From positions 1 to 62,377 of the forward strand of contig NZ_JACESB010000015.1 of assembly GCF_013912005.1 (NCBI RefSeq): a stretch of DNA of 62,377 nt. The letters run 5' to 3'. A program made the translations under genes and the position numbers. The stretch's first letter is position 1. Every line of letters starts with the position of its first letter. Source of the DNA: Brevundimonas sp. (lineage in GTDB: Bacteria > Pseudomonadota > Alphaproteobacteria > Caulobacterales > Caulobacteraceae). Of this stretch, positions 1-62,377 are shown piece by piece. The notes under the pieces were generated by a model, which saw nothing but the letters and a program-made list of their open reading frames with translations, was not told where the DNA came from and searched no databases.

Positions 1-234
1 GCCCGGCAACGGTCCCGGCGGAGATCCGGCAAGGCTCGAATGTCAGGGCCGCCAGCCGGAGAGCGCGCGTCCAACGGCTGCGCGGGGCGTCTGTCTCGTC
101 GAAACGGTAACTCATCCCACAGACCGGGCGAGGCCCGGCGCCCCGCACCCTTCCCGCCACCGCTTCCCTCCCGGAAGCGGCGAACCGACGCGCCCGCCCT
201 TCAACCGCCGCCCCCGACGCGCTAACTGCATCCC
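1..234. other. Left-edge region with no supportable gene
   Basis: No recognisable gene lies between the window edge and cobT. The open frames here are proline- and arginine-rich, as expected of GC-rich noncoding DNA. An 8-bp hairpin (CCGCTTCC / GGAAGCGG with a 5-nt loop) sits at 160-180 but has no T-run after it, so it is not a convincing terminator. It could be a leader structure of the cobT message or chance. Confidence 0.4.
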
Positions 235-2121
235 ATGGCCGCCGCCGAAACCCCCGCAGAGCTGTTCAAGCGCGCCCTCGCCCACGCGGCGCGGGCCCTC
301 GCCGAGCAGTCGGAGCTGGAGGTCGCCTTCGGCTCCGACGGGCCGAAGCTGGTCAACGGCGTGCTCACCCTGCCGCATCCGCCGCGCGATCCGGCCGGCC
401 CGGAGAGCGCCGCCCTGCGCGGCCAGGCCGACCGGCTGGCGCTCCGCCTCGCCAACCACGACGAGGCCGCCCACGCCCGCCTGCGCCCCACCGACCGCCA
501 GGCGGCCGAGGTGTTCGAGGCGGTCGAGCAGGCGCGCGTCGAGGCGGTCGGCTCCCGCGCCCTCGCCGGGGTCCGCGCCAATATGGACGCCGCCCTGCTG
601 ACCCGGCTGGAGCGCTCCGGCGCCCTGCGCGTCGCCGAGGCCGACCGGGTCCCGCTGGCCGAGGCGGCGGCCCTGCTGGCGCGCGAACGGCTGACCGGCC
701 GGCGCGCCCCCGACGGCGCCGGGGCCCTGCTCGACCTCGTCCGCCCGGAACTGGAGCGCAGGGCCGGGCCGCAGTTCGACGCCCTCGTGGAGGCCGCCGA
801 CGACCAGACCGCCTTCGCCGGCCGGCTGAAGGCGGTGCTGCGCGCGCTCGACCTCGACCCCGGCGACGGCCAGTCCGACGATCCCTCCGAGGACGAGGGC
901 GAGGACCGGCCCGAGGAACAGCAGCCTGACGCGGCCGACGACCAGGACGAGGAGGAGGACGAGGCCGGCGGCGGCGAGGGCCAGTCGATGGACGGCGCGA
1001 CCGACGACCAGGCGCCGGGCGAGGAGCGCGAGAGCCGTCCCGACGGCGCGCCGGCCGAACCCCAGGGGGACGCGACCGAGGAGGGCCCCGACCTCGACGA
1101 GGGGGCCCTGCCCAACCGGCGGCAGACCGCCGACGACGGCCGCGCCGTCGACGCCTACCGCGTCTTCACCACCGCCTACGACGAGACCGTCGACGCCGCC
1201 GACCTGTGCGATCCGCAGGAGCTGGAGCGGCTGCGGGCCCTGCTCGACCAGCAGCTGACCGCCCTCAGCTCGGTGGTCGCCCGCCTGGCCAACAGGCTGC
1301 AGCGCCGGCTGCTGGCGCAGCAGAACCGGAGCTGGCATTTCGACCTCGAGGAAGGGGTGCTGGACACTGCCCGCCTGACCCGGATCATCACCGACCCGAC
1401 CTCGCCGCTCAGCTTCAAGGCCGAGAGCGAGAGCCCGTTCCGCGACACCGTCGTCACCCTGCTGCTCGACAACTCCGGCTCGATGCGCGGGCGTCCGATC
1501 ATGGTCGCCGCCGTCTGCGCCGACATCCTCGCCCGCACCCTCGAGCGCTGCGGCGTCAAGGTGGAGATCCTCGGCTTCACCACCCGCGCGTGGAAGGGCG
1601 GCCAGAGCCGCGAGGCGTGGATCAGCGCCGGCAAGCCCGCCAGCCCGGGCCGGCTCAACGACCTGCGCCACATCATCTACAAGGCCGCCGACGCTCCGTG
1701 GCGGCGGGCCCGGCGCAACCTCGGCCTGATGATGCGCGAGGGGCTGCTCAAGGAGAACATCGACGGCGAGGCCCTGCTCTGGGCCCACGACCGCCTGCTG
1801 GCCCGGCCCGAGGCGCGCCAGATCCTGATGGTCATCTCCGACGGCTCGCCGGTCGACGACTCGACCCAGTCGGCCAACGCCGCCCTCTATCTGGACAAGC
1901 ACCTGCGCCAGGTCATCGAGCAGATCGAGACCCGCTCGCCGGTGGAGCTGATCGCCATCGGCATCGGCCACGACGTGACCCGCTGGTACCGCAAGGCCCT
2001 GACCATCGTGGACGTCGAGCAGCTGGGCGGGGCCATGATCGAGAAGCTGGCCGAGCTGTTCGAGCAGGACCCCGGCGCCGCCGCCGGCCGGGGCCGCGGC
2101 CGGGGCCGGCGGGCGGCGTGA
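235..2121 (+). CDS. cobT: Cobaltochelatase subunit CobT
   Basis: Predicted subunit of the aerobic cobalt chelatase, which works with CobS (AAA+ ATPase) and CobN to insert cobalt into hydrogenobyrinic acid a,c-diamide during cobalamin synthesis in the cytoplasm. The 628-residue protein has the family layout: a helical N-terminal domain, a long acidic Asp/Glu-rich linker at about residues 210-292, and a C-terminal von Willebrand A domain with the metal-site motif DNSGS near residue 412 and a later ISDGSPVDD segment. The length is normal. The tail is Gly/Arg-rich. Neither cobS nor cobN is visible; cobS is often immediately upstream and may lie beyond the left edge. Confidence 0.95.
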
Positions 2122-2194
2122 GGCGCGGGCGGCCTTGCCCGCCGCGGCCGGGCGCGATCAGTATGACCCCCGTCGCCAGCTCCGGGAGTCGCCC

Positions 2195-2677
2195 ATGAAC
2201 GCCCTGTCGTCCGTCCTCGTCCTGTCCGCCGCCGCCCTGGCGCTCGGCGGGTGCGGGGACCCCGGAGCCGGGGCCGCGCCGGAGGCCGCCTCGAGCACCC
2301 CGGGGCCCGCAGCGGCCGACGCGGGCGCGCCCCGGGCCGTGGCCGACGCGGCGGGAACCCCGGCGCTGGACCTCAACGCCCTCCTGTCCGAAGACGCCCG
2401 CGGCGTCGACATGCTCAACGGAACCTGGGCCGCGAGCGCCGCCGACTGCGCCGCCGGCCGAAGCCTGGCGTTCGAGGGGTCGACCTTCCGGGACGCCGCC
2501 GGCGGCGGGACCTGGCGCGCCGAGGGCGACCTCGTCCGCATCAGCTACCGCGCCGACGATGCGGCTCCGGACGCGGCCCCGACGGAGATCGTCCACCGGG
2601 TGCTGGCCATCGCCCCCGCGGAACTGCGCCTCGCCGAGCCCGGCGGCGCCGTCCGCGTCCTGATGCTGTGCGGCTGA
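2195..2677 (+). CDS. Putative lipoprotein, unknown function
   Basis: A 160-residue protein beginning with a signal sequence that ends in a lipobox (LALGGC, Cys at about residue 20), so it is predicted to be lipidated and exported. After an Ala/Pro-rich linker the C-terminal half contains two cysteines and a 'NGTWA...GRSLAFEGSTFRDA..GTW' stretch, which suggests a small beta-rich domain. A GGGAG ribosome-binding site about 4 nt before the ATG fixes this start over upstream in-frame codons. I do not recognise a family. Confidence 0.7.
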   Translation: MNALSSVLVLSAAALALGGCGDPGAGAAPEAASSTPGPAAADAGAPRAVADAAGTPALDLNALLSEDARGVDMLNGTWAASAADCAAGRSLAFEGSTFRDAAGGGTWRAEGDLVRISYRADDAAPDAAPTEIVHRVLAIAPAELRLAEPGGAVRVLMLCG

Positions 2678-2767
2678 CCACCGACGCCGCCGGCTGCGCC
2701 GGAATCAGTCCTGGCCGTCGGGCTCCTGCCGCAGGGCCGACCTCATCCCGGCCGCGCCGGCCGCCTC

Positions 2768-3358
2768 CTAGACCCGCTCGGACACCTTGATCGCCGCCCG
2801 GCAGCCGGCCTTGATCACCGCGCTGAGCAGGCGGTAGCCGGGGGCCTCGCGGCTGCCGTGGGCCACGGCGTGGTCGTGGTGCGCCAGCTCCTCGTCGCGG
2901 AAGCGGGTCAGCTCCGCCGCCAGCGCCGGATCCCGCTCCTGCACCTCGGCGATCTGGTCGGCGTAGTGGTCCCCGATGACGCTCTCGACCGCCTCGGTGC
3001 AGGCGTGGGCCGCCTTCTCGCCCAGCAGCGCCGTGCCGGCGCCCAGGCCGAGGGCCGCCAGCCGCCACACCGGCGTCATGACCGTCGGCCGCACCTGTTC
3101 GGCGTTGAGCAGGGCGTTGAAGCGGTCCAGATGCACCTGCTCCTGGGCCCGCATCTCGGCCATGTCGGCGGCGATCTGCGTCTTGCCCGACCGGCCGGCG
3201 AAGACGGCCCGCTGGGCGCGGTAGATCTGCACCGCGGCGTACTCCCCGGCGTGGTCGACGCGCAGGATCTCGTCCCGTCGCCGCTTGCTGGCGCCCCGTC
3301 CGGGGCGGGCGAGGGGCGTGCGGCGTTCGGCCGGATCAGTTGCGGGGGGCGCGGGCAT
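2768..3358 (-). CDS. coq7: Demethoxyubiquinone hydroxylase (Coq7)
   Basis: Di-iron monooxygenase that hydroxylates demethoxyubiquinone, the penultimate step of ubiquinone synthesis at the inner membrane. The 196-residue sequence carries the ligand set of the family: Glu39 (DHAGEY), Glu73 and His76 (ExxH), Glu122, and Glu157/His160 (EELAH). The central segment around residues 95-115 is hydrophobic, as expected of a membrane-associated ferritin-like fold. It follows dsbB on the same strand with a 23-nt overlap, so the two are probably co-transcribed. Both depend on or supply ubiquinone: DsbB passes electrons to it. Confidence 0.95.
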   Translation of the reverse strand: MPAPPATDPAERRTPLARPGRGASKRRRDEILRVDHAGEYAAVQIYRAQRAVFAGRSGKTQIAADMAEMRAQEQVHLDRFNALLNAEQVRPTVMTPVWRLAALGLGAGTALLGEKAAHACTEAVESVIGDHYADQIAEVQERDPALAAELTRFRDEELAHHDHAVAHGSREAPGYRLLSAVIKAGCRAAIKVSERV

Positions 3359-3869
3359 CCTTGGGCCTCTTGGCGGCGAGCAGGCTGAACACGGCCAATG
3401 CGGTCGAGATCAGGGCGTTCCACCCTGCCATGGACAGGCCGAGGAAGCTCCACACCACGGCGTCGCACATGGCCGGCCGGGCCACCGGACCGGTGCCGAG
3501 CGCCAGGGCGGTGAGGCTCTCGAGGTCGACTTCGCCGCCCCCGGCGCAGGCGGCGGGCAGGGACCACCAGTCCAGCTCCCCGCCCATGTGGAAGACCGCG
3601 GTGACGGCCCCGGTGGCGAAGGTCACCGCCAGCAGGAAGGCGGCGATGCGCGGCGTGCCGCGGCTGCCGCGGCTGACCAGGTGCCAGACGGTGGCGAGCA
3701 GGGCGATCAGGACCGCGCCCCAGTAGACCTCCCGCTGCTTGAGGCACAGGTTGCACGGCGCCAGGCCGGCGAAGCGCTCGAACGCATGCGCCGCCCCCAG
3801 CATGGCCAGCGAGGCCGCGAGGGCGAAGGCGGTCCACCACCGCGTCAGGAGTCGGTACAGGCCTCTCAT
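3336..3869 (-). CDS. dsbB: Disulfide bond formation protein B (DsbB family)
   Basis: Inner-membrane quinone reductase that reoxidises the periplasmic thiol oxidase DsbA. The 177-residue protein has about four hydrophobic segments, a CNLC redox pair at Cys39/Cys42 in the first periplasmic loop, and a second pair at Cys108 and Cys135 in the other loop, which is the full DsbB catalytic set. Its 3' end overlaps coq7. The start is the ATG before RGLYRLLTRWW, placing a transmembrane helix directly at the N terminus. No dsbA is seen in the window. Confidence 0.93.
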   Translation of the reverse strand: MRGLYRLLTRWWTAFALAASLAMLGAAHAFERFAGLAPCNLCLKQREVYWGAVLIALLATVWHLVSRGSRGTPRIAAFLLAVTFATGAVTAVFHMGGELDWWSLPAACAGGGEVDLESLTALALGTGPVARPAMCDAVVWSFLGLSMAGWNALISTALAVFSLLAAKRPKDARAPRN

Positions 3870-3913
3870 CGGACCCCGTTCATAGCCGCGCCGGGGCCCG
3901 CCGTCGATGCGGC

Positions 3914-4555
3914 TCAGCCGCCGAACCGGGCCAGCAGGCCGACGGCCCAGCCGGCCCCGACCACCAGGCCGATCCCGACCGTCGCCAGCGCCCCCGCCCA
4001 GGCCGTGGCGACCGCCGCCCCGGCCGCCACGAACAGGCCGTCGCGCTGGATCAGGCCCACCGACAGCAGGGTCAGCGCCACCGAGGGCACGGTGTTGGTC
4101 ATCGGCAGGACGATGGTCAGGGTGGCGAGGATCATGAAGAAGGCCGCCGCCCGCTCGGCCCAGCCCTCGGCGAAGACGGTCAGCCGCGGCCGCGACAGGC
4201 GTTCGAACCAGCCCATCCGCTTGGTGGCGAAGTCGGCCATCCGCTCCAGCCAGGCCTTGGACACCCGGCGCCGGAGCACCGCCTCGGGCAGCCAGGGCTC
4301 GACCCGGCCGGCCAGCATCTGCACCGCGAGGATCAGGATCGGCACGCCGACGATCTGGGGCACGCCGTACAGGGCCGGCACCAGGCAGGGGATGGCGAGG
4401 ATCAGGATCATCAGGCCGAAGGCCCGTTCGTCCAGCCGGTCGCGGATCTCGTGCAGGGTCAGGCCGTCCGGACCGCTCGCCGCCGCCAGGCTCGCCACGA
4501 GGGCGATGAACCCCTGCCGCGGGTCGTCGGCGTGCTGGTTGCGGAGATCGGTCAT
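3914..4555 (-). CDS. ExoD-family membrane protein
   Basis: A 213-residue integral membrane protein of the ExoD family, first linked in rhizobia to exopolysaccharide synthesis and alkali tolerance; its biochemical role is not established. The recognisable N-terminal core reads LTLHEIRDRLDERAFG followed by a long hydrophobic ILILAIPCLVPALYGVPQIVG segment, with further hydrophobic stretches towards the C terminus. It lies 44 nt from dsbB on the same strand and may share its promoter. It is divergent from gloA, and promoters for both presumably lie in 4556-4692. Confidence 0.85.
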   Translation of the reverse strand: MTDLRNQHADDPRQGFIALVASLAAASGPDGLTLHEIRDRLDERAFGLMILILAIPCLVPALYGVPQIVGVPILILAVQMLAGRVEPWLPEAVLRRRVSKAWLERMADFATKRMGWFERLSRPRLTVFAEGWAERAAAFFMILATLTIVLPMTNTVPSVALTLLSVGLIQRDGLFVAAGAAVATAWAGALATVGIGLVVGAGWAVGLLARFGG

Positions 4556-4692
4556 CGGCGGGTCCGTGAAAGCTCGAGCCGCGTCGTTAGCCGGAAAGCC
4601 GCGGCCTGACGAGGGGCCGGAAACCGCCTGTGAGTCGCGGCCGCGGCCGTCCCCCGCTATAAGGCCGCCTCCCTCCCCGGAGCCGACGACCC

Positions 4693-5133
4693 ATGCGCTA
4701 TCTGCACACCATGGTCCGCGTGACGGACCTCGACGCCTCCCTGCGCTTCTGGTGCGACCTGCTGGGGCTCGAGGAGGTCCGGCGCATGGACAACGAGGCG
4801 GGCCGCTACACCCTCGTCTTCCTCGCCGCGCCGAATGACCTGGACCGGTCGGCCGCCGAACGCTCGCCCGAGGTGGAGCTGACCTACAACTGGGACCCCG
4901 AGACCTACACGGGCGGCCGCAACTTCGGGCACCTGGCCTACAAGGTCGACGACATCTACGCCGCCTGCCGACGGCTCATGGACGGCGGGGTGACCATCAA
5001 CCGTCCGCCGCGCGACGGCCGCATGGCCTTCGTCCGCTCGCCCGACGGCATCTCGATCGAGCTGCTGCAGGAGGGCGAGCCCCTGCCGCCGGCGGAGCCC
5101 TGGGCCTCGATGCCCAACACCGGGAGCTGGTGA
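4693..5133 (+). CDS. gloA: Lactoylglutathione lyase (glyoxalase I)
   Basis: Isomerises the hemithioacetal of methylglyoxal and glutathione to S-lactoylglutathione, the first step of methylglyoxal detoxification. The 146-residue VOC-fold protein has the four expected metal ligands: His5, Glu62, His80 and Glu123, within family motifs such as VELTYNWD and FGHLAY. Length matches bacterial single-domain enzymes. Its stop codon overlaps the first possible start of the next gene, so translation of the two may be coupled. Confidence 0.95.
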
Positions 5134-5135
5134 TC

Positions 5136-5747
5136 GTGAAGCGTCTCGCCGTCCTGCCGCTGGCCCTGCTGGGGCTGTCCGCCTGCGCCTCCACCTCCGA
5201 GACCTATCCGTCCCGCACCGCCACCGAACAGCTGCTGGTGGCCCGCGCCGCCGACCGGGCGGTCGAGGGGCTGACCCTGCCCATCCCCGGCGGCTCGCGC
5301 GTCTTCGTCGACGACGCCTACTTCCGGGCCGAGTCCGCGCCCTACGCCATCAGCGCCATCCGCGCCGCCCTGTCCGAGGCCGGCTACGCCCTGGCGCCGT
5401 CGAAGAACGAGGCCGACGCGGTCCTGGAGGTGCGGGCCGGGACCCTGTCGCTGGAGCAGATGCGCCGGGTCTTCGGCCTGCCCGACATGCGGGTGCCGAT
5501 CAACGACAGCTTCAACGTCGTCTCGATCCCGGAGCTGTCCGTCTACAGCCGCCGCGACCGGGTCGGCGTCGCCGAGTTCTCGGGCTTCCTCTACGAGCCC
5601 CGCACCGGCGCCCCGCTCGGCGCCATCATCCCGATGACCGGCGAATTCCGCATCCGCAGCCACAAGCTGCTGATGATCGTCGCCTGGGGCCAGCAGAGCG
5701 TCGACCCCGGCGAACGCGACCCGGGCGACAGCTGGCGGGAGTTCTGA
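5136..5747 (+). CDS. DUF6655-like lipoprotein
   Basis: About 203 residues, with a signal sequence ending in a lipobox (LLGLSAC). The mature part begins STSETYPSRTATEQLL, which resembles the DUF6655 family of uncharacterised proteobacterial lipoproteins; the rest is a mixed alpha/beta domain of unknown role. Two GTG starts are possible, 5130 and 5136. The GGGAG at 5122-5126 is about 9 nt from 5136 but only 3 nt from 5130, so I prefer 5136. The gene follows gloA directly and is probably expressed with it. Confidence 0.8.
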   Translation: MKRLAVLPLALLGLSACASTSETYPSRTATEQLLVARAADRAVEGLTLPIPGGSRVFVDDAYFRAESAPYAISAIRAALSEAGYALAPSKNEADAVLEVRAGTLSLEQMRRVFGLPDMRVPINDSFNVVSIPELSVYSRRDRVGVAEFSGFLYEPRTGAPLGAIIPMTGEFRIRSHKLLMIVAWGQQSVDPGERDPGDSWREF

Positions 5748-5809
5748 CGAGCCTTGCGCCGGCCGGGCGGGGCGGCGAAGGTCGCCCCTTCAGTGTTCCG
5801 GAGGGTTCC

Positions 5810-7681
5810 ATGCGTCGTCTGCTCGTCTCCACCGTCGCCGCCGCCGCGGTGCTGGCCTTGGCCCCGGCCGCCCTGGCGCAGGACGTCCCCGCGGGCCACG
5901 GCGCCCACGCCGCTCCGGCCGCGGCCGCGACCGAGGCGGAGGACGCGCGGCTGGCGGCCTTCTTCGAGCAGGCCTTCCAGGAGCGGATCGCCCTGTCGCC
6001 GCAGACCATGACCTCGCTCGGCATCAAGCGCGACTACGGCCGCCTCGACGACGGCACCGACGCGGCGGCGGAGCGGTCGCTGGCCCTGGCCGAGGCCCAG
6101 CTGGCGCGGATGAAGGCGGAGTTCGACCCGGCCCGGGTCAGCGCCGACAGCCGCATGTCGATGCGGCTGTTCGAATACGGCGTCGAACAGGCCCGGCTGT
6201 CCAACCGCTGGCGCGACTGGGGCTACCAGTTCGCCGCCAACGGCAATCCGACCACCGGCCTGCCGGTCTTCATGATCAACAACCACCGCGTCGACAGCGT
6301 GGAGGACGCCGAGGCCTACGTTTCGCGCCTGCGCGACGCCGAGCGGGTCATGCAGGAGATCGCCGCCGAACTGCGCCAGCGCGCCGCGGCCGGGGTGATC
6401 TCGCCGAATTTCGTGTTCGAGCCCTCGATCGCCAACACCCGCAACATCATCGCCGGCGCGCCCTTCGACGACGGCGCCGACAATCCGGTGTGGGCCGACT
6501 TCCAGAGGAAGGTCGCGGCGCTGGAGGCCGACGAGGCGACCAGGGCCCGGCTGCTGGACGAGGGCCGGGCGGCGCTGACCGGCGAGTGGCGGCGCGGCTA
6601 CGAGCAGGTGCTGGCGGCCCTCGCCGAGGTGCAGCAGCAGGCCGCGGCCATGCCCGACCGCGACGCCGGCGTGTGGCGGCTGCCGGACGGCGAGGCCTAC
6701 TACAACGCCCGGCTCCAGCTCTCCACGACCACCGACCTCACGGCCGACCGGATCCACGAGATCGGCCTCGCCGAGGTCGAGCGCCTCCACGGCGAGATGC
6801 AGGCGATCATGAACCAGGTCGGCTTCGAGGGGTCGCTGCAGGAGTTCTTCGCCTTCCTGAAGACCGATCCCCGCTTCCAGTACCCGAACACGCCCGAGGG
6901 CAAGGAGCAGTACCTGTCGGACAGCCGCGCCTTCATCGCCCAGGTGATGGAGGCGGCGCCGCGCTGGTTCTCGGACCTGCCCGAGGCGGCGCTGGAGGTG
7001 CGGGCGGTGGAGCCGTGGCGGGAGGCGACGGCTTCGATCGCCTTCTACAACCAGCCCGCGCCGGACGGCTCGCGGCCGGGCATCTACTACGTCAACCTGT
7101 CCGACATGACCCAGGTGCTGAAGCCCCAGATCGAGGGCATCAGCTACCATGAGGGGGCGCCGGGCCATCACTTCCAGATCGCCTGGGCCCAGGAGATGGA
7201 GGGGCTGCCGTCGTTCCGCCGCTTCGGCGGCTACGGGGCCTACGCCGAGGGCTGGGGCCTCTACGCCGAGCGGCTCGGCAAGGAGATGGGCTTCTACCAG
7301 GATCCCTATTCGGACTTCGGCCGGCTCTCGACCGAGCTGTGGCGGGCGGTGCGCCTCGTCACCGACACCGGGCTGCACGCGAAGCGCTGGAGCCGCGAGC
7401 AGGCGATCGACTACTTCCGGCAGAACTCGCTGCTGAGCGAGCGCGACATCGTCAAGGAGGTCGAGCGCTACCTGACCAACCCGGGCCAGGCGACCAGCTA
7501 CAAGATCGGCGAGCTGAAGATCATGGAGCTGCGCCAGCGGGCGCAGGCGGCGCTGGGCGACCGCTTCGACATCCGCGACTTCCACGCGGTGGTGCTGGGC
7601 TCGGGCTCGGTGCCGCTGGACGTGCTGGAGGGCCAGGTCGACGCCTGGATCGCGGCGGGCGGCGGGGCTCCCGCCGCCTGA
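5810..7681 (+). CDS. Secreted DUF885-family protein (putative metallopeptidase)
   Basis: A 623-residue exported protein with a clean signal peptide (residues 1-23, ending ALAQ). It belongs to the DUF885 family of large, mostly helical bacterial proteins that carry a zinc-peptidase-like signature. Here that signature is SYHEGAPGHHF at about residue 445, followed by a GYGAYAEGWGLYAE segment. Family members are usually periplasmic or cell-surface proteins; substrates are largely unknown. Length is normal. It appears monocistronic, with the minus-strand zinc-finger gene converging on its 3' end. Confidence 0.88.
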   Translation: MRRLLVSTVAAAAVLALAPAALAQDVPAGHGAHAAPAAAATEAEDARLAAFFEQAFQERIALSPQTMTSLGIKRDYGRLDDGTDAAAERSLALAEAQLARMKAEFDPARVSADSRMSMRLFEYGVEQARLSNRWRDWGYQFAANGNPTTGLPVFMINNHRVDSVEDAEAYVSRLRDAERVMQEIAAELRQRAAAGVISPNFVFEPSIANTRNIIAGAPFDDGADNPVWADFQRKVAALEADEATRARLLDEGRAALTGEWRRGYEQVLAALAEVQQQAAAMPDRDAGVWRLPDGEAYYNARLQLSTTTDLTADRIHEIGLAEVERLHGEMQAIMNQVGFEGSLQEFFAFLKTDPRFQYPNTPEGKEQYLSDSRAFIAQVMEAAPRWFSDLPEAALEVRAVEPWREATASIAFYNQPAPDGSRPGIYYVNLSDMTQVLKPQIEGISYHEGAPGHHFQIAWAQEMEGLPSFRRFGGYGAYAEGWGLYAERLGKEMGFYQDPYSDFGRLSTELWRAVRLVTDTGLHAKRWSREQAIDYFRQNSLLSERDIVKEVERYLTNPGQATSYKIGELKIMELRQRAQAALGDRFDIRDFHAVVLGSGSVPLDVLEGQVDAWIAAGGGAPAA

Positions 7682-7687
7682 CCGGCG

Positions 7688-7927
7688 TCAGTGCGAGGAC
7701 GCGTCCCGGGCGGCGGGGCTGTGGTACTCGCTCTCGGCCTTGCGCTTCTTGCCCAGCACGAAGCGCCGGTCGCAGTAGCCGCACTCGACGAAGTCGTCGT
7801 CGCCCATGTCCATGTAGACCAGCGGGTGGCCGAGCACGCCGCCGCCGCCGTCGCAGGCGACCCGCTTGGACGTCACCACGATCTCTTCCGGCGGCGGGAC
7901 GATCTCGGTGGTCGGGCGCGGGGGCAT
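7688..7927 (-). CDS. Small zinc-finger domain protein (zf-CHCC type)
   Basis: A 79-residue protein with a Cys...His...Cys-x2-Cys arrangement (VACDGG..GHP..VECGYCDRRF), the pattern of the zf-CHCC domain found in the NDUFS6 accessory subunit of complex I and in short alphaproteobacterial proteins. The bacterial role is unknown. I chose the ATG at 7927 (MPPRPTTE) because the longer upstream frame is arginine-rich and would run into the promoter region of the divergent ABC ATPase gene. Confidence 0.8.
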   Translation of the reverse strand: MPPRPTTEIVPPPEEIVVTSKRVACDGGGGVLGHPLVYMDMGDDDFVECGYCDRRFVLGKKRKAESEYHSPAARDASSH

Positions 7928-8028
7928 TCGGCGGGCTCTGACTTGGCTATCGGGGCGGGGGCACATAGGTATGCGCCGCCGCTCCATACCGTCAAACCGG
8001 GCGGCCCGGAACACCCGAAAGCGCACGA

Positions 8029-9003
8029 ATGACCGAGACCCAAGCCCTGCCTGACAACGCCATCGAGGTTCGCGGGCTGGAGAAGACCTACGCCGGCTCG
8101 AAGAAGGCGCCGCCCAAGACGGCCCTCCGCGGCGTCGACCTGGTCATTCCGCGCGGCTCGATGTTCGGCCTGCTGGGGCCGAACGGGGCCGGCAAGTCGA
8201 CGCTGATCAACATCCTCGCCGGCGTGGTCAACAAGACCGGCGGCACGGCCGCGATCTGGGGTCGCGACATCGACCGCGAGCCGCGCGACGCCCGGGCGGC
8301 CCTCGGCGTGGTCGCCCAGGAGATCGTCGCCGACGTCTTCTTCACCCCGCGCGAGTCGCTGGAGGTCCAGGCCGGCTACTACGGCGTGCCGGCGAAGGAG
8401 CGGCGCTCCGACGAACTGCTGGCCGCCCTCGGCCTGTCCGACAAGGCCAACGCCTATGTCCGGGCGCTCTCGGGCGGCATGAAGCGGCGGCTGATGGTGG
8501 CCAAGGCGCTGGTCCACAACCCGCCGATCCTGATCCTCGACGAGCCCACCGCCGGGGTCGACGTCGAGCTGCGCCGCCAGCTGTGGGACTATGTCCGCCG
8601 GCTGAACGCCGAGGGCGTCACCATCCTCCTGACCACCCACTACCTCGAGGAGGCGCAGGAGCTCTGCGACACCATCGCCATCATGAACCGGGGCGAGGTG
8701 GTGGCGTGCGAACCCACGCCGCAGCTGCTGCGCCGGCTCGACACCCGCCACGTGGTGGTGACGCCGGAGGGCGAGCTGCCGGCCCCGCCCGCGCTGCCGG
8801 GCTTCGAGGTGACGCCGCGGCCGAACGGGGCCTTCGCCGTCTCGTACCGGAAGGGCCGCTCCTCGGTGGAGCAGGTGCTGGCGGCGGTGCGGGCGGCGGG
8901 CGTGACCATCGCCGACATCGCCACCGAGGATCCCGACCTCGAGGACGTCTTCCTCGCCCTGACCTATGGCGACGCCGCCCAGGCCGATCCGACGAAGGAC
9001 TAG
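8029..9003 (+). CDS. ABC transporter ATP-binding protein
   Basis: A 324-residue nucleotide-binding subunit with Walker A GPNGAGKST, signature LSGGMKRR, Walker B LILDEPTAGVD and an H-loop TTHYLEEA. The C-terminal about 80 residues form the extra domain common in ABC-2 type exporters of the YadG/DrrA kind. The usual permease gene is not next to it: the following gene is on the opposite strand and encodes an exported protein. The partner must be encoded elsewhere. Substrate unknown. Confidence 0.9.
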   Translation: MTETQALPDNAIEVRGLEKTYAGSKKAPPKTALRGVDLVIPRGSMFGLLGPNGAGKSTLINILAGVVNKTGGTAAIWGRDIDREPRDARAALGVVAQEIVADVFFTPRESLEVQAGYYGVPAKERRSDELLAALGLSDKANAYVRALSGGMKRRLMVAKALVHNPPILILDEPTAGVDVELRRQLWDYVRRLNAEGVTILLTTHYLEEAQELCDTIAIMNRGEVVACEPTPQLLRRLDTRHVVVTPEGELPAPPALPGFEVTPRPNGAFAVSYRKGRSSVEQVLAAVRAAGVTIADIATEDPDLEDVFLALTYGDAAQADPTKD

Positions 9004-9041
9004 GGAAGAGCCAGGCGGCAGCCCGGCAGGCGCTGACCGCC

Positions 9042-9437
9042 TCAGACCACCATCACGGTGCCGATCAGCAGTCGGGCGCCGCGGCGGCCGAGAGTCCGGT
9101 CGGTGGCCGCCTGCAGGTCGGCGACCAGCCGCTCGATGTCCGGCGGATGGCCGGGCAGCAGGCCCGAGGCGGCCTGCTGGACCACCGCCGCATAGGCGGC
9201 GCGCAGGCGCGGCGCCGACTGGGCGACCCGGGTGCGCAGGGCGGCGTCGGGCGCGTCGATGCCGGTCTCCACGGTCATCACGCCGCGCCGTCCGCCCGGC
9301 CGCGGCGCATTGGCGGTGACCGTCGGCAGCCGCATGTAGCTGGGCTGGGCGCTTCCCCCGCCCCCGCCGCCGGCCATGGCGGGGGAGGCGGTCGCGGCGG
9401 CGACGGCGGCGAGTCCGAGAAGGGCGCGACGATCCAT
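9042..9437 (-). CDS. Exported protein with Tat-like signal, unknown function
   Basis: A 131-residue protein starting MDRRALLGLAAVAAATA, a twin-arginine-like signal peptide ending near AMA-GGG. The mature part has no cysteines and contains a stretch 'MTVETGIDAPDAALRTRV..' that recalls the C-terminal domain of FliL-type proteins, but the similarity is too weak to name it. It diverges from alkB. Confidence 0.65.
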   Translation of the reverse strand: MDRRALLGLAAVAAATASPAMAGGGGGGSAQPSYMRLPTVTANAPRPGGRRGVMTVETGIDAPDAALRTRVAQSAPRLRAAYAAVVQQAASGLLPGHPPDIERLVADLQAATDRTLGRRGARLLIGTVMVV

Positions 9438-9448
9438 GCCCCCAGACT

Positions 9449-9483
9449 GGCGCCGGCCGCTTAAAATTCTCCTGCCCGGCGCC
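9449..9483. promoter_or_regulatory. 8-bp inverted repeat around an AT-rich centre in a divergent promoter region
   Basis: GGCGCCGG (9449-9456) and CCGGCGCC (9476-9483) are perfect inverted arms separated by 19 nt that include TTAAAATTCT, the only AT-rich stretch between the divergent Tat-signal gene and alkB. The centre could contain a -10 element and the arms an operator. No regulator is known for it. Confidence 0.3.
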
Positions 9484-9495
9484 TAACTGCGTTTC

Positions 9496-10131
9496 ATGCC
9501 GCCGCCCCGCGAGATCGACACCGGCCTGCCGGGCTTCCGCTGGTGGCCGCAAGCGCTGTCCCCGGACGCGCAGGCCGCCCTGCTGGAGGCGGTGCTGGCG
9601 GCCGCGGCGCAGGCGCCCTTCTACCGGCCGGTCACGCCCGGCGGCCGTCCCTTCTCCGTTGAGATGACCAACCTCGGCCCGCTCGGCTGGGTCTCGGACC
9701 GGGCCGGCTACCGCTACCAGCCCGTCCATCCGGTCACCGGCGCGGCCTGGCCGCCGATCCCGCGTCCGCTGCTCGAGCTGTGGGATGTTCTGCTGGACGC
9801 GCCGGAGCCGCCCGACGCCTGCCTCGTCAACCTCTACCGCGGCGCGGCCCGCATGGGCCTGCACCAGGACCGGGACGAGGCCGACCTCGACGCGCCGGTG
9901 CTGTCGGTCTCCCTCGGCGACAGCGCGGTCTTCCGCATCGGCGGGGCGGCGGGCGGGCCGACCCGCAGCCTGCGCCTCGCCTCCGGCGACGTCTGCGCCC
10001 TCACCGGACCCGCGCGGCTGGCGCGGCACGGGATCGATCGTCTTCTGCCCGGCTCCTCGAGCCTCGTGCCCGGCGGCGGCCGCATCAACCTGACCCTGCG
10101 CCGGGCCGCCGGAACCTCACGCCAATCGTGA
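9496..10131 (+). CDS. alkB: Alpha-ketoglutarate-dependent DNA/RNA dioxygenase AlkB
   Basis: Fe(II)/2-oxoglutarate dioxygenase that removes methyl groups from 1-methyladenine and 3-methylcytosine in nucleic acids. The 211-residue protein has the iron ligands His123 and Asp125 (LHQDRDE) and His178, and the 2-oxoglutarate-binding arginines in the RINLTLR motif at about residues 196-202. Length fits the family. There is no adjacent ada gene, so control by the adaptive response cannot be seen from context. Confidence 0.95.
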   Translation: MPPPREIDTGLPGFRWWPQALSPDAQAALLEAVLAAAAQAPFYRPVTPGGRPFSVEMTNLGPLGWVSDRAGYRYQPVHPVTGAAWPPIPRPLLELWDVLLDAPEPPDACLVNLYRGAARMGLHQDRDEADLDAPVLSVSLGDSAVFRIGGAAGGPTRSLRLASGDVCALTGPARLARHGIDRLLPGSSSLVPGGGRINLTLRRAAGTSRQS

Positions 10132-10188
10132 CTCGACGGCTGCGGACGCCGCGGCCACTGTCCCGCTTTCGCCGCCACGGAGCCGCCG

Positions 10189-11094
10189 ATGACCTCCCTG
10201 ATCCGCCCCGAAGGCCCGCACCCCGACGACATCCGCCTCAGCCGCCGCGCGCTTGCGACAGGGACGCTGGGCGGCCTGTTCTTCGCCGGCTATGCGCCGG
10301 CCGCCCTCGCCGCCCAGGCCGCGCCGGTGACCACCGCCGCCGCCGGCCTCGTCACGGCGGACGTGACCTTCCCCGCGCCCGACGGCTTCCAGCTCCCGGC
10401 CTTCGTGGCCCGGCCCGAGGGCGACGGCCCGTTCCCTGTGGTCGTCGTCGCCTCGGAGATCTTCGGCGTCCACGAATACATCCGCGACGTCTGCCGGCGG
10501 CTGGCCAGGGCGGGCTATGCGGCCATCGCGCCGGCCTTCTTCGTCCGCGTCGAGGATCCGGCGCCCCTGTCCGACATGCAGCGCATCCAGCAGATCGTCG
10601 CCGCCGCCGGCTACGAGCAGGTCATGGGCGACGTCGCCGCCACCCTCGACTGGGCCAGCCAGCAGCTGTGGGCGGACAGCGAACGCGCGGCCATCACCGG
10701 CTTCTGCTGGGGCGGGAAGGTGGTTTGGCAGGCCTGCGCCCGCTTCGCGACGCTCGACGCCGGCGTGGCCTGGTACGGCCGCCTCGCCCCCGCCGCGGAG
10801 GCCACGGCGGAACAGGCGGCCGCCGGCCAACCCTGGCCGGTCGACCTGGCGGACGATCTCAAATGCCCGGTGCTCGGCCTCTACGGGGAGGCCGACCGCG
10901 GCATCCCGCTGGACAGCGTCGAAGTCATGCGCAGCGCCCTGGCCCGGGCCGGGCAGACGGCCAGCGAGATCGTCGTCTATCCGGACGCCCCGCACGGCTT
11001 CCACGCCGACTACCGGGCCAGCTACACGCCCGACGCGGCGGCCGACGGCTGGCGCCGGCTCGTGGCCTTCCTCGACGCCCGGCTGAAGGGCTGA
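10189..11094 (+). CDS. Exported dienelactone hydrolase-family protein
   Basis: An alpha/beta hydrolase of 301 residues. The nucleophile motif GFCWGG contains Cys173 in place of Ser, as in carboxymethylenebutenolidase, and a C-terminal DAPHGFH supplies the catalytic His. The N terminus has a twin-arginine motif (LSRRALATG) followed by a hydrophobic stretch ending AALAAQ, so it is probably exported by Tat in folded form. The natural substrate is unclear; there are no aromatic-degradation genes nearby. Confidence 0.88.
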   Translation: MTSLIRPEGPHPDDIRLSRRALATGTLGGLFFAGYAPAALAAQAAPVTTAAAGLVTADVTFPAPDGFQLPAFVARPEGDGPFPVVVVASEIFGVHEYIRDVCRRLARAGYAAIAPAFFVRVEDPAPLSDMQRIQQIVAAAGYEQVMGDVAATLDWASQQLWADSERAAITGFCWGGKVVWQACARFATLDAGVAWYGRLAPAAEATAEQAAAGQPWPVDLADDLKCPVLGLYGEADRGIPLDSVEVMRSALARAGQTASEIVVYPDAPHGFHADYRASYTPDAAADGWRRLVAFLDARLKG

Positions 11095-11098
11095 GCCG

Positions 11099-11740
11099 TC
11101 AGCCCTTGTCGGCGGCCGCGGCGTAGGCGGCGGCCCCGGCGGCCTGGTCGGCAGGGTTCGGCCGCGCGCCGGACCCCTTCGCCGCCACCACCACCATGGC
11201 GGCGCGCACCGTCCGCCCGAACAGGGCGTAGCCGGGCTGCAGCGTCTGGATCACCTTGCCGCCCTCCACCGTATCCGAGGGCTGCTCCATCATGGCCTGG
11301 TGCAGGTGCGGGTCGAAGGCCTCGCCCGGCTCCGGCGCCACCCGCTTCAGATTGTTCGCCTCGAACGCCTGCAGCAGGGCCTTCTGGGTCAGCTCCAGCC
11401 CGGTCACCAGCCCGGCCGCGGCGTCGCCGGCGTCCTTCGGCGCCGCCTGCAGGGCGCGCTCGAGGTTGTCGGCCACGCCCAGCAGGTCGCGGGCGAACTT
11501 CTGGATGGCGTAGGCACGGGCGTCGTTGTTCTGCTGCTCCGCGCGCCGTTTGGTGTTCTCGGCGTCGGCGATCGCGCGCAGGGCGCGGTCCTTCCACTGG
11601 TCGCGTTCGGCGACCAAGGCGTCGATCGGGCCGAGGTCGTCGCCCGGGGTGGCGTCCAGCCCGGCCTCGGCGTTGGTCTCGGCCTCGCCGATGTCGGCGT
11701 CCAGCTCGGTCGCGTCCGTAGTCTCAGGGGTGTCGTTCAC
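11099..11740 (-). CDS. grpE: Nucleotide exchange factor GrpE
   Basis: Releases ADP from the chaperone DnaK. The 213-residue protein has an acidic N-terminal arm, a long coiled-coil segment ([20 protein letters not shown]) and the C-terminal beta domain with the family signature ([21 protein letters not shown]). Translation most likely begins at the GTG at 11740, which overlaps the hrcA stop by 4 nt and indicates coupled translation. The Ala-rich tail is short and unremarkable. Confidence 0.95.
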
Positions 11741-12825
11741 GTGTCTTGTCCGTCCAGCATCCGGCCCAGCACCCGGGCGGTGTAGTCCACCAACGGGATC
11801 ACTCGGGCATAGTTCAGTCGCGCGGGGCCGATCACGCCGATGGCGCCCAGCACCCGCTGCCGGCCCGTCATATAGGGCGCCGCGATCACGGCGGAACCCG
11901 AAAGCGAAAACAGTCGCGTCTCGGCGCCGATGAAGATGCGCACGCCCTGGGCGCTGGAGACGCCGTCCAGCAGGCCGATCAGCTGCTCCTTCTGCTCGAG
12001 GTCGTCGAACAGCACGCGCACCCGCTCGAGATCCTCGACCGCCTCCCGGTCCTGCAGGAGATTGGCCCGGCCGCGCACGATCAGCGCCCGCTCGCGCTCG
12101 GCCCCGCCGGACCAGGCCGCCAGCCCGTCCTCGACCAGCCGCGCGGCGGTGGCGTCCAGCTCGCGCCGGGCGGCGTCCAGCTCCACGCGCATCTCGCTGC
12201 GCGCCTCGTGCAGCGGCCGCCCCTTCAGCCGGGCGTTCAGGAAGTTGGACGCCTCCTGCAGCGTCGCCGGCGTCACCCCGGCCTTGAGCGGCATCAGCCG
12301 GTTCTCGACCGTGCCGTCGTCGGCGACCAGCACCGCCAGCGCCTGGTCGTGGCCGAGGGCGACGAATTCCACATGCTTGACCCCGGCGTCGCGCACCGGA
12401 CTGGCCACGATGCTGGCCCCGCCCGCGAGGCCCGACAGCAGGGTGGAGGCCTCGTCCAGCGCCTCCTCGAAACTGCGGCCGCGCCCGACCAGGCGGGCGT
12501 CGATCTCCCGCCGTTCCTCGCGGCTGATGTCGCCGATCTCCAGCAGGCCGTCGACGAACAGGCGCAGGCCGGCGTGGGTCGGGATCCGCCCCGCCGAGGT
12601 GTGCGGCGAGGCCAGCAGGCCGGCCAGGGTCAGGTCCTGCATGGTGTTGCGGATCGAGGCGGGCGACAGCGACACCCCGGTCAGCGACAGGGTGCGGGAG
12701 CCGACCGGGTCCCCGGTCTGCAGATAGGTCTCGACGATGCGCCGGAAGATGTCGCGGGCGCGCTCGTCCAGGGCCGGCAGGCTGGCGCCGGGGCCCCCGA
12801 GCGACGAGCCGGAGAAGGTGATCAT
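11737..12825 (-). CDS. hrcA: Heat-inducible transcription repressor HrcA
   Basis: Repressor of class I heat-shock operons; it binds CIRCE elements and its activity depends on GroEL. The 362-residue protein begins with a winged-helix region ([26 protein letters not shown]) and continues with the GAF-like and insertion domains of the family, ending with an [22 protein letters not shown] motif. It forms an operon with grpE. No CIRCE inverted repeat is visible upstream of hrcA here, so it does not appear to be autoregulated through that element. Confidence 0.95.
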
Positions 12826-12972
12826 GAGCGCGCCTCCTGCACAGGCCGGGGCGCCCCCGCCACGCGGGATCGCCGCGCCCGGCGAGGGCGGGGGATCCCG
12901 TTGTTCGATGCAGGGGCATACAGGCTCACGGTTTCAGGATAAGCACCCCCGCCATCGCTTCAAGGAGTTCCC

Positions 12973-13689
12973 ATGCGCCCGTCCGAACGCCGCCCCGACC
13001 AGCTCCGTCCGGTGACGCTCGAGACCGGCGTAAACCGCTACGCCGAGGGCTCCTGCCTTGTCTCCTTCGGCCACACGAAGGTGCTGGTCACCGCCACGGT
13101 CGAGGAGAACGTGCCGGGCTGGATGCGCAACAAGGGCTCGGGCTGGGTCACGGCCGAGTACGGCATGCTGCCCCGCGCGACCCACACCCGCGGCCGGCGC
13201 GAGGCCGCGGCCGGCAAGCAGTCCGGCCGGACCCAGGAGATCCAGCGCCTGATCGGGCGCTCGCTGCGCGCCGTCGTCGATCTGAAGGCGCTGGGCGAGC
13301 GGCAGGTGGTGCTGGACTGCGACGTCATCCAGGCCGACGGCGGCACACGCACCGCCGCCGTCACCGGGGCCTGGGTGGCCATGGCCTCGGCGCTCGACTA
13401 CCTGCGCGCCGAGGGCGTGCTGAAGACGGACCCCATCCTCGACCAGGTCGCCGCCGTCTCCTGCGGCGTCTGCGCCGACGAGCCGGTGCTCGACCTCGAC
13501 TACGAGGAGGACTCCACCGCCGAGGCCGACAGCAACTTCGTGCTCACCGGCGCCGGGACCATCGTCGAGATCCAGGCCACCGGCGAGAAGCGCGGCTTCA
13601 GCCGCCCCGAGTTCGAGCGGCTGTTCCAGCTGGCCGAAGGCGGCTGCGCCGAACTGTTCGCCCTGCAGCGGGCGGCGCTGGGCCGCTGA
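12973..13689 (+). CDS. rph: Ribonuclease PH
   Basis: Phosphorolytic 3'-5' exoribonuclease that trims tRNA 3' ends. The 238-residue protein matches the family from its N terminus ([18 protein letters not shown]) through the phosphate-binding GRSLRAVVD region and the [18 protein letters not shown] core. AAGGAG at 12961-12966 provides a good ribosome-binding site. It diverges from hrcA. In many alphaproteobacteria rph is followed by rdgB and hemW; here those two genes lie about 47 kb to the right. Confidence 0.96.
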
Positions 13690-13749
13690 CCTTTCCAGCC
13701 GGGCCGAAGCCGGTCTAGGCTGGAGTCCCGACCGACCGGAGGCTCCCCC

Positions 13750-14106
13750 ATGCGTCGCGCCGTTCTCGCTCTCGCCGTCGCCGCCGTCCTCGCCGGCTGC
13801 CAGGCGCCGTCGCCCGAGCCCGCCGCGGCGCCGCCCGAAGCCGCCGCTGCGCCGGAGATGCCCGCCGACGCGCCGCCGCAGGAGGAGATCGCCCCGGCCG
13901 CGCCGCCGCCGGAGCGGGTCGCCTGCCGCGACGAGATCGGCGAGGCCGCCGCCGCGCGGCTGGTGGAGCGCTGCGTGATGGTCAGCCCGGCCACCCATCC
14001 GCCGTGCAACGTCGCCAACCCCTGCACGATGATCCAGGGCGAGATCGACCGCGCCTGCGACATGTACGGGCCCGGGGAGACGAAGCCGGCCGAGTGCGCG
14101 GCTTAA
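13750..14106 (+). CDS. Small putative lipoprotein
   Basis: 118 residues with a signal peptide and lipobox (VLAGC, Cys at residue 17), a Pro/Ala/Glu-rich linker to about residue 55, and a compact C-terminal domain containing six cysteines (e.g. ERCVMVSP, PPCNVANPCT, RACDMYG). The cysteine density suggests a disulfide-stabilised domain in the cell envelope. No family recognised. Confidence 0.65.
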   Translation: MRRAVLALAVAAVLAGCQAPSPEPAAAPPEAAAAPEMPADAPPQEEIAPAAPPPERVACRDEIGEAAAARLVERCVMVSPATHPPCNVANPCTMIQGEIDRACDMYGPGETKPAECAA

Positions 14107-14144
14107 CGAATCCTGCAGCCTGTGGCGCCTAGGCTGCCGGGCTC

Positions 14145-15287
14145 ATGACCCCCGTCGCCACGCCGCCCGACCTCCGCGCCCTGACCACCCTCCGCTTCCT
14201 CGCGGCGGCCTGGGTCGTGCTTTACACCGCCTGGGCCTATCTGGACGTCGGGGTCGTCCCGACGGCGGTGACCAAGGGCTACCTCGGCGTCGAGGTGTTC
14301 TTCGTCCTCTCCGGCTTCATCCTCAGCCACGTCTACCTCGAGCAGGCCGGCTCCCGCCGGTTCTCCTACGGCGGCTTCCTCTGGGCGCGGATCGCGCGGG
14401 TCTATCCGTTGCACCTCGTGACCCTCGCGGCCATGGCGGGACTGGGCCTGGCCGCCACGGCGGGGGGGATCGCCGTCGACGCCAGCCTGACCGACTGGCG
14501 CGCCCTCCCGGCCCACCTCGGCCTGATCCACGCCTGGGGCCTGGCCCCGTCGGCGGCCTTCAACCATCCGTCGTGGTCCATCTCGGCCGAATGGTTCGCC
14601 TATCTGACCTTCCCGGTCTTCGCCGCCGCGGCCTGGCGTCTGCGCGCCCGGCCCTGGGTCGCCGTCGCGCTGGCCGCCACCGGCGCGATCGCCCTCTACG
14701 CCGGCTTCGAGCGTCTCGCCGGCTTTCCGCTCACCGAGGCCACCTTCCGCTGGGGCGCGCTGCGGATCGTGCCGTGCTTCGCCCTCGGCTGCGCCCTTTA
14801 CCTGGTCTACCGCCGCGCCCCGCTGCGCCACGCCGGGGCGGCGGCCCTGGTCTGCAGCGCAGGGCTGCTGGCCAGCGCCTCCCTGGCGCTGTGGGACCCG
14901 GTCACGGTCCTTTTCGCCGGCGGCCTGATCCTCGCCCTCGGCTCGCTCGCCAACGACCGCGCCGGCGCCCTGGCCTCTCCGGCGGGGGTCTACCTCGGTG
15001 AGATCAGCTACTCGGTCTACATGGTCTGCGCCCCGGTGCTGCTGGTCATGACCAACCTCGCGGCGCGGGCGCTCGGCGCCGACGACAAGCGGTTTCACGT
15101 TTTTGTGTGGCTGGGGATCGTCGCGGCCATTCCGGTGGCCGCCATGGCCACCTACCACCTCGTCGAACGCCCGGCCCGCAAGGCCCTCCGGGGGCTGGCG
15201 GCGCGCAACGGCGCCGGTCAGGAGGTGGCGCAGCCGCAGGCGGATTCGCCCGACAGGGTGCTTCAACCCTCGAAAACTATCGTCTAA
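14145..15287 (+). CDS. Acyltransferase family 3 membrane protein (OafA-like)
   Basis: A 380-residue polytopic membrane protein of the acyltransferase-3 family, which transfers acyl groups (often acetyl) to sugars of surface polysaccharides, lipopolysaccharide or peptidoglycan. Family hallmarks are LRALTTLRFLAAAWVV at the N terminus, GYLGVEVFFVLSGFILS at about residues 44-60, and the downstream RIARVYPLHL. About ten hydrophobic segments follow. There is no linked polysaccharide cluster to indicate the substrate. Confidence 0.88.
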   Translation: MTPVATPPDLRALTTLRFLAAAWVVLYTAWAYLDVGVVPTAVTKGYLGVEVFFVLSGFILSHVYLEQAGSRRFSYGGFLWARIARVYPLHLVTLAAMAGLGLAATAGGIAVDASLTDWRALPAHLGLIHAWGLAPSAAFNHPSWSISAEWFAYLTFPVFAAAAWRLRARPWVAVALAATGAIALYAGFERLAGFPLTEATFRWGALRIVPCFALGCALYLVYRRAPLRHAGAAALVCSAGLLASASLALWDPVTVLFAGGLILALGSLANDRAGALASPAGVYLGEISYSVYMVCAPVLLVMTNLAARALGADDKRFHVFVWLGIVAAIPVAAMATYHLVERPARKALRGLAARNGAGQEVAQPQADSPDRVLQPSKTIV

Positions 15288-15323
15288 GGACGAATTCCCA
15301 AGGCAGGTCGGGAACACGCCAGC

Positions 15324-15848
15324 ATGATGAAACGGCTCCAGGCCGCCGCGGTTGCGGCGCTTTTCGGATTTTTCGCGCTGGGCTTCAGCGCCCCTTCCGT
15401 CAAGGCGGAGCCTTACTGGCAGTGCGTGACCTTCGCCCGGATGTTCTCGGGCATCGAGATCTTCGGCGACGCCCACACCTGGTGGAGCCAGGCCCAGGGC
15501 AAGTTCGACACCGGCTCGCGGCCCCGCACCGGCGCCGTGCTCGCCTTCCAGTCCAGCGGCCGGATGCGGCTCGGGCACGTGGCGGTGGTTTCGGAGGTTC
15601 TCACCGACCGGGTGATCCGCGTCACCCACGCCAACTGGGGCGGCAGCCGCGGCAAGGTCGAGGAGAACGTCACCGTGGTCGACGTCTCCGACGCCAACGA
15701 CTGGTCGGCGGTCAAGGTCTGGTACAACCCGATCAACGACCTGGGCACGACCGTCTATCCGACCAGCGGCTTCATCTACAACCGGCCCTCCAGCCCCTCC
15801 GACGGCCTGCTGCTGGCCTCGGTCTCCCCCAGCGTCGGCCAGCCCTGA
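15324..15848 (+). CDS. Secreted CHAP-domain protein (putative amidase/endopeptidase)
   Basis: A 174-residue exported protein with a signal peptide ending VKA-EP. The rest is a CHAP fold: the catalytic Cys lies in WQCVTFAR near residue 33 and the catalytic His in LGHVAVV near residue 90, followed by ITHANWGG-type sequence. CHAP enzymes typically cleave peptidoglycan peptides or act on glutathionylspermidine. In Caulobacterales several such small secreted CHAP proteins occur. Monocistronic. Confidence 0.85.
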   Translation: MMKRLQAAAVAALFGFFALGFSAPSVKAEPYWQCVTFARMFSGIEIFGDAHTWWSQAQGKFDTGSRPRTGAVLAFQSSGRMRLGHVAVVSEVLTDRVIRVTHANWGGSRGKVEENVTVVDVSDANDWSAVKVWYNPINDLGTTVYPTSGFIYNRPSSPSDGLLLASVSPSVGQP

Positions 15849-15905
15849 CCGCTTGACCCGGCCGCGCCGGCGGCGCTTTCTGCGGCTCCCGCCGCGGAGC
15901 TCCCC

Positions 15906-16385
15906 ATGCGCCTTCTCGCCGTCGCCTGCCTCGTCCTCGCCGCCGCCGCCTGTTCGGACTCGCCAGCGACGGAGGAGGGGCCGGCGCTCGAGCCCGCGCC
16001 CGCGCCGAGGCTCGGCGGCGTCGACCTCGGCCGGCCGGTCCGCCTGCTCGGCACGGAGCCGTTCTGGAGCCTCGACCTGACCGGTTCGGAGATCGTCTAC
16101 GCCGGCGTCGACCGGCCCGAGCAGCGCGGGCCCCAGCCGAAGCCGGTCATCCAGGGCACGGTCGCGACGCTGGAGACCACCACCGCCTCGGGCACGCCCA
16201 TCGCCATCACCCTGACGGAGACCGAGTGCTCCGACGGCATGAGCGACCGGACCTATCCGCTGACGGCGCTGGTGGAGGTCGGCGGCGAGACGCTGATGGG
16301 CTGCGGGGCCGCGACCGCGGCGCTGGCGTCCGCCGGCGAAAGCGGTCCGGTGACGGAACGGCCCGCGCCTCAGCCGGCGGGCTGA
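15906..16385 (+). CDS. COG3650-like lipoprotein
   Basis: 159 residues with a signal peptide and lipobox (LAAAAC). The mature part has the COG3650 pattern: GTEPFWSLDLTGSEIVY near residue 50, TETECSDGMSDRTYPLTALVEV near residue 105 and a following GC. These are membrane-anchored proteins of unknown function. The two conserved cysteines probably form a disulfide. The 3' end overlaps the convergent mmcB by 16 nt. Confidence 0.8.
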   Translation: MRLLAVACLVLAAAACSDSPATEEGPALEPAPAPRLGGVDLGRPVRLLGTEPFWSLDLTGSEIVYAGVDRPEQRGPQPKPVIQGTVATLETTTASGTPIAITLTETECSDGMSDRTYPLTALVEVGGETLMGCGAATAALASAGESGPVTERPAPQPAG

Positions 16386-16828
16386 TCGCGCAGGCTGCGC
16401 AGGGCGCCCAGCCGGGCGAAGGCCAGGGTCAGCGCCTTGCGCCGGGCCGGCGCCAGCGGCGTCAGCGGCGCCTCGCGCACCACCGCCCCGCCGAAGCCGT
16501 CGGCGACGATCAGTCCGGGTTCTTCCGGCAGCACGCCCTCCGGAAACTCCGGCGCCACGGCGAAGTAGAAGGCGTCGCAGTACGGCCCGTACTCGCCCCA
16601 TTTGCGGTCGACGCGGTAGTCGTCGACGCCCGACTTCACCTCGCAGATGACGATGTCGCCCTTCGGACCCAGCGCCATCACGTCGGCGCGCCGTCCGTTC
16701 GGCAGGCCCACCTCCAGCAGCGGCGCATAGCCCAGGTCGACCAGCAGTCGCGCCGCCCCCCGCGTCACCGACAGGGTGGTCTCAGGCCGGCTGAAGACCA
16801 GCTCGATGTGCATGGCGGCCGCGGGCAT
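16370..16828 (-). CDS. mmcB: MmcB-family DNA repair protein
   Basis: Resembles MmcB of Caulobacter, a damage-inducible protein implicated in mitomycin C resistance and in translesion synthesis with ImuA, ImuB and DnaE2. The 152-residue sequence has a PD-(D/E)xK nuclease-like core: GRRADVMAL followed by DIVICEVKSG, with a downstream KWGEYGPYCDAFYFAV block. The start could be 16828 or the internal ATG at 16813. I see no LexA box just upstream, though I did not search exhaustively. Confidence 0.85.
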   Translation of the reverse strand: MPAAAMHIELVFSRPETTLSVTRGAARLLVDLGYAPLLEVGLPNGRRADVMALGPKGDIVICEVKSGVDDYRVDRKWGEYGPYCDAFYFAVAPEFPEGVLPEEPGLIVADGFGGAVVREAPLTPLAPARRKALTLAFARLGALRSLRDQPAG

Positions 16829-16870
16829 GCGGACCTTATGTTCCGCATCCGTTCCGGATTCAACCGGCCC

Positions 16871-18172
<1,302 letters not shown>

Positions 18173-18191
18173 GAACCGCAGATAGGACGGC

Positions 18192-19064
18192 TCAGCCGCC
18201 GGCGGGAGGGGGCGCGGCGATCGGGGCCGGCAGCAGCTGGGCCATGACGATACGCCAGCCTTCCGGCCGCTTCTGCCACAGGCGCATGTAATGGCCGCGC
18301 CGGCGGGTTTGGTCCCGCATCCACGCCGCCGGACCCCAGGTCCAGACCATGTCCCCGGCGTCGGAGGCGCCGCCGCCTTCGGTCTCGCCGAACTCGAAGC
18401 GGGCGGGCCAGCCGTCCAGCGCCGCCGGGAAGGCGTCCGGGCCGTCCGCCGGGGGCAGGGACGAGACGTACAGCCGGCCGTCGCCCGCGAGGGCGGCGAG
18501 GTGCGCCGCCTTCTGGTCGACCCGGGCGGCCTCGGCGAGGGCGCGCTCCGCCGCCCGCACCTCGGCGAAGGCGATCTCGGGCGAGGCCGAGCCGACCGTC
18601 GCCGTGGGCAGGAGCCGCGGCTCGCTGTCGGGGCCGGGCTGCCCGGCCGGACTGGCGTTCGCGCCGCCGTCGTAGACCCATTTCCAGGAGCCGTCGGGCT
18701 GGCGCCGCCAGATGGTGAAGTAGTGGCCGTAGGGCTCCTGGTCGCGCGCCGCCGGGCCGGTGGTGAAGCCCATCTCTCCCGACCGCGCCACGCCGGCGAA
18801 CACCGGCCACCATTCGAGCAGAGGCTCCCCCGGCTGGCGGGTGCGCGGCGCATCCCGGAACAGCGCTTCGACGGTGCGCGCCTGACCCTCGGCGATGATG
18901 ACGGCGTCCGGCACGCTCCACTTCGAGAAGCTGCCGGCCAGGCCCAGCGCGGGGAAGTCGGCGTCGAAGGCCCGCTCGGCCGCGACGATGGGGGCGGCCT
19001 CCGGCTGCTGGGCGGCCGCGGGCGCGGCGGCGGCCAGCGCGGCGGCGAACACGAGGGTGCGCAT
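18192..19064 (-). CDS. Exported NTF2-like (SnoaL/DUF4440-type) protein
   Basis: 290 residues with a signal peptide ([18 protein letters not shown]). The mature protein looks like two NTF2-like cone-fold halves: one with [15 protein letters not shown] and [19 protein letters not shown], and a second with [18 protein letters not shown] near the C terminus. NTF2-like domains bind small molecules or act as enzymes, so function cannot be assigned. It sits between hslV and hslU on the same strand and may be co-transcribed with them. The ATG at 19064 has GGCGGGAGGA just upstream. Confidence 0.75.
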
Positions 19065-19144
19065 GCGATATCCTCCCGCCGCCAAGGGAGCGCAGCAGCG
19101 CGCCGCTGTCCCGTTAATTCGGCGAAAGGCCGGCGGGGCGGACC

Positions 19145-19702
19145 TCAGTCCAGGGTTTCCACCGTCAGGTTGCCGTTGGTGTAGACGCAGATGTCGGCCG
19201 CGATCGCCATGGCTTTCCGGGCGATCTCCTCCGCCCCCATGTCGGAATGGTCGAGCAGGGCGCGCGCGGCGGCGAGGGCGAAATTGCCGCCCGAGCCCAC
19301 CGCCGCCACCCCGTGCTCGGGCTCCAGCACGTCGCCGACGCCGGTGACGGTGAAGATCGAGCTGCGGTCGGCGACGAGCAGCATCGCCTCCAGCCGCCGC
19401 AGGTAACGGTCGGTGCGCCAGTCCTTGGCCAGGTCGACGCAGGCGCGCGCCAGCTGGTCCGGGTATTGCTCCAGCTTGGCTTCGAGACGCTCGATCAGGG
19501 TGAAGGCGTCCGCCGTGGCGCCGGCGAAGCCGGCCAGCACCCGGCCGCCGGCGAGGGTGCGGACCTTGCGCGCCGCGCCCTTGACGATGGTCGGGCCCAT
19601 CGAGACCTGGCCGTCGCCGGCGATGACGGTGCGGCCGTTCTTGCGCACGGCCAGGATGGTGGTGCCGTGCCAGGCGGGGAAGCTGGAGTCGGAGTGCGTC
19701 AT
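19145..19702 (-). CDS. hslV: ATP-dependent protease peptidase subunit HslV
   Basis: Threonine peptidase of the HslUV (ClpYQ) protease. The 185-residue sequence contains [24 protein letters not shown]: processing after the Gly would expose the catalytic Thr, a short propeptide arrangement normal in alphaproteobacteria. The rest matches the family ([38 protein letters not shown]). The start at 19702 gives the expected propeptide length of about 13 residues. Confidence 0.97.
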
Positions 19703-19791
19703 GCCCCCCAGATGGCGTGCGGCCGCGACCCCGGCAAGTCGACAGGACAGCGGATCAGGCCGGCAGGCCCGAGGAGCCATAATGATGCCGA

Positions 19792-19805
19792 TGTAACCTG
19801 TTACA
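19792..19805. promoter_or_regulatory. Perfect inverted repeat upstream of the BLUF gene
   Basis: TGTAAC-CT-GTTACA is a perfect 14-nt inverted repeat, 41 nt before the likely TTG start of the BLUF gene and 90 nt before the divergent hslV start, in locally AT-rich DNA. It has the form of a dimeric repressor operator. The regulator is not identified. Confidence 0.4.
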
Positions 19806-19846
19806 CGGAAAACCAGTCCCCTTTCAGTTCGAGTTCGGACAGTCCA

Positions 19847-20233
19847 TTGCTGTATCGCGTGATTTTCGCCAGTGAAGCTGTCGGTGACACCGGGGCCACC
19901 GCGGTCTCGATCGCCCACATCCTCGGAGTCTCGGTGGCCAACAACCGTCGCGACGAGATCACCGGCTGCATGATGTTCCACGGCGGCCACATCCTGCAGG
20001 CGGTGGAAGGCCGGCGAGTCGACATCGATCGTCTGCTGCGCCGGGTGCGCGCCGACCGGCGCCACCGCAACCTGCGCATCGTCAGCGACCGGCCGGTCGC
20101 CGACCGCAGCCTCGAGCAGCCGATGGCCCTCTGCGGCAACGTCGGGGACCGGCTGGCGCGGGTCGGGGTGCCCTGCCTGTCCGGGGTCTCCGCCAACGAC
20201 GCCGAGGCCATCCTCAACCTGTGCGCCGCCTGA
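19847..20233 (+). CDS. Short BLUF-domain blue-light photoreceptor
   Basis: About 128 residues, nearly all one BLUF domain, which binds FAD and signals blue light. The three residues of the photocycle are present: Tyr3 (LYRVIFAS), Asn33 ([10 protein letters not shown]) and Gln51 (HILQAVEG); the Asn-Gln spacing of 18 matches other BLUF proteins. No output domain is fused, so it would act through a partner. No ATG or GTG gives a sensible start; the TTG at 19847 places the Tyr at position 3, as is usual. An 8-residue insertion lies between strand 1 and helix 1. Neighbours give no clue to its partner. Confidence 0.82.
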
Positions 20234-20272
20234 CGGCGTGACCTCGCGGCCGCAGCGGCCTAACAGTCGGCC

Positions 20273-21010
20273 GTGACCTTTTCCGACGACGAGATCGAGC
20301 GCTACGCCCGCCATCTGGTGCTGGCCGAGCTGGGCGGACCGGGCCAGCAACGGCTGAAGGCCGCCCGCGTGGCCCTTGTCGGCCTCGGCGGCGTCGGCGC
20401 GCCGGCCGCCCTGTATCTCGCCGCCGCCGGGGTGGGCGCCCTGCGGCTGATCGACGACGACGCGGTCGCCCTGTCGAACCTGCAGCGCCAGATCCTGTTC
20501 GACGCCGCCGACCTCGGCCGGCCCAAGGTCGAGGCCGGGGCCGCCCGCCTGTCGGCCCTGAACGACCGGGTCGCGCTGGAGCCGCGTCCGGCGCGGCTGA
20601 CGCCGGAGACGGCGCAGGCCCTGCTGGCCGACTGCGACCTCGTCATCGACGGGACCGACGACTTCGCCGCCCGCTTTGCGGTCAACGACGCCTGTCTGGC
20701 CGCCGGCCGGCCGCTGGTGTCCGGCGCGCTCGGCCGCTGGAGCGGTCAGGTCGGGGTCTTCTCCGGCCGGCCCTGCTACCGCTGCCTGGTGCCCGCGCCG
20801 CCGCCCGACGCCGAGACCTGCGCCCGGGTCGGCGTGGTCGGGGCCCTGGCGGGGGTGGTCGGATCGATGGCGGCGCTGGAGGCGATCAAGATCCTCGCCG
20901 GCGCGGGCCAGCCGCTGACGGGTCGGCTTCTGGTCTACGACGGTCTCGCCGGCGCCGCGCGCACGGTCCGCGTCGCCCCCGACCCGACCTGCCCCGCCTG
21001 CGGGGGCTGA
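20273..21010 (+). CDS. moeB: Molybdopterin-synthase adenylyltransferase (MoeB/ThiF family)
   Basis: E1-like enzyme that adenylates the C-terminal Gly of MoaD (or ThiS) before sulfur transfer. The 245-residue protein has the nucleotide-binding loop [20 protein letters not shown], an acidic [16 protein letters not shown] motif, the zinc-binding pairs CYRC and CPAC, and the [10 protein letters not shown] segment containing the candidate active-site Cys. There is no C-terminal rhodanese domain. GTG start at 20273. MoeB and ThiF are hard to separate without partners nearby, but the sequence looks MoeB-like. Confidence 0.88.
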
Positions 21011-21014
21011 GGCG

Positions 21015-22001
21015 CTAGAACATCGCCGGGATCACCCGGTCCGGCGGCCGGTGGCCGTTGGCGAAGGTCAGGATGTTGGCGATCACCCGGTCGCCCATGT
21101 CCTGCCGCGCTTCCAGGGTGGCGGAGCCGAGGTGGGGCAAAAGCACGACGTTCGGGCGGCCGACCAGGTCCGGATGCACGGCCGGCTCGTGCTCGAACAC
21201 GTCGAGCCCGACCCCGGCGATCCCGCCGTCGGCCACGGCGCGGGCCAGGGCCGCCTCGTCCACCAGTTCCCCGCGCGCTGTGTTGACCAGCAGGGCGCCC
21301 GGCTTGAGCGCCGCCAGTCGGGCGGCCGACATCAGGTGGTGGGTCTCCCGCGTCGCCGGACAGTTCAGCGACACGACGTCCATGCGCGGCAGCATCTGGT
21401 CCAGATCGTCCCAGTACGTCGCGCCCAGCTCCTCGGCGACGAGGTCCGGGACCGGCTTGCGGTTGTGGTAGTGCACCTGCATGCCGAAGGCCTTCGCCCG
21501 CCGGGCCAGCGCCTGGCCGATGCGGCCCATGCCGACGATGCCCAGCCGCTTGCCCCACAGCTTGCGGCCGCACATCCAGGTCGGGGCCCAGCCCTCGTAG
21601 CGACCCTCCTCGACGACCCGCGCCCCCTCCACGATCCGGCGGCTGACGGTCAGGATCAGGGCCATGGCCAGGTCGGCGGTGTCCTCGGTCAGCACGCCGG
21701 GCGTGTTGGTCACCACGATGCCGCGGGCGACCGCCGCCTCCACGTCGATGTGATCCACCCCCGCCCCGAAGTTGGCGATCATCTTCAGGCGCTCGCCGGC
21801 CCGCGCGATCAGGTCGGCGTCGATGAGGTCGGTGATGGTCGGCGCCAGCACGTCGGCCCGCGCCACGGCGGCCTCGAGGGCGGCGCGGTCCATCGGCTGG
21901 TCGGTCAGGTTCAGCTCGGCGTCGAACAGCTCCCGCATGCGGGTCTCGACGGCGTCCGGCAGCCGTCTGGTTAACACCACCTTAAGCCTGGAGGTCGACA
22001 T
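21015..22001 (-). CDS. D-2-hydroxyacid dehydrogenase (glyoxylate/hydroxypyruvate reductase type)
   Basis: A 328-residue NAD(P)-dependent dehydrogenase of the D-isomer 2-hydroxyacid family. It shows the Rossmann loop [19 protein letters not shown], the catalytic Arg in [10 protein letters not shown], and the Glu/His pair in the DVFEHEP and LPHLGSAT motifs. The N-terminal [16 protein letters not shown] resembles GyaR/GhrB-type glyoxylate or hydroxypyruvate reductases, which I take as the likely activity. It converges on moeB with only 4 nt between stops. Confidence 0.88.
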
Positions 22002-22031
22002 TCAAGGGCCTTCGCTTTCCGCTTCCGTCTA

Positions 22032-22607
22032 ATGACCAACCTCGCCCCCCGCCAAGCACCGAAGGGCCTCGCCCGGACGGCCCTCGTCGCGGCCGCGCTC
22101 GTCACCGCCGTGTTCGCCGGCGCCGGCGACCGCATGCCCGACGGCCGGCCGACGCCCAGCGGTCAGCCGGTGCCGCGCTGGCTGTCGCTGAAGTCGAGCG
22201 AGGTCCGCGCCCGCCAGGGGCCCGGCCTCGACTACCGCATCCTGTGGGAATACCACGCCGCGGGCCTGCCGGTGCAGGTGATCGCCGAGACCCGGGAATG
22301 GCGCAAGATCTGCGACCCCGACGGGGCCGTGGCCTGGGTGCACCGCAGCGTGGTCTCCAGCCGGCGCAGCCTGCTGAACCCGACGAACGCGGAGGCGCCG
22401 ATCCGCGCCGGGCGCTCGCCCGACGCCGCCGTCCGCGCCCGCCTCGCGCCGCGCTCCCTGGTGTCGCTGGAGGGCTGCGAGGACGGCTGGTGCGAGGTGC
22501 GGTTTCATCGGCAGCGGGGCTGGGTGCCGGCGCGCGGCCTGTTCGGCGGCCAGGAACAGCCCCTGTGCGACGCCGCCCGTCCGGCTGGTCCCAGACGCCC
22601 TGCCTGA
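22032..22607 (+). CDS. Exported SH3-domain protein
   Basis: 191 residues: an N-terminal signal-like helix (ARTALVAAALVTAVFAGAG), then two bacterial SH3-like units, the first around SSEVRARQGPGLDYRILWEY and WRKICDPDGAVAWVHRS, the second around RARLAPRSLVSLEGCEDGWCEVRFHRQRGWVPARG. This matches the SH3 family (DUF1058) of envelope proteins in alphaproteobacteria, presumed to contact peptidoglycan or other envelope ligands. It diverges from the dehydrogenase gene. Confidence 0.83.
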   Translation: MTNLAPRQAPKGLARTALVAAALVTAVFAGAGDRMPDGRPTPSGQPVPRWLSLKSSEVRARQGPGLDYRILWEYHAAGLPVQVIAETREWRKICDPDGAVAWVHRSVVSSRRSLLNPTNAEAPIRAGRSPDAAVRARLAPRSLVSLEGCEDGWCEVRFHRQRGWVPARGLFGGQEQPLCDAARPAGPRRPA

Positions 22608-22686
22608 GGCGAACCGCCGCGTCGACCATTGGACAGACGGACAGGACCCGGTCGGGATAACCCTGCTCCCGCAGCGGGAAGTCGTC

Positions 22687-22977
22687 ATGTCCTTGTACCA
22701 GTTCCACTTTATCGGGGCCGACGGCGGCAGGCCGGCGCTGGATTTCTCCCACTGCGCCGACGACGGTGAGGCTGTCCGGGAGGGCGTGAGACACCTCGGC
22801 GAGCACGGCAGCGCCCTCGCCGTGGAGATCTGGGAGGGGGAGCGGATGGTCGTCCGCATGGAGCGGGCGGCCGACGAGGTCCGCGGGGCCGGCGCGTCCG
22901 CGCCGCGGCTTCGCGACCGGCGCGAGCCGCGCCTGGCGACCCCCTCAGTCCCGCCGGTTCTGCGCCTGCAGCGTTAA
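22687..22977 (+). CDS. Small hypothetical protein, DUF6894-like
   Basis: 96 residues. The first 60 (MSLYQFHFIGADGG.. through EGERMVVRME) resemble the small DUF6894 proteins common in alphaproteobacteria: a short beta-strand start, a helix beginning DDGEAVREGVRHLGE, and closing strands. The last 30 residues are basic and low-complexity. Function unknown. It lies just upstream of two Crp/Fnr genes. Confidence 0.6.
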   Translation: MSLYQFHFIGADGGRPALDFSHCADDGEAVREGVRHLGEHGSALAVEIWEGERMVVRMERAADEVRGAGASAPRLRDRREPRLATPSVPPVLRLQR

Positions 22978-23025
22978 GTCGAGTTCCGGCGGACGCGTCG
23001 CCGCGGAACGCCCTATGCGCGGAAT

Positions 23026-23724
23026 ATGAACGGATTCTCGCCGGGCAATCGCCTCATAGCCAGTCTTGAGCCGGACGATCGGGCGGCGCTGCTGTCGCAC
23101 TGCGCGCGCACCGACTTCCCGCAGGGTTTCGTATTCTTCGAGCCCGGCGACGAAATCGAGCACATCCACTTCATCGACAGCGGCATCGCCTCCTCGGTGG
23201 TGGTGCTCGAGGACGGCCGCACGGTCGAGACGGTGATGATCGGCGCCGAGGGCCTGACCGGCTCGGCCGCCGCCATCGTGCCCCACCGGGCCTTCACCCG
23301 GAACACCGCCCAGGTGGCCGGCGCCTCGCGTCGGATCGAGGCCCCGCGGCTCAGGCAGCTGTGCGCCGCCCGCCCCGGCGTTCGCGAGGCGATCGCCGGC
23401 TTCGCCGCCGACCTGCAGGGCGAGCTGGAGCAGTCCGGCGCGTGCAACGCCCTGCACCGCGCCGAGCAGCGGTTCGCCAAGTGGCTGCTGCGCTCCCACG
23501 ACCGGGTCCAGGCCGACACCCTCAACCTCACCCAAGAATACCTCGCCTCCATGCTCGGCTCGCAGCGGACCACGGTGAACGAGGCTGCGCAGGGCCTGCA
23601 GAAGGCGGGGGCGATCACCTATTCCCGCGGCCGCATCCGGGTGCTCGACCGCGCCGCCCTCGAGCGCGTGGCCTGCGAATGCTACCGCGCGACCGCCTCC
23701 GTGCGGGACGACCGGCGAAGCTGA
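23026..23724 (+). CDS. Crp/Fnr-family transcription regulator (first of a tandem pair)
   Basis: A 232-residue regulator with an N-terminal cyclic-nucleotide-binding-like beta barrel (residues about 20-130) and a C-terminal helix-turn-helix (QEYLASMLGSQRTTVNEAAQGLQ). The barrel lacks the FNR four-Cys cluster and I do not see the cAMP-contact residues of CRP, so the effector is unknown. It is a clear paralogue of the next gene: the blocks LHRAEQ-FAKWLLR-HDRV and LTQEYLASMLGSQRTTVNE are nearly identical in both. Confidence 0.9.
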   Translation: MNGFSPGNRLIASLEPDDRAALLSHCARTDFPQGFVFFEPGDEIEHIHFIDSGIASSVVVLEDGRTVETVMIGAEGLTGSAAAIVPHRAFTRNTAQVAGASRRIEAPRLRQLCAARPGVREAIAGFAADLQGELEQSGACNALHRAEQRFAKWLLRSHDRVQADTLNLTQEYLASMLGSQRTTVNEAAQGLQKAGAITYSRGRIRVLDRAALERVACECYRATASVRDDRRS

Positions 23725-23760
23725 GCCGGAACCCCGGCCGCTGCGAGCGGTTCAGGGAGG

Positions 23761-24459
23761 ATGGGCGAAGCTTCCTCCAACCGCATCATCGACGCCCTTC
23801 CCCAGGATGACCGCGCCGCCCTGCTCGGCTACTGCACGCGGCGCAACATGGCCGTGGGCGAGGAGTTCGTCGCGCCCGGCGAGGCCATCCGTCAGGTCCA
23901 CTTCGTCCTCGACGGCGTCATCTCCGCGGTCGGGGAAATGAGCGACGGGCGCTCGGTCGAGGTGTTCATGATCGGGTCGGAAGGGGTCGCCGGCGTCGAG
24001 GCCGCCCTGATCCCCGCGTCGGCGGCCACTCGCGTCGCCTGTCAGGTCGGGGGCTCCTGCCTCAGCGTCGACGCCGCGCGACTGCGCGAACTGACCGCGG
24101 AGCGGCCTGCGCTGCGCAACGCCCTGCTGCACTTCCAGGCCGGCCTCCAGCACGAACTCGAACGCAGCGCCGCCTGCCACGGCCTCCACCGGGCGGACCA
24201 GAAACTGGCCAAGTGGCTGCTGCGCTGTCACGACCGGGTCGCGCGCGACGTCCTGCCCCTCACCCAGGAATACCTCGCCAGCATGCTCGGCTCGCAGCGC
24301 ACCACCGTCAACGAAGGCGCCCAGGCGCTGGTCGATCGCGGGGCCATCCGCTACGCCCGCGGCCGCATCACCGTCGTCGATCGGGCGGCGCTGGAGGCGG
24401 CCGCCTGCGAGTGCTACCGCGCCGGCGTCGGCTCCGACCTGCCCGACGACCGCACCTGA
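23761..24459 (+). CDS. Crp/Fnr-family transcription regulator (second of a tandem pair)
   Basis: Also 232 residues and collinear with its upstream neighbour, 36 nt away. The effector domain (residues about 15-130) has diverged much more than the DNA-binding half: LTQEYLASMLGSQRTTVNEGAQ and the closing RAALEAAACECYRAG are almost the same as in the first copy. The likely outcome is two regulators that read different signals but bind similar sites. No FNR-type Cys cluster is present. Confidence 0.9.
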   Translation: MGEASSNRIIDALPQDDRAALLGYCTRRNMAVGEEFVAPGEAIRQVHFVLDGVISAVGEMSDGRSVEVFMIGSEGVAGVEAALIPASAATRVACQVGGSCLSVDAARLRELTAERPALRNALLHFQAGLQHELERSAACHGLHRADQKLAKWLLRCHDRVARDVLPLTQEYLASMLGSQRTTVNEGAQALVDRGAIRYARGRITVVDRAALEAAACECYRAGVGSDLPDDRT

Positions 24460-24499
24460 CCGGCTTCGCGCGGCCGCGGCTTGCGGCTATAGGCGCCCC

Positions 24500-25402
24500 A
24501 TGACCACCCTGATCTACGGCCGTCCGCCGGCGGTGTTCGACCCGCCGTCCGATGCGGTCCAGACCTCCCCCCTGATCCCGGGCTCCGCCGCGCTCGAGGA
24601 CGTGGCCGCAGCCTCGGCCGACGCCGCCGTCGTCTACGCGCCTCCCGGCGTGCTGGAGCGGCGCTACACCCTCGCCCGCGCGCTGCGGGCGCTGAAGCCG
24701 GGCGGCCGGCTGGACGCGATGGCCCCGAAGGACCGCGGCGGCTCCCGGCTGCGCAAGGAGCTGGAGGCGTTCGGGCTCGAGGTGGCCGAGACCGCCAAGG
24801 CCCACCACCGCCGTTGTCTGGCGGTCCGGCCCGCAGATCTCCCGGAGAGCATCGAGGATGCGATCCGGGCGGGCGGGCTGCGGCTGGAGCCCGGGCTGGA
24901 CGCCTGGACCTGGCCCGGGATCTTCGCCTGGGACCGGATCGATCCTGGCTCGGCCCTGCTCGCCGCCCGGCTGCCGCCCCTGGCCGGAGCCGGCGTCGAC
25001 CTCGGCTGCGGATACGGCGCCCTGGCGACCGTCGTCCTGCGCTCCGCCGCCGTCACCGGCCTGCGGCTGGTGGATATCGACCGTCGCGCGGTCGAGGCCG
25101 CGCGCCGCAACGTCGCGGACCCGCGGGCGACCTTCGACTGGGCCGACGCCCGCACCCTCCCCGAGGACGGGGCGGCCGACTTCGTCGTCAGCAATCCGCC
25201 CTTCCACGACGGCGGCGCCGAGGACCGGCGGCTGGGTCAGGCCTTCATCCGCAAGGCGGCGGGCCTGCTGCGGAAGGGCGGCGTCCTGTGGCTGGTCGCC
25301 AACCGTCACCTGCCCTACGAGGCCGAACTGGATGCGGCCTTCAAGCGCTGGCGCATGGTCGCCGACGCCGGCGGCTACAAGGTCTTCGAGGCGGTGAAGT
25401 GA
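24500..25402 (+). CDS. rsmC: Class I SAM methyltransferase, RsmC-like (16S rRNA G1207)
   Basis: A 300-residue protein with two methyltransferase-like halves, as in RsmC: a degenerate N-terminal half and a C-terminal catalytic half with the SAM loop VDLGCGYGALA near residue 172 and the guanine N2-methyltransferase motif SNPPFHDGG near residue 232. RsmC methylates G1207 of 16S rRNA. The stop overlaps the GTG start of rsuA by 4 nt, joining two rRNA-modification genes in one unit. Confidence 0.85.
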   Translation: MTTLIYGRPPAVFDPPSDAVQTSPLIPGSAALEDVAAASADAAVVYAPPGVLERRYTLARALRALKPGGRLDAMAPKDRGGSRLRKELEAFGLEVAETAKAHHRRCLAVRPADLPESIEDAIRAGGLRLEPGLDAWTWPGIFAWDRIDPGSALLAARLPPLAGAGVDLGCGYGALATVVLRSAAVTGLRLVDIDRRAVEAARRNVADPRATFDWADARTLPEDGAADFVVSNPPFHDGGAEDRRLGQAFIRKAAGLLRKGGVLWLVANRHLPYEAELDAAFKRWRMVADAGGYKVFEAVK

Positions 25403-26136
25403 ACAAGGTCCCGAGCGCCCGCATCGACAAGCTGCTCTCCTCGCTGGGCTATGGTTCGCGGGCCGAGATGGCGCGGCTCGCCCGGGCCGGCGGCGTGAGC
25501 CTCGACGGGGCCGAGGTGGCGGACGTGTCGAAACGCCTCCTCGTGACGCCCGACCTGCCGGCGCGGATGCAGGTCGACGGCGAGCCGCTGGACCCGCCGC
25601 AGGGGCTGGTGCTGATGCTGCACAAGCCGGTCGGCATGACCTGCTCGCACAAGGAGGACGGGTCGCTGGTCTACGACGTCCTGCCCGACCGCTGGCGACG
25701 CCGCGATCCCGCCATCTCGACCATCGGGCGGCTCGACAAGGACACCTCCGGCCTGCTGCTGATGACGGACGACGGCGGCCTGCTGCACCGGGTGATCAGC
25801 CCGAAGAAGAACGTCGCCAAGGTCTACCGCGCGACGCTGGCGCGGCCCCTGGCCGGGACCGAGGCGGCGCTGTTCGCCTCGGGCGAGCTGATGCTCGAGG
25901 GCGACGACCGGCCTCTGAAGCCGGCCGGGCTGGAGGTTCTCTCGCCGACCGAGGCCCGCGTCACGGTGACCGAGGGCCGCTACCACATGGTCCGCCGCAT
26001 GTTCGCGGCCGTCGGCAATCACGTCGAGGCGCTGCACCGGGAGCGTCTGGGCGGCCTGGCCCTGCCGGACGACCTGGCGTCCGGCGCATGGCGCCTGCTG
26101 GACGACGGCGACATCGCCGCCATCTTCGCGGGATGA
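25399..26136 (+). CDS. rsuA: 16S rRNA pseudouridine synthase RsuA family
   Basis: A 245-residue pseudouridine synthase with an N-terminal S4 RNA-binding domain (RIDKLLSSLGYGSRAEMARLARAGGVSLDG) and the catalytic Asp in GRLDKDTSGLLLMTDDG. The late EGRYHMVRRMFAAVGNHVEALHRER block is typical of RsuA, which acts on U516 of 16S rRNA. GTG start at 25399 overlapping rsmC; its own stop overlaps the ATG of trpF (ATGA), so rRNA modification and tryptophan genes are translationally linked. Confidence 0.9.
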   Translation: MNKVPSARIDKLLSSLGYGSRAEMARLARAGGVSLDGAEVADVSKRLLVTPDLPARMQVDGEPLDPPQGLVLMLHKPVGMTCSHKEDGSLVYDVLPDRWRRRDPAISTIGRLDKDTSGLLLMTDDGGLLHRVISPKKNVAKVYRATLARPLAGTEAALFASGELMLEGDDRPLKPAGLEVLSPTEARVTVTEGRYHMVRRMFAAVGNHVEALHRERLGGLALPDDLASGAWRLLDDGDIAAIFAG

Positions 26137-26774
26137 GCGTCCTCGCCAAGATCTGCGGCTTGACCACGTCCGAAACCCTCGACGCGGCGCTCGCCGGCGG
26201 CGCGGCCTTCGTCGGGGCGGTCAGCTTTCCGAAGAGCCCGCGCCACCTCGAGCTGATCGCCGCCGCCGCCCTGTTCGAGCGCGCCCGCGGCCGGGCCAGG
26301 GTGGTGGCGGTGACCGTCGACGCCGACGACGCCCTGCTGACCGAGATCGCCCTCATCCTCCGACCGGACCTGATCCAGCTGCACGGCGCCGAGACGCCGG
26401 AACGGGCGGCGCAGGCGCGGCTGCTGACCGGGGCGGGGATCATCCGGGCCCTGCCGGTGCGGACGGCGGCCGATCTCGAGGCCGCCGCGGCCTTCGAGCC
26501 GGTGGTCGACTGGCTGATGTTCGACGCGAAGCCGCCGGAGGGGGCGACCCTGCCCGGCGGGGTGGGGGCGAGCTTCGACTGGAGCCTGCTGGCGGGGCGG
26601 TCGTTCGCGAAGCCGTGGTTCCTCGCCGGCGGCCTGTCGCCGGACAACCTGGCCGGGGCGGTGCGCATCACCGGCGCGCCTGCGGTCGATGTGTCCTCTG
26701 GCGTCGAAAGCGCGCCCGGTGTTAAGGACCCCGGCCGGATCGCGGCCTTTCTGGAGGCGGCGAGGTCGGCCTGA
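26133..26774 (+). CDS. trpF: Phosphoribosylanthranilate isomerase
   Basis: Third enzyme-catalysed step of the tryptophan branch: Amadori rearrangement of phosphoribosylanthranilate. The 213-residue TIM barrel starts LAKICGLTT (catalytic Cys in KICG) and includes [11 protein letters not shown], the catalytic Asp in WLMFDAK, and the phosphate loop [13 protein letters not shown]. The ATG at 26133 overlaps the rsuA stop; longer upstream starts would lie inside rsuA. Confidence 0.96.
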
Positions 26775-26806
26775 TTTCCGCCGCTCCCCCGCGCGAGTTT
26801 CCGTCC

Positions 26807-28021
<1,215 letters not shown>

Positions 28022-28026
28022 CGACC

Positions 28027-28467
28027 ATGAACATTTCCGGCCTGATCGCCGCGGCGGCCCTGTTCGCTGCGCCTGCTGCGCTCGCGGCGGCCCAGGAGAC
28101 CCCGGCGGCGCCCGAACAGCTCGTGCTGCCGGGCGCCACCCTGGCCCCCGACTGCGGCAATCTTTACGGCCTCGCCGGCCGCGCCTTCTGCGTCAGCGCC
28201 CCTCTGGCGGGCATCGGCGCCCTCGCCGACGCCTACGTGGCCGACCTGCAGACCCGCGGCTGGATCCCCGCCGGCGGCGAGGACAACCGCGTGGTCTTCG
28301 TGCGCCGCCGCGACGGCGGCGGCTGTGACGGCCTGCAGATGCAGGCCTTCTACGACACCTCCCGCCCGGCCGGCCCCGAAGCCATCGGCTACCTCGGGTT
28401 CGGACCTATTCCCGGCGACGTCTGCGCCGGACAACCCCCCGCCGAGACGCCCGCGCCGCAACCATGA
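28027..28467 (+). CDS. Small exported protein encoded between trpB and trpA
   Basis: 146 residues with a signal peptide ([22 protein letters not shown]). The mature domain has four cysteines (PDCGN, AFCVS, GGCDG, GDVCAG), and a core including ADLQTRGWIPAGGEDNRVVFVRRR. I recognise no family. It starts 5 nt after the trpB stop and its stop overlaps the trpA start (ATGA), so it must be co-translated with the tryptophan synthase genes, although an exported protein has no obvious role in that complex. Confidence 0.75.
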   Translation: MNISGLIAAAALFAAPAALAAAQETPAAPEQLVLPGATLAPDCGNLYGLAGRAFCVSAPLAGIGALADAYVADLQTRGWIPAGGEDNRVVFVRRRDGGGCDGLQMQAFYDTSRPAGPEAIGYLGFGPIPGDVCAGQPPAETPAPQP

Positions 28468-29294
28468 CCACCGCCCGCATCGACGCCCGTTTCGCCGCCC
28501 TGAAGGCGGAGGGACGGGCCGGTTTCGTCGCCTATGTGATGGCCGGCGATCCGTCCCCCCACGAGGCGCTCGACATCCTGCGCGGCCTGCCTGCGGCCGG
28601 CGCCGACCTGATCGAGCTCGGCTTCCCCTTCTCCGATCCGATGGCCGAGGGCCCGCCCATCCAGCGCGCCGCCCTGCGCGGCCTCCGGTCCGGCCTGACG
28701 CTCAGGGGGACGCTGGATCTGGCCGCGGCCTTCCGCGCCGGCGACGCCGACACGCCGCTGATCCTGATGGGCTATCTCAATCCGCTGGAAAGCTACGGCC
28801 TGTCCGCCTTCGCCCGCGACGCGGCGGCGGCGGGCGTGGACGGGCTGATCGTGGTCGACTGTCCGCCCGAGGAGGCCGGCCCCCTGACGGCCGCCCTCGA
28901 CGCCGTCGGGATTTCGCTGATCCGGCTGGCGACCCCGACCTCCGACGACGCCCGACTGAAGACCATCGCCGAAGGGACCTCCGGCTTCGTCTACTACGTC
29001 TCCGTCGCCGGCGTGACGGGGGTCAAGGAGGCGGAGGCGGTCGCGGTCGCTCCGGCGGTGGAGCGGGTGCGCCGCGCCTCCGGCCTGCCGGTGGCCGTCG
29101 GCTTCGGGGTGAAGACCCCCGAGCGCGCCGCGAGCATCGCCCGGGTCGCCGACGCGGTCGTGGCCGGCTCGGTGCTGGTGGACGAGGTGGCGGCGGCGCT
29201 GGCCGAGAACGCCCCGGCCGCGCCGCGCGTTCTGGCGAAGGTCCGGGCCCTGGCGGACGCCGTCCGGGGTGCAAGGACGCCGGAAACCGTCTAA
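28464..29294 (+). CDS. trpA: Tryptophan synthase alpha chain
   Basis: Cleaves indole-3-glycerol phosphate and channels indole to TrpB. The 276-residue TIM barrel has the catalytic Glu and Asp in LIELGFPFSDPMAEGP (residues about 50-65), the loop with LIRLATPTS, GFVYYVSVAGVTG, and the phosphate site VGFGVKTPE. Start overlaps the preceding gene by 4 nt. accD begins 10 nt after its stop. Confidence 0.97.
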   Translation: MTTARIDARFAALKAEGRAGFVAYVMAGDPSPHEALDILRGLPAAGADLIELGFPFSDPMAEGPPIQRAALRGLRSGLTLRGTLDLAAAFRAGDADTPLILMGYLNPLESYGLSAFARDAAAAGVDGLIVVDCPPEEAGPLTAALDAVGISLIRLATPTSDDARLKTIAEGTSGFVYYVSVAGVTGVKEAEAVAVAPAVERVRRASGLPVAVGFGVKTPERAASIARVADAVVAGSVLVDEVAAALAENAPAAPRVLAKVRALADAVRGARTPETV

Positions 29295-29304
29295 AGCGCC
29301 GCCC

Positions 29305-30198
29305 ATGGTCGACAAGAACAAGCCCCAGACCGAGAAGCGCGGCGGCTGGCTGAGCCGCTTCGCCCCCGGCGTCCGCAAGATCGTCAGCCGGCGCGACACG
29401 CCGGACAATCTCTGGGTCAAGGACCCGGACACCGGCGAGATGCTGTACCGCTCGGACCTCGAGGGCTCCCTCTGGGTGACGCCGTCGGGCCGGCACATGC
29501 GCATCGACGCCCCGACCCGCCTGCGCTTCACCTTCGACGGCGGGGTCTATGAGGCGATCGAGACGCCGGAGGTGCCCGAGGACCCGCTGAAGTTCTCCGA
29601 CGGCAAGCCCTACCGGCAGCGGCTGGAGGCGGCGCGCAAGGCCGCCGGCCGCAAGGACACCATGGCCATCGGCTTCGGCGCCGTCGGCGGAACCGCGGCG
29701 GTGGTCATCGTCCAGGACTTCACCTTCATGGGCGGCTCGCTCGGCATGGCCGCGGGCGAGGCCTTCATCGCCGCCGCGCGCGAGGCGATCTCGCGGGGCG
29801 TTCCCCTGGTCTGCTTCACCGCCGCCGGCGGAGCGCGGATGCAGGAGGGGGCGCTCAGCCTGATGCAGATGGCCCGCACCACCCTCGCCATCCAGGAGCT
29901 GAAGGTCGCCAAGCTGCCCTTCGTGGTGGTGCTGACCGACCCGACCACCGGCGGCGTCACCGCCAGCTACGCCATGCTGGGCGACGTCCATCTGGCCGAG
30001 CCGGGGGCCCTGATCGGCTTCGCCGGCCCGCGGGTCATCGAGGCCACCATCCGCGAAAAGCTGCCGCCGGGCTTCCAGCGCGCCGAATACCTGCAGGAGA
30101 AGGGCATGGTCGACAAGGTCGTGACCCGCGCCGACCTGCCGCGCGTGATCGGCCAGATCCTGTCGATGCTGATGGGCGGGACGCGCCGCGCGGCCTAG
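29305..30198 (+). CDS. accD: Acetyl-CoA carboxylase carboxyltransferase subunit beta
   Basis: Beta half of the carboxyltransferase that makes malonyl-CoA for fatty-acid synthesis. The 297-residue protein has the family core (MGGSLGMAAGEAF, AAGGARMQEGALSLMQMA, DPTTGGVTASYAMLGD, GPRVIEATIREKLPPGFQRAEYL). The N-terminal zinc ribbon found in many bacteria is present in outline but its cysteine pairs read Asp-Pro-Asp-Thr (40-43) and Thr-Pro-Ser-Gly (59-62), so all four zinc ligands are lost. Partial loss is common in alphaproteobacteria as I recall it; none remain here. Confidence 0.95.
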   Translation: MVDKNKPQTEKRGGWLSRFAPGVRKIVSRRDTPDNLWVKDPDTGEMLYRSDLEGSLWVTPSGRHMRIDAPTRLRFTFDGGVYEAIETPEVPEDPLKFSDGKPYRQRLEAARKAAGRKDTMAIGFGAVGGTAAVVIVQDFTFMGGSLGMAAGEAFIAAAREAISRGVPLVCFTAAGGARMQEGALSLMQMARTTLAIQELKVAKLPFVVVLTDPTTGGVTASYAMLGDVHLAEPGALIGFAGPRVIEATIREKLPPGFQRAEYLQEKGMVDKVVTRADLPRVIGQILSMLMGGTRRAA

Positions 30199-30207
30199 AA
30201 CCGCCCG

Positions 30208-31482
30208 ATGGACCCGATCTCCGAACGCCTGCGCGCGCGCCATCCGCAGCGCATCGACCTGTCGCTCGACCGGATGCGGGCGCTGTGCGCGGCCCTGGGC
30301 GATCCTCAGCACCGGCTGCCCCCGGTCATCCACGTGGCCGGAACCAACGGCAAGGGCTCGACCGTGGCCTTCATCCGCGCCATCGCCGAAGCCGCCGGCC
30401 TGAAGGTCCATGCCTACACCTCGCCCCACCTCGTCCGCTTCAACGAGCGCATTCGCCTCGCCGGGCGGCTGATCGAGGACGACCGGCTGAACGCTATCCT
30501 CGACCGGGTCGAGGCGCCGGGACTGGACGCCACGGTGTTCGAGAGCACCACCGCCGCGGCCTTCCTCGCCATGAGCGAGACCCCGGCCGACCTGGCGGTC
30601 ATCGAGGTCGGCCTCGGGGGGGTGCTGGACGCCACCAACGTCATCGAGCGGCCGTTGCTCAGCGTGATCACCCCGGTCGATCTCGATCACGCCGAGTTCC
30701 TCGGGGACTCCCTCGCCGGCGTCGCGCGGGAGAAGGCGGGGGTGCTCAAGCCGGGCGCGCGGGGCCTGATCGCCCGGCAGGCGGAGGCCGCCATGACCGA
30801 GATCGAGGCCGCCGCCGCGCGCGTCGGCGCGCCGCTGACGGTGATGGGGGTGGACTTCGACGCCTGGGCGGAGCGGGGCGGGCTCGCCTTCCAGGACCAG
30901 AGCCGCTTCCTCGACCTGCCGGCTCCGGCGCTGCCGGGCCCTCACCAGTTCGCCAACGCCGGGCTGGCGACGGCGGTGGCGCTGGAGCTCGACCTGCCGG
31001 AGGCGGCGATCGCCCGCGGCCTCCGCGAGGCCAGCTGGCCGGCGCGGCTGCAGCGCCTGACTTCCGGTCCCTACGGCGAGGCGGCGAAGGCGGCGGACGC
31101 CGAACTCTGGCTGGACGGCGGGCACAATCCGCACGCCGGACGGGCGCTGGCGGCGGCCCTCGCCGAGCGGCGCGCTCGCGCGCCCCGTCCGACGGCGCTG
31201 ATCGTCGGCATGCTGGCCAGCAAGGACGCCGGCGGCTTCTTCGCGGCCCTGCGGGAGGCGGAGGCGACGGTGTTCACCGTCCCGTTCGCGGGCGCGGCGG
31301 CGGATCCCGAGGCGCTGGCCGCCGTCGCCCGCGGCCACGGCCTTGGCGCGACCCCGGCGGCCGACCCCCTCCAGGCGCTGCGTCAGGCCCTGCGGCTGGG
31401 CGCGGGCCGGATCGTCATCTGTGGTTCGCTGTACCTCGCCGGCGAGGTGCTGGGCGCCGCCCGCGAGACCTGGCCCGACTGA
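30208..31482 (+). CDS. folC: Bifunctional dihydrofolate/folylpolyglutamate synthase
   Basis: Adds glutamate to dihydropteroate and to folates. The 424-residue Mur-ligase-type protein has the ATP loop HVAGTNGKGST near residue 47, the SPHLVRFNERIRLAG folate-site segment, and VIEVGLGGVLDATNVI. The accD-folC order after trpA is a common alphaproteobacterial arrangement. The gene ends 3 nt from a convergent small gene. Confidence 0.96.
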   Translation: MDPISERLRARHPQRIDLSLDRMRALCAALGDPQHRLPPVIHVAGTNGKGSTVAFIRAIAEAAGLKVHAYTSPHLVRFNERIRLAGRLIEDDRLNAILDRVEAPGLDATVFESTTAAAFLAMSETPADLAVIEVGLGGVLDATNVIERPLLSVITPVDLDHAEFLGDSLAGVAREKAGVLKPGARGLIARQAEAAMTEIEAAAARVGAPLTVMGVDFDAWAERGGLAFQDQSRFLDLPAPALPGPHQFANAGLATAVALELDLPEAAIARGLREASWPARLQRLTSGPYGEAAKAADAELWLDGGHNPHAGRALAAALAERRARAPRPTALIVGMLASKDAGGFFAALREAEATVFTVPFAGAAADPEALAAVARGHGLGATPAADPLQALRQALRLGAGRIVICGSLYLAGEVLGAARETWPD

Positions 31483-31485
31483 ACG

Positions 31486-31791
31486 TCAGCCGTTCGGCCC
31501 GGCGGGCGTGGCCATGGCTTCGCCGTCCGGCAGGCGCATGCGTTGCTGGGCGCGCAGGAATTCGCGGGTCTGCTGGTCCTGGACGAAGCCGCCGCGCGGC
31601 ACGTCCCGGCAGACGCGTTGCTGCATGTTGGAGCCGGTGGCCCGCTCGAAGCGACAGACGCGGCGGGTGGCGGGTTCGTCCGGATCGCGCCGCGCCTCGG
31701 CGGGCGGAGGGGTCGCAGCGATCACGGCCACCTGGTCGGCGGGTGGCGCGGCGACGGTCAGGGCGGCGCTGATGATGAGGACGCTCAGCAT
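31486..31791 (-). CDS. Small exported protein of unknown function
   Basis: 101 residues with a short signal peptide (LSVLIISAALTVAA). The mature protein has a VCRFERATGSNMQQRVCRDV motif: two cysteines about 15 residues apart flanking 'ATGSN', a pattern I associate with small periplasmic proteins of Caulobacterales and Sphingomonadales. Function unknown. GGAGG lies a few nt before the ATG. Confidence 0.7.
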   Translation of the reverse strand: MLSVLIISAALTVAAPPADQVAVIAATPPPAEARRDPDEPATRRVCRFERATGSNMQQRVCRDVPRGGFVQDQQTREFLRAQQRMRLPDGEAMATPAGPNG

Positions 31792-31849
31792 GAAAACCTC
31801 CGGGGCCGTGAGACCAACCCCGGCAGGAGAACACCGATCGGCCGGCGCA

Positions 31850-32206
31850 TCAACCCGCGGCGGAGGATCCGGCGTCGCCCGCGGTGATGCCGGCGTCGGC
31901 CAGCCACTCGACGATCTTGCCCTTCGGCATGGCGCCGACCTTCATCGAGGCCATCTGGCCGTCCTTGAACAGCATCAGGGTCGGGATGCCTTTCACGCCG
32001 AGGCGCGACGGGGTCATCGGGCTGTCGTCGATGTTGACCTTGGCGATCGTGACCTTGCCGGCGAACTCGTCGGCGATCTGCTCCAGCGCCGGGCCGATCT
32101 GCTTGCAGGGGCCGCACCATTCCGCCCAGAAGTCGACGAGAACCGGCTCGGACGCCTTCAGGACGTCGGCTTCGAAGCTGTCGTCGGTGACCTTGACCGT
32201 GGCCAT
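31850..32206 (-). CDS. trxA: Thioredoxin
   Basis: Cytoplasmic dithiol reductant. The 118-residue protein has the active site WAEWCGPCK at about residues 28-36 and the cis-proline GIPTLMLF. The C terminus is extended by about 10 residues ([10 protein letters not shown]) relative to the common 108-residue form. Purine-rich GAGAGA precedes the ATG. It follows addA on the same strand at 109 nt and probably has its own promoter. Confidence 0.96.
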
Positions 32207-32315
32207 GCAATCTCTCTCCATCCGCCGCCGTGGGAAGCGCGGCGCTGTCTGTGGGCCGGGCATCGTGCAGTGATTCCGGCGGTTCGCTGGCATGTGGGGC
32301 GCTTCGCCGCGGTTT

Positions 32316-35300
32316 TCAACGCGCGGCCGCGGCGTCCAGAAGCTCCGGCGGAATCGGGGTGAGGCGAGGGCCGTCGGTCCACACCAGGGCGGCCTCGACC
32401 GGCCGGTCCGGATAGAGGTCGCGCAGCACGGAAGCATAGACCGCCAGCTGCAGGATGTATGCGGGGTCGGCGTCCGCGGCGTGGTCGGGCGCCGGACGGT
32501 TGGTCTTGTAGTCGACCACCAGCACCCGGTCCGGCGTGACCACCAGCCGGTCGATGCGGCCGGCGACCGGGGCGCCTTCGTACTGTCCGGCGATCGCCAC
32601 CTCGGCCCGGGACCCGGGTCCGAACACCGCGGCGAAGCGCGCGTCCTCCAGCACCGAGAAGGCGGCGGCGATCATCTCCGCCCGCTGCGCGTCCGACAGG
32701 TCGCGCTCGCGGGCCAGCATCCGGCGCGCTGCGTCGGGCCGCTCTTCCGCCGGCAGGTCGGGCAGGCGCTCGAGCAGCCGGTGGATCAGGTCGCCGCGGC
32801 GGAACCGCCCCAGCGGCCCGCCCGGGGCGCCCGCCGTGGCGAGCGGGGAGGGGGCCGGGACGCGCAGGGCGCCGCCCATCTGCGACGGCGCCGCCGGCCG
32901 GGCCGTGCGATCGGCCGCCGGCGGCCGCCGCGCCCACGCCGGGACCTCGACCCCTGCCGCGGCCGTCTCCGGCCGGGTGTCTCCGGACGCGGATCCGGGG
33001 CCGAAGCGCAGGACGCCGGTCTCCAGCTCCGCGATCTCCCCCGGACGCGTCGCCTGCAGCCGGCCGAAGGCGCCCGCGATCACCTCCCACCAGCAGCCCG
33101 GGTCGTAGCCCTCCTTCGGCCGGGCCAGCCGGCGGCCCATCACGATCAGCCGGTCGCGGGCCCGGGTCAGCGCCACATAGAGCAGGCGCAGCGACTCGGC
33201 GTCGGTGCGGTCGACGCGCGCCTGGCGGACCCGCGCCGAGGCGGCGCAGTCCTGCTTGCTGCTGGCGGGGCACATCAGCCAGGCCTCGCCGCCGTCCTCC
33301 AGCGCCACCGGCATCAGGGTGGGGCCCTGCGGCTTCGCCTTCGAGGTGGTGTCGGGCAGGATCACCACCGGCGCCTCCAGCCCCTTGGCGCCGTGCACCG
33401 TCATCACCCGCACCTCGTCGCGGGCCCCCTCCATCTCCCGCTTCACCTCCACGTCGGCCTGCTCCAGCAAGGCGAGGCAGGTCTCGAGGTCGTGGCCGCC
33501 GCGGGCCTCCGCGGCCAGCACCTGCGCCAGGGTCTCGTCGATCGCCTCCTCGGCCTCGCGGCCCAGACGGTCGAGAATTCGCGCACGGCCGGTGCGGCCG
33601 TCCGACCCCGTGCGGTTGAGGGCGGTCGAGAAGAAGGCGAACGGATCCCGGTCGCGCGCCTCCAGCAGGTCGCGCAGCAGGTCGCGCGCCGCCGTCCAGG
33701 CCGGCTGCTCGTCGGCCCGCCGCTGCAGCTCCCGCCACAGCGAGCGCCCCTCGCGCGCCACCCGGTCGGCCAGCGGATACAGGGCGTCGGCCGGCCCGAA
33801 GTCGGGAAGGTCGCAGAACGGGCTGCGCAGGATCTCGGCGAGCGAAAGATCGTCCTCCGGAAAAAGGGCGAACCGCGCCAGCGCCATCAGGTCGTCGAAG
33901 ACGATGTGCGCCTTCAGCTTCAGCCGGTCGGCCCCGGCCACCGGCACGCCCTCCGTCTTCAGAGCCCGGATGATCTCCTCGAAGGTGGCGTCGCGCCGCC
34001 GCACCAGCACGAGGAAGTCGCCGTAGCGGGCGGGCCGGAGCGCGGGACGGCCGTCGCGGCCAGTGGTCCATACCGGCGTCCCGGTCTCCACCTGCCGGCG
34101 CACCTCCCGCGCCAGCGCCCGGGCCAGCTGCTTGCGGGCGCTGCGGTTGTCCTCCTTGTCCACGGGGGCGTTCCACGCCTCGCGGGCCGGCGCGGCCGGC
34201 TCCTCGAACAGCGGCCACAGTTCGACCGAGCCGTGCTGTCCCCGCCGCGCCGGCCGGTGCACGGCGATGTCGCCGGTCTCTCCGCTGAGGGCGCGGGTGC
34301 GCTCCGGCCCCTCGAAGGCCGCATCGACGAAGGCCAGCACCTCCTCCGTCGACCGGAAGGAGGTGTCGAGCGGCACCGCACGGAAGCGCTCCGCCGGCAC
34401 GATCGCCGCATGCGCCTGGGCCTCCTGCAGCAGCCGCTCCGGCCGCGCGCCCTGGAAGGAGTAGATCGACTGCTTGACGTCGCCGACCGCGAACATGGTC
34501 CGCGGCAGGGCGGCGGCGCGTTCGGCCCCCTCTCCGGCGAAGAAGGGCTCGGTCAGGGCGCGCAGGATGTTCCACTGTTCCGGGGCCGTGTCCTGGGCCT
34601 CGTCGACCAGCACGTGCTCGACCCCGCCGTCCAGCTTGTACAGCACCCAGGCCGCGGCCGAGCGGCGGGTCAGCAGGTCGGCGGTGCGCGCCACCAGGTC
34701 GGTGAAGTCCAGCGCCCCCCGTCGCCGCTTGCCGGCCTCGTAGAGCGCCGCATGCACCCGGGCGAGGGTCAGGAGCTTCTCGGTCTCGTCGGCGATGCGG
34801 GCGGCGCGGACCGTTTCCAGCGTCGCCGCATAGCGGTCCGCCAGCCGCCCCAGCCACTCGGCCGTGGCGGCCGGAGCCGACTTCGTCGCCAGCCGCTTGC
34901 GCGGCTCGCCGCCGGTCAGGAACACCGGCTCCAGCGCCGCGAAGGTCCAGCTCTGGGCCGCCGCGCGCATCCGCCCGGCGCACTCCCGGTCGGCGGCCGA
35001 GCCGGTCGCCATGGCTTCGGCGGCGGCGAGCCAGTCGTCGCGGCCGATCCAGCGCATGAAGTCGGCCTCGACCTCGGCCAGGGACCGCGCGTCGGCGCCG
35101 GCGAGCACCCGAGGCGCCGGGGCCGTCCCGGCCTCGATGCGATCCAGATATTCGAGCAGGGCCTCGCGCCGGGCCTCAACCGCGTCGAGCAGGGCGTGGA
35201 AGGCCTGGAAGTCCAGCTCGACGGCGAAATGGGCGTAGGCCGCGCCCACCGGCCCGTCGGGATCCTGCAGCGCCGCCCGCGCCAGCTCCTCCCGCGCCGC

Positions 35301-35798
35301 GTGCGACAGGTCGCGCGCCGCCTGGTCCTCCAGCACCTCGAAGCCGGGGGCGACCCCCGCCTCGAGCGGAAAGCGCCGCAGCAGCTTTTCGCAGAAGGCG
35401 TGGATGGTCTGGATCTTCAGCCCGCCGGGCGTCTCCAGCGCCCGGGCGAACAGCCGGCGCGCCTCCGACAGCTCCGCCCCCGTCAGCGTCTCCGGGTCGC
35501 GGCCCTCCAGCCCGGCCAGTTCGCGCGCCAGCTCGCGGTCGTCGGCCACCGCCCAGCCGCCCAGCTTGGCGAACAGCCGCGCCTGCATCTCCGCCGCCGC
35601 CGCCTTGGTGTAGGTGACGCACAGGATGTCTCCCGGCCTCACCCGCCGCAGCAGCAGACGCGCCACCCGGTTCACCAGGGTGGTGGTCTTGCCGGACCCG
35701 GCGTTGGCGGTGACGAAGACCGACAGCTCCGGGTCGGCCGCGGTGGCCTGGTGGGCGCGGGCCGCGGCGGCGGGGTCGATCGACACGACGTTGCTCAT
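32316..35798 (-). CDS. addA: Helicase-nuclease subunit AddA
   Basis: UvrD-like helicase and nuclease subunit of AddAB, the alphaproteobacterial counterpart of RecBCD, which resects double-strand breaks for RecA. The 1160-residue protein has Walker [13 protein letters not shown] near residue 35, motif [11 protein letters not shown], motif [22 protein letters not shown] and [12 protein letters not shown], and a C-terminal RecB-type nuclease motif with [10 protein letters not shown]. The ATG at 35798 overlaps the addB stop by 4 nt. Confidence 0.96.
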
Positions 35799-38700
35799 TC
35801 CGGGGCCTCGTCCTCGCCGCCGACCACGTGCCACTCCCAGACCCGGGCGAGGTGGTCGTAGTTGCCGCCGAAATTGCCCATGAACTGGGGGGCCATCCAC
35901 GAGGTGTAGGGCCGGCTTTCGTCGTCGAAGGCGGCCACGCCGGCCTTGAGCCGCTCCAGCTCCCGCTCGGCGAGCTGGGCGGCGGTCAGGCTGTTGCTGC
36001 GGACCTGCCGCGCCACGTCGTCGACCTTCGCCGGATCCCGCCGTCCCGTCAGCCGCACGTACAGCAGCTCGGTCGCCTCGGTCGGCGGGGCCGGGAAGCC
36101 GCCGGCGGCGAGGATGGCGGCGGTCAGGGTCAGCTGCGGCGCGAAGCCCTGCAGCACCTGGGCCTGGCTGGGCGCGGAGCCGGTCTTGAAGTCCATCACC
36201 GCCGCGCCGTGGGCGTCCAGCTCGATGCGGTCGGCGCGGGCGGTCAGGACGAACCGGCCGCCCGGCGCGTCGAAGGCGAGCTCCCCCGCCTGCTCGACCA
36301 GCAGGGTGGCGCCGCGCGCCCGCCGCTCGCGCTCGAACCGCTCCAGCCAGAGGGCGCAGTTGCGGGCCAGCGGACGTTCGCGCGCCAGCGCCGGCTCCGC
36401 GAAGCCGGCCTCGTCCAGCGCCTCGTGCAGGAAGCGCTCGATCTCCGCGGCGCAGTCGTCCGGCAGGGCTTCCGGCCAGGTGTGGACCACCCGCTCCACC
36501 GCCGCGTGGATGGCCGTGCCCCGCGCCAGCGCCTCGGCCGACTCCCCCGGCCGGTCCAGCCGGCGCAGGCCGAGGATGCGTTCGGCGTAGACTGCATAGG
36601 GGTCGCGCACCCAGCGCTCGATGGAGGTGACCGGCAACCGCCGCGGGCGGCGGTCCACCGGCGGGGTCGGCCCGGGCCGGCGGGCGTAGTCCGGCGTCGG
36701 GCGGCGCGGCGCGTCCAGCGCGCGGGTCCACGCCTCCACCCCGGCCGGGGCCGCGAGCCGCACCGGCGAGTCCGGGGCGTCGGCTCCGCGGGTCAGCATG
36801 TCCAGCCGCCACAGCCAGCGCGAGCGCACCGCCGGCTGGCCGCCGCGCCGCCCGCTGTGCACCAGCACCACCTCGTCGGCGCAGGCCGCCTGCAGGAAGT
36901 CCTGGGCGCTCTGACCGATGCGGCGCTCCGGCGGCGGCAGCCCCAGCGCCGCGCGCATCGGCCGCGACAGGAAGGGGTCGGTCGGGGCCGGCTGGGGCCA
37001 GACCCCTTCCTCCAGCCCGGCGAGAATCATCCGGTCGGCCCGCACCAGCCGCGCCTCGATCGCCCCGAGAATGCGCAGCGACGGGTGCGTCGCCCCGCCG
37101 GTGCGCACCACGGCGTCGGCCAGCAGGCCCTGCACCAGTTCGACCAGTTCCGCCGGGCCGACCTCGCCCAGCGCCGCGCCGCCCTCGATCAGGGCCGACA
37201 GGGCCTGGGCCGCCGCCTCGCCGTCGGGGCCGGCCCAGGCCTCCTGTCCCGCCAGCGCCTCGATCAGCTCCGCCAGCGCCCGCGCGGCGACGTCGGGCGC
37301 CGCCCTCGCCGCGCGCGCCGACGCCGGCTCCACCAGGGCCCGCAGGCGCGCAGCGAGGGCCGCAGCGGCCTCCAGCCGGGCCAGCCGGGCCGCCGGGGCC
37401 GGGGTCCCGTCCCGGTCGGGCGCCGCGGCCCGCTCCAGCCGACGCAGCAGCCGGTCGAAGCCGCCCGACCGCGGGCCGCGCAGGCCGAAGCGCTCCAGCG
37501 CCTCGACGGCGGATCGCCGGCCGTCCCCGGCCGGCTCCAGCCGGACCAGCGGATGCTTGAGCAGACCGAGCAGCACCTGCGGATCGGCCGGATCCGCCAG
37601 CCATCGGGCGCAGAGGTCGACCAGCGTCCCCGCCGGCATGCGCGCCAGCGGCTGGCCGGCGGAGATGTCCGGGACCACGCCCCACCGCTCGAGCCGCGCC
37701 GCCACCCGCCGGCCCAGCGTCTGGTCGGGGGTGACGAGGGCGCAGGTGCGGCCGGGCGTCTCCAGCGTCTCGCGCATCATCAGGGCGATGGCCGCGGCCG
37801 CCTCCTCCTCGTGCCGCAGGGCCAGCACGCTCAGCCCCTCCAGCCCCTCGGCCACCGGATCGGCGGCCTGGCCGGCGGCGGCCGCGCGCCGGCGCAGCTC
37901 GCGGATGGCCGCGCGCCAGTCGCCGGTGGCGTCGGCCGGGCGCAGCGCCTCGTTGAGCAGCCGCTGCCGCGCCCGGCCGCGCTGGGCCGCCTGCGGCGCC
38001 TCGGCCGGGGCGAACCAGCGACGCACCTGCGCCCGCGCCGTCCCGTGCCGCTCCAGCAGCCGCTTCAGGGCCCGCTGCGGATGCTGTTCGTTGTCGGCGT
38101 CGATCTGGGCCCAGACGTCCTCGTCGAGGTCGAGGTCCAGCCCCGGCAGGACGACGCAGCCCTGCGGCGCCCGCGCCACCGCCCCCAGCACGGCCGCGGC
38201 GGCCGGGACGGTCCCGGTCGAGCCGGCGGCGATCACCGGCTGGACCGGCGGCTGCGCGTCCCACTGCTCCGCCAGCCGCCGCAGCAGGGTGACGCGGCGC
38301 CAGGCGGGATCGACCAGGCCGAGCTCGGCCAGGCGCGCCGGCCAGGCCTGCACCGCCAGCCCGAGGAACTCGGCCGAACGCTCCCAGTGCTCGGCCATCT
38401 CGCCCTCGACGAGGGTGGCGACGCGCTCCGGCGCCTCGACCTCCTCCAGCTGGCAGGAATCGAGAAAGCCGCCCAGGGCGTCGGCGAGGTCGAGGGCGCG
38501 CATCGGGCTGAGGCCGTCGTCGAAGCGCTCGACGATCATCCGCGCCATCTCGAAGCGGCGGGTCAGCGGCGCGATCGCCGGCGGCAGGTCCAGCCCCAGC
38601 GCGCCCGGCGAGAAGGGCGGCTCGTCCTCCTCGAGGTCCCCCAGCGGCCGCACCTGCGGCAGCAGCACCGGCCGCCCCTCCGCCCGCCGCGCCAGCGCCT

Positions 38701-38884
38701 CGGTGAAGGCCCGGGCCGCGCGGCGGTTCGGCAGCAGGACGACGGCGTCGGTCAGGCGCTCCGGCGGCCGCTCGCCGATCCAGGCCAGCACCCCGGCGGC
38801 GAGGTCGTCGAGGAAGGGCCGGCGCGCCTCGATGGCCCACCAGCGGGGGCCCGCGCCGGCGAACGGGTCGAAGCCTCCGCTCAC
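35795..38884 (-). CDS. addB: Double-strand break repair protein AddB
   Basis: Partner of AddA: an inactivated helicase fold plus a second nuclease domain. About 1029 residues from the GTG at 38884 (SGGFDPFAGAGPRWW). The C-terminal nuclease core is AAVMDFKTGSAPSQAQVLQGF, preceded by LDRPGESAEALARGTAIHAA. In Gram-positive AddB, four cysteines bind an iron-sulfur cluster; the C-terminal 60 residues here contain no Cys, so the cluster appears absent. The start overlaps the murU stop by 4 nt. Confidence 0.94.
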   Translation of the reverse strand: MSGGFDPFAGAGPRWWAIEARRPFLDDLAAGVLAWIGERPPERLTDAVVLLPNRRAARAFTEALARRAEGRPVLLPQVRPLGDLEEDEPPFSPGALGLDLPPAIAPLTRRFEMARMIVERFDDGLSPMRALDLADALGGFLDSCQLEEVEAPERVATLVEGEMAEHWERSAEFLGLAVQAWPARLAELGLVDPAWRRVTLLRRLAEQWDAQPPVQPVIAAGSTGTVPAAAAVLGAVARAPQGCVVLPGLDLDLDEDVWAQIDADNEQHPQRALKRLLERHGTARAQVRRWFAPAEAPQAAQRGRARQRLLNEALRPADATGDWRAAIRELRRRAAAAGQAADPVAEGLEGLSVLALRHEEEAAAAIALMMRETLETPGRTCALVTPDQTLGRRVAARLERWGVVPDISAGQPLARMPAGTLVDLCARWLADPADPQVLLGLLKHPLVRLEPAGDGRRSAVEALERFGLRGPRSGGFDRLLRRLERAAAPDRDGTPAPAARLARLEAAAALAARLRALVEPASARAARAAPDVAARALAELIEALAGQEAWAGPDGEAAAQALSALIEGGAALGEVGPAELVELVQGLLADAVVRTGGATHPSLRILGAIEARLVRADRMILAGLEEGVWPQPAPTDPFLSRPMRAALGLPPPERRIGQSAQDFLQAACADEVVLVHSGRRGGQPAVRSRWLWRLDMLTRGADAPDSPVRLAAPAGVEAWTRALDAPRRPTPDYARRPGPTPPVDRRPRRLPVTSIERWVRDPYAVYAERILGLRRLDRPGESAEALARGTAIHAAVERVVHTWPEALPDDCAAEIERFLHEALDEAGFAEPALARERPLARNCALWLERFERERRARGATLLVEQAGELAFDAPGGRFVLTARADRIELDAHGAAVMDFKTGSAPSQAQVLQGFAPQLTLTAAILAAGGFPAPPTEATELLYVRLTGRRDPAKVDDVARQVRSNSLTAAQLAERELERLKAGVAAFDDESRPYTSWMAPQFMGNFGGNYDHLARVWEWHVVGGEDEAPE

Positions 38885-39603
38885 GCCGGCCCCGCCAGCC
38901 GCGCCTCGGCGGCGTCGCGCGCCGCCGGATCGCCGACGTGCATCCAGTCGCCGTCCAGCACGCAGCCGAACAGCCGCCCCGCCGCCGCCGAGCGCCGCCA
39001 GAACCCGCTCAGCGAGAAGGGGCCGTCGGGGCCGTCGGCGACATAGTCGGGCCGGCAGATGTGCACGCCCATGTAGGCGTAGGGGGCGGACGTCGCGTCG
39101 CCGCGGAAGGTCAGGCGCCCGTCGTCGGCGCGGAAGAAGTCGCCGTCGCCCTCGAAGCCGATCGCCCCCTCGCGCGTCGCGAGAAGAAGGGCGGCGTCCA
39201 TGATTGACGGATTCCACAGCCGGGCGAGTTGATCGAGGGCGTTCCCCCGGTCCGTCCAGACGCTGTCGATGTTGGCCACCACCACCGGCGCCGCCCCGAG
39301 CAGCGGCCGCGCCTTCTTCAGCCCGCCGCCGGTCTCGAGCAGCGCGTCGCGCTCGTCGGAGATGGCGATCGCCGGTCCGCGGTCGCGGGCGGCGAGGTGC
39401 GCCTCCAGCCGGTCCGCGAACCAGTGGACGTTGACCACCGCCCGCTCGACCCCGCCCTCCGCCAGCCGGTCCAGCACATGGTCGATCAGCGCCCTCCCCC
39501 CGACCTCCACCAGGGCCTTGGGCCGGTCGTCAGTCAGCGGCCGCATGCGCGTGCCGAGCCCTGCGGCCAGCACCATGGCGGTCTTCGGCAGGGCTGCGGT
39601 CAT
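38881..39603 (-). CDS. murU: N-acetylmuramate alpha-1-phosphate uridylyltransferase (MurU-like)
   Basis: A 240-residue nucleotidyltransferase with the sugar-NTP motif MVLAAGLGTRMRPLTDDRPKALVEVGG at the N terminus and DWMHVGDPAARDAAE at the C terminus. Paired with the kinase encoded immediately upstream, it most likely converts MurNAc-1-phosphate to UDP-MurNAc, a peptidoglycan recycling route that bypasses MurA and is known to confer fosfomycin tolerance in other bacteria. Overlaps both neighbours by 4 nt. Confidence 0.87.
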   Translation of the reverse strand: MTAALPKTAMVLAAGLGTRMRPLTDDRPKALVEVGGRALIDHVLDRLAEGGVERAVVNVHWFADRLEAHLAARDRGPAIAISDERDALLETGGGLKKARPLLGAAPVVVANIDSVWTDRGNALDQLARLWNPSIMDAALLLATREGAIGFEGDGDFFRADDGRLTFRGDATSAPYAYMGVHICRPDYVADGPDGPFSLSGFWRRSAAAGRLFGCVLDGDWMHVGDPAARDAAEARLAGPA

Positions 39604-40688
39604 TGTCGTCCCTCTTCCGGGACATGGCGCGCGAACCAGTCGGCGACGGCGTCCATGCCGGGCTGGCGCAGGTTCCGGCGCAGGTGGTCCCACACCCGTG
39701 GCATGAACTGGAGGTAGCGGGGCTTGCCGTCGCGGGCGACCAGCCGCGCGAAGACTCCGAGGATGCGCGCCTCGTTCAGCGCCGCCAGGGCGACATAGTC
39801 CCGCCAGTAGGACTCGCGGTCGACCATCATCACCTCGCAGTAGTGGTCGAAGGCGACCTTCTCCAGCTCCGGCGGCACGTCGCGGCGGGCGTCCTGCAGC
39901 AGCGAGTGCAGGTCCCACACGGGATGGGCCAGCACCGCGTCCTGGAAGTCGATCATCCCCACCCGCCGCTGGTGCGTCCGCTCCGGCAGCCAGATCAGGT
40001 TCTCCGCGTGGTAGTCGCGGTGGGCGATGGTCCAGGCCTTCTCCTCGCCCATGGCCGCCACCGGCGCCCAGGCGGCCCGCCACTCGTCCAGCGCCGCCGG
40101 ACCGAAGTCCAGCTCCGGCCGCAGCTTCGGCATCCATTCGACGAACAGGTCGACGCCCCCCTGCAGCGCCGTGGCGTCATAGGTCAGCAGCGGCCAGTCG
40201 CCGGCCGGGCCCTGCATCATCTCGGGCAGCAGGGCGGACATGTGCAGCCGGGCGATCGCGTCGACGGCGGCGAGGTACAGCGGCGCCTGGGGCTCGCCCT
40301 CGGCGATGACCTGCGCGAACAGGTCGTCGCCGAGATCCTCGATCACGGCCAGCCCCGCCCCGGCGTCCACGGCCACGATCTCGGGCGTCGACAGCCCGGC
40401 GTGCCGGAAGTGCTCGGCGACGGCGGCGAAGGCCTCGATCCGTCCGGCCGACAGGCGCGCCACGGCGTTCCAGCCCGCGGCCCGGCGCTGCTCCGGCGTC
40501 CACGCCGGGTCGCAGGGGTGGGACTCGGCCGCCGGCGGCTGGTCCATCAGCATCAGGGTCGCCCCCGCCGGCGTGGTCAGCCGCTCGTACCGGCGGGTCG
40601 AGGCGTCGCCGGGCAGGGGCGCGCGCGCGGCCTCGCCCAGTCCGGCGGCCGTCAGGAAGTCGCGGCGGAGGTGTTCGCGGTCAGACAT
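39600..40688 (-). CDS. amgK: N-acetylmuramate/N-acetylglucosamine anomeric kinase (AmgK-like)
   Basis: A 362-residue aminoglycoside-phosphotransferase-fold kinase. The catalytic motif is IAHRDYHAENLIW and the metal motif VGMIDFQDAVL. AmgK phosphorylates the anomeric hydroxyl of recovered MurNAc and GlcNAc; the adjacent MurU-like gene makes this assignment likely. A drug-resistance kinase is improbable given the conserved chromosomal context between tsaE and addB. The ATG at 40688 is chosen over the longer frame because MSDREHLRRDFL aligns with the family start; it overlaps tsaE by 8 nt. Confidence 0.87.
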   Translation of the reverse strand: MSDREHLRRDFLTAAGLGEAARAPLPGDASTRRYERLTTPAGATLMLMDQPPAAESHPCDPAWTPEQRRAAGWNAVARLSAGRIEAFAAVAEHFRHAGLSTPEIVAVDAGAGLAVIEDLGDDLFAQVIAEGEPQAPLYLAAVDAIARLHMSALLPEMMQGPAGDWPLLTYDATALQGGVDLFVEWMPKLRPELDFGPAALDEWRAAWAPVAAMGEEKAWTIAHRDYHAENLIWLPERTHQRRVGMIDFQDAVLAHPVWDLHSLLQDARRDVPPELEKVAFDHYCEVMMVDRESYWRDYVALAALNEARILGVFARLVARDGKPRYLQFMPRVWDHLRRNLRQPGMDAVADWFARHVPEEGRQ

Positions 40689-41148
40689 GCAGGTCCCTTG
40701 CCTTGCTCTCCCACGCCCCTGCGCCAGAAACGGTCGCACGCCGCCCGTCGGGCGTTTCGGCGAGGGTGATGGTGAGCCGGTCGGGGCCGAGCCAGGCGGC
40801 CGGGTCGTCGCCGAGCCGCTCCGGCCACTCGATCACCGCGCAGCCCTCGTCCAGCGCCTCGTCCAGTCCGATCTCCGCCGCCTCCCCGGGCCGCTCCAGC
40901 CGGTACAGGTCGAAGTGCGCCACCGGCGGGGCGCTGTCGTAGAACTGCACCAGGGTGAAGGTGGGCGAGGGGACGTCCTCGTCGGGCCGGGTCAGGGCGC
41001 GGATCAGGCCGCGCGCCAGGGTCGACTTGCCCATGCCCAGCGGGCCGTACAGCAGGACGGCCTCGCCGGCCGCGAGGCGGCGGGCGATCGCGGCGCCCAG
41101 CCGGGCCGTGGCGTCGGCGTCGGGGAGGTCGAGGATCCGGTCAGGCAA
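40681..41148 (-). CDS. tsaE: tRNA threonylcarbamoyladenosine biosynthesis ATPase TsaE
   Basis: Small ATPase required with TsaB, TsaC and TsaD for the t6A37 modification of ANN-decoding tRNAs. The 155-residue protein has Walker A LLYGPLGMGKSTLARG, the SPTFTLVQFY switch-like segment, and the HFDLYRL and CAVIEWPERLGD motifs. It starts with TTG at 41148, overlapping the upstream acyltransferase stop by 8 nt. Confidence 0.94.
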   Translation of the reverse strand: MPDRILDLPDADATARLGAAIARRLAAGEAVLLYGPLGMGKSTLARGLIRALTRPDEDVPSPTFTLVQFYDSAPPVAHFDLYRLERPGEAAEIGLDEALDEGCAVIEWPERLGDDPAAWLGPDRLTITLAETPDGRRATVSGAGAWESKARDLHV

Positions 41149-41998
41149 AGTCGGCGTCCGGCTGGCCGGGCAGCACCCGCTCGGTGAAGGCCTTGAGGGC
41201 GTAGGTCGCCTTGGCCGCGTCGATGTCCAGCCGCGAGGGCGGGATCGGCTTGCCCACCTTGAGGTGGAACGGCTTCCGGCGCTTGTTGAGCAGCTCGTGG
41301 AACAGGGTGATGTCGCGCAGTTCCTGCGACACCCGGTCGAAGGCGTGGAACAGGCGGGAGTAGGGCCCGGCGACGTGGACCGGCACGATCGGCGCCTGGT
41401 GCCGGCGCGCCAGCGAGGCCGCCGTGGTCGCCCACTCGGGGTCGGTCACCGAACCGTTCCGCGCCACCCGCGCCAGCCGCCCCGCGGGAAACATGACGAC
41501 GCACCGCTCGGCCTCGAACGCCTCGCGCGCCGCCTGCAGGGTGGCGCGGGTCTTCTCGCGGGTGCGCTTCTCCACCACCCACTCCACCGGGATTACCGCC
41601 TCGCCGAGCCGGGGCGACACCCGCAGCGCGTCGGCGTTGGCGAAGAAGATGGCGTCGCGCCGGCGGGCGGCGACCACGTCGTACACGGCGATGCCGTCGG
41701 CGATGCCCGTCGGGTGGTTGGCCACCACCAGGCAGCGGCCGCTCGCCGGGATGCGGTCGGCGTTCAGCGCCGACACCTTCAGGTCCAGCAGGTCGCTCAT
41801 CCAGGCCAGGGCCTCGGCGCCCGACAGGGGGGCGAGAGCGTCGGCCATCCGCACCGCCTGGCGGTAGTTGAGCAGCCGGTGCAGCGCCGGCCGCATCACC
41901 GGCCACAGGGGCGAGCCGGTCAGCCGCGGCGCGCGCTCGGCGATCAGCACGTCGCAGATGTGCGGCTCCGGTCGCGGCGCTGTCGGGACGGCGGTCAT
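41141..41998 (-). CDS. Lysophospholipid-type acyltransferase (PlsC/hemolysin-like)
   Basis: About 285 residues with a glycerolipid acyltransferase motif, VVANHPTGIADG (NHx4D), near residue 94, and a second block MFPAGRLARVARNG. Members acylate lysophosphatidic acid or make ornithine lipids; without a search I cannot separate these. The ATG at 41998 is chosen because the upstream extension is arginine-rich and overlaps the divergent S9 peptidase promoter. It heads the minus-strand run through tsaE, amgK, murU, addB and addA. Confidence 0.82.
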   Translation of the reverse strand: MTAVPTAPRPEPHICDVLIAERAPRLTGSPLWPVMRPALHRLLNYRQAVRMADALAPLSGAEALAWMSDLLDLKVSALNADRIPASGRCLVVANHPTGIADGIAVYDVVAARRRDAIFFANADALRVSPRLGEAVIPVEWVVEKRTREKTRATLQAAREAFEAERCVVMFPAGRLARVARNGSVTDPEWATTAASLARRHQAPIVPVHVAGPYSRLFHAFDRVSQELRDITLFHELLNKRRKPFHLKVGKPIPPSRLDIDAAKATYALKAFTERVLPGQPDADFA

Positions 41999-42123
41999 CC
42001 GGCCGGTTGTCGCCGCTTGCGCGATGCTCCGCAAGCGCCCGCGACCGCGCCGCGCCATTGACGCCCGGGCGGCAGGGCGCCACGCCTTCGCCCCGAACGA
42101 TTTCGTCCGCGGAGAAAGCATCC

Positions 42124-44232
42124 ATGTCCCGACTGTCCCGCCTTCTGACCGGCCTGAGCGCCGTGGCGCTGCTCGGCGCGGCCGCCCTGCCGGCCGTCGC
42201 CGAGGCGCCCGTCCCCGCCGCCGCCGCGGCCGCCCCCGCCGCGCAGCAGCCGGAGGCCTTCGACTATCGCGACATGATCTCGGCCAACCGGCTGGGCGAT
42301 CCGCAGGTGTCGCCGGACGGCCGCCGGGTGGTCTACTCGGTGACCACCACCGACGTGGAGGCCAACCGCCGCTCCGGCGCCCTCTACATGATGGACCTGG
42401 AGAACCCGGGCGAGCCGCGCCGCCTGGCCATCAACGAGGGCGGCGCCAACACCGCCCGCTGGGGCGGCGACGGCAAGCTCTACTTCCTGTCCGGCCGCTC
42501 GGGCTCCAGCCAGGTGTGGCGCGCCGACGCCGACGGAACCCGGCCCGAGCAGGTCACCCGCCTGCCGCTGGACGTCAACGCCTACCGCCTGAGCCCCGAC
42601 GCCTCGAAGGTGGCGGTCTCCCTCGCGGTGTTCCCGGAATGCGGCGATCTCGCCTGCACCGTCGATCGCCAGAAGGCCGAGGCCGACAGCCCCTCCACCG
42701 GCCAGGTCTACGACCGCATGTTCGTGCGCCACTGGGACAGCTGGAGCGACGGCACGCAGAACCACCTGTTCGTCGTCCCCACCGCAGGGCCCGCCGAGCC
42801 GGTGTGGCTGACCCGCGGCTTCGACGGCGACGTGCCCTCCAAGCCCTTCGGGGACGAGAGCGAGTTCACCTTCACCCCGGACGGGGAGGGGGTGGTCTTC
42901 TCCGCCCGCGAGGCCGGCCGCTCCGAGCCGTGGAGCACCAATTTCGACCTCTACCAGGTGTCGCTGGCCGAGCCCGGCCGGCTGACCAACCTCACCGACG
43001 ACAACGACGCCTGGGACACCGGCCCGGTGTTCTCGCCCGACGGTCGCACCCTGGCCTACCGGGCGATGGCCCGGCCGGGGTTCGAGGCCGACCGCTACGC
43101 CATCTTCCTGCGCGACATGGACACCGGCCAGGTTCGCCAGATCGCCGCCAACTGGGACCGCTCGGCCGACACCCTGCAATGGTCGAAGGACGGGAACACC
43201 CTCTACACCACCGCCGGCGACGTCGGTCAGACCCGTCTGTTCGCCATCGACACCCGCAACGGCGTGGTCACCCCGGTGACCGGCGAGGGCCACGTCTCGG
43301 CCTTCCAGCAGACCCCCTCCGGCTTCGTCATCGCCCAGGACAGCCTGACCCGTCCGAGCGAGCTGTATGTGAAGACCTTCCTCGGCCGCGAGATGCCGAT
43401 CCGCATCACCAATGTGAATCCGCAGCTCGACGACAAGGCCTTCGGCGAGGCCGAACAGTTCAGCTTCCCGGGCTGGAACAATGAGACGGTGCACGGCTAC
43501 GTCATCAAGCCGGCCAACTATGTCGAGGGCCGGAAGTACCCGGTGGCCTTCCTCATCCATGGCGGACCGCAGGGCTCGTTCGGCAACAGCTGGTCGTACC
43601 GCTGGAATCCGATGACCTACGCCGGCGCGGGCTATGCGGTGGTGATGATCGATTTCCACGGCTCGACCGGCTACGGCCAGGCCTTCACCGACGCGATCAG
43701 CCAGCACTGGGGCGACCGCCCGCTGGAGGACCTGCAGAAGGGCTGGGCGGCGGCGCAGCAGCGCTACCCCTTCCTTGACGGCCAGAACGCCTGCGCCCTC
43801 GGCGCCTCCTACGGCGGCTACATGATCAACTGGATCGCGGGGAACTGGTCCGGCGCGTTCGACTGCCTGGTCAACCACGACGGCGTCTTCGACACCTTCG
43901 GCATGGGCTATTCGACCGAGGAGCTGTGGTTCACCGAGTGGGAGTACGGCGGCACGCCGTGGGAGAATCCCCGCGGCTACCAGCAGTTCAACCCGGCCAA
44001 CCACGTGCAGAACTGGCGCGACCCGATGCTGGTCATCCAGGGCGACCGCGACTTCCGCATCCCGACCGCCCAGGCCCTGTCGACCTTCACCGCCCTGCAG
44101 CGTCGCGGGATCGACAGCCGGCTGGTGGTCTTCCCGGACGAGAACCACTGGGTGCTGAAGCCGGCCAACAGCCTGCAGTGGCACACCGAGGTGTTCGGCT
44201 GGCTGGACCGCTACCTCAAGCCGGCGGACTGA
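42124..44232 (+). CDS. Secreted S9-family serine peptidase
   Basis: A 702-residue prolyl-oligopeptidase-family enzyme of the dipeptidyl/acylaminoacyl peptidase type. A signal peptide (residues 1-26) directs it to the periplasm. Residues about 45-430 form a beta-propeller with repeated 'SPDGR..VY' blades. The C-terminal hydrolase domain has the triad Ser562 (GASYGGYM), Asp643 (GDRDFRIP) and His675 (ENHWVL). A perfect-palindrome terminator follows 22 nt after the stop. Confidence 0.93.
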   Translation: MSRLSRLLTGLSAVALLGAAALPAVAEAPVPAAAAAAPAAQQPEAFDYRDMISANRLGDPQVSPDGRRVVYSVTTTDVEANRRSGALYMMDLENPGEPRRLAINEGGANTARWGGDGKLYFLSGRSGSSQVWRADADGTRPEQVTRLPLDVNAYRLSPDASKVAVSLAVFPECGDLACTVDRQKAEADSPSTGQVYDRMFVRHWDSWSDGTQNHLFVVPTAGPAEPVWLTRGFDGDVPSKPFGDESEFTFTPDGEGVVFSAREAGRSEPWSTNFDLYQVSLAEPGRLTNLTDDNDAWDTGPVFSPDGRTLAYRAMARPGFEADRYAIFLRDMDTGQVRQIAANWDRSADTLQWSKDGNTLYTTAGDVGQTRLFAIDTRNGVVTPVTGEGHVSAFQQTPSGFVIAQDSLTRPSELYVKTFLGREMPIRITNVNPQLDDKAFGEAEQFSFPGWNNETVHGYVIKPANYVEGRKYPVAFLIHGGPQGSFGNSWSYRWNPMTYAGAGYAVVMIDFHGSTGYGQAFTDAISQHWGDRPLEDLQKGWAAAQQRYPFLDGQNACALGASYGGYMINWIAGNWSGAFDCLVNHDGVFDTFGMGYSTEELWFTEWEYGGTPWENPRGYQQFNPANHVQNWRDPMLVIQGDRDFRIPTAQALSTFTALQRRGIDSRLVVFPDENHWVLKPANSLQWHTEVFGWLDRYLKPAD

Positions 44233-44254
44233 GCCGGCGCGGGACACGACAACG

Positions 44255-44288
44255 CGGGGCGCTCCGGCCGGAGCGCCCCGTCGCTTTT
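44255..44288 (+). terminator. Intrinsic terminator after the S9 peptidase gene
   Basis: A 26-nt perfect palindrome (arms CGGGGCGCTCCGG and its complement, 44255-44280) is followed by TCGCTTTT. The stem is long and GC-rich and the T-tract is short. The next gene converges from the other strand, so it may stop both transcripts. Confidence 0.8.
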
Positions 44289-44301
44289 CAGGCCGGCCGG
44301 T

Positions 44302-44619
44302 TCAGCGGGCGCGGGCGACCGTGTTCGCCGCCTGCTCGTAGCGGGCGTGCTCCCGCTCGGTCATGCAGCGCGGCGCCTCCCAGCGCGGGTCGGCCCGGCG
44401 GACCTCCAGCGCCTCGCGGGCGGTGATGAACACCGGCCGCTCGCCGTAGGCGCGGGCGAAGGCACGCCGCGAGGCGGTGTCGGTCTTGCAGATCAGGACG
44501 CCGCGCGCGTCGGCCTCCCGCTCGCCCCGGGCCGGGGCCTGCGGCGCGGTCTGGGCCGCGGCGGCGCCGGCGGCGGCGACCGCCAGCAGGGTCAGGGGAA
44601 CAGTCCGGAACAGCCGCAT
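44302..44619 (-). CDS. Small exported protein of unknown function
   Basis: 105 residues with a signal peptide ([22 protein letters not shown]). The mature part has two cysteines (LICKTDTASRRAF and APRCMTEREHARYE), probably a disulfide. GAGGAGG before the ATG is a strong ribosome-binding site. I do not recognise a characterised family. Confidence 0.68.
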   Translation of the reverse strand: MRLFRTVPLTLLAVAAAGAAAAQTAPQAPARGEREADARGVLICKTDTASRRAFARAYGERPVFITAREALEVRRADPRWEAPRCMTEREHARYEQAANTVARAR

Positions 44620-44693
44620 GGAACCCTCCTCAGAAGCGGAAATCGATCAGAACCCGGACGAGAGAATGCGCCTTTGTCTCCGTTTGTAAAGAT

Positions 44694-44723
44694 TTGACGA
44701 CAGTTCAACGGCGGAAATTTTAC
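44694..44723 (+). promoter_or_regulatory. Possible promoter of the AsmA-like gene
   Basis: TTGACG at 44694-44699 (5 of 6 to the -35 consensus) is followed after 18 nt by TTTTAC (44718-44723), a weak -10 match, in the AT-rich gap between two divergent genes. Start of transcription would be about 70 nt before the TTG start codon. Confidence 0.35.
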
Positions 44724-44797
44724 AGCGATGGCGCACCGGCGCGCCTGAGCCTTTCGCCGCCCTTGCGCGTTCCCGAGGGCCGCCGGAGCTCAGCCGC

Positions 44798-46843
44798 TTG
44801 AAAAACCCGTTGCAGGACAATCGGAAATGGCTGGCGCTCCGCGAGCGGGCGCTGGTCCCCGCGGGGGCGCGGGCGGCGCGCTGGCGCGACTGGATGCTGG
44901 CCAACGATCCCGTGATCGCCGCCGTGCGCCGGCCCGGCCGCCCGGAGAAGGTGGCCGCCAGCGTCACCCTCGGGCTCGTCGCCGCGGTCCTGCTGTTCCT
45001 CGCCCTGTTCGACTGGAACCTGCTGCGCGGCCCGATCGGCCGCTGGGCCTCCGCCCGCTGGGATCGCCAGATCGAGCTGAACGGCGACCTCGACGTCCAC
45101 CTGTTCAGCTGGACCCCCTCGGTGCAGGTCCGCGACCTGCGCATCGGCGGCCCCGACTGGGCGCGCGAGCGCGACACCCTGCGGGTCGGCGACCTGCAGG
45201 CCTCGGTCCGCCTGCGCCAGCTGTTCGCCGGACGGGTCGAGCTGCCGCGGGTCGCCATCGCCCGGCCCGAGGCGGTGCTGATCTCCACCGCGGACGGCCG
45301 CCGCAGCTGGGAGCTCGACCCGGACGCCCCCGACACCGGCGAGGGGCTGAAGCTGCCGCTGATCCAGCGGCTGATCATCCGCGACGGCCGCCTGTCCCTC
45401 GACGAGCAGGGGCGCGACATCCGGCTGGAAGCCACCGTCAACGCCCGGGAAGGGGCCGGCGGCGAGGCCGGCTTCCGGCTCGAGGGCCGCGGCACGATCA
45501 ACGGCACGCCCCTGACTCTGGCGGTGCGCGGCGGGCCCTTCATCAACGTGCGCCGCGACCGGCCCTACGCCTTCCACGGCGAGATCGCCGGGGCGGGGAC
45601 CCGCATCGTCGCCGACGGGGCGATCACCCGCCCCTTCGACCTCGGCCGCTTCACCGCGGACCTGAGCCTGCGCGGGCGCGACCTCGCCGACGTCTATCTG
45701 CTCACCGGCATCACCACCCCGAACACGCCGCCCTACCGGCTCTCCGGACGGCTCGTGCGCGAGGACGCCCGCTTCACCTTCGCCGACTTCTCCGGCCGGG
45801 TCGGCTCGTCCGACCTGTCCGGGGACCTGGTGGTCGACAAGGCCGGCGACCGGCGGCGGGTCGAGGCCGACCTCCGCTCCGACCTGCTGGACCTCGACGA
45901 CCTCGCCGCCGTGCTCGGGGCCGAGCCGCGGGCGGCCGGCTCCGGCGACACCCGGGCCGCCTCCGGCCGGCCGGGGCGGCTGCTGCCCGACGCGCCGCTG
46001 AACGTAGGGCGCCTGCGGGTGATGGACGGCGAGCTGCGCTACCGGGCCGCCCGGGTGAAGCGGAACGCCCTCGAGGTCCGCCAGGTCGATATCGGCGCCG
46101 CGCTGGAGGCGGGGGTGCTGGACCTCGACCCGGTCGCCTTCACCTTCACCCGCGGCGAGCTGCGCGGCACGGCGAAGATCAACGCCACCCGCGACACGCC
46201 CTACAGCGCCGTCGACCTGCGGCTGCGCGGCTATCCGCTGGAGTCGATCATCCCCGCCCGCGGCGGCGCCCCGACCGTCACCGGCCGCGCCCTCGGCCGG
46301 GCGCAGCTCGAGGGGCCGGGCGCCTCGGTGCATGACTTCGCCGCCCGCTCGAAGGGCCGGCTCAGCCTCGTCGTGCCCCAGGGCCGGATGCGGGCCGCCT
46401 TCGCCGAACTGCTCGGCATCAACGCCACCGCCGGCCTGTTCCGGCTGCTGGGCGGCGACGAGTCGACCGCCGAGATCCGCTGCGCGGTCGCCAGCTTCGA
46501 CGTCGCCGGCGGCACGGCCACGGCGAAGACCTTCGTCATCGACACCACCCCCGTTCTGGCCCGCGGCTCGGGAACCATCGACCTCGGCGCGGAGACGATG
46601 AACCTGCGCATCGACGGCGAGACCAAGCAGGCGCGGCTGGTCCGCCTGTGGTCGCCGATCACCGTCCAGGGCCCCCTGACCGGGCCGCAGGTCGGCGTCG
46701 ACGGGGGTTCGGTGGCGGGTCAGGCCGGTCTCGGGGCCGCGCTCGGGGCCCTGATCAATCCGCTGGCGGCCCTGCTGCCCTTCGTCGACCCGGGCCTGGC
46801 CGAGGACGCCAACTGCGGCGCCCTGGTCTCCTCCGCCCGCTGA
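44798..46843 (+). CDS. AsmA-family envelope protein
   Basis: A 681-residue AsmA-like protein. One transmembrane segment (about residues 53-72) anchors a very long periplasmic beta-rich region. Family blocks include DWNLLRGPIGRWASARWDRQIELNGDL near the N terminus and GRLSLVVPQGRMRAAFAELLGI and MNLRIDGETKQARLVRLWSPITVQGPLTGP near the C terminus. AsmA-like proteins of the TamB/YhdP group are thought to move phospholipids across the periplasm. Start is TTG at 44798, supported by GGAG 9 nt upstream. Confidence 0.9.
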   Translation: MKNPLQDNRKWLALRERALVPAGARAARWRDWMLANDPVIAAVRRPGRPEKVAASVTLGLVAAVLLFLALFDWNLLRGPIGRWASARWDRQIELNGDLDVHLFSWTPSVQVRDLRIGGPDWARERDTLRVGDLQASVRLRQLFAGRVELPRVAIARPEAVLISTADGRRSWELDPDAPDTGEGLKLPLIQRLIIRDGRLSLDEQGRDIRLEATVNAREGAGGEAGFRLEGRGTINGTPLTLAVRGGPFINVRRDRPYAFHGEIAGAGTRIVADGAITRPFDLGRFTADLSLRGRDLADVYLLTGITTPNTPPYRLSGRLVREDARFTFADFSGRVGSSDLSGDLVVDKAGDRRRVEADLRSDLLDLDDLAAVLGAEPRAAGSGDTRAASGRPGRLLPDAPLNVGRLRVMDGELRYRAARVKRNALEVRQVDIGAALEAGVLDLDPVAFTFTRGELRGTAKINATRDTPYSAVDLRLRGYPLESIIPARGGAPTVTGRALGRAQLEGPGASVHDFAARSKGRLSLVVPQGRMRAAFAELLGINATAGLFRLLGGDESTAEIRCAVASFDVAGGTATAKTFVIDTTPVLARGSGTIDLGAETMNLRIDGETKQARLVRLWSPITVQGPLTGPQVGVDGGSVAGQAGLGAALGALINPLAALLPFVDPGLAEDANCGALVSSAR

Positions 46844-46908
46844 ACCCTTGAGCCGCTGACGCCTTCCATGCGAGGCGTGGCCCGTCGCTGCGCTGACGAA
46901 GGACGCCC

Positions 46909-47769
46909 ATGACCCGCAGAGGCCTGCTCGCTCCCCTGCTCGGCGCCGCCGCGGCCGCCTGTTCGCCGCTGGCCCTGCTCAACCGGCTCGGCCCGCGCGA
47001 CCCCGGCGCCGGCCGGGTGGCCCAGGACCTCGCCTACGGACCGGACCCCCGCCAGCGCCTCGACCTGTGGGCTCCTGACGGCCCCCGGCCCGCCGACGGC
47101 TGGCCGGTGCTGGTCTTCTTCTACGGCGGCGGCTGGGACAGCGGCGAGAAGGACCTCTACGGCTGGGCCGCCCAGGCGCTGGCGGCCCGCGGCTTCGTGG
47201 TGGCCGCTCCCGACTACCGGCTGGTGCCCGAGGTCCGCTTCCCCGCCTTCGTCGAGGACGCGGCCGCCGCCACGGCCTTCGCCGTCGACGCCGTCCGGGC
47301 CCACGGCGGCGCGCCGGACCGGCTGGGCGTGATCGGCCACTCGGCCGGGGCCCATCTGGCGATGATGATCGCGCTGGACCGACGCTACATGCAGGCCGCC
47401 GGCGCGCCGGACGTGATCCGCGCCGCCGCCGGCCTCGCCGGCCCCTACGAATTCCTGCCGCTCGACGTCTCGGCCTCGATCAACGCCTTCGGCCGGGCGC
47501 CGGACCCCACCCTGACCCAGCCGGTGACCTTCGTCCGCCCGGACGCCCCGCCGCTGTGGCTGGGGCACGGGACCGCCGACCGGGTGGTCCACGCCGAGGA
47601 CACGGTGATCCTGTGCGAACGGATGCGCGCGGTCGGCGGCCGCTGCGAGGCGAAGCTCTACCGGGACCTCACCCATGAGGACCTGATCGCCACCTTCTCG
47701 CCCCTGTTCCGCAAGCGGGCGCCGGTGCTGGAGGACGTCACCGGCTTCCTGCGCGCGGCGCTCGCCTGA
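46909..47769 (+). CDS. Alpha/beta hydrolase (carboxylesterase-like), probable Tat lipoprotein
   Basis: 286 residues. MTRRGLLAPLLGAAAAAC looks like a twin-arginine signal with a lipobox Cys. The enzyme part has the oxyanion segment VFFYGGGWDSGEK, the nucleophile GHSAGAHLAMM, and a late acid/histidine pair (GTADRVVH, LTHEDLI). This is the BD-FAE/Est group of feruloyl- or carboxyl-esterases. Substrate unknown. Confidence 0.85.
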   Translation: MTRRGLLAPLLGAAAAACSPLALLNRLGPRDPGAGRVAQDLAYGPDPRQRLDLWAPDGPRPADGWPVLVFFYGGGWDSGEKDLYGWAAQALAARGFVVAAPDYRLVPEVRFPAFVEDAAAATAFAVDAVRAHGGAPDRLGVIGHSAGAHLAMMIALDRRYMQAAGAPDVIRAAAGLAGPYEFLPLDVSASINAFGRAPDPTLTQPVTFVRPDAPPLWLGHGTADRVVHAEDTVILCERMRAVGGRCEAKLYRDLTHEDLIATFSPLFRKRAPVLEDVTGFLRAALA

Positions 47770-47810
47770 CAGCGTCTCGCCAAGGTCACGTTCCTTCGTT
47801 AAGGGAGGCC

Positions 47811-49256
47811 ATGACAGATACGATGACAGCCCGGGCGGCGCTGGACCGCCTCGAAACCCTCTACACCCAGTCCGTGGCCAACCTGCGCGCGGCCGTGAAG
47901 ACCTTCCTCGACACCGGCGAACGTCCGTCGGCCGAGGCCCGCGCCGCCGGCCTGTTCGCCTACCCCGAGCTGCGGGTCAGCTGGTTCGGCGACCGCCCCG
48001 GCCACCTCGCGACCCGCGCCTACGCCCGCCTGTCGCGGCCCGGCGTCTATGCGACCACGATCACCCGGCCGGATCTGTTCCGGCCCTATCTGACCGAGCA
48101 GCTGCGCCTGCTCGAGGCGGACTACGGCGCCAGCTTCGACGTGGGGCCGTCGGAGCAGGAGATCCCCTTCCCCTATGTGCTCGACGGTTCGGACGTCGCG
48201 CTGGACCCGTCCAACACCGCCGCCATCGCGCGCCACTTCCCGACCACCGACCTGGCCCACATCGGCGACGAGATCCCAGACGGCCTGTTCGACCCCGCCG
48301 AGGCCTTCCCGCTGGCCCAGTTCGACGGCCTGCGCACCGACTTCTCCCTCGCCCGCCTGCGCCACTACACCGGCACGCCGGTCGAGGACGTCCAGTCCTT
48401 CATCCTGTTCACCAACTACAACCGCTACGTCGACGAGTTCGTGCGCTGGGCGCTGGACCGGCTGCGCGACCCGGACAGCCCCTACGAAAGCCTGTCCACC
48501 CCCGGCGGAGTCGTGGTCACCCGCGACACCGCCGACCCGGAGGCGGCGATCGCCGAGTCGGCCTGGAAGAAGCACCAGATGCCGGCCTACCACCTGACCG
48601 CGCCGGGCTGGAACGGGATCAGCCTGGTGAACATCGGCGTCGGGCCGTCCAACGCCAAGACCATCTGCGACCACCTGGCGGTGACCCGGCCCCACGCCTG
48701 GCTGATGATCGGCCACTGCGGCGGCCTGCGCGACAGCCAGACGGTCGGCGACTATGTGCTGGCCCACGCCTATCTGCGCGACGACCATGTGCTGGACGCC
48801 GTGCTGCCGCCGGACATCCCGATCCCCTCGATCGCCGAGGTCCAGCGCGCCCTCTACGACGCCGCCAAGTCGGTCTCCGGCATGCCGGGCGAGGAGATCA
48901 AGCGCCGGCTGCGCACCGGCACGGTGGTCACCACCGACGACCGCAACTGGGAGCTGCGCTATTCCAAGTCGGCGCTGCGCTTCAACCAGAGCCGGGCCGT
49001 GGCCATCGACATGGAAAGCGCCACCATCGCCGCCCAGGGCTACCGCTTCCGCGTGCCCTACGGCACCCTGCTGTGCGTCTCCGACAAGCCGCTGCACGGC
49101 GAGATCAAGCTGCCGGGGCAGGCCCACCGCTTCTACGAGGGCTCGATCTCCGAGCACCTGCAGATCGGCATCCAGGCCGTCGGCCTGTTGCGGGCCGAGG
49201 GCGAGCGCCTGCACTCCCGCAAGCTGCGCGCCTTCGACGAGCCGCCGTTCCGGTAG
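47811..49256 (+). CDS. amn: AMP nucleosidase
   Basis: Hydrolyses AMP to adenine and ribose 5-phosphate, lowering AMP under energy stress. The 481-residue protein has the N-terminal AMP nucleosidase regulatory domain (residues about 1-170) and a C-terminal nucleoside-phosphorylase-type domain with MIGHCGGLRDSQTVGDYVLAHAY and IDMESATIAAQGYRFRVPYGTLLCVSDKPLHGE. Length equals that of the enteric enzyme. Monocistronic. Confidence 0.95.
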   Translation: MTDTMTARAALDRLETLYTQSVANLRAAVKTFLDTGERPSAEARAAGLFAYPELRVSWFGDRPGHLATRAYARLSRPGVYATTITRPDLFRPYLTEQLRLLEADYGASFDVGPSEQEIPFPYVLDGSDVALDPSNTAAIARHFPTTDLAHIGDEIPDGLFDPAEAFPLAQFDGLRTDFSLARLRHYTGTPVEDVQSFILFTNYNRYVDEFVRWALDRLRDPDSPYESLSTPGGVVVTRDTADPEAAIAESAWKKHQMPAYHLTAPGWNGISLVNIGVGPSNAKTICDHLAVTRPHAWLMIGHCGGLRDSQTVGDYVLAHAYLRDDHVLDAVLPPDIPIPSIAEVQRALYDAAKSVSGMPGEEIKRRLRTGTVVTTDDRNWELRYSKSALRFNQSRAVAIDMESATIAAQGYRFRVPYGTLLCVSDKPLHGEIKLPGQAHRFYEGSISEHLQIGIQAVGLLRAEGERLHSRKLRAFDEPPFR

Positions 49257-49263
49257 GCGAGTC

Positions 49264-49812
49264 TCAGGGCGCGGCGGGCGCCGGCCAGACCATCGCCTCC
49301 GTGATCACCTCATGGCCCGACGGCGCCCGTGCGGCCCGGCGCGCCGGCGGTACGGTGGGGTTCGAGGGGTAGCTCGCGCCGTCGAAGGTCAGGATGGCCG
49401 TCCCCGGCTCGATCCCGCCGCCGGCGATCCGCACGGCCAGGTCCGGCAGGCCATTGGTGGTTGTGGGCAGCACCGTCACCGGCGGCTGCACCACCGTCAG
49501 CCTGCCCAGCGCCTCGACCCGGCCGCCCGCTGTCCGGTGGATCAGCAGGGTGCAGCCGCCGGAGCCGCAGTAGTCGCGGCCGGTCAGGTAGGTGAAGTGC
49601 AGCCGGAGTTCGCCGTCTCCCCAGGATGCGACGACCGGACGAAGCGCGTCGACGGGAGCGGCTTCGTGTTCGGAGATCCAGGCCGCGACCCGGTCCGCGT
49701 CGCTTTCAAGGCCAGCCGACGCCGGGACCGCCGCGTCCCTGCTCCCCGACCCTGACCCGGCGGCGCAGGCGCCGACGAGGGCTGCAAGGCAGAGCGTCAG
49801 GCCCCGGCGCAT
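49264..49812 (-). CDS. Putative lipoprotein, unknown function
   Basis: 182 residues with a lipobox signal (TLCLAALVGAC). The mature domain contains a LHFTYLTGRDYCGSGGCTLLIHR segment with two cysteines. The ATG at 49812 (MRRGLTL) gives a normal signal peptide; the longer frame adds seven non-hydrophobic residues. No family recognised. Confidence 0.7.
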   Translation of the reverse strand: MRRGLTLCLAALVGACAAGSGSGSRDAAVPASAGLESDADRVAAWISEHEAAPVDALRPVVASWGDGELRLHFTYLTGRDYCGSGGCTLLIHRTAGGRVEALGRLTVVQPPVTVLPTTTNGLPDLAVRIAGGGIEPGTAILTFDGASYPSNPTVPPARRAARAPSGHEVITEAMVWPAPAAP

Positions 49813-49840
49813 CAGCCGCGTTCCGCCCGCCATGGGGAGC

Positions 49841-50302
49841 CTATCTCCTCAGCCGCCGGGCGTTGGCCGTGGCGGCCGCGTGGATCGGCTGCAGGGCATC
49901 CGCCTGCAGCTTGAGCATGGCCGCGCCCAGCGCCCAGCTGTCGCGGAGCGTCCGGTTCCAGGCGTTGAGCGCCCACAGGCCCTGCGCCCCTGCCGCCTCG
50001 ACGGGGGTGCGTGCCGCCGCCATGGCGTCCAGCGCCTTGCGGGCTGCGACGCCCTCGCGCTCGGCGGCCCGGCGGACGGTCTCCGCCGCCCGCAGCGCGC
50101 CGGAAACCCCGATCGCGGCCGAGGCGGTCAGCGCCTCGACCTTCTCCGAGCCCATCAGGGCCAGTTCCGCATAGTCGGCCTTCAGCGGGTCGCGCACCGC
50201 CTCGGCCATGATCTCGAGGCGTCGGGCGATGACGTCGCCGGAGGCTTCCATCAGCTCCTGGCTGGCGCGATGGGTGCGGGCGGCGTGACTGGCGTGTTTC
50301 AT
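49841..50302 (-). CDS. Phasin-family protein
   Basis: 153 residues, almost wholly helical, with no cysteine. The composition and the segment 'ASQELMEASGDVIARRLEIMAEAVRDPLKADYAEL' spread over residues 14-47, followed by Ala-rich amphipathic helices, match phasins that coat polyhydroxyalkanoate granules. There is no PHA synthase in the window. Confidence 0.78.
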   Translation of the reverse strand: MKHASHAARTHRASQELMEASGDVIARRLEIMAEAVRDPLKADYAELALMGSEKVEALTASAAIGVSGALRAAETVRRAAEREGVAARKALDAMAAARTPVEAAGAQGLWALNAWNRTLRDSWALGAAMLKLQADALQPIHAAATANARRLRR

Positions 50303-50328
50303 CGGCGGACCGTGCGCCCCGCCCCGCC

Positions 50329-51078
50329 CTACGGCAAGCGCTCGTTTGAGAACTCCGCCACATCCTTCAGCAGGGCCGGAACGGCGGCCTCGATGATCTG
50401 ACGGCCCTTCTCCGGGCTGGCCTGCAGCGGGTCGGAGCCGATGCGGCCGTCGGGAAACCGCGCCCGGTAGTCCAGGGCGTCGCGGATCGGACCGACGGGG
50501 GCGATCTTCGGATCCAGCTCCGCCGTCTTCACCCGCTCCGGATAGGCGGCCTGGGTGACCGCGATCTCGGACGGGGTGGCGTGCATGCCGTGCCCGGTCG
50601 GGAACATGTTCGAGCAGAAGGCGTGCACCCCGGGCAGGTCCCACCAGTTGCGCAGCTTGAGGATGAACGGCGGCCGCTCCTCGACGAAGGACCACTCCGC
50701 ATAGATCTCGGCGAAGGTCGCCTCGATGGTGGCGACGTTGCCGCCGTGGCCGTTGAGCAAATAGATCCGCTCGAAGCCGTGCCGCGAGAGCGACGACACC
50801 CAGTCGGTGATCGCGGCCATGAAGGTCGAGGGGCGCAGCGAGATGGTGCCGGCGAAGGCCAGGTGGTGCTGGGCCATGCCGATGTTGAAGGTCGGCGCCA
50901 CGACCAGGCTCTCGTCCTGCGCCTCGGCCGCGTGGGCGATGATCTCGGGGCACAGCCAGTCGGTGCCGAGCAGGCCCGTCGGCCCGTGCTGCTCGTTGGA
51001 GCCGATCGGCACGACGACCGTCTTCGTGGTCTTCAGCCGCGCGTCGATCTCGGGCCAGGACGACAGGTGCATCAGCAT
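50329..51078 (-). CDS. Creatininase-family metal-dependent amidohydrolase
   Basis: 249 residues with the family metal ligands and loops: PIGSNEQHGPTGLLGTD (Glu and His near residue 28), LLNGHGGNVATIEA near residue 105, and HGMHATPSEIAVT. Relatives hydrolyse creatinine or formylated intermediates, or cleave the mycofactocin precursor; here the substrate is unknown. The ATG at 51078 is preferred because GGAG lies about 7 nt upstream; a GTG at 51096 is a longer alternative. Confidence 0.85.
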   Translation of the reverse strand: MLMHLSSWPEIDARLKTTKTVVVPIGSNEQHGPTGLLGTDWLCPEIIAHAAEAQDESLVVAPTFNIGMAQHHLAFAGTISLRPSTFMAAITDWVSSLSRHGFERIYLLNGHGGNVATIEATFAEIYAEWSFVEERPPFILKLRNWWDLPGVHAFCSNMFPTGHGMHATPSEIAVTQAAYPERVKTAELDPKIAPVGPIRDALDYRARFPDGRIGSDPLQASPEKGRQIIEAAVPALLKDVAEFSNERLP

Positions 51079-51137
51079 GCGGGGACTCCGGAACACTTCG
51101 GCGCCGGTCTAGGCCGATTGCCGCGCCCCGCCAACCG

Positions 51138-51731
51138 TCAGGGGGCGAAGGCCCGCAGGAACCGCCGCGCCGCCTCGGCGGCCCGCGCCGCGCGGTCGAA
51201 CGGCGGGTGCGGCACCGCCAGCAGGCTGCGCAGGTGGCCATGACCCAGCACCATGCCGGAGAACATCTCGGCCGCGGCGTCGGGGTCCGGGATGGCCAGG
51301 GCGCCGGAGCGGTCCTGCGCGGCCAGCCAGGCCGACAGCCGGCGCAGCCCCTCGGCGGGGCCGGCCTCGTAGATGGCCTGCGCCAGCTCCGGCGCCTCCG
51401 GGGACATCAGGGCGACGCCGCGCATCGAGCCGCCGCCCTCCGGCGCGCACAGCTTCTCCAGCAGGGTCGCGGCGACGGCGGTCAGGACCGTCTCCGGATC
51501 GCCGCCTCCGCGCAGCGGCGCGCTGACCGCGTCGGACCGGCGCGCGGCCAGGGCGCGGCCGATGTCCACCTTCGACGGGAAGCGGTTGTACAGCGTCTGG
51601 CGCGACACCCCGGCCCGCCGGGCGATCGCCTCCATCGAGGCGCGCGCCCCCTTCTCCTGGAACAGCGCCAGGGCCGCGTCGAGGATGGCCTCCGTCTTGC
51701 TCTCGTCGATCTGTCCGGGGCTGCGCGGCAT
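51138..51731 (-). CDS. TetR-family regulator of the emrAB-like operon
   Basis: 197 residues with a TetR helix-turn-helix at about residues 30-55 (MEAIARRAGVSRQTLYNRFPSK) and a variable ligand-binding C-terminal half of the AefR-like type. It is the third gene of an operon with emrA and emrB; its ATG overlaps the emrB stop by 1 nt. It most likely represses the operon through the palindrome at 54445-54462. Confidence 0.9.
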   Translation of the reverse strand: MPRSPGQIDESKTEAILDAALALFQEKGARASMEAIARRAGVSRQTLYNRFPSKVDIGRALAARRSDAVSAPLRGGGDPETVLTAVAATLLEKLCAPEGGGSMRGVALMSPEAPELAQAIYEAGPAEGLRRLSAWLAAQDRSGALAIPDPDAAAEMFSGMVLGHGHLRSLLAVPHPPFDRAARAAEAARRFLRAFAP

Positions 51732-53308
51732 CAGTGGGCGTCCGTCATCGGCGGCGCGGCGCGCACCGGCTTCGACAGCAGGGTGACGAAGGCCGCGAAG
51801 CCGCAGGCGATCGCCAGCATGGCGAAGGCGTCGCCGAAGGCCAGCGTCGTCGCCTGCCGCTCCAGCATGCCGTAGACCGCCTTCATCGCCGCCCCGGCCG
51901 GATCCATCGACCCGGCGAACCGCGCCTGCAGGCCCGTCAGCAGATCCTGCATGCCGACGTCGGAGGACGGGATGGCCTGGGTCAGCTCGTTCAGGTGCAG
52001 CGCCGTGTTGCGGGTCAGCGAGGTGTTGAGCAGGGCCAGGCCGAAGGCGCCGCCGACGTTGCGGCTCAGATTCACGAGGCCGGACGCGTTCTTGACCATG
52101 TGCGGCGGCAGGGTCGACATGGTCACCTGCTGGGCCGCGATCATGGCCAGCATGATCCCGGCCCCGCGCAGGGCCTGCACCCCGGCCAGCTCCCAGAAGC
52201 CCCATTCGGAGGTCAGGGCGTGGGCGTCCCACATGCCCCAGGCGCACAGCATGAAGCCGCCGAACATCAGCACGCGGGCGTCCAGCCGGCGCACCAGCCG
52301 CCCCGCGAAGGGGCCGGTGGCGAACATGGCCAGGCCCGAGACGACCATGGTGGTGCCCACCTCGGCCGCCGAATAGCCGCGCACCCGCGACAGGAACAGC
52401 GGCATCAGGAAGGTGCCGCCGAACAGCGCCGCCCCGACGGTGAAGGTCATCACCACCCCGACGAGGAAGTTGCGGTTGGTGAAGGCGCGCAGCTCGACGA
52501 TCGGATTGCGGTAGCTCAGCGCCCGCCACACGAAGGCGGGCCCTGTCACGGCAGCGGTGACCGCCAGCAGCAGGATCAGGTCGTCGGCGAACCAGTCGTT
52601 CTTCGCCCCTTCCTCCAGCACGAACTGCAGGCTCATCAGGAACACCGCCATCAGGCCCAGGCCCCACCAGTCGAAGCCGCGCGCCAGCGACGGATCGCCC
52701 TTGTCGAAGTTGGCGTAGCGGGCGACGAGGAACAGCACCGCCAGCCCGGGCGGCACGTTGATGAAGAACAGCCAGCGCCAGTCCAGCCACTCGGTCAGGT
52801 GGCCGCCCAGGGTGGGGCCGATGGTCGGGGCCAGGGTGACGATCAGGCCCATGACCACGCTGGCGGTGACCCGCTTCTCGGGCGGGAAGGCGGTGAAGGC
52901 CACCGCGAAGACGGTCGGGATCATCGCCCCGCCGACGAAGCCCTGCAGGGCGCGGAACACGATCATCGCCTCGATCGACGACGACAGGCCGGTGGCCACG
53001 CTCATCAGCATGAAGCCGGCGCAGGACACGAGGAAGACGTTGCGGGTCCCCCACAGCCGCGACAGGTATCCCGACAGCGGGATCATCACGACCTCGGGGA
53101 TCAGGTAGGCGGTCTGGATCCAGCTGATCTCGTCGGCCGAGGCGCCCACCCCCGCCTGGATCTGCGGCAGGGACGAGGCCACGATCTGGATGTCGAGGAT
53201 GGCCATGAACTGGCCGATGACCATGCCGGCGAAGCCGAGCAGCAGGGCCGTCCAGTTGATCTCCGGCCGGTCGCCGGCCGCGGCGACCGCGGGAGCGGCG
53301 GCGGTCAC
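51731..53308 (-). CDS. emrB: DHA2-family (EmrB-like) drug efflux permease
   Basis: A 525-residue major-facilitator transporter with about 14 membrane segments. Family motifs include the segment-1 region MVIGQFMAILDIQIVASSLPQI, and motif C-like LAPTIGPTLGGHL. It would form a tripartite pump with the adaptor encoded upstream and an outer-membrane TolC-type channel not in this window. GTG start at 53308 overlaps the emrA stop by 4 nt. Confidence 0.93.
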   Translation of the reverse strand: MTAAAPAVAAAGDRPEINWTALLLGFAGMVIGQFMAILDIQIVASSLPQIQAGVGASADEISWIQTAYLIPEVVMIPLSGYLSRLWGTRNVFLVSCAGFMLMSVATGLSSSIEAMIVFRALQGFVGGAMIPTVFAVAFTAFPPEKRVTASVVMGLIVTLAPTIGPTLGGHLTEWLDWRWLFFINVPPGLAVLFLVARYANFDKGDPSLARGFDWWGLGLMAVFLMSLQFVLEEGAKNDWFADDLILLLAVTAAVTGPAFVWRALSYRNPIVELRAFTNRNFLVGVVMTFTVGAALFGGTFLMPLFLSRVRGYSAAEVGTTMVVSGLAMFATGPFAGRLVRRLDARVLMFGGFMLCAWGMWDAHALTSEWGFWELAGVQALRGAGIMLAMIAAQQVTMSTLPPHMVKNASGLVNLSRNVGGAFGLALLNTSLTRNTALHLNELTQAIPSSDVGMQDLLTGLQARFAGSMDPAGAAMKAVYGMLERQATTLAFGDAFAMLAIACGFAAFVTLLSKPVRAAPPMTDAH

Positions 53309-54408
53309 CGGGCCGCGCCCGGGCCCAGGTCCGCCGTGCGCACCGGCGCGACCGCCGCCTCGGCGAAGCTCGGACCGCCGCGGCTCTTCAGGTCGACCTT
53401 GACCTCGACCGACAGGCCGGGCCGCAGGGCGGCGGCGTCCGCGCCCTCGATGCGGATCCGCACCGGCACCCGCTGGGTGATCTTGGTGAAGTTGCCGGTG
53501 GCGTTCTCGATCGGGATCAGGGCGAACTCCGAACCGGTGGCCGGAGCGAAGCTGTCGATCCGGCCGGACAGGGTCCGTCCGGGGAAGGCGTCGGCCTCGA
53601 TCTCGACCGCCTGGCCGAGGCGCAGCCGGTCCAGCTGGGTCTCCTTGAAGTTGGCCACCACATAGGCGTCGCCCAGCGGCACGATCGACAGCACCGCCCC
53701 GCCGGGCCGCACGTACTGGCCGACGCGCACGCCGCGGGCGCCGACCACGCCGGCCACCGGCGCGCGGATCACCGTCCGGTCCAGCCGGATGCGGGCGCGT
53801 TCGACCGCCGCCCGGGCCTGTTCCACGGAGGCCAGCGACTGGCTGCGGGTCGAGCCCAGCACCCCGGCGGCGCGCTGCTCGGCGGCCAGCGCCGCCTGCG
53901 CCTCGGCCACCGAGGCGCGGGCGGTCCGCACCCCGGCCCGCTCGGTCTCGATGCGCTGCTCGGACACCCAGCCCTGGGCGGCCAGGCGGCCGTAGCGATC
54001 CACCTGTTGCGCCGCCAGCTCGGCCTGCGCCTCGGCCTGGCTCACCGCCGCCGCGCGGGCGGCGATCAGCGCCTGCTCCTGGGCGGCCCGGGCGTCGACG
54101 TTGCGCACCCCGGCCTCCAGCGCCGCCAGATTGGCCTCCGCCTCGGCCAGCTCCGCCCGGGCGTCGGCGTCGTCCAGCCGCAGCAGCACCTGCCCCGCCT
54201 CGACCCGCTGGTTGTCGCCGACCAGCACCTCGACGACATAGCCCTCGATCTGCGGGCTGACCTCGGTGGTGTCGGCCTGGACGAAGGCGTTGTCGGTCGC
54301 CTCCCAGCGCTGCTTGCCCTGCCACCAGACGAAACCGCCGACCAGCAGGGCGAGGCCGACCACGGCGGCGACGATCAGGGGCAGGCGCTTCTTGAGGACG
54401 GGGTTCAT
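53305..54408 (-). CDS. emrA: EmrA/HlyD-type membrane fusion protein
   Basis: A 367-residue periplasmic adaptor: an N-terminal membrane anchor (LPLIVAAVVGLALLVGGFVWW), a lipoyl half (ATDNAFVQADTTEVSPQIEGYV), a long coiled-coil hairpin (about residues 75-190), and the beta-barrel segment IRAPVAGVVGARGVRVGQYV. The ATG at 54408 is favoured; a longer frame to 54462 would begin inside the operator palindrome. Confidence 0.93.
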   Translation of the reverse strand: MNPVLKKRLPLIVAAVVGLALLVGGFVWWQGKQRWEATDNAFVQADTTEVSPQIEGYVVEVLVGDNQRVEAGQVLLRLDDADARAELAEAEANLAALEAGVRNVDARAAQEQALIAARAAAVSQAEAQAELAAQQVDRYGRLAAQGWVSEQRIETERAGVRTARASVAEAQAALAAEQRAAGVLGSTRSQSLASVEQARAAVERARIRLDRTVIRAPVAGVVGARGVRVGQYVRPGGAVLSIVPLGDAYVVANFKETQLDRLRLGQAVEIEADAFPGRTLSGRIDSFAPATGSEFALIPIENATGNFTKITQRVPVRIRIEGADAAALRPGLSVEVKVDLKSRGGPSFAEAAVAPVRTADLGPGAAR

Positions 54409-54444
54409 CGGCGAACTCGGATCGGGGAGGGGCGGGCCGCTAAA

Positions 54445-54462
54445 ATGGACAGTTGCGTCCAT
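54445..54462. promoter_or_regulatory. Likely TetR operator upstream of emrA
   Basis: ATGGAC-AGTTGC-GTCCAT: 6-bp perfect inverted arms with a 6-nt centre, 36 nt before the emrA start codon, in AT-rich DNA. On the minus strand TTGATT (54469-54464) lies just outside it and could be the -35 element, so a repressor bound here would cover the promoter. Confidence 0.6.
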
Positions 54463-54520
54463 AAATCAACCGGCTTGCGCGCGCCCGGCGACACGTCATG
54501 TTTCAGCGCGTTAGCGACCC

Positions 54521-55798
54521 ATGACCGACAGCCTCCCCGCCGCCCTCGACATCGCCGTCATCGGCGCCGGCCCCGCCGGCCTCGCCGCCGCCCGCGCCCT
54601 GCGCGGCCGCGGCCTCGCCGTGGCCGTGCTCGAGGCCCGCGACCGCGTCGGCGGCCGCGCCTTCACCCTGCAAGCGGCGGGCTTCGCGCTCGACATGGGC
54701 TGCGGCTGGCTGCACTCGGCGGACGAGAACCCGCTCGCCGCCCTCGTCGAACCGCAGGGCCTGACCCTCGACCGCACCCCGCCGCCCTGGGAGCGCCAGG
54801 CCTTCGACCACGAGATGACCCCGGCCGAGCAGGCGGAGTTCCGGGCGGCTTTCGCGGCCTTCGAGGCGCGGCTGGAACAGGCCGCCGCCCGCGGCGAGGA
54901 GGGACCGGCCTCGGCCCTGTTCGAGCCCGGCTGCCGCTGGAACCCGCGCATGGACGCCATCTCCGGCGCGCTGAACGGCGCCCGGTTCGCCGAGGTGTCG
55001 ATCCGCGACTACGCCGCCTACCGCGACACGGACGTGAACTGGCGGGTGGTCGAGGGCTACGGGACGCTGGTCGCCCGGCTGGGCTCCGGCATGGACATCC
55101 ACACCGGCTGTCCGGTGACCCGCATCAATCGCTCGGGGCCCGCACTGCGGCTGGACACCCCCCGCGGCGTCATCGAGACGCGCACCGCGATCGTCACCGC
55201 GCCCACCGACCTGATCGCCGCCGGCGCCCTGCGCTTCGACCCGCCGTCGCCGGATCTTGTGGAGGCCGCCGCCGACCTGCCGCTGGGCCTCGCCTCCAAG
55301 CTGCATCTGGCGGTGACCGGCGCGGAAGACTTCCCGCCCGACAGCCAGCTGTGGGGGCGAAACGACACCGCGGAGACCGGCGGCTATCACCTGCGCCCCT
55401 TCGGCCGGCCGATGATCGAGGCCTGGTTCAGCGCCGACCTCGCCCGCGCCCTGGAGGCCGAGGGCGAAGCCGCCTTCGCCGCCTTCGCCGCCGACGAGCT
55501 GGCCGACCTGCTCGGCTCGAACATGCGCCGGCGCCTCGAGCCGGTCGCCGTCTCGATGTGGGGGTCGGATCCGTGGGCGCGCGGCGCCTATTCCCACGCC
55601 CGCCCCGGCGCCGCCGACGCCCGCGCCCGCCTCGCCCGGCCCGTGGAGAACCGCCTGTTCCTCGCCGGCGAGGCGACCTCGCCCGACTTCTACGGCACGG
55701 CCCACGGCGCCTGGCTGGAGGGCGAGCGCGCGGCCGGGCAGGCGCTGGCGGCGCTCGGCCTTGACCCGTCGCCGGGGCCCGGCGACGAGGAGGGATGA
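54521..55798 (+). CDS. Flavin-dependent amine oxidase-family protein
   Basis: 425 residues with the FAD-binding loop IAVIGAGPAGLAAARAL at the N terminus, the following EARDRVGGRAFT motif, and the C-terminal FAD motif RLFLAGEATSPDFYGTAHGAWLEGERAA. This is the monoamine oxidase/phytoene desaturase-like superfamily; the substrate cannot be read from sequence. It diverges from emrA and its stop overlaps the nth start (ATGA). Confidence 0.88.
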   Translation: MTDSLPAALDIAVIGAGPAGLAAARALRGRGLAVAVLEARDRVGGRAFTLQAAGFALDMGCGWLHSADENPLAALVEPQGLTLDRTPPPWERQAFDHEMTPAEQAEFRAAFAAFEARLEQAAARGEEGPASALFEPGCRWNPRMDAISGALNGARFAEVSIRDYAAYRDTDVNWRVVEGYGTLVARLGSGMDIHTGCPVTRINRSGPALRLDTPRGVIETRTAIVTAPTDLIAAGALRFDPPSPDLVEAAADLPLGLASKLHLAVTGAEDFPPDSQLWGRNDTAETGGYHLRPFGRPMIEAWFSADLARALEAEGEAAFAAFAADELADLLGSNMRRRLEPVAVSMWGSDPWARGAYSHARPGAADARARLARPVENRLFLAGEATSPDFYGTAHGAWLEGERAAGQALAALGLDPSPGPGDEEG

Positions 55799-56535
55799 GA
55801 CCGCCCAAGGCCCGCGCGAGATCCGTCGCCCCGAAACGCCCCGCCGTCCTCACCGGCCCCATGGTCCCGGTGCTGCGCTGGCCGCCGGACGAGGACCGGG
55901 TGGAGGCGATCTTCGCCCGCCTGTCCGGCGTCATGCCGGACCCGAAGACGGAGCTGACCTACACCAACCCCTTCACCTTCGTGGTCGCCGTCGCTCTCTC
56001 GGCCCAGGCCACCGACGTCGCGGTCAACAAGGCCACCGCCCGGCTGTTCGCGGTCGCCGACACGCCGGAGAAGATGCTGGCCCTCGGCGAGGCGGGGCTG
56101 ATCCCCTTCATCTCCTCGATCGGCCTGTACCGGAACAAGGCGAGGAACGTCATCGCGCTGAGCCGCCTCGTGCTGGAGCAGTACGGCGGCGAGGTCCCGC
56201 TGACGCGCGAGGCGCTGCAGGCCCTGCCGGGCGTGGGCCGCAAGACCGCCAGCGTGGTGCTCAACGAGCTCGGCGTGGAGCCGGCGATCGCGGTGGACAC
56301 CCATGTGTTCCGCGTCTCCCACCGCCTCGGCCTCGCCAACGCCGCCACGCCCGACAAGGTCGAGGCCCAGCTGCACGAGGTCGTGCCGGACGCCTGGCTG
56401 CCCAAGGCCCACCACTGGCTGATCCTGCATGGCCGCTACGTGTGCACGGCGCGCAAGCCGAAGTGCAGCGCCTGCGTGATCGCCGACCTCTGCCCCTCGC
56501 GGGCCGGATTGCAGGCGCTGGGAGAGGCGGCCTAG
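55795..56535 (+). CDS. nth: Endonuclease III
   Basis: Base-excision repair glycosylase/AP lyase for oxidised pyrimidines. The 246-residue protein has the helix-hairpin-helix LPGVGRKTASVVLNE with the catalytic Lys, the catalytic Asp in AVDTHVFRVSHRL, and the iron-sulfur ligands Cys-x6-Cys-x2-Cys-x5-Cys in the tail (CTARKPKCSACVIADLC). About 30 basic N-terminal residues precede the conserved core. Confidence 0.96.
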   Translation: MRPPKARARSVAPKRPAVLTGPMVPVLRWPPDEDRVEAIFARLSGVMPDPKTELTYTNPFTFVVAVALSAQATDVAVNKATARLFAVADTPEKMLALGEAGLIPFISSIGLYRNKARNVIALSRLVLEQYGGEVPLTREALQALPGVGRKTASVVLNELGVEPAIAVDTHVFRVSHRLGLANAATPDKVEAQLHEVVPDAWLPKAHHWLILHGRYVCTARKPKCSACVIADLCPSRAGLQALGEAA

Positions 56536-57401
56536 AGGCGCGCCTTCACCGCCGCCGCGAACCGCGCCCCGCCCTCCGGCGCCGCGCCGAGGTAGAAGTC
56601 CGGCTCGATCAGCTCCGCCTCCATCAGCCGCCAGCCGCCGTCGGGCCCCTGCGCCATGTCGATGCGCGCGTAGAGCAGGTCCTCGTCGATGGCGGCGAGG
56701 GTGCGTTCGGCCAGCTCCAGCGCCCCCGCCGGCGGCTCCGGCAGGGCGACGTAGCGGCCGCCGAACTGGGTCTGGATGCGGAAGTCGCCCTGCACCGGCC
56801 GCTTGTTCACGACGTGGCTGAGCGCGCCGCCGAAGAACAGCAGGCTGGTCTCGCCCTCGCTCTCGATCGACGGCAGGTAGGGCTGGATCATGGCCGACCC
56901 CTCCGGCGCGTCGGCCAGGCGGTCGCCGCGCGACAGGCGCAGGGTCTTCCACGCCCCGCCGGACACGCGCGGCTTGACGATCAGGGTGTCGGTCCCCAGC
57001 CGGTCGAAGGCGGCGTCGACGTCGGCCTGGCTGACCCCGTCGGCCCAGATCGTCTCCGGGACGGCCACGCCCCGGTCGGCGAGGCGGCCGAGGTAGGACT
57101 TGTCCGAATTCCACGCCAGCACGGCCGGCGGATTCAGCATCCGCACGCCCGCCGCCTCCCAGGTCCGGCAGGCCTGCAGCCAGCGATCGTGGTCGCGGTG
57201 ATAGCCCCAGGCGATCACCGGCAGCACCAGCGGGACGTCCGCCAGTCCCGCGGCGTCGATCGCATGATCGGTCCACGGCGTCGGCCGCGCCGTGATCCCG
57301 GCCCCGGCCAGCGCCGCCGCCAGCCGCTCCAGCACGCCGGGCCACTGGCCGGCGAAGGACAGGTCGGCGGGATCGGGGGTGAGGACGGCGATCTGGGTCA
57401 T
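56532..57401 (-). CDS. ATP-grasp domain protein (RimK/glutathione-synthetase-like)
   Basis: 289 residues of an ATP-grasp fold: an N-terminal lobe (MTQIAVLTPDPADLSFAGQ), the nucleotide-binding VKPRVSGGAWKTLRLSRGD, and the metal site YARIDMAQGPDGGWRLMEAELIEPDFYLG. Such proteins ligate a carboxylate to an amine or thiol. Nothing nearby suggests the substrate. Its 3' end overlaps the convergent nth gene by 4 nt. Confidence 0.83.
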   Translation of the reverse strand: MTQIAVLTPDPADLSFAGQWPGVLERLAAALAGAGITARPTPWTDHAIDAAGLADVPLVLPVIAWGYHRDHDRWLQACRTWEAAGVRMLNPPAVLAWNSDKSYLGRLADRGVAVPETIWADGVSQADVDAAFDRLGTDTLIVKPRVSGGAWKTLRLSRGDRLADAPEGSAMIQPYLPSIESEGETSLLFFGGALSHVVNKRPVQGDFRIQTQFGGRYVALPEPPAGALELAERTLAAIDEDLLYARIDMAQGPDGGWRLMEAELIEPDFYLGAAPEGGARFAAAVKARL

Positions 57402-57531
57402 GGCAGGGTGATAGCCGCGCCCGATACCCGGTGAAAAGCGCTGGTGAGCAAGAGGTGAGCCGAATGCCCACGCGAGCCTGCCCGCCCCCTGCTCAGCAGC
57501 CCGATTCACCGACAGCCCCTCGCCAATCGGG

Positions 57532-57554
57532 GGCGCGCCCGCTAAGGGCGCGCC
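57532..57554 (+). promoter_or_regulatory. 9-bp hairpin abutting the PfkB-kinase start codon
   Basis: GGCGCGCCC-GCTAA-GGGCGCGCC ends at the base before the ATG. No Shine-Dalgarno sequence is visible, and the hairpin occupies the position where it would be. It could restrict initiation, or the gene may use a leaderless transcript. Confidence 0.4.
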
Positions 57555-58595
57555 ATGACCCAGCCCGCTCCGCCCGCCGCCTTCGACGTCTGCGCCGTCG
57601 GCAACGCCATCGTCGACGTCCTCGCCCCATGCGAACCCGCCTTCCTCGAGGCCCAGGGGCTGACCCCCGGCTCGATGCAGCTGGTCGACGCCGACCGCAG
57701 CGCCGCCCTCTACGCCGCCATGGCGGCGGGGGTCGAGGCCTCGGGCGGTTCGGCCGGCAACACCGTCGCCGGCGTCGGCAGCTTCGGCGGCCGCGCCGCC
57801 TACATCGGCAAGGTGGCCGACGACCAGCTGGGCGGGGTCTTCACCCACGACATCCACGCCGTCGGCGTCCACTTCGCCACCCCGCCGCTGCACGACGGCG
57901 CCGCCTCGGGCCACGCCACCGGCGTGTGCATGATCAACGTCACCCCCGACGGCCAGCGCACCATGTGCACCTTCCTCGGCGCCGCCAACCAGCTGACCGT
58001 CGCCGACATCGACGCCGACCTGATCGGGGCCTCGGAGATCGTCTATCTGGAGGGCTACCTGTTCGACCCGGCGCCGGCCCGGGCCGCCTTCGAGGCCGCC
58101 GCCGCCGCCGCCCACGCCGCCGGCCGCAAGGTGGCCATCACCCTTTCCGACAGCTTCGTCGTCCACCGCTGGCGCGCCGAGCTGCTGGCCTTCATCGAGG
58201 CCTCGGCCGACATCGTCCTCGCCAACGAGGCCGAGCTGGCGGCCCTGTTCGAGACCGAGGACTTCGACCACGCCGCCGCCCACCTCGGCCGCATCGTCGA
58301 GACCGCCGCCGTGACCCGGGGCGCCGCCGGCTCGGTGGTGTTCGGACGCGGCGGACAGGAGCGCGTCGAGGTCGCCGCCTGCCCGGTCGACAAGGTCGTC
58401 GACACCACCGGCGCCGGCGACCAGTACGCCGCCGGCTTCCTGCTCGGCCTCGCCCGCGGTCTGCCGCTGGCGGACGCCGGCCGGCTCGGATCACTGGCGG
58501 CGGCGGAGGTCATCGCCCACTGGGGTCCGCGCCCGATGACGTCGCTGGAGACGCTGGCGCAGGACGCGGGGCTTCCGCTCGGCCTTGAGGGGTGA
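57555..58595 (+). CDS. PfkB-family carbohydrate kinase (adenosine kinase-like)
   Basis: 346 residues of the ribokinase fold. The N-terminal FDVCAVGNAIVDVLAP and GGSAGNTVAGVGSFGG motifs bind the sugar, and DTTGAGDQYAAGFLLGLARG near residue 280 holds the catalytic Asp and anion hole. Alphaproteobacterial relatives are annotated as adenosine kinase; that is the best guess but other nucleosides or sugars are possible. The last codons, Glu-Gly-stop, are also the first unit of a 7-nt repeat array. Confidence 0.88.
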   Translation: MTQPAPPAAFDVCAVGNAIVDVLAPCEPAFLEAQGLTPGSMQLVDADRSAALYAAMAAGVEASGGSAGNTVAGVGSFGGRAAYIGKVADDQLGGVFTHDIHAVGVHFATPPLHDGAASGHATGVCMINVTPDGQRTMCTFLGAANQLTVADIDADLIGASEIVYLEGYLFDPAPARAAFEAAAAAAHAAGRKVAITLSDSFVVHRWRAELLAFIEASADIVLANEAELAALFETEDFDHAAAHLGRIVETAAVTRGAAGSVVFGRGGQERVEVAACPVDKVVDTTGAGDQYAAGFLLGLARGLPLADAGRLGSLAAAEVIAHWGPRPMTSLETLAQDAGLPLGLEG

Positions 58596-58737
58596 AGAGT
58601 GAGGGGTGAAGAGTGAGTAGTGAGTAGTAAGTTGTGGGGAATGAGCGGTGGCTTCGCCGACCCTCCCCACCCTGATCACTACTCACTACTCACTATTCAC
58701 TATTCACTATTCACTATTCACTATTCACGACTAGCTA
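58587..58737. repeat. Array A: inverted arms of 7-nt degenerate repeats
   Basis: The left arm (58587-58635) is seven units of 7 nt: GAGGGGT, GAAGAGT, GAGGGGT, GAAGAGT, GAGTAGT, GAGTAGT, AAGTTGT. The right arm (58675-58737) is nine: ATCACTA, CTCACTA twice, TTCACTA four times, TTCACGA, CTAGCTA. The arms pair perfectly over 17 bp (58612-58628 with 58678-58694), and GTGGGGA/TCCCCAC adds 7 bp within the core. The left arm starts in the last codons of the PfkB gene and the right arm ends at the stop of the convergent smr gene. It is not a CRISPR: there are no spacers. Confidence 0.9.
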
Positions 58738-59291
58738 CCCCGCCGGATCGTCACATACAGCGCCCCGTCGCCGCCGTGGTGGCGGGCGGCCGGGGCGAAG
58801 CCCGACACCACCCCGCGCAGCGCCGGGGCCTGCAGCCACTCGTGGACCGAGGCGCGGATCACGCCCGAGCCGCCGCGGCGGCCCTGACCGGTGATCACCA
58901 GCACCGAGCGATAGCCCCGCGCCTGGGCCCCCAGCAGGAAGGCGGTCAGCGCGTCCTGGGCCTGGAAGCGGCCGTAGCCGTGCAGGTCGATGCGGGCCTC
59001 GATCGGATCGCGCTCGCGCGACAGCCGCCGCTGGCGGCGGGGCTCCAGTTCCTCGGGATGGCCGCGCTGGCGGTGGAGCGTCGGCTTCTCCGCCGCGGGC
59101 GTCGCTGCGGTTGGGGGCGACCGGGGCGCCGTCTTCGGCGGCGGCGAACCGGTCCGCGGGACCGGCGGGGCCTCTCCCGAGGCGGCGGCGACGATTCTGG
59201 CGGCCTTCCTCGGCTTCGCGGGCGTGACCGTGCCGGTCACCCGGGCCCAGATGCGGCGATCCTCCGGCGTGAGGTCGTCGCTCCGGCTCAT
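58731..59291 (-). CDS. Smr-domain protein
   Basis: 186 residues. The C-terminal half is a Smr domain (IEARIDLHGYGRFQAQDALTAFL, VLVITGQGRRGGSGVIR), a fold with nicking-endonuclease or ribonuclease activity in other Smr proteins. The N-terminal 90 residues are Pro/Ala/Arg-rich and likely disordered. There is no MutS core. It overlaps the XRE gene by 4 nt; its stop codon abuts array A. Confidence 0.88.
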   Translation of the reverse strand: MSRSDDLTPEDRRIWARVTGTVTPAKPRKAARIVAAASGEAPPVPRTGSPPPKTAPRSPPTAATPAAEKPTLHRQRGHPEELEPRRQRRLSRERDPIEARIDLHGYGRFQAQDALTAFLLGAQARGYRSVLVITGQGRRGGSGVIRASVHEWLQAPALRGVVSGFAPAARHHGGDGALYVTIRRGS

Positions 59292-59548
59292 TTCGAGCCC
59301 GGGTCGGTCCCGTCGGGATCCTCGTCGGAGCCGGCGTCCTGCGGCCCCGGCGTCCACGCCAGCAGATCGCCGGGCTGGCAGTTCAGCTCCCGGCACAGGG
59401 CGTCGAGGGTGGTGAAGCGGATCGCCCGCGCCTTGCCCGTCTTCAGGATCGACAGGTTGGCCAGGGTCACGCCGACGCGGTCCGCCAGCTCGGTCAGCGA
59501 CATGCGGCGTTCGAGGAGGATGCGGTCGAGCTGGACGCGGATGGCCAT
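59288..59548 (-). CDS. XRE-family (YozG-like) transcription regulator
   Basis: 86 residues, mostly one helix-turn-helix of the Cro/CI type (RILLERRMSLTELADRVGVTLANLSILKTGKARAIRFTTLDALCREL). The acidic tail is short. This group is often paired with a DUF2975 membrane protein, as here, and the two may form a signalling module. 43 nt separate it from the DUF2975 gene on the same strand. Confidence 0.9.
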   Translation of the reverse strand: MAIRVQLDRILLERRMSLTELADRVGVTLANLSILKTGKARAIRFTTLDALCRELNCQPGDLLAWTPGPQDAGSDEDPDGTDPGSK

Positions 59549-59591
59549 GGCAGGGGTCTCTATACCGGGGCGCGGAGGGTCGGAAGGCCGT

Positions 59592-60182
59592 TCAGATGGT
59601 CAGCTCGGCCTCGCGGCGCAGCCGGGCGCCCTCGCGGAACACCTGGGCGAGCACGAAGACCACGAGGACCGAAAAGGCGGGGGTGACCAGATCGAACGGG
59701 CTGGGCGGCTCCAGCGCCCCACGGACCAGCCGGGACACCAGCGTCTGACCGATCCAGGCGCCGCCGGTGACGGTGGCCAGCACGAGGCCGATCTGGCGCA
59801 GCCGCTGGACGTTGTCGGGGTGGAAGGGGTCGCCGATCCTGAGGGTGTGCACCATGGCCCGCAGGTTGCGCAGGATGAAGGCGAAGCCGCCGAGGTAGCC
59901 GATGATGGCGCCGAGGCCGAACAGGATGTAGGCGCGCGGGACCGGAACGCTGGTGCCGCCGTCCTCGGCGGTCACCGTCACGCCCAGCGGTCCCAGCGGC
60001 ACGAAGGCGGCGAACACGAGGGCGATGAAGAAGGCGCAGGCGGCGAGGGCGAGGGCCCAGAAGGCGGCTCCGAGAGCGACGCCCAGCAGGCGGCTCATCG
60101 GCCCGGGCCCGAGGCCCGGCAGGGCGGGGGCGCGCAGGGCGGTCAGCCGGATCCCGAAAGACGCTGGTTTCGGGAGTCGCAT
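59592..60182 (-). CDS. DUF2975 membrane protein
   Basis: 196 residues with four predicted membrane segments: about 31-60, 84-107, 134-153 and 165-183. The block FILRNLRAMVHTLRIGDPFHPDNVQRLRQIG between segments 2 and 3 is the DUF2975 signature. Function unknown. GAGG about 10 nt before 60182 supports this start over the ATG at 60098. The adjacent XRE gene is its usual partner. Confidence 0.83.
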   Translation of the reverse strand: MRLPKPASFGIRLTALRAPALPGLGPGPMSRLLGVALGAAFWALALAACAFFIALVFAAFVPLGPLGVTVTAEDGGTSVPVPRAYILFGLGAIIGYLGGFAFILRNLRAMVHTLRIGDPFHPDNVQRLRQIGLVLATVTGGAWIGQTLVSRLVRGALEPPSPFDLVTPAFSVLVVFVLAQVFREGARLRREAELTI

Positions 60183-60315
60183 GGGCGGTCGGCCTCTCAG
60201 CAGGCCGGAAGTCAGGGCGCGATCGCCGCGCAGGGTCCGGCGAACCCTCGCGCGGCTTCATTCATCGCGTGTGTCATGCAGATCGTCAAAGCTCCGGCGA
60301 TCGACAGGGTGAAGA

Positions 60316-60432
60316 TCACAGGAACTGCACGATCGTCGCGACCAGGGCGGTCGGCATGGCGGCCAGCAGGAAGGCGTTCAGCACGCCGTGGCCGACCTTT
60401 TCGATGAAGTAGGAAGCGTTCATGGTGTCCAT
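60316..60432 (-). CDS. 38-residue putative membrane protein
   Basis: A short ORF starting MDTMNASYFIEKVGHG and continuing into one hydrophobic helix (VLNAFLLAAMPTALVATIVQF) that would span the membrane. GGAG 7 nt before the ATG is a good ribosome-binding site, and codon use is GC-rich at third positions like real genes nearby. A promoter with an FNR/FixK-like site lies about 75 nt upstream. I recognise no family; a small respiratory or stress membrane protein is possible. Confidence 0.6.
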   Translation of the reverse strand: MDTMNASYFIEKVGHGVLNAFLLAAMPTALVATIVQFL

Positions 60433-60507
60433 CGTCGTTCTCCGTCAGTCCTGAGAGGGGCGGGTTTTGCCCTGTTTGTCCGTTACCGCTGCAAGGATCG
60501 TCCGGCT

Positions 60508-60521
60508 TTGCCTTGGATCAA
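60508..60521 (-). promoter_or_regulatory. FNR/FixK-like site before the 38-residue ORF
   Basis: Read on the minus strand: TTGATCCAAGGCAA, which matches the Crp/Fnr consensus TTGAY-N4-RTCAA at 9 of 10 defined bases. A GGTAAC -10-like hexamer (60487-60482) sits about 30 nt downstream, placing the site near -41, the usual activating position. Confidence 0.45.
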
Positions 60522-60585
60522 GGAACGGTGCGGCCTCCGTCCTTGCGATAAGAGATAGACCCTGCCCCGCCGAAAATCACGTTAC

Positions 60586-60602
60586 ATATCGTTTAACGAT
60601 AT
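60586..60602. promoter_or_regulatory. Palindrome in the rdgB upstream region
   Basis: ATATCGT-TTA-ACGATAT: 7-bp perfect arms, 43 nt before the rdgB ATG, in the most AT-rich stretch of the window. The form recalls operators of PadR-type regulators (ATAT/CGATAT half-sites), but no such regulator is encoded nearby. Confidence 0.45.
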
Positions 60603-60645
60603 TAAACTTGTGCAATGAAACGTAACAGCGCCGCCTGAGGTCAGA

Positions 60646-61251
60646 ATGTTGAAACTTGTCAAAGGGATGCGGCTCGTGGCCGCGACCCACAATCCCGGCA
60701 AGGCGCGGGAGATCGAGGCTCTGCTGCACGGACATTACGCGGTGGTCACCGCCGGCAGCCTGAACCTGCCCGAGCCGGACGAGACGGAGAGCACCTTCAC
60801 CGGCAACGCCCTGCTCAAGGCGCGCCATGCCGCGGACCGCTCGGGCGAGGTGGCGCTCGCCGACGACTCCGGCCTGTCGGTGGCCGCGCTGGACGGCGCC
60901 CCGGGCGTCTTTTCCGCCCGCTGGGCCGGTCCGGACAAGGATTTCGCCCACGCCATGCGGCGGGTCGAGGAACGGCTGGAGGAGACCGGCTCGGACGATC
61001 GCCGCGCCTGGTTCACCTCGGCCCTGGCGGTGGCCTGGCCCGACGGTCCGGCGGTGGTGGTCGAGGGTCGGGTCGACGGGACCCTGACCTTCCCGCCGCG
61101 CGGCGACCGCGGCTTCGGCTACGACCCGATCTTCATTCCCGACGGCTACCGCGAGACCTTCGGCGAGATGGATCCGGTCCTGAAGGATTCGATCAGCCAC
61201 CGGGCGAGGGCCTTCGCCCGGCTGAAGGCGGCGCTGATGGACGAGGGATGA
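60646..61251 (+). CDS. rdgB: XTP/dITP pyrophosphatase (RdgB/HAM1)
   Basis: Removes non-canonical purine nucleotides (dITP, XTP) from the pool. The 201-residue protein has [19 protein letters not shown] at the N terminus, the catalytic [24 protein letters not shown], and [24 protein letters not shown] 5 nt before 60646 supports this start; an internal ATG at 60667 lacks spacing from its purine run. The final codons (Glu-Gly-stop) form the first unit of array B. Confidence 0.95.
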
Positions 61252-61413
61252 GGGAAGAGGGATTAGGGATTAGGGACTGGGGATTGGGGATCGGGAGCCT
61301 GCTCCCCGGACAGCTCTTCCGGCGATCTGTGGTCGCCCCTGCCTCATCCCTCATCCCTCATCCCTCATCCCTCTTCCCAATCCCCAGTCCCCAATCCCTA
61401 ATCCCCAATCTCG
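61243..61413. repeat. Array B: inverted arms of 7-nt G-rich repeats
   Basis: The left arm (61243-61298) is eight 7-nt units: GAGGGAT, GAGGGAA, GAGGGAT, TAGGGAT, TAGGGAC, TGGGGAT twice, CGGGAGC. The right arm (61344-61413) is ten: TCATCCC four times, TCTTCCC, AATCCCC, AGTCCCC, AATCCCT, AATCCCC, AATCTCG. 61259-61288 pairs with 61376-61405 over 30 bp with one mismatch. A separate hairpin GGGAG-CCTG-CTCCC lies at 61293-61306. The left arm carries consecutive G3 tracts with 3-4-nt loops, a G-quadruplex pattern, and the right arm is the same on the other strand. Confidence 0.9.
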
Positions 61414-61416
61414 CCC

Positions 61417-62377
61417 TTGACCCCCGCACCGGCCGCCGACCTCGCCCTGTACGTCCACTGGCCGTACTGCAGCCGCATCTGCCCCTACTGCGACTTCAAC
61501 GTGGTGCGCGACCGCGGGCGGGCGGAGGAGCAGGCCGCGCTGCTCGGGGCCATCCTGGACGACCTGCAGGCCCAGGCGGCGCTGACGGGGCCGCGGCGGC
61601 TGGCCTCGATCTTCTTCGGCGGCGGCACCCCCTCGCTGATGGACCCCGCCGCGGTCGCGGCGGTGATCGACCGCGCCCGGACGTTGTTCCCGCCCGCGGG
61701 AGACATCGAGATCAGCCTCGAGGCCAATCCGACCGACGCCGAGGCGGGCCGCTTCGCCGCCCTCGCGGCGGCCGGGGTCAACCGTCTGTCCATGGGGGTG
61801 CAGGCGCTGGACGACGCCGCCCTCGCCCGGCTCGGGCGCAACCATTCCGCCGACGAGGCCCGGCGCGCGGTCGCCGTCGCCGCGCGGGCCTTCCCGCGCC
61901 TGTCCATCGACCTGATCTACGCCCGCCCCGGCCAGACGGCGGCGGCCTGGACCGCCGAGCTGCGCGAGGCGCTGGACCTCGGCTTCGAGCACGTCTCGCC
62001 CTACCAGCTGACCATCGAGCCGGAGACCGCCTTCGGCCGCGCCCTGCGTCGGGGAACCCTGATCCCGCCCGACGAGGACCTCGCCGCCGCCCTCTACGAG
62101 ACCACCGGGCGCGTGCTCGAGGCCGCGGGGTTCGAGGCCTACGAGGTGTCGAACCACGCCCGCGGCGTCGCCGCCCGTTCGTCCCACAACCTGCACGTCT
62201 GGCGCGGCGGCGACTATCTGGGCGTCGGCCCGGGCGCGCACGGGCGGCTGACGCTGGCCGGCGCGCGGACCGCCACCGTCGCGCATCGCCGCATCGGCGA
62301 CTACGCCGCCGGCGTCGCCGCCGGAACGCCGTGGAGCGAGCGGACCGCCCTGTCGCCCGCCGAGGCCCGGCAGGGAC
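61417..62377 (+). CDS. hemW: HemW-like radical SAM protein (3' end outside window)
   Basis: About 320 codons are present, from TTG at 61417 to the right edge; the family is about 380 residues. The radical-SAM cluster motif is CSRICPYCDFN (Cys-x3-Cys-x2-Cys) near residue 18, followed by IFFGGGTPSLMD and GVQALDDAALARLGRNH. HemW is a heme chaperone related to coproporphyrinogen oxidase HemN. An in-frame TAA at 61399 rules out any start further upstream. There is no Shine-Dalgarno: the right arm of array B occupies that position. Confidence 0.93.
   Translation, partial: MTPAPAADLALYVHWPYCSRICPYCDFNVVRDRGRAEEQAALLGAILDDLQAQAALTGPRRLASIFFGGGTPSLMDPAAVAAVIDRARTLFPPAGDIEISLEANPTDAEAGRFAALAAAGVNRLSMGVQALDDAALARLGRNHSADEARRAVAVAARAFPRLSIDLIYARPGQTAAAWTAELREALDLGFEHVSPYQLTIEPETAFGRALRRGTLIPPDEDLAAALYETTGRVLEAAGFEAYEVSNHARGVAARSSHNLHVWRGGDYLGVGPGAHGRLTLAGARTATVAHRRIGDYAAGVAAGTPWSERTALSPAEARQG

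Follow-up and report, generated by a model that had tools for sequence, protein, structure and literature searches.

Why should two nearby gaps in one bacterial genome carry arrays of the same build and the same 7-nt period, yet of different sequence? In the 62,377-nt stretch of Brevundimonas sp. DNA that we analysed (hereafter the window), array B fills the gap between an rdgB-like and a hemW-like gene, and array A, built in the same way from other units, lies 2.5 kb away between convergent genes (Table 1). A sequence-only reading of the locus had proposed that the period itself is either selected or produced by one mechanism. Here we argue that array B is probably a gene-less, non-autonomous, MITE-like copy from a family of small palindromic elements that, when complete, appear to carry a PF05635 gene (S23p, the four-helix-bundle or 23S rRNA intervening-sequence protein) between inverted arrays. 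By a complete element we mean two inverted arrays, each of about four or more G-rich heptamers with the G-strands pointing inwards, and a PF05635 gene between them. This reading draws on the architecture, on arms around many PF05635 genes, on an association at the level of genomes, on genome-specific units, on unit turnover at orthologous places with complementarity kept and on in-frame residence in thiC, all of them observed.

Table 1. Features of the window around arrays A and B; the gene names are our assumptions.
Feature	Position	Strand	Remarks
Presumed PfkB-type kinase ORF	57555..58595	+	upstream of array A
Array A left arm	58586..58653	+	TGAGGGG/TGAAGAG units followed by TGAGTAG units; runs over the stop codon of the PfkB-type kinase ORF
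Array A right arm	58664..58728	-	TCACTAC/TCACTAT units
Presumed Smr-domain-type ORF	58731..59291	-	convergent on array A
Presumed rdgB-like gene	60646..61251	+	query for ortholog searches
Array B left arm	61243..61297	+	about eight G-rich heptamers of GAGGGAT/TAGGGAT/TGGGGAT types; overlaps the last rdgB codons and the stop
Array B centre (loop)	61298..61341	.	44 nt, without a gene; 57 nt if the borders are drawn wider
Array B right arm	61342..61413	-	about ten heptamers whose G-rich strand is the minus strand; can pair with the left arm
Presumed hemW-like gene	61417..62376	+	probable TTG start; truncated by the end of the window

Array B is what had been described from the letters, an inverted pair of period-7 arrays at 61243-61413 with about eight units facing about ten and a long stem, as the sequence, TRF and RNA folding agree, and its distance from array A is also as claimed. 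TRF calls period 7 for both arms. The left arm reads GAGGGAT, GAGGGAA, GAGGGAT, TAGGGAT, TAGGGAC, TGGGGAT, TGGGGAT and CGGGAG, with eight G-tracts of at least three G, and the right arm consists of CCTCATC/CCCAATC-type units, one of which is only 6 nt long. The left arm begins within rdgB and provides its stop codon; 3 nt separate the end of the right arm from the likely TTG start of hemW. Folded as RNA, array B forms a long stem of -89.4 kcal/mol (z -4.35; one of 200 dinucleotide shuffles was as good), and array A reaches z -8.10 (none of 200 shuffles as good). Array B is situated between protein genes, outside any rRNA gene, and there is no PF05635 ORF in its centre. Among named matches, its rdgB is closest to those of Brevundimonas sp. 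Root608 (88%) and B. lenta (90%), members of the family Caulobacteraceae.

The expected excess of period 7 over other periods that are not codon multiples is borne out in sampled DNA, with coding and intergenic sequence counted together. In the relative G012 (G000 denotes the source genome and other G numbers its relatives), 400 kb taken at even steps held seven perfect runs of at least 12 matches at period 7, none at periods 4, 5, 8, 10, 13 and 16, two each at 11 and 14, and two to four at the codon multiples 6, 9, 12 and 15. The corresponding figures for 462 kb of the source genome, window included, are nine at period 7 (four of them in the window), six at 14, none or one at 4, 5, 8, 10, 11, 13 and 16, and ten at the codon multiple 9; because the 400-kb sample in this set contains none of the 19 array places described below, the even-step G012 sample is the fairer test. 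The same applies to the pattern TRRNRRN x3, which occurs 10 times in the G012 sample against 0.4 expected and 13 times against 0.4 expected in the window plus the 400-kb source-genome sample, all 13 lying within arrays A and B. The reversed pattern was set aside as a control, since the near-symmetry of the pattern makes it non-independent.

To treat A and B as two loci unrelated in sequence was too narrow a frame: both belong to a family found throughout the genome. The source genome has 70 matches to the three-unit pattern, grouped into 19 places, a lower bound because a looser scan of the first 100 kb of the sample brought out an additional pair (L174). In the window and 15 further stretches, 16 of the 19 places show arms that face each other, and a single arm stands at the remaining three, namely C15, where it adjoins a PF05635 gene, C23 near 94 kb and C28 near a contig end. 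By eye, the units fall into two dominant classes, GGGA+NNN and GTGA+NNN, and the centres are barely more alike than shuffles (10.3 against 9.1). The 31 pairs read on the one contig of G012 are built almost entirely of GTGATTG/GTGGTTG-type units, and an arm of about 30 nt is repeated many times around differing centres. The polarity is constant. G-strands point inwards in 69 of 69 pairs from six genomes (16/16 in G000, 31/31 in G012 and 22/22 in stretches of G008, G014, G015 and G018), and the outward arrangement was not found among them. A subset of the gene-less G012 arrays has a common conserved centre of about 62 nt (..GCCGCCCTTCCGC..), seen by eye also in some G014 arrays. We considered this shared centre as a mobile core and rejected it, the core being present in a subset of G012 centres and no G012 centre matching the PF05635 gene of that genome.

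Orthologous loci from relatives behave as the sequence-only reading had anticipated, with units that change while the period holds, at the rdgB-hemW and pfkB-smr gaps as well as in thiC and at a PF05635 site discussed below. Three species (G000, G012 and G014) carry three different arrays between rdgB and hemW, each with its own units, and the same gap is nearly empty in the close relatives G010 (10 nt) and G006 (7 nt). A tree of rdgB and hemW puts G000, G010 and G006 in one group (support 100) and G012 and G014 in another (100), so that at least two gains of an array, or several clean losses, are needed. Between pfkB and smr, arrays with different units are found in G000 and G018, a 21-nt miniature in G014 and practically nothing in G010 and G012. 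One more locus, its flanks matched by eye, is common to G000, G010 and G018, the G018 version having its own GGGGCTA unit. The converse is seen too: at another, G008 and G015 have identical arms with a different centre and right flank, and G008 and G011 have a further array near-exactly in common, flanks included. We saw no movement of an element, with neither a target-site duplication nor a base-exact empty/filled pair of close strains, the empty sites seen being too diverged to fix exact ends. In G001, G007 and B. bullata (L159, L165 and L077), the rdgB-hemW gap holds a different palindromic element, of the CTTCTCCCC...GGGGAGAAGG type; the gap therefore accepts several hairpin elements. Together, the excess of period 7 and the change of units at constant period give good support to one mechanism or element family, a support that does not extend to selection of the period.

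A candidate complete form comes into view where the arms stand further apart. At two loci of G018, where about 320-330 nt separate the arms, the intervening ORF is a PF05635 gene (E 7.5e-35 and 8.8e-36). A detector of TRRNRRN units found both arms at 20 of 30 PF05635 loci and one arm at four. For a motif-free test, which assumes no unit and requires an inverted repeat between the flanks at z > 4 plus a period-7 signal, we assembled 67 PF05635 loci: 30 from a survey of 299 genomes of the window's family, the 27 best-ranked others and 10 of 31 plasmid records. Inverted repeats were present at 59 of 67 and period 7 in addition at 49 of 67, against 2/190 and 0/190 for ordinary genes of one GC-rich genome, G012, in a test that is not blind, as it was devised after the first PF05635 loci had been examined. 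An earlier run, shuffle-based like this one, gave 61 of 67 at z > 4 instead of 59, made up of 31 of 31 loci from the window's family, 22 of 26 others of the phylum and 8 of 10 on cyanobacterial plasmids. Period 7 was best in 24, 23 and 9 loci of these three groups, respectively; the best period was 11 at six family loci and 8 at four overall (L309, L322, L335 and L342), and one locus was without a strong period. Among 20 separate, lower-ranked PF05635 loci that we chose by hand, 10 passed at z > 4 and 9 on both counts, half failing the inverted-repeat test, and the link between PF05635 and arrays thus weakens with distance.

The association is also seen between genomes. PF05635 is present in 40 of the 299 genomes of the family; we counted a genome as array-bearing from at least three pattern matches and took the array and PF05635 surveys, on the strength of their identical handles, as the same 299-genome draw. 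With relatedness ignored, arrays are found within the genus in 29 of 34 genomes with PF05635 against 12 of 39 without (Fisher 2.3e-6), and in other genera in 4 of 6 against 5 of 220 (Fisher 1.7e-5); at cut-offs of 1 and 5 matches, p is, again ignoring relatedness, 6e-5 and 5e-5 in the genus and 9e-4 and 1.7e-5 outside it. The exceptions in the genus are therefore those 12 array-bearing genomes without PF05635 and the five of 34 that have the gene and fewer than three matches. The source genome itself has three PF05635 genes, with arms that are clear at C11 (L303) and visible by eye at C12 and C15, the right arm of C15 being weak. The site of the C11 element is common to 14 genomes and bears tandem GTGGCGA arms in six, an irregular shared arm in six and a mixture in two, the arms matching on both sides; its PF05635 gene looks to be under constraint (median dN/dS 0.15 over 77 of 91 pairs, with dS near saturation). 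The irregular arm (AGTGCTAGTGAGCAAGGGGTGAGC) has a best period of 11 (L292, L294, L300, L303, L304 and L305) and may represent an earlier condition in which the arm was not tandem.

Unit types tie both window arrays to gene-bearing copies. At a site common to G081 and G117, the PF05635 gene lies between arms (GAGGGATGAGGGA and AGGGATTAGGGATTA) of the array B unit types; exact matches to array B are 13-17 nt long, and shuffles yield at most 12 nt (left arm) and 16 nt (right arm). For array A, its TAGTGAG units flank PF05635 in G004 and G016 as well as in more distant genomes, with exact matches of 15-23 nt where shuffles give no more than 14. Inverted repeats are thus shared with a gene-bearing element, as in a MITE, for the array B types at G081 and G117 and for irregular thiC arms in G003, which are identical at 28 of 31 positions to the arms of the C11 element. 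The units that array B shares are short, so its common descent with PF05635-flanking arms is unproved. Furthermore, the PF05635 arms of the source genome have units other than those of array B, and the G012 PF05635 arms (TAGGCAG) are unlike the dominant GTGATTG/GTGGTTG unit of that genome, a mismatch that counts against simple trans-mobilisation by the resident protein.

The same architecture resides in frame within a protein gene. Matches to thiC came from 40 of 46 genomes, and 30 loci were fetched, 13 with arms and 16 without, G010 not being parsed. In the 13, the ThiC linker consists of an in-frame left arm, centre and right arm (for example L071:1995-2125; among L251-L264), and the 16 loci without arms have a short linker. 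Several units are used (GGGATGA, GTGGCGA, GGTGTGG and GGGTCGA, with irregular arms in G003), and the coding centre, TITLADGSTVP or close to it, is recognisably the same in 12 of the 13, that of G003 being short. Arms of one linker pair with each other better than across species (22.2 against 10.9; none of 20,000 permutations as good). On the thiC tree, array-bearing loci are dispersed, a pattern that suggests that arrays were repeatedly lost, gained or exchanged by recombination. Nature has in this way run a protein-level experiment, in 13 species with different units and a coding centre kept in 12, within the broader one of a hairpin whose sequence has been rewritten repeatedly, even inside a coding region, at constant period and pairing.

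Parts of this picture are known. The GGGAATC and GGGGA(C/T)T heptamer repeats of Xanthomonas and Nostoc (Rehm et al. 2015, PMC4692102) are described as having period 7 and a G-rich strand, as mostly intergenic and near stop codons on the sense strand, as varying in length and sequence between relatives at shared places, as under-represented in divergent gaps and as including convergent inverted pairs (70 cases in Xcc and 75 in Xac). Tandem G-rich 7-nt units and convergent inverted pairs near stop codons are likewise what we find here. The main text of that study proposes no element or gene, reports generally no association with mobile elements and does not contain the words S23, four helix, intervening or transposase; the units described here differ in being genome-specific and of several kinds, with arms that flank PF05635 genes. 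Both host groups recur on the protein side, since a PF05635 relative, XCC0516, is found in X. campestris, and Nostoc heads the S23p matches in 31 plasmid records (nine, with four each for Calothrix and Riemerella).

The intervening sequences (IVS) of 23S rRNA, described with an S23p ORF in Coxiella, likewise combine that ORF with complementary, stem-forming borders, patchy presence and a selfish reading, and their excision by RNase III is established (PMC4990558). Stem-forming borders are found at array B and at most, though not all, PF05635 loci. The IVS reside in rRNA genes, whereas the present arrays are intergenic or in frame in thiC and have tandem-heptamer arms, array B being without an ORF. 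Rickettsia palindromic elements and other MITEs are also short palindromes that can reside in frame in protein genes (PMC10969869); here the arms consist of heptamers in tandem with concerted turnover, and no transposase partner is known. The TAACTGA heptamers of Beggiatoaceae, cyanobacteria and Bacteroidetes are intergenic arrays too, reported as direct repeats mostly just upstream of starts with one inverted case (PMC4679880, in the main text of which S23 and four helix are absent). Palindromic (A)n/(T)n microsatellites of Fusarium mitochondria have facing arms and are described as mobile (PMC7218506), and they differ in their mononucleotide arms and organellar location, with no gene mentioned in the abstract. 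In the open-access literature that we searched, no report joining heptamer arrays and S23p was found; what is already known comprises inverted G-rich heptamers in Xanthomonas, related arrays in Nostoc and S23p with the IVS in rRNA genes (PMC4692102, PMC4990558).

How might such elements persist? Copies would spread by copying, and their arms, once transcribed, could form a long RNA duplex cleavable by RNase III, by analogy with the IVS of rRNA; as the enzyme could then remove the duplex from the transcript, an insertion between the co-transcribed rdgB and hemW might be nearly harmless. Within a genome, recombination, or template switching from arm to arm, would homogenise the two arms of its copies, so that units would drift in concert and pairing, polarity and period would be kept. 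The least certain step is a direct role of S23p, through binding of the arms or as the driver of their spread; to our knowledge the protein is not a known transposase.

A simpler account, which we think rather unlikely, dispenses with a mobile element: the arrays would be plain simple-sequence repeats, with heptamers made by polymerase slippage and arms copied onto each other by template switching in the hairpin. The tandem structure speaks for it, as does the better match of arms to their own partners, in the thiC linkers above, among the GGGA-type loci of G000 (25.6 against 22.6 across loci; 173 of 20,000 permutations) and in G012 (21.0 against 19.8; p 0.0052), and the heptamers of Xanthomonas and Nostoc have been suggested to fit slippage (PMC4692102). 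Left unexplained are the polarity in 69 of 69 pairs, the arms around PF05635 genes, the much-repeated G012 arm of about 30 nt with its differing centres and the identical arms of G008 and G015 with a different centre and right flank. These processes may well be the homogenising step inside the element model, being probably the source of the tandem structure and of arm matching, and not of the polarity or the gene. Those identical G008/G015 arms can also be cited for a selected structure, be it a 3'-end hairpin, a G-quadruplex or a decoy, that regulates neighbouring genes and keeps its period for function. This we judge improbable, even though arms stay complementary through changes of unit, related units form G4 in vitro (PMC4692102) and an array edge overlaps a gene 3' end or comes within 20 nt of it in 25 of 31 G012 loci (five of 31 being divergent; genes predicted by script, table read by eye). 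The nearly empty rdgB-hemW gaps of G010 and G006 and the empty pfkB-smr gap of G010 argue against it, as do the lack of a T-tract 3' of the right arm of array B and of any Rfam match in the window.

Two further mechanisms have very little to commend them. Telomerase-like or reverse-transcriptase-templated addition of G-rich heptamers to both ends of a break, followed by joining, would account for inward G-strands, a genome-specific unit and a constant period, and RVT_1 matches do occur in the array-bearing G008 (two) and G016 (one); the domain has no match in the array-rich G000, G012, G014, G015 and G018, and each arm resembles its partner more closely than it does the arms of other pairs, which makes this origin most improbable. 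Equally hard to credit is mobilisation by a Y1 transposase, as in REP/RAYT-type elements, for all the likeness of intergenic palindromes near gene ends, as PF01797 has no match in the source genome and is matched in only one of 19 genomes of the genus (G018). Loss of SbcCD, considered as a cause of the arrays, was discarded: SbcD exceeds its curated cut-off in none of these 19 genomes, with arrays or without (six have weak matches below it), and such a loss is therefore at most permissive. The lack of this hairpin nuclease above the cut-off may let long palindromes persist in the genus.

On the element reading, two old puzzles, heptamer arrays and an IVS protein without known function, become one testable object. 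A bolder version, which we hold to be possible and rather doubtful, makes S23p the driver of widespread transposase-free mini-elements: its pentameric ring would read the heptamer tandem at about one unit per subunit, with four to five units per arm. The copying of arms and their concerted turnover would then allow the recognised sequence to drift, with period, polarity and pairing locked. If so, the heptamers described in Xanthomonas and Nostoc, among others, would be relics of S23p elements, and the role of S23p would lie in element maintenance or spread. The two solved relatives, XCC0516 (2gsc) and 2rld, have five chains each, and XCC0516, from Xanthomonas campestris, is described as a ring-shaped pentamer (PMC4990558). 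S23p had no match in phage records. On cyanobacterial plasmids (L338, L342 and L343), its gene is flanked by cas6 and cas4 in two records; in the third, it has cas10 on one side and a gene of the cmr3 family on the other.
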